DNA of 11,051 nt from NCBI GenBank assembly GCA_902796465.1, contig CADBPK010000014.1, positions 1 to 11,051 of the forward strand. Reading direction: 5' to 3'. Positions 1-11,051 of the stretch are shown here, piece after piece. Origin of the DNA: an uncultured Erysipelotrichaceae bacterium (GTDB lineage Bacteria; Bacillota_I; Bacilli_A; Erysipelotrichales; Erysipelotrichaceae). Under the pieces are notes generated by a model. That model ran no database searches. It had not been told where the DNA came from and saw only the letters and a list, made by a program, of their open reading frames with translations. Both the position numbers and the translations under genes were made by a program. Within the stretch, counting starts at the first letter, position 1. The number at the start of each line of letters is the position of its first letter.

Positions 1-167
1 ATGATATTAAAGACGGATACCGCAGTATGGGTATCGGACTGAACCTGTGCCGCATGATCATGAAGGCGCACGGACAGAAGATCGAAGCTTTGGACAATGA
101 ACCGCACGGTACGATATTCCGCTTTTATCTGCCGTTGAAAGGGGTGGAGAGCTATGAAGGACTTTAA
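1..167 (+). CDS. Sensor histidine kinase, C-terminal end only (KdpD-like, partial)
   Basis: The reading frame enters the window at base 3 and gives 54 codons before TAA at 165-167. The visible piece is the end of a HATPase_c domain. It contains a G2-type ATP-lid motif (MGIGLNLC), then a helix with MKAHG and a final strand ending FRFYLPL, the normal end of a kinase catalytic domain. It overlaps the next gene by 14 bp, as is common for translationally coupled kinase/regulator pairs. The partner gene is KdpE-like, so this is probably a KdpD-type potassium or turgor sensor. The sensor, membrane and histidine-phosphotransfer parts lie outside the window, so the family call rests mostly on the neighbour. 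Confidence 0.8.
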   Translation, partial: DIKDGYRSMGIGLNLCRMIMKAHGQKIEALDNEPHGTIFRFYLPLKGVESYEGL

Positions 168-849
168 AATACTGGTGGTGGAGGACGACAAGTCGATCCA
201 GAATCTGATCACCACGACGCTGCGGATCCATGAATACAGCTATCTGACTTCGCAGACCGGCAAGGACGCTGTTTCCCTCTGCGCATCGCATAAGCCGGAC
301 CTGATCCTGCTGGACCTCGGTCTTCCGGATATCGACGGTTCGGAGGTCATCCGCATTATCCGGACATGGACCAATATCCCGATCATCGTGATCAGTGCCC
401 GGGATGAGGATACTGACAAGATCACAGCACTGGATGCCGGGGCAGATGATTACCTGACCAAGCCGTTCTCCGTGGAGGAGATGCTTGCCCGGATCCGTGT
501 TGCCCAGCGAAGAGCTGCGCACTTCCAGAACGCGGAAGCCGAGAATACAATGTTTGAAAACGGCGGCCTGCAGATCGACTATACTTCCGGCATCGTGAAA
601 ATGGACGGGAAGGATGTGCACCTGACACCGATCGAATACAGGATCCTGTGCCTGCTCGCAAGGAATGCCGGGAAGATCCTGACGCACTCCTATATCATCG
701 ACCATATCTGGGGAACAGCCGTGGATACGGACATCGTTTCCCTGCGTGTCTACATGACTGCGCTGCGCAAGAAACTGAAGAATTCAGACAGCGCGGAAGC
801 CCTGATCCAGACGCATGTCGGGATCGGTTATCAGATGATCAGGCTCTGA
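154..849 (+). CDS. kdpE: OmpR/PhoB-family response regulator, KdpE type
   Basis: A 231-residue two-component regulator of normal length. The receiver domain (about residues 4-118) has the acidic pair D11/D12, phospho-acceptor D54 in LLDLGLPD, switch residue S81 in ISARDED, and K103 in YLTKPF. A winged-helix DNA-binding domain follows (about 133-230), with HLTPIEYRILCLL and the final wing GIGYQMI. The segments SARDEDTDKI, DAGADDYLTKPF and LTPIEYR are typical of KdpE, which activates the kdpFABC potassium-uptake operon when phosphorylated by KdpD. The ATG at 154 follows a strong GGGGTGGAG site and lies inside the end of the kinase gene. No kdpFABC genes are in the window; downstream is a terminator and then pnp. 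The target genes are therefore an inference, and the protein could control something else. Confidence 0.85.
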   Translation: MKDFKILVVEDDKSIQNLITTTLRIHEYSYLTSQTGKDAVSLCASHKPDLILLDLGLPDIDGSEVIRIIRTWTNIPIIVISARDEDTDKITALDAGADDYLTKPFSVEEMLARIRVAQRRAAHFQNAEAENTMFENGGLQIDYTSGIVKMDGKDVHLTPIEYRILCLLARNAGKILTHSYIIDHIWGTAVDTDIVSLRVYMTALRKKLKNSDSAEALIQTHVGIGYQMIRL

Positions 850-868
850 CTTATGTCAGGCCTTTTTA
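841..868 (+). terminator. Intrinsic terminator after the two-component pair
   Basis: AGGC + CTGAC pairs with GTCAG + GCCT around a TTAT loop, with one bulged T (845), followed by TTTTTATAT. The TGA stop codon of the regulator (847-849) is inside the 5' arm of the stem, so the gene ends within its own terminator. Confidence 0.8.
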
Positions 869-895
869 TATAAGGTTTTAAATATATTACTTTAT

Positions 896-924
896 GTGGC
901 AAAAAAAATATGTTGTGGTAGAAT
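896..924 (+). promoter_or_regulatory. Sigma-A type promoter for pnp
   Basis: The -10 is TAGAAT at 919-924, preceded by TGG (extended -10, 916-918). A 17-bp spacer separates it from a weaker -35, GTGGCA, at 896-901 (4 of 6 matches). Predicted start is near 931, giving a leader of about 39 nt. Confidence 0.65.
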
Positions 925-969
925 AGACACGTTGAAATTAAAGACAGAAGGAAGAAAGAGTTAGTTAAG

Positions 970-3171
970 ATGGAAAAATATAAGAAAAGTTGGAATTTTC
1001 ACGGAAGAACACTCACAGTTGAAAATGGTGAGATAGCAAAACAGGCAGGCGGATCCATCCTGGTCCGCTATGAAGATACAGTCGTATTATCCGTTGCGAC
1101 CGCAAGTCATCAGGCAAAGGATTCGGATTTCTTTCCGCTGACCGTCCTGTATAACGAAAAGATGTATGCGGCAGGCAAGATCCCGGGCGGCTTCCTGAGA
1201 AGGGAAGGCAGACCGAGCGAACATGCCACACTGACCGCAAGACTGATCGACAGACCGATCCGTCCGCTGTTTGCGGAAGGTTTCCGCAACGAGGTACAGG
1301 TCGTCAATACCGTACTCTCCGTCGATCCTGACTGCAGCAGCGAAATGGCTGCGATGTTCGGATCCTCGCTGGCATTATGCGTTTCCGATATCCCGTTCAA
1401 CGGACCGGTTGCCGGTGTGCAGGTAGGCCGTGTTTACGGTGAATACATCATCAATCCGACAGTTGAACAGAGCGAAAAGGGTGACCTGAACCTGACGGTT
1501 GCCGGGACAAAGGATGCCATCAACATGGTTGAAGCCGGCGCGAAGGAAGTTTCTGAAGAAGATATGCTGAAGGCCCTGCAGATCGGTCATGATGCCATTA
1601 AGGAATTATGCCTGATCCAGGAAGAAGTCATCGCTGCATGTGCCAAGGAAAAGATGGAAGTCGTTCTCTACGAGATCGCGCCTGAGATCAAAAACCTGAT
1701 CGATGAACAGGGCAAGAAGAGGATCGAAGAAGCAGTTTCCATTAAAGGAAAACTGGAGCGCTACGGTGCCATTGACGCGATCAGCGAAGAGATGGCTGAA
1801 GCAGTCGCTGCCCTCGAATGGGAAAACGACGCTGCCCGTGACAAAGCCGTAAAACAGGCTAAGGAATACTGCACGGAAATCGAAGCAGCGGAAGTCAGAA
1901 GACTGATCTCTGAAGAAAAGATCAGACCGGACGGAAGAGCGCTCGATGAACTGCGTCCGCTGGACAGCCAGGTCGACCTCCTGCCGCGTGCACACGGCTC
2001 CGCCATGTTCACCCGCGGTGAGACACAGGTCATGTCCATCACGACACTCGGCGCGCTGAGCGATGCCCAGATCATCGATGACCTGACACTGGAAACAGAA
2101 AAGAGATTCATGCACCAGTACAACTTCCCACCGTTCTCCGTCGGTGAAGTAGGCCGTATGGGTTCTCCGGGCAGAAGAGAGATCGGACACGGCGCTCTTG
2201 GAGAAAGAGCACTCCTGCAGGTCATGCCTGACAAGGAAACATTCCCGTATGCGATACGTACAAGCGCGGAAGTCCTGGAATCCAACGGTTCCAGTTCACA
2301 GGCAAGTATCTGTGCCGGCACGATGTCCCTGATGGCAGCCGGTGTACCGATCAAGGCTATGGTTGCCGGTGTTGCGATGGGTCTCATCACAGTCGGTGAT
2401 ACATACTCCATCCTGACGGATATCCAGGGTATGGAAGACCACTACGGCGATATGGACTTCAAGGTTGCAGGTACAAGGGACGGCATTACAGCCCTGCAGA
2501 TGGATATCAAGGTAACAGGCATCTCCCAGGAGATCCTGCGTGAAGCACTTGCCCAGGCTCATAAGGGCAGAATGCAGATTCTGGACAACATGGAAGCAGT
2601 TATCAGCGAACCGCGTCCGGAAGTAAGCAAATATGCACCGAAGCTCGACAAGCTGATGATTCCGGTAGACAAGATCCGCATCGTCATCGGCAAGGGCGGC
2701 GAACAGATCGACAAGATCATCGAAGAATGCGGCGATGTCAAGATCGATATCGATGATGACGGATTATGCATCATCTACCATACAGACCGCGAAATGATCA
2801 ACAAGGCCAAGGCCATGATCGAAGAGCTGATCCGCGAAGCAAAAGTCGGCGATATCTACGATGCGAAAGTATCCGAAGTACGTGACAGCTTTGCTTTCGT
2901 AACACTGTTCGAAGGAACCGATGCCCTCCTGCATGTCAGCCAGCTGGCATGGGAACGTGTTGAGAATATCCACGATGTCCTGCATGTAGGCGACATCGTC
3001 AAGGTCAAGGTAATCTCCATCGATGATGCCGGCAAGGTCAAAGTATCCGCAAAAGAATGCCTCGAAAAACCGGAAGGATACGTTGAACCGAAGAAGGGCG
3101 GCCGCAGAAACAATGCCGAGAAGAAAGATTCCGGAAATGTTGAAAAGAGAGTCTTCCGCAAGAAGAACTAA
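970..3171 (+). CDS. pnp: Polyribonucleotide nucleotidyltransferase (PNPase)
   Basis: A 733-residue phosphorolytic 3'-5' exoribonuclease, which degrades RNA with phosphate and releases nucleoside diphosphates; it forms a cytoplasmic trimer. All family domains are present. The first RNase PH domain (about 10-140) has [21 protein letters not shown], a helical linker follows (about 145-300), and the second RNase PH domain begins near IRPDGR at 318. The catalytic region [10 protein letters not shown] gives D490, D496 and K498, which line up with E. coli D486, D492 and K494. A KH domain carries GKGG at 574-577, and an S1 domain spans about 627-696. A basic tail ends the protein. Length is normal for the family. 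The start follows a purine-rich stretch (GAAGGAAGAAAGAG) rather than one clear Shine-Dalgarno. The gene is monocistronic between its own promoter and terminator; rpsO, often its upstream neighbour, is absent here. Confidence 0.97.
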
Positions 3172-3176
3172 ATCCT

Positions 3177-3201
3177 AAAGAAGGCATATGCCTTCTTTTT
3201 T
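3177..3201 (+). terminator. Intrinsic terminator after pnp
   Basis: A perfect 22-bp palindrome at 3177-3198, with stem GAAGGC/GCCTTC and an ATAT centre, is flanked by an A-run before and a T-run after it. It can fold equally well from either strand. It stops 17 bases before the trmB start. Confidence 0.85.
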
Positions 3202-3218
3202 GAAAACAGGTGATCGAT

Positions 3219-3878
3219 ATGAGAATGCGAAAGAAAAAATGGGCAGATCCGTTCCTGGAAGAACACCGGGATTATATATTTGATGATCCTTCCGCTTATA
3301 AAGGGAAATGGCATGACTTTTTCCATACGGAAGAACTTCATGTTGAACTCGGCATGGGAAAGGGCGGCTATCTGATCAAAATGGCTGAAATGTACCCGAA
3401 AGCCGGCTGGATCGGTGTCGAGAAGGATCACAGCGCAGCTGCGGTCGCAGCCCGCAAGGTGATCGACAATGATCTGCCGCGGGAGAATCACCGCATGATC
3501 AGCGGCAATGCTGAACGTCTGGCTGAATGGTTTGCGGAAGGGGAGATCGATGTCCTGCATCTGAATTTCTCGGATCCCTGGCCGAAGACATATACCCACA
3601 AACGCCGTCTCAGCAGTTCCCGCTTTCTGGAACTGTACCGGCTCGTGCTGGCGGAAAACGGGCATATCGAAATGAAGACCGACAACCAGAAACTGTTCGA
3701 GTACAGCGTGATCTGTTTTCTGGAAAACGGCTTTACCCTGACGGAGATCTCCGTTGACTACCGGCGTGAGGAACATCCGGAGGATGCTGTTACGGAATAT
3801 GAACAGAAGTTTATCGATGAAGGAAAGCCGATCTACCGTTTATGCGCTGTCAGACAAAAAGAGTGTGTGCTACAATAA
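3219..3878 (+). CDS. trmB: tRNA (guanine-N7-)-methyltransferase
   Basis: A 219-residue SAM-dependent enzyme that makes m7G at position 46 of the tRNA variable loop. The Rossmann-fold SAM site is ELGMGKG at 43-49. The family signature LNFSDPWPK runs from L115 to K123 and is followed by HKRR. KTDN is at 153-156, and the C-terminal TEYEQKF and PIYR motifs are also typical. I chose the ATG at 3219 because AGGTGA (3208-3213) is 5 nt upstream and the resulting MRMRKKKWADPF matches the start of Bacillus TrmB. A GTG at 3210 and an ATG at 3225 are in frame but less likely. No promoter is evident in the short gap after the pnp terminator, so expression may come from readthrough or from a site inside pnp. 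The stop codon overlaps the -10 of the next gene. Confidence 0.95.
   Translation: MRMRKKKWADPFLEEHRDYIFDDPSAYKGKWHDFFHTEELHVELGMGKGGYLIKMAEMYPKAGWIGVEKDHSAAAVAARKVIDNDLPRENHRMISGNAERLAEWFAEGEIDVLHLNFSDPWPKTYTHKRRLSSSRFLELYRLVLAENGHIEMKTDNQKLFEYSVICFLENGFTLTEISVDYRREEHPEDAVTEYEQKFIDEGKPIYRLCAVRQKECVLQ
3847..3876 (+). promoter_or_regulatory. Extended -10 promoter inside the end of trmB
   Basis: TGC + TACAAT (3868-3876) makes a strong extended -10, and CTGTCA at 3847-3852 is a possible -35 with an 18-bp spacer. The -10 shares bases with the trmB stop codon TAA (3876-3878). The predicted start, 7 nt past the hexamer, falls on base 3883, the A of the next ATG. Confidence 0.5.
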
Positions 3879-3882
3879 TGTC

Positions 3883-4620
3883 ATGTTGAAACGTAAATAC
3901 ATTGCGGTCCTCCTCGGCGCGTTCCTGATCGGGTGCGGGGATCCGTCCGCGTTTGATCTGAATGAAAAACTGAATGAAAAAGTCGACGCAGCGCAGGCAC
4001 TGGAACCGATGCCGGCCAACCATATGAAGCCGTTCTATGCCTTTTATATTGAACCGTCCATAGGCAGGCTGGAATCCACCCGGACAAGCAATACATTCGT
4101 ACTGAACGGGAATCCGTTTACGCTGAATCTGAATGTGCCGGCTGTAATCAATGAAATGTATTATGAAAAGGCCAAGGCGGAACAGGACATCCTTTCCGGC
4201 TATGAACCGGTCTCAGAGAAAACGGGGACCTATATAGCTCCGGATGAAAGTGAAACCGCATATACGATCCGCGTATACCGGTTTGACAAGCATTACTGGA
4301 CGCAGTTCGATACCGCGTACTTCTCCTTTTACGCGGTCAGTGATGAATACAACGTGCCTTATCTGGCAGCGGAGATGATGAAGATCGCCCGTACGATGGA
4401 GATTGAAAATAAATCCGTTGTGGCCGCATACAGCACGAAAGAGAATATCACTTACGAAAGTAAGAAGATCGAACTGTTTGAACATATCGCCCCGGAAAAC
4501 GGACTGATCGAGGAATTGTTCATCGATGACAACGTCAATGTGGCGGGTGAACAGATCACGGATGAGGAAAAGGCAAACTATCATTCGAAGATCGATACCG
4601 ATGAGGCAGAAGATGAGTAA
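3883..4620 (+). CDS. Putative lipoprotein of unknown function
   Basis: A 245-residue protein I do not recognise. The N-terminus is a lipoprotein signal peptide: MLKRK, a hydrophobic core, and lipobox LIGC with the lipidated cysteine at residue 18. The mature protein should be tethered to the outer face of the membrane. It is rich in Tyr, Glu and Asn, has no further membrane segment, and ends in a strongly acidic tail (DEAEDE). The middle (about residues 45-185) alternates aromatic and polar residues in a way that suggests a beta-rich domain. The open frame extends upstream into trmB, but the signal peptide fixes the start at 3883. There is no Shine-Dalgarno before this ATG, which lies 4 nt after the trmB stop, so translation may be leaderless or coupled to trmB. 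Confidence 0.75.
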   Translation: MLKRKYIAVLLGAFLIGCGDPSAFDLNEKLNEKVDAAQALEPMPANHMKPFYAFYIEPSIGRLESTRTSNTFVLNGNPFTLNLNVPAVINEMYYEKAKAEQDILSGYEPVSEKTGTYIAPDESETAYTIRVYRFDKHYWTQFDTAYFSFYAVSDEYNVPYLAAEMMKIARTMEIENKSVVAAYSTKENITYESKKIELFEHIAPENGLIEELFIDDNVNVAGEQITDEEKANYHSKIDTDEAEDE

Positions 4621-4629
4621 AAAGTCGCA

Positions 4630-4660
4630 AATCAGTGCATATTTATGCTATGATTACTTT
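4630..4660 (+). terminator. Weak possible terminator after the lipoprotein gene
   Basis: AATCA/TGATT and GCAT/ATGC form an imperfect stem with a two-base mismatch and an ATTT loop, followed by ACTTTT. It is A/T-rich and poor compared with the other terminators here, so it may not work. Confidence 0.3.
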
Positions 4661-4674
4661 TGGTAAGAAAAAAA

Positions 4675-4680
4675 TATAAT
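4675..4680 (+). promoter_or_regulatory. Consensus -10 (TATAAT) before the PVISP protein gene
   Basis: A perfect TATAAT lies 32 bases before the start codon of the next gene. No good -35 exists at 16-18 bp spacing. Predicted start is near 4687, giving a leader of about 25 nt that contains the GAGGTGG ribosome site (4702-4708). Confidence 0.45.
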
Positions 4681-4712
4681 ATGCTTTGCGTATGTTATAG
4701 AGAGGTGGAATT

Positions 4713-5597
4713 ATGCTGAAGAAATTACAGAGCTTATTATTCGAAGAAGACGATCTGGATACAGTCGAAGAAAAACCGGCAGCGCCTGCTGTGAAGGAAC
4801 CGGAAGTGCCGAAACCGACAGAAGTCAAGCCTCCGGTCGTTGAGGATGTACGTCCTACAGAAAAGATCGAACTCCCGAAACCGGCTGTCAAGGAAGAAAG
4901 AACGACCATGCAGAGGATCGATGTAACACAGCCGATGCCGACGATCCAGGATTCTCCGAGACCGAAGCCGAGAACGGAATCCGTTTTCCGTGAACAGAAA
5001 GCGGAAGAACCGAAGCCGTCCATCGGTATCAAAGCAGATGATTCTCCGGCACCGAAAAAACGTCCTCAGAAGAATATCAAACCGGCAAGACCTGAAAGAC
5101 CGGAAAGAAAGAAAACGCAGGAAGAGAACAAAAAACCGTCTTATATTTTCAACCCGGTCATCAGCCCGATCTTCGGCGTAGATGAAAAAGACCTCCAGGC
5201 TCTGAAGACAACAACGACAAAGACGATGAGCAAGGAAAAGAAAGATAAGAAGAGCGGATTTGTTTCCCCGGTCATTTCCCCGATGTACGGAACTGACGCG
5301 GACAACAGCCCGTCCCTGATCCAGGACAATGTCCAGTCCGGAAACATCCTCGAATCCATGACGCTGACAAGTGAAGTAACGGAAGCAGAGGACGAGATCC
5401 CTGAATTCTCCCTGGACGATATCCTGAAAGTCCGTGATGAGGAATTCGCGGAAGAATATGGTTCCCTGGACAATTCCGAAGAAGATGATGTACCGATCTT
5501 CCCGGATCTGACATTCCCGGATGAACCGGAATCCGATGAGGAAGAAACCGTCGTCATCACAAAACCGGAGCTTGGTGTATTCTCTGACGACGAATAA
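4713..5597 (+). CDS. Disordered proline/acid-rich protein with duplicated PVISP motif
   Basis: A 294-residue protein I cannot assign to a named family. It starts with a short amphipathic segment (MLKKLQSLLF) followed by an acidic patch (EEDDLD), a layout resembling the membrane-targeting N-terminus of SepF. Residues about 20-140 are rich in Pro, Lys and Glu and look disordered. Two copies of a motif follow: NPVISPIFGVD (147-157) and SPVISPMYGTD (185-195), 38 residues apart. The C-terminal third is very acidic and has no membrane segment. The start is supported by GAGGTGG 4 nt upstream. The gene ends 14 nt before murC, so the two are probably co-transcribed. This suggests a cell-envelope or division role, but that is inference from position and layout only. 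The uniform reading frame and clean ribosome site make it a real gene. Confidence 0.8.
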   Translation: MLKKLQSLLFEEDDLDTVEEKPAAPAVKEPEVPKPTEVKPPVVEDVRPTEKIELPKPAVKEERTTMQRIDVTQPMPTIQDSPRPKPRTESVFREQKAEEPKPSIGIKADDSPAPKKRPQKNIKPARPERPERKKTQEENKKPSYIFNPVISPIFGVDEKDLQALKTTTTKTMSKEKKDKKSGFVSPVISPMYGTDADNSPSLIQDNVQSGNILESMTLTSEVTEAEDEIPEFSLDDILKVRDEEFAEEYGSLDNSEEDDVPIFPDLTFPDEPESDEEETVVITKPELGVFSDDE

Positions 5598-5611
5598 CGA
5601 AAGGAATGAGA

Positions 5612-6916
5612 ATGGAGTATTACTTCATTGGCATAAAAGGAACCGGCATGGCCTCCCTTGCCTGCATGCTGAGCGATCTCGGCTATGCGGTAAGCGGCAG
5701 TGATCTGGAAAAACACTTCTTTACGGAAGATGTTTTAAAAGACCGCGGCATACCGGTTTTTTCATTTAATACAGCCAATATCAAAGATCACATGCACGTG
5801 ATCATAGGAAACGCATTTCTGGAAGATTTTCCGGAAGTGATCGCAGCCCGCAGCAATCCTACCTGCGTATGCGAAAGATACCACGAATTTTTAGGCAGAT
5901 TCCTGAAGGATTATGAACTGATCAGCATCGCCGGAAGCCATGGCAAGACTACGACGACCGGCATGGCCGCCAGCATGATGGCCGCATATGCCGAGACCGG
6001 TTATCTGATCGGGGACGGGACAGGCCACCTGACAAAGGACGCGAAATACTTCTGTCTCGAATCCGATGAATTCCGCCGTCATTTCCTGGCATATCATCCC
6101 AAATATGCCATCGTGACCAATGTCGATATCGACCACGTTGACTATTTCAAGGATGATGCGGATTACCGCCTTGCCTACGAACAGTTTGCGGAAAACGTGA
6201 CCGGCGCCCTGATCATCTGGGGTGAAGATGCGGAAGCGCGCAAGCTGAAGATCGATCAGAAAGTATACTGGTACGGCGAAAAGGAAAATGATGATTTCCG
6301 GGCGTTGAACATCGATGAGCGTTCGGACGGTATGGATTTCGATGTGCTGTTCGAAGGAAAGAATATGGGACACTTCTCACTGCCGTTTGTCGGGCATCAT
6401 CTCCTGCTGAATTCACTGGCCGTGATCGCGGTTGGTATTCTGGAAGGCATACCTGCGGAAACGATCGAGAAGGGGCTATCCGCATTCCGCGGCGTCAAGC
6501 GGCGCTTCGTTGTGGAGGAAGCCGGCGATAACATCTATGTCGATGACTACGCGCATCATCCGACCGAAGTCGGCGTGACCATCGATACCGCAAGGAAGCG
6601 GTTCCCGGGCAGAAAGCTTGTGGCGATCTTCAAGCCGCACAGGGCTTCCCGCGTACTGTATTTCGCGGATGATTTCGCCGCCCAGCTGTCCAAGGCGGAC
6701 GAGATCTATCTCTGTGATTTCACGAGTATAGATGACAAGCAGGATGGTACGGATATCGATATCACATATCTGCAGAAGAAGCTTCCGGGCAGTAAGGTTC
6801 TGAGCGAAGATGAGGCCGGTGCCACGCTTCTTGCAAAGGAATCTCCGGCGGTATTCCTGTTCATGTCGAGCAAGGATATCTACGGACTGGCAGAACTGGT
6901 TAAACGTTTTCAATAG
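5612..6916 (+). CDS. murC: UDP-N-acetylmuramate--L-alanine ligase
   Basis: A 434-residue cytoplasmic Mur ligase that uses ATP to add L-alanine to UDP-MurNAc, the first step of the peptidoglycan stem peptide. The N-terminal Rossmann domain begins with GIKGTGM. The central domain has the ATP loop GSHGKTTTTG (108-117) and VTNVDIDHVDYF. The C-terminal domain has DDYAHHPTEV (D311, D312, H315, H316) and KPHRASR. Length and pattern match Bacillus MurC. The alternative, the recycling ligase Mpl, is less likely. I chose the ATG at 5612 because AAAGGA (5600-5605) is 6 nt upstream of it, while the in-frame ATG at 5606 directly abuts that site. Downstream are DUF948-like, helical and CcpA genes, as in Bacillus. 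The TAG stop lies in the loop region of the terminator hairpin. Confidence 0.96.
   Translation: MEYYFIGIKGTGMASLACMLSDLGYAVSGSDLEKHFFTEDVLKDRGIPVFSFNTANIKDHMHVIIGNAFLEDFPEVIAARSNPTCVCERYHEFLGRFLKDYELISIAGSHGKTTTTGMAASMMAAYAETGYLIGDGTGHLTKDAKYFCLESDEFRRHFLAYHPKYAIVTNVDIDHVDYFKDDADYRLAYEQFAENVTGALIIWGEDAEARKLKIDQKVYWYGEKENDDFRALNIDERSDGMDFDVLFEGKNMGHFSLPFVGHHLLLNSLAVIAVGILEGIPAETIEKGLSAFRGVKRRFVVEEAGDNIYVDDYAHHPTEVGVTIDTARKRFPGRKLVAIFKPHRASRVLYFADDFAAQLSKADEIYLCDFTSIDDKQDGTDIDITYLQKKLPGSKVLSEDEAGATLLAKESPAVFLFMSSKDIYGLAELVKRFQ
6899..6912 (+). promoter_or_regulatory. Second cre-like site, upstream copy
   Basis: GTTAAACGTTTTCA matches 12 of 14 positions of the catabolite-response element consensus TGWAARCGYTWWCA. 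Its centre is 21 bp, two helical turns, from the centre of the perfect site at 6920-6933. It lies in the last codons of murC, so coding constraint could also explain part of the match. Confidence 0.45.
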
Positions 6917-6937
6917 TATTGAAAACGTTTTCATTTT
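6902..6937 (+). terminator. Terminator hairpin of murC, built from two cre-like sites
   Basis: AAACGTTTTCAAT (6902-6914) pairs perfectly over 13 bp with ATTGAAAACGTTT (6918-6930) around an AGT loop, followed by TCATTTTG. The stem is A/T-rich and the T-tract is interrupted, so strength is uncertain. The same bases hold operator sites and the -35 of the next promoter. Confidence 0.6.
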
Positions 6938-6947
6938 GAATTACAAT
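6919..6947 (+). promoter_or_regulatory. Promoter of the ytxG-like / ytxH-like / ccpA operon
   Basis: TTGAAA (-35, 6919-6924) and TACAAT (-10, 6942-6947) each match consensus at 5 of 6 positions and are separated by exactly 17 bp. Predicted start is near 6954, with AAGGAG (6959-6964) just after it. Confidence 0.75.
6920..6933 (+). promoter_or_regulatory. Perfect cre operator (CcpA-type)
   Basis: TGAAAACGTTTTCA is a fully symmetric 14-bp palindrome that matches the catabolite-response element consensus at every position. It overlaps five bases of the -35 and the start of the spacer of the promoter for the operon encoding the CcpA-type regulator, so a bound protein would be expected to block RNA polymerase. 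Confidence 0.75.
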
Positions 6948-6973
6948 GAACTTATCTGAAGGAGAAAATGTTT

Positions 6974-7339
6974 ATGGATGCTCTATTATTGGCACTACAG
7001 GATGTATGCCGGCAGCTGCTGCCTATCATCGGTGCAGTAGTTCTGATCTTTTTATGTATTTTATTGAAGAAGGTATGGAAGCTGATCGATTCCCTGACGG
7101 ATACAGTCAGAAAACTCGATCCGACGCTCCGGCTGGTCGATAAGAGCATAGAAAAAGTACAGGCTCCTCTGGACACTGTTGTCAGATATTCCAAGAGCAT
7201 GGACAACATGCATGGCAAGACATCTGAAGCTTTAGGGAAAGCCGCGGAATTCGCGTCAGAGAATGTCGACCAGATCAAGAGCTTTGTACAGGACAAAATT
7301 GCCGGAAAGAGCGAGGAAGTGAAGGAGGAGGAAGCATAA
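6974..7339 (+). CDS. DUF948 / YtxG-like membrane-anchored protein
   Basis: A 121-residue protein with one N-terminal membrane segment (about residues 15-31, LLPIIGAVVLIFLCILL). A long amphipathic helical region follows, with spaced LxxVDxSIxKVxxPLDTV-type heptads, and then a charged tail. This is the layout of DUF948 proteins such as B. subtilis YtxG, whose molecular role I do not know, and the gene sits after murC as ytxG does. I prefer the ATG at 6974 because it is 9 nt from AAGGAG; the in-frame ATG at 6968 is only 3 nt away and would add two residues. The C-terminal segment LGKAAEFASENVDQIKSF resembles the repeat unit of the next protein. That protein starts 1 nt after this stop, which suggests tight coupling and perhaps a physical partnership. 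Confidence 0.8.
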   Translation: MDALLLALQDVCRQLLPIIGAVVLIFLCILLKKVWKLIDSLTDTVRKLDPTLRLVDKSIEKVQAPLDTVVRYSKSMDNMHGKTSEALGKAAEFASENVDQIKSFVQDKIAGKSEEVKEEEA

Positions 7340-7340
7340 T

Positions 7341-8045
7341 ATGACAGAAAATAAAGAAAAAGAGATCCTTGAAGAACAGCCGTTTGAAGACGGAAAAGAA
7401 CCCATCGATTCCATAGAGAAGACAGTTGAAGACCTGCGCAAGCGTATCCAGGCCCTGGATAAGGCTGATGAAGCAGAAGAAGAGGAAGAATTCGATATTC
7501 CTGAATTCATCCAGGCAGCTGGAGAAGACGCTGAAGAAGCAAAGGAAGACATCGAAGAAGCTGCGGATGAAGCTGCGGATAGTCTGGAAGAAAAGGCTGA
7601 GGAATTCGCTGAAAAGAACGAGGAAAAGGCTGAAGAAGCAGATGATGCACTGCAGAAGACAGTCGCCTATGTAAAGGAAAATGCCATGAAGGCAGCTGAC
7701 TATGCACAGGACAAATTTGATGAGATCAAGAGCAATCCGAAAGTCCAGGAAACACTGAACAATGTCAGCGCGACAGCCGGCAATATGATGAAGAAGGCGG
7801 ATGAATTCACCGACAAGTTCATCGATGATGAAAAGAAGGCAGAACTGAAGGAAAAATTCGACAAGACAGCCAAGGTTGTGGATGAGAATGTCCGCAAGGC
7901 AGCTGATTTTGCCCAGGATAAATTTGAGGAGTTCAAAAACAATCCGAAGGTACAGGAAACACTTGAACAGGCTAAGAATACCGCTGCAGATCTGGCAAGC
8001 AAAGGAACAGAAGCATTCAAGAGCTTATTCAAGAAAAAAGACTGA
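7341..8045 (+). CDS. Acidic helical protein with 69-residue repeat (ytxH position)
   Basis: A 234-residue, almost entirely helical protein rich in Glu, Ala and Lys. The first 100 residues are strongly acidic coiled coil. The second half contains two copies of KAAD(Y/F)AQDKF, each continuing to NPKVQETL, at residues 117-139 and 186-208. Their spacing is exactly 69 residues, and 19 of 23 residues are identical within the core. The pattern resembles apolipoprotein or LEA-type amphipathic repeats. The gene holds the place of ytxH but lacks the glycine-rich membrane segment I recall in YtxH proteins, so I name it by position only. It ends FKSLFKKKD. GGAGG lies upstream in the end of the previous gene. 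It is probably co-transcribed with the DUF948-like gene and ccpA. A stress or envelope role is only a guess. Confidence 0.75.
   Translation: MTENKEKEILEEQPFEDGKEPIDSIEKTVEDLRKRIQALDKADEAEEEEEFDIPEFIQAAGEDAEEAKEDIEEAADEAADSLEEKAEEFAEKNEEKAEEADDALQKTVAYVKENAMKAADYAQDKFDEIKSNPKVQETLNNVSATAGNMMKKADEFTDKFIDDEKKAELKEKFDKTAKVVDENVRKAADFAQDKFEEFKNNPKVQETLEQAKNTAADLASKGTEAFKSLFKKKD
7641..8012 (+). repeat. Tandem 207-bp internal duplication in the helical protein gene
   Basis: The two units have a period of 207 nt (69 codons). In the 69-nt core (7689-7757 against 7896-7964) I count 11 differences, about 84% identity, mostly at third positions. Similarity fades outside the core, so the outer borders given are approximate. 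Confidence 0.7.
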
Positions 8046-8060
8046 CCCCCGGAGTGAATC

Positions 8061-9053
8061 ATGAAAAGAGTAACGATTTATGACGTTGCCAAGGAAGCGG
8101 GAGTCTCGTTAGCTACGGTTTCACGCGTAATCAACGGATCCAATATTGTCAAGCAGCCGACAAAGGAACGTGTCCAGCAGGCGATCGACAAGCTCGGATA
8201 CAAGCCGAACGCGATCGCGCAGGGGCTTGCCCTGCAGAAGACCACGACCATCGGCCTGGTCATTCCGGAAGCGAGCTTTACCTATACCGGACAGATCATC
8301 AACGGTCTGATCGATGTGGCAAAGATCTATAATTACAACATTATGCTGCATACGATCACAGAGGGCATTACGGATATCGCATCGGTGATCGAAGAGATCA
8401 TCAAGTCGCACGTTGACGGCGTGATCATGTATAACGAAAAGCTCCTGGCTCCGGAGATGGAGACCCTGAGCAATTACAATATTCCGATCGTTCTGATCGG
8501 CAATCATATCAAAGGCGAAAATGTCTGCAGTGTATATGTTGATGTAGAAAAGGCGATCTTTGAGCTGACGACCAAATATCTCGAAGAGGGCAAGGACAAC
8601 ATTGCCATCATCGAAGACCGCAAGAACCACTACGCCTGCAGGCAGATGGTCAACGGCGCATCCCGCGCATTCAAGGCAAAAGGAAAAGAATTCAACGGTT
8701 ATCTGCCGATCCCGCAGGAAATGCGTACAAGTTATGCGTTCCTGAAAAAATGGCTGAAGGATCACCGCTATGATCTGATGATCGGCAACCGTGATTCCCA
8801 GGCTATGGCAGTTGTCAACGCGGCCAGGGAGAACGGACTCAATATCCCGGATGACATGGAAGTGGTATGCTTCATCGATACGAAGTACAATTCCATGATG
8901 CGTCCGCAGATCTCCAGTTTCTCCATTCCTTCCTATGATCTGGGAGCTGTTTCCATGCGTGTCATGACCAAGCTCCTGCAGAATGAAGTGGAGAATGAGA
9001 GCGAGATCGAGCTGAGTTATCTGTTCACACCGCGTCAGACAACTAAAGATTGA
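8061..9053 (+). CDS. ccpA: LacI-family regulator, CcpA type (catabolite control protein A)
   Basis: A 330-residue global regulator of carbon metabolism that binds cre sites, in known species together with HPr(Ser-P). The N-terminal helix-turn-helix is VTIYDVAKEAGVSLATVSRV (4-23). The hinge helix PNAIAQGLA (49-57) carries the minor-groove leucine L56, followed by KTTTIGLVIP. The two-lobed periplasmic-binding-like core runs from about 62 to 325. YDLGAVSMR (292-300) matches B. subtilis CcpA YDIGAVAMR with a 3-residue offset; this segment is part of the known HPr-contact surface. RPQISS and the end TPRQTTKD also fit. GGAG is 6 nt before the ATG, and the preceding gene ends 15 nt upstream. Q54 replaces the arginine usual in ARGLA, and L17 replaces methionine. 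Synteny with murC and tyrS and the perfect cre in the operon promoter support CcpA over a local sugar repressor. Confidence 0.88.
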   Translation: MKRVTIYDVAKEAGVSLATVSRVINGSNIVKQPTKERVQQAIDKLGYKPNAIAQGLALQKTTTIGLVIPEASFTYTGQIINGLIDVAKIYNYNIMLHTITEGITDIASVIEEIIKSHVDGVIMYNEKLLAPEMETLSNYNIPIVLIGNHIKGENVCSVYVDVEKAIFELTTKYLEEGKDNIAIIEDRKNHYACRQMVNGASRAFKAKGKEFNGYLPIPQEMRTSYAFLKKWLKDHRYDLMIGNRDSQAMAVVNAARENGLNIPDDMEVVCFIDTKYNSMMRPQISSFSIPSYDLGAVSMRVMTKLLQNEVENESEIELSYLFTPRQTTKD

Positions 9054-9077
9054 CACCGCGTTTTAACATGGTACAAT
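9050..9077 (+). promoter_or_regulatory. Consensus promoter of the T-box/tyrS unit
   Basis: A perfect -35 TTGACA (9050-9055) overlaps the TGA stop of ccpA. After a 16-bp spacer comes TACAAT (9072-9077), with TGG before it as an extended -10. Predicted start is near 9084, at the beginning of the T-box. Confidence 0.85.
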
Positions 9078-9083
9078 CAGAAA

Positions 9084-9309
9084 AGCGATGAAGGGGAAGA
9101 GTAATCTGTGACGATTCGCACAAGAGACGCCTCGGCCGGTGAAAGAGGACGATGACGCACAGCTGAATACACCCCGGAGCCTCCTGTCTCAAAAGGCAGG
9201 ACGTGTGCGCCTGCGTTAAAGGCATAGAGATGAGTGCACCGGAAACGGTGAACTAAGGTGGTACCGCGCGAATACAGCGTCCTTAGATATAAAAAAAAGG
9301 ACGCTTTTT
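9084..9309 (+). promoter_or_regulatory. Tyrosine-specific T-box riboswitch leader of tyrS
   Basis: Stem I is visible: GGGG (9093-9096) pairs with CCCC (9172-9175), and CTGTG (9106-9110) with CACAG (9158-9162). Between them is the specifier loop, with AGTA on the left and GAATACA on the right. The specifier codon is TAC (Tyr) at 9168-9170. A small stem III is CCTGTC/GGCAGG (9183-9188, 9195-9200). The conserved T-box core AAGGTGGTACCGCG is at 9255-9268; its TGGT bulge would pair with a tRNA ending ACCA, which fits the A discriminator of tRNA-Tyr. Antiterminator arms CTAAGG (9253-9258) and CCTTAG (9281-9286) compete with the terminator. Uncharged tRNA-Tyr should allow readthrough into tyrS. Confidence 0.95.
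9276..9309 (+). terminator. Regulated intrinsic terminator of the T-box
   Basis: AGCGTCCTT (9276-9284) pairs with AAGGACGCT (9297-9305), followed by a T-run. Its 5' arm shares CCTT with the antiterminator. It is also the only terminator I see downstream of ccpA. Confidence 0.9.
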
Positions 9310-9339
9310 ATATGGCGTTCTCTTGGAAAGGGTAAAGAT

Positions 9340-10587
9340 ATGGAATTTATTGAAGAACTGAAATGGCGCGGTCTTGTCAAAGACTGCACGGATTTTGACG
9401 GACTGAAGGAACGTCTGAAAAAACAGGCAGTGATCTACTGCGGATTTGACCCGACAGCGGATTCCCTGCATGTAGGTCATCTCCAGCAGATTCTTCTGCT
9501 GAAGCGTTATCAGCTGGCCGGACACAAACCGATCGCGTTATGCGGCGGCTTTACCGGCATGATCGGCGATCCGCGTCCGACGACGGAAAGAAAACTTCTG
9601 ACCCATGAGGAAGTTCTGGCAAATGCTGACAGCATCAAGGAACAGCTGGCGCATTTTCTGACCTTTGAAGGTGAAAACGCGGCCATCATGGAAAACAACA
9701 ACAACTGGCTCGGACAGATGAACCTGCTCGCGTTCCTGCGTGACTTCGGCAAGCTGTTCAATGTTTCATACATGCTGCAGAAGGATACGATCAAGAAGAG
9801 ACTGGACTCCGGTATCTCCTACACGGAATTCAGCTACACGATCCTGCAGGCGATCGACTGGCTCTCCCTGTACCAGAAATACAACTGTGCCATCCAGATC
9901 GGCGGAAGCGACCAGTGGGGCAACCTGACCAGCGGAACAGAACTGATCCGCAAGGTCGAAGGAGACAACGCGGAAGTATTCGGCATTACATCCCCGCTGA
10001 TCACAAAGAGCGACGGTTCCAAGTTCGGCAAATCCGAAGGAAAGAACATCTGGCTCGACCCGAAGCGTACGAACGCATATGAATTCTACCAGTTCTGGCT
10101 CAATACACCGGATGCGGACATCGTGGATTACCTGAAGCGCCTGAGCCTCAGAAGCCCGGAAGAGATCACGGAACTCGCAAAGATGATGGAAGAAGCACCG
10201 GAGAGAAGAGACGCACAGAAAGCACTGGCAGAAGAACTGACGCTCCTGGTACACGGGGAAGATGGTCTTGCCCAGGCAAAGCGCATTACCGAAACGCTCT
10301 TCCGCGGATCCATCAAAGGACTTTCCGCTGATGATCTGAGAGCCGGTCTTGCGGACGCCAAGAAGTGCCAGGTAGAAGACGGCATCCTGCTGATCGACGC
10401 CATGGTGAACGCAGGCATCTGCAAATCCAAAGGCGAAGCGAGAAAACTGCTCCAGCAGGGATCCGTACAGGTCAACGGGGAAAAGGAAACTTCCTTTGAA
10501 ACGAAACTGATGAAGGCGGATGCCTTCGATCAGGAATTCACGATCGTCAGAAAAGGAAAGAAGAATTACTTCGTTCTTACATTCTAA
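9340..10587 (+). CDS. tyrS: Tyrosyl-tRNA synthetase
   Basis: A 415-residue class I aminoacyl-tRNA synthetase that charges tRNA-Tyr with tyrosine, acting as a cytoplasmic dimer. The tyrosine/ATP site begins with YCGFDPTADSLHVGH, with the HIGH-type motif HVGH at 44-47. GGSDQWGN follows in the catalytic domain. The KMSKS-type loop is KFGKS at 228-232, in the form common in bacterial TyrRS. A helical anticodon-binding region follows, and the C-terminus carries an S4-like RNA-binding domain with NAGICKSKGEARKLLQQGSVQVNG (about 348-371). Length is normal. The ATG at 9340 has GGAAAGGG about 7 nt upstream. Expression should be controlled by the tyrosine T-box just before it. Confidence 0.97.
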   Translation: MEFIEELKWRGLVKDCTDFDGLKERLKKQAVIYCGFDPTADSLHVGHLQQILLLKRYQLAGHKPIALCGGFTGMIGDPRPTTERKLLTHEEVLANADSIKEQLAHFLTFEGENAAIMENNNNWLGQMNLLAFLRDFGKLFNVSYMLQKDTIKKRLDSGISYTEFSYTILQAIDWLSLYQKYNCAIQIGGSDQWGNLTSGTELIRKVEGDNAEVFGITSPLITKSDGSKFGKSEGKNIWLDPKRTNAYEFYQFWLNTPDADIVDYLKRLSLRSPEEITELAKMMEEAPERRDAQKALAEELTLLVHGEDGLAQAKRITETLFRGSIKGLSADDLRAGLADAKKCQVEDGILLIDAMVNAGICKSKGEARKLLQQGSVQVNGEKETSFETKLMKADAFDQEFTIVRKGKKNYFVLTF

Positions 10588-10600
10588 TCTTTAAGGTTTG

Positions 10601-10640
10601 CAGGCAGAACCGGATTCCCGGTTTTGCCTGAACTCTTTTC
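10601..10640 (+). terminator. Intrinsic terminator after tyrS
   Basis: CAGGCA + GAACCGG pairs with CCGGTTT + TGCCTG around ATTC, a 13-bp stem with one G-T pair. It is followed by AACTCTTTTC, a somewhat poor T-tract offset from the stem. Confidence 0.75.
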
Positions 10641-10657
10641 GGCGTGAAATGCCCATC

Positions 10658-10679
10658 TGTGTTATAATCCCTTTGAGGT
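10658..10679 (+). promoter_or_regulatory. Extended -10 promoter and ribosome site of the terminal lipoprotein gene
   Basis: TGT + TATAAT (10660-10668) is a perfect extended -10, and no clear -35 is seen. Predicted start is near 10675, the first base of GAGGT (10675-10679), which lies 6 nt before the ATG. The leader would be only about 11 nt. Confidence 0.65.
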
Positions 10680-10685
10680 AATTAT

Positions 10686-11051
10686 ATGAAGAAACGAATG
10701 ATCGTTTTCCTGTCTGTGCTGTGCCTGTTCTTCAGCGGTTGTCTTGCTGAAAAAAGAAAGACCGCGGCAAAGGAAACATCATATGCAAACTATTATAAAC
10801 TGATCACGGACAACACGAAGATCATCGATGACAGCCTGTACTACACGCTTTCCACGGAGATCAGCAAGGTCCCGGACGGGACATACCGCTATTATGTTAT
10901 CGTCGACGAGCCGCAGATCGCCATGTACAACTGTGTCCTGATGGCAGTCGAAAATGACGTCCTTGTCGGGGATGCGGAGAAGATCATGCCCTCCATGGGG
11001 ATCTTTGATTCCTTTTCCTATTGCCTGATCCCGGGCCAGGTCAACAGCAAG
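10686..11051 (+). CDS. Putative lipoprotein of unknown function, 3' truncated by window end
   Basis: The first 122 codons of a gene that runs off the window without a stop. The signal peptide is MKKRMIVFL followed by a hydrophobic core and the lipobox-like FSGC, with the lipidated cysteine at residue 19; phenylalanine at -3 is less usual than leucine. A short basic linker (EKRKTAAKE) leads into a domain with alternating Tyr, Ile, Val and Asp that looks beta-rich. It includes DGTYRYYVIVDEP and two further cysteines in the visible part, in MYNC and SYCL. I do not recognise the family. It shares the lipoprotein type and extended -10 promoter style with the lipoprotein gene after trmB, but I see no clear sequence similarity between them. 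It is a separate unit after the tyrS terminator. Confidence 0.75.
   Translation, partial: MKKRMIVFLSVLCLFFSGCLAEKRKTAAKETSYANYYKLITDNTKIIDDSLYYTLSTEISKVPDGTYRYYVIVDEPQIAMYNCVLMAVENDVLVGDAEKIMPSMGIFDSFSYCLIPGQVNSK

Follow-up and report, generated by a model that had tools for sequence, protein, structure and literature searches.

The promoter of the ytxG-ytxH-ccpA operon in an Erysipelotrichaceae genome has a pair of operator-like sites set at a fixed distance, with their centers 21 bp apart, and this arrangement, as read from the DNA, suggests that the catabolite regulator CcpA controls its own production. The best reading of the promoter is that the upstream site is a cre and that the downstream site is an operator overlapping the -35 hexamer, with the latter's usual binder being either CcpA or another regulator.

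The ytxG-ytxH-ccpA Locus and Its Promoter

The window (the whole stretch of 11,051 nucleotides analyzed here) corresponds to contig C14 in a draft assembly of 2.0 Mb from the same genus as Lactimicrobium massiliense. The genes and sites from murC to ccpA lie on its forward strand, and the gene order is murC, a ytxG-like gene, a ytxH-like gene, ccpA, a T-box leader and tyrS. The murC gene occupies 5606–6916 (TIGR01082, 338.7 bits against a cut-off of 335.1) and is followed by the operon's first gene, the ytxG-like open reading frame (ORF) at 6968–7339 (start possibly at 6974), the ytxH-like ORF at 7341–8045, and the gene for a CcpA-like regulator of the LacI family at 8061–9053. The ytxG and ytxH names presumably apply, being taken from the gene order of Bacillus subtilis; a family-model scan of the two products returned zero matches. 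The T-box leader ahead of tyrS spans 9079–9287 (Rfam RF00230, 118.5 bits), and a promoter-like TTGACA-16-TACAAT match begins at 9050, at the ccpA stop codon.

A consensus scan placed the -35 hexamer TTGAAA at 6919–6924 and the -10 hexamer TACAAT (TATAAT in most relatives) at 6942–6947, with a spacer of 17 nt between them. Site 2, the palindrome TGAAAACGTTTTCA, lies over the -35 and the spacer at 6920–6933 with zero mismatches, in agreement with a preliminary description of the window that had recognized a perfect cre palindrome overlapping a TTGAAA-17-TACAAT promoter. Site 1, the cre-like sequence GTTAAACGTTTTCA at 6899–6912, overlaps the final codons of murC. The same description had called it a 12/14 cre match exactly 21 bp upstream; the spacing is correct, but the site matches the perfect palindrome at 11 of 14 positions (three mismatches) and, by our own count, reaches 12/14 only against the degenerate cre consensus TGWAANCGNTNWCA, as printed in PMC10269683. 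Both sites in this genome read as cre. The only exact copy of TGAAAACGTTTTCA in the assembly is site 2 itself, and its two one-mismatch copies lie 331 bp and 75 bp 5′ of the genes for an SBP_bac_3 protein and an amino-acid kinase, respectively. Since 19 of 200 shuffles of the window gave at least two palindrome matches at no more than three mismatches, it is the relatives, and not the window sequence, that lend weight to the pair, and a chance origin is ruled out by family conservation.

The product of the gene at 8061 is CcpA-like by its best PDB matches, as had been proposed. Six full-length CcpA sequences scored 178–209 bits against 93 bits for the best non-CcpA chain, placing the protein nearer to CcpA than to other LacI-family regulators. 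TIGR01481 was the top-scoring NCBIfam model at 258 bits, short of its equivalog cut-off of 442 bits. The YDxGAVxMRxxTK motif, whose residues we take to contact HPr-Ser46-P, is present as YDLGAVSMRVMTK, aligned to YDIGAVAMRLLTK of the CcpA structures. The genome also encodes an HPr kinase, above the model cut-off, and an HPr with a Ser-46 motif, in which GLHARP and KSIMGV are present.

Conservation of the Two Sites

Relatives were sampled through 80 named ccpA loci, of which 77 had an upstream match to a ytxG model, and each of these 77 yielded a promoter. Together with this genome they made 78 blocks, reduced to 56 by dereplication at 90% identity. The named close relatives are all Erysipelotrichaceae and include metagenome-assembled genomes (MAGs) from rumen and gut that are labelled Solobacterium or uncultured Erysipelotrichaceae, L. 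massiliense, Holdemania and an Erysipelothrix sp. MAG. Three loci with an unmatched ytxG model (L164, L187 and L189) and one truncated locus (L190) were left out before counting, and within the genus set of 36 genomes a promoter was obtained from all except G001, G009 and G015. The alignment was anchored on a TTGAAA-like -35 plus the -10, so that those columns are conserved by construction, while neither site 1 nor the right half of site 2 served as an anchor. The site 1 score weights a central CG, and the CG count was repeated with the center unscored.

The consensus of the 56 promoters is.a..t.GTaAAgcGcTatCAtaa.TaTTGAAAAt.TTTTCAT, in which the left end of site 1 is GT and not TG. Of these promoters, 50 have a clear site 1, 52 match the right half of site 2 at 5/6 or better, and 46 have both sites clear. 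Among these two-site promoters the spacing is exactly 21 bp in 30, the distance from the site 1 center to the start of TTTTCA is 22.5 in 36, and that from the start of TTTTCA to the -10 is 14 in 39. The TTGAAA is shifted one base away from site 1, with TTTTCA in register, in 6/46, and the half-sites of site 2 are one base closer in 9/46 and one base further apart in 1/46. One clear site is lacking in 10/56 promoters: L160, L174 and likewise L147 keep site 1 and have lost most of the right half of site 2, and seven others have an unclear site. A central CG occurs in 44 of 50 copies of site 1 (43 of 50 with the center unscored) versus 2 of 52 copies of site 2, namely those of this genome and L175. 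By this measure site 1 is an ordinary cre, which site 2 usually is not.

The position of site 1 invites the explanation that it is a by-product of conserved C-terminal codons of murC. The end of murC falls inside the -35 or no more than 20 bases from it in 21 of the 56 promoters, and in 14 of these (L152, L175, L177, L194 and ten others) the TGA stop of MurC lies within the -35 TTGAAA; where such promoters have site 1, the core of the site encodes the C-terminal residues of MurC, often K-R-Y-Q or K-R-Y-H. Against this, site 1 is clear in 31 of the 35 promoters that have no murC overlap or in which murC was not located, much as it is in 19 of the 21 with overlap, and the background rate is 143 of 2086 stretches. 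Because the site is similarly frequent with and without the overlap and exceeds background, it is retained in its own right, and the codon artefact was rejected as having a negligible chance of being correct. The alignment of relatives proposed in the preliminary description has thereby been carried out, with both sites and the 21-bp spacing proving to be conserved across the family to a degree that murC coding does not account for.

Pattern searches added a narrower view. A strict two-site pattern matched 7 of 40 genus genomes, once each and with zero control matches, and all seven matches precede ytxG-ytxH-ccpA; the pattern misses most genuine promoters, including that of this genome, and so says little on exclusiveness. 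A two-site pattern allowing one mismatch, applied to 60 relatives, proved too loose to inform, with matches scattered over all 60 genomes and in the controls too. In a sister family (f2; 20 genomes fetched out of 24 sampled), 20 loci have a similar gene order, with a ytxG model match before ccpA in 20/20, and the site pair was absent by pattern search; in this reading the ytxG start had been set wrongly in three loci (L124, L127 and L136), of which L127 alone was re-read. Two of the 20 sister-family promoters have a CG-centered TTGAAAGCGCTT or TGAAAGCGCTT at the -35, and in L122 of the same family TGAAAATATTTTCA lies about 1.4 kb 5′ of ytxG.

The Inter-Site Hairpin

Sites 1 and 2 can pair as a 13-bp hairpin at 6902–6930 on the forward strand, which had been described as the pairing of two inverted copies that ends murC, acting as operator in DNA and terminator in RNA. 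The hairpin is indeed present, yet the inverted relation is automatic for any two copies of a palindrome, and only three inner pairs go beyond it. Favoring a terminator, besides the 13-bp stem itself, is the predicted folding of the stretch at -15.2 kcal/mol (71 nt) or -12 kcal/mol (51 nt), with a z of about -3. On the other side, the stem has only three G-C pairs and the U tract is broken (TCATTTTGAA), such that the hairpin at 6902–6930 lacks the G+C-rich stem, U run and conservation of an intrinsic terminator; a scan for terminator-like structures found 13 sites versus 10.9 expected by chance. An inter-site stem of at least 9 occurs in only 2 of the 56 promoters (this genome and L188), the mean longest stem is 5.68 versus 5.76 with partners shuffled, and in most relatives site 1 is of the AAGCGCT type, which is unable to pair with site 2. 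Because the hairpin is not conserved, the dual role of operator and terminator is unsupported; termination was rejected as a conserved function, and it is very improbable that this structure ends murC transcription. The hairpin is thus probably no terminator, and a lineage-specific role may exist in this genome alone.

Matches to the Two Motifs across the Genus

Across the 40 genus genomes, the cre pattern WAAGCGCTWWCA gave 179 matches versus 47 for its reversed control, and the site 2 palindrome TTGAAAANNTTTTCA gave 68 versus 7, with the ccpA promoters included. Away from ccpA, 42 palindrome loci and 48 cre loci were annotated, a subset of the matches picked by fetch outcome and convenience and comprising, for cre, all remaining matches of G033 and most of those of G061 and G002. 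Twelve of the 48 cre loci lie beside PTS, sugar-uptake, glycosidase, PfkB, Pta or related genes, four beside amino-acid genes, and the rest beside neither. Among 34 proteins scanned next to the palindrome, eight were SBP_bac_3, while GlnA, glutamate dehydrogenase (GDH), a Na:Ala symporter, an aminotransferase, a PepC-type peptidase, an Orn/Arg decarboxylase and IGPS appeared once each. The commonest recognizable neighbors are sugar genes for cre and amino-acid or nitrogen genes for the palindrome. Counted by site, the carbon-to-nitrogen ratio is 12:4 for cre versus 1:15 for the palindrome (Fisher p 0.0002), and with orthologues collapsed it is 11:4 versus 1:10 (p 0.002), where the gene classes were set by eye after viewing the matches and the sites of neither class (tRNA synthetases, nucleotide genes, ankyrin and others) were excluded.

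Several individual loci recur. The sequence TTGAAAAnnTTTTCA lies about 170–325 bp 5′ of SBP_bac_3 genes, encoding the binding protein of an amino-acid ABC transporter, in L002 (this genome), L095, L096, L097, L100, L121, L236 and L241, and about 300 bp 5′ of a gene for a small ankyrin-repeat protein in four genomes (L118, L120, L244 and L248). The loci L079, L080 and L082 each have a permease gene and a divergently oriented gene that matches no family, with a cre-type AGCGCT site between the two; the permease is Xan_ur_permease in L079, and the copies of L080 and L082 were scanned only as a pool.

The nitrogen-type gene set recalls that of CodY, whose operators are AATTTTCWGAAAATT and share TTTTC and GAAAA half-sites with the palindrome. 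The half-site order is opposite here, however, and the CodY family PF06018 was found in 0 of the 40 genus genomes, including this one, with PF08222 detected in 1 of 40 and below its cut-off. As far as these two family models can tell, CodY as the binder of site 2 is unsupported.

Models of ccpA Control

Autoregulation of CcpA through two operators 21 bp apart at the ytxG-ytxH-ccpA promoter is the reading toward which we lean, and we consider it reasonably probable. The promoter at 6919–6947 would drive the operon, with the operators set about two helical turns apart. Site 1, centered at about -48 from the predicted start, would be a cre for the complex of CcpA with HPr-Ser-P, while site 2, centered at about -27, would cover the -35 and the spacer, such that its occupation by a protein would be expected to block RNA polymerase. 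CcpA in its active form would then bind its own promoter and keep its own synthesis in check. The perfect cre at site 2 of this genome would allow two dimers to sit side by side, with repression exerted through site 2 and either a cooperative or an activating role for site 1; a second regulator may act on site 2 in the majority of relatives. Binding, cooperativity, repression, side-by-side occupancy and a transcription start near 6954 are all inferred.

Comparable circuits exist elsewhere. In some lactobacilli, staphylococci and streptococci, ccpA is autoregulated by carbon catabolite control via CcpA and cre, and the locus described here likewise combines a ccpA promoter bearing a cre with the presence of HPr kinase and HPr. 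It differs in having two sites at a family-conserved 21-bp spacing, one often within the end of murC and the second usually without a CG core. A 2018 study of Clostridium acetobutylicum reportedly described two-way ccpA autoregulation by dual cre sites, with one cre at the promoter and the other inside the coding region; two CcpA sites are predicted to govern ccpA here also, but a single promoter holds the two within 35 bp. In B. subtilis, the repressing cre boxes of high affinity are concentrated at several positions, -27 being one of them, which matches the placement of site 2, and cre boxes upstream of the -35 tend to activate, with exceptions (PMC3463425). These positions are why we favor autoregulation with repression through site 2 in this genome, and the activating tendency of upstream cre boxes leaves the net regulatory sign uncertain.

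Several observations count against this model. A central CG in only 2/52 copies of site 2, together with variable half-site spacing, is unusual for a cre; LacI-family palindromes of even length usually center on CG, a minority being different or degenerate (PMC4052901). The flexible cre-var sites bound by CcpA (TGTAAA-spacer-TTTACA; PMC5263246) resemble site 2 in having palindromic half-sites, variable spacing and no requirement for CG, although the half-site here is TGAAAA/TTTTCA and the spacing varies by a single base. Also weighing against the model are the predominance of nitrogen genes near the palindrome elsewhere, the GT left end of site 1, the missed TIGR01481 cut-off, and the relatives noted above (L160, L174, L147 and the seven others) in which site 2 is largely lost or a site is unclear.

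In another reading, two regulators would share the promoter, with CcpA on site 1 and a candidate amino-acid or nitrogen regulator on the TGAAAAnnTTTTCA palindrome over the -35; the output of ccpA would then join carbon and nitrogen signals, and the CG center in this genome would be incidental. The excess of the palindrome over its reversed control in the genus (68 versus 7, ccpA promoters counted), its mostly amino-acid or nitrogen neighbors (1:15 versus 12:4 for cre, p 0.0002), the disparity in central CG between the two sites and the lack of PF06018 in the 40 genomes all speak for this arrangement, to which we give a substantial chance while leaning against it. CcpA also controls some nitrogen genes in other organisms, which weakens the argument, as do the post hoc assignment of classes by eye and the placing of neither-class sites outside the test. 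Moreover, the second regulator is hypothetical, and the CG-centered TTGAAAGCGCTT at the -35 in 2/20 sister-family promoters hints that this position was originally a CcpA site. A related and slightly more tentative proposal makes the ccpA promoter a meeting point of carbon and nitrogen control, with a cre locked two helical turns from the operator of a candidate global amino-acid regulator (motif TTGAAAAnnTTTTCA) that stands in for CodY in the genus; in this genome, the central CG would turn that operator into a perfect cre, for which both regulators may compete.

It is also conceivable that autoregulation works in both directions, with CcpA activating from upstream site 1 and repressing from the -35-overlapping site 2, such that its level is held within a range. 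The reported dual-cre circuit of C. acetobutylicum offers a precedent, and the activating tendency of B. subtilis cre boxes upstream of the -35, exceptions aside, is in keeping with it (PMC3463425). Nevertheless, a center at about -48 is not an established activating position and site 2 is without CG in most relatives, and we regard this version as unlikely.

Significance

Searched by title, the literature yielded no study of CcpA control or catabolite repression in Erysipelotrichaceae and no paper on control of a ytxH-ccpA operon. The two sites represent a predicted feedback arrangement, conserved in a gut family, for its main catabolite regulator, in which an operator is retained within the final codons of a cell-wall gene. 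The palindrome, in turn, is possibly an undescribed motif of nitrogen genes in genomes without a detectable CodY.
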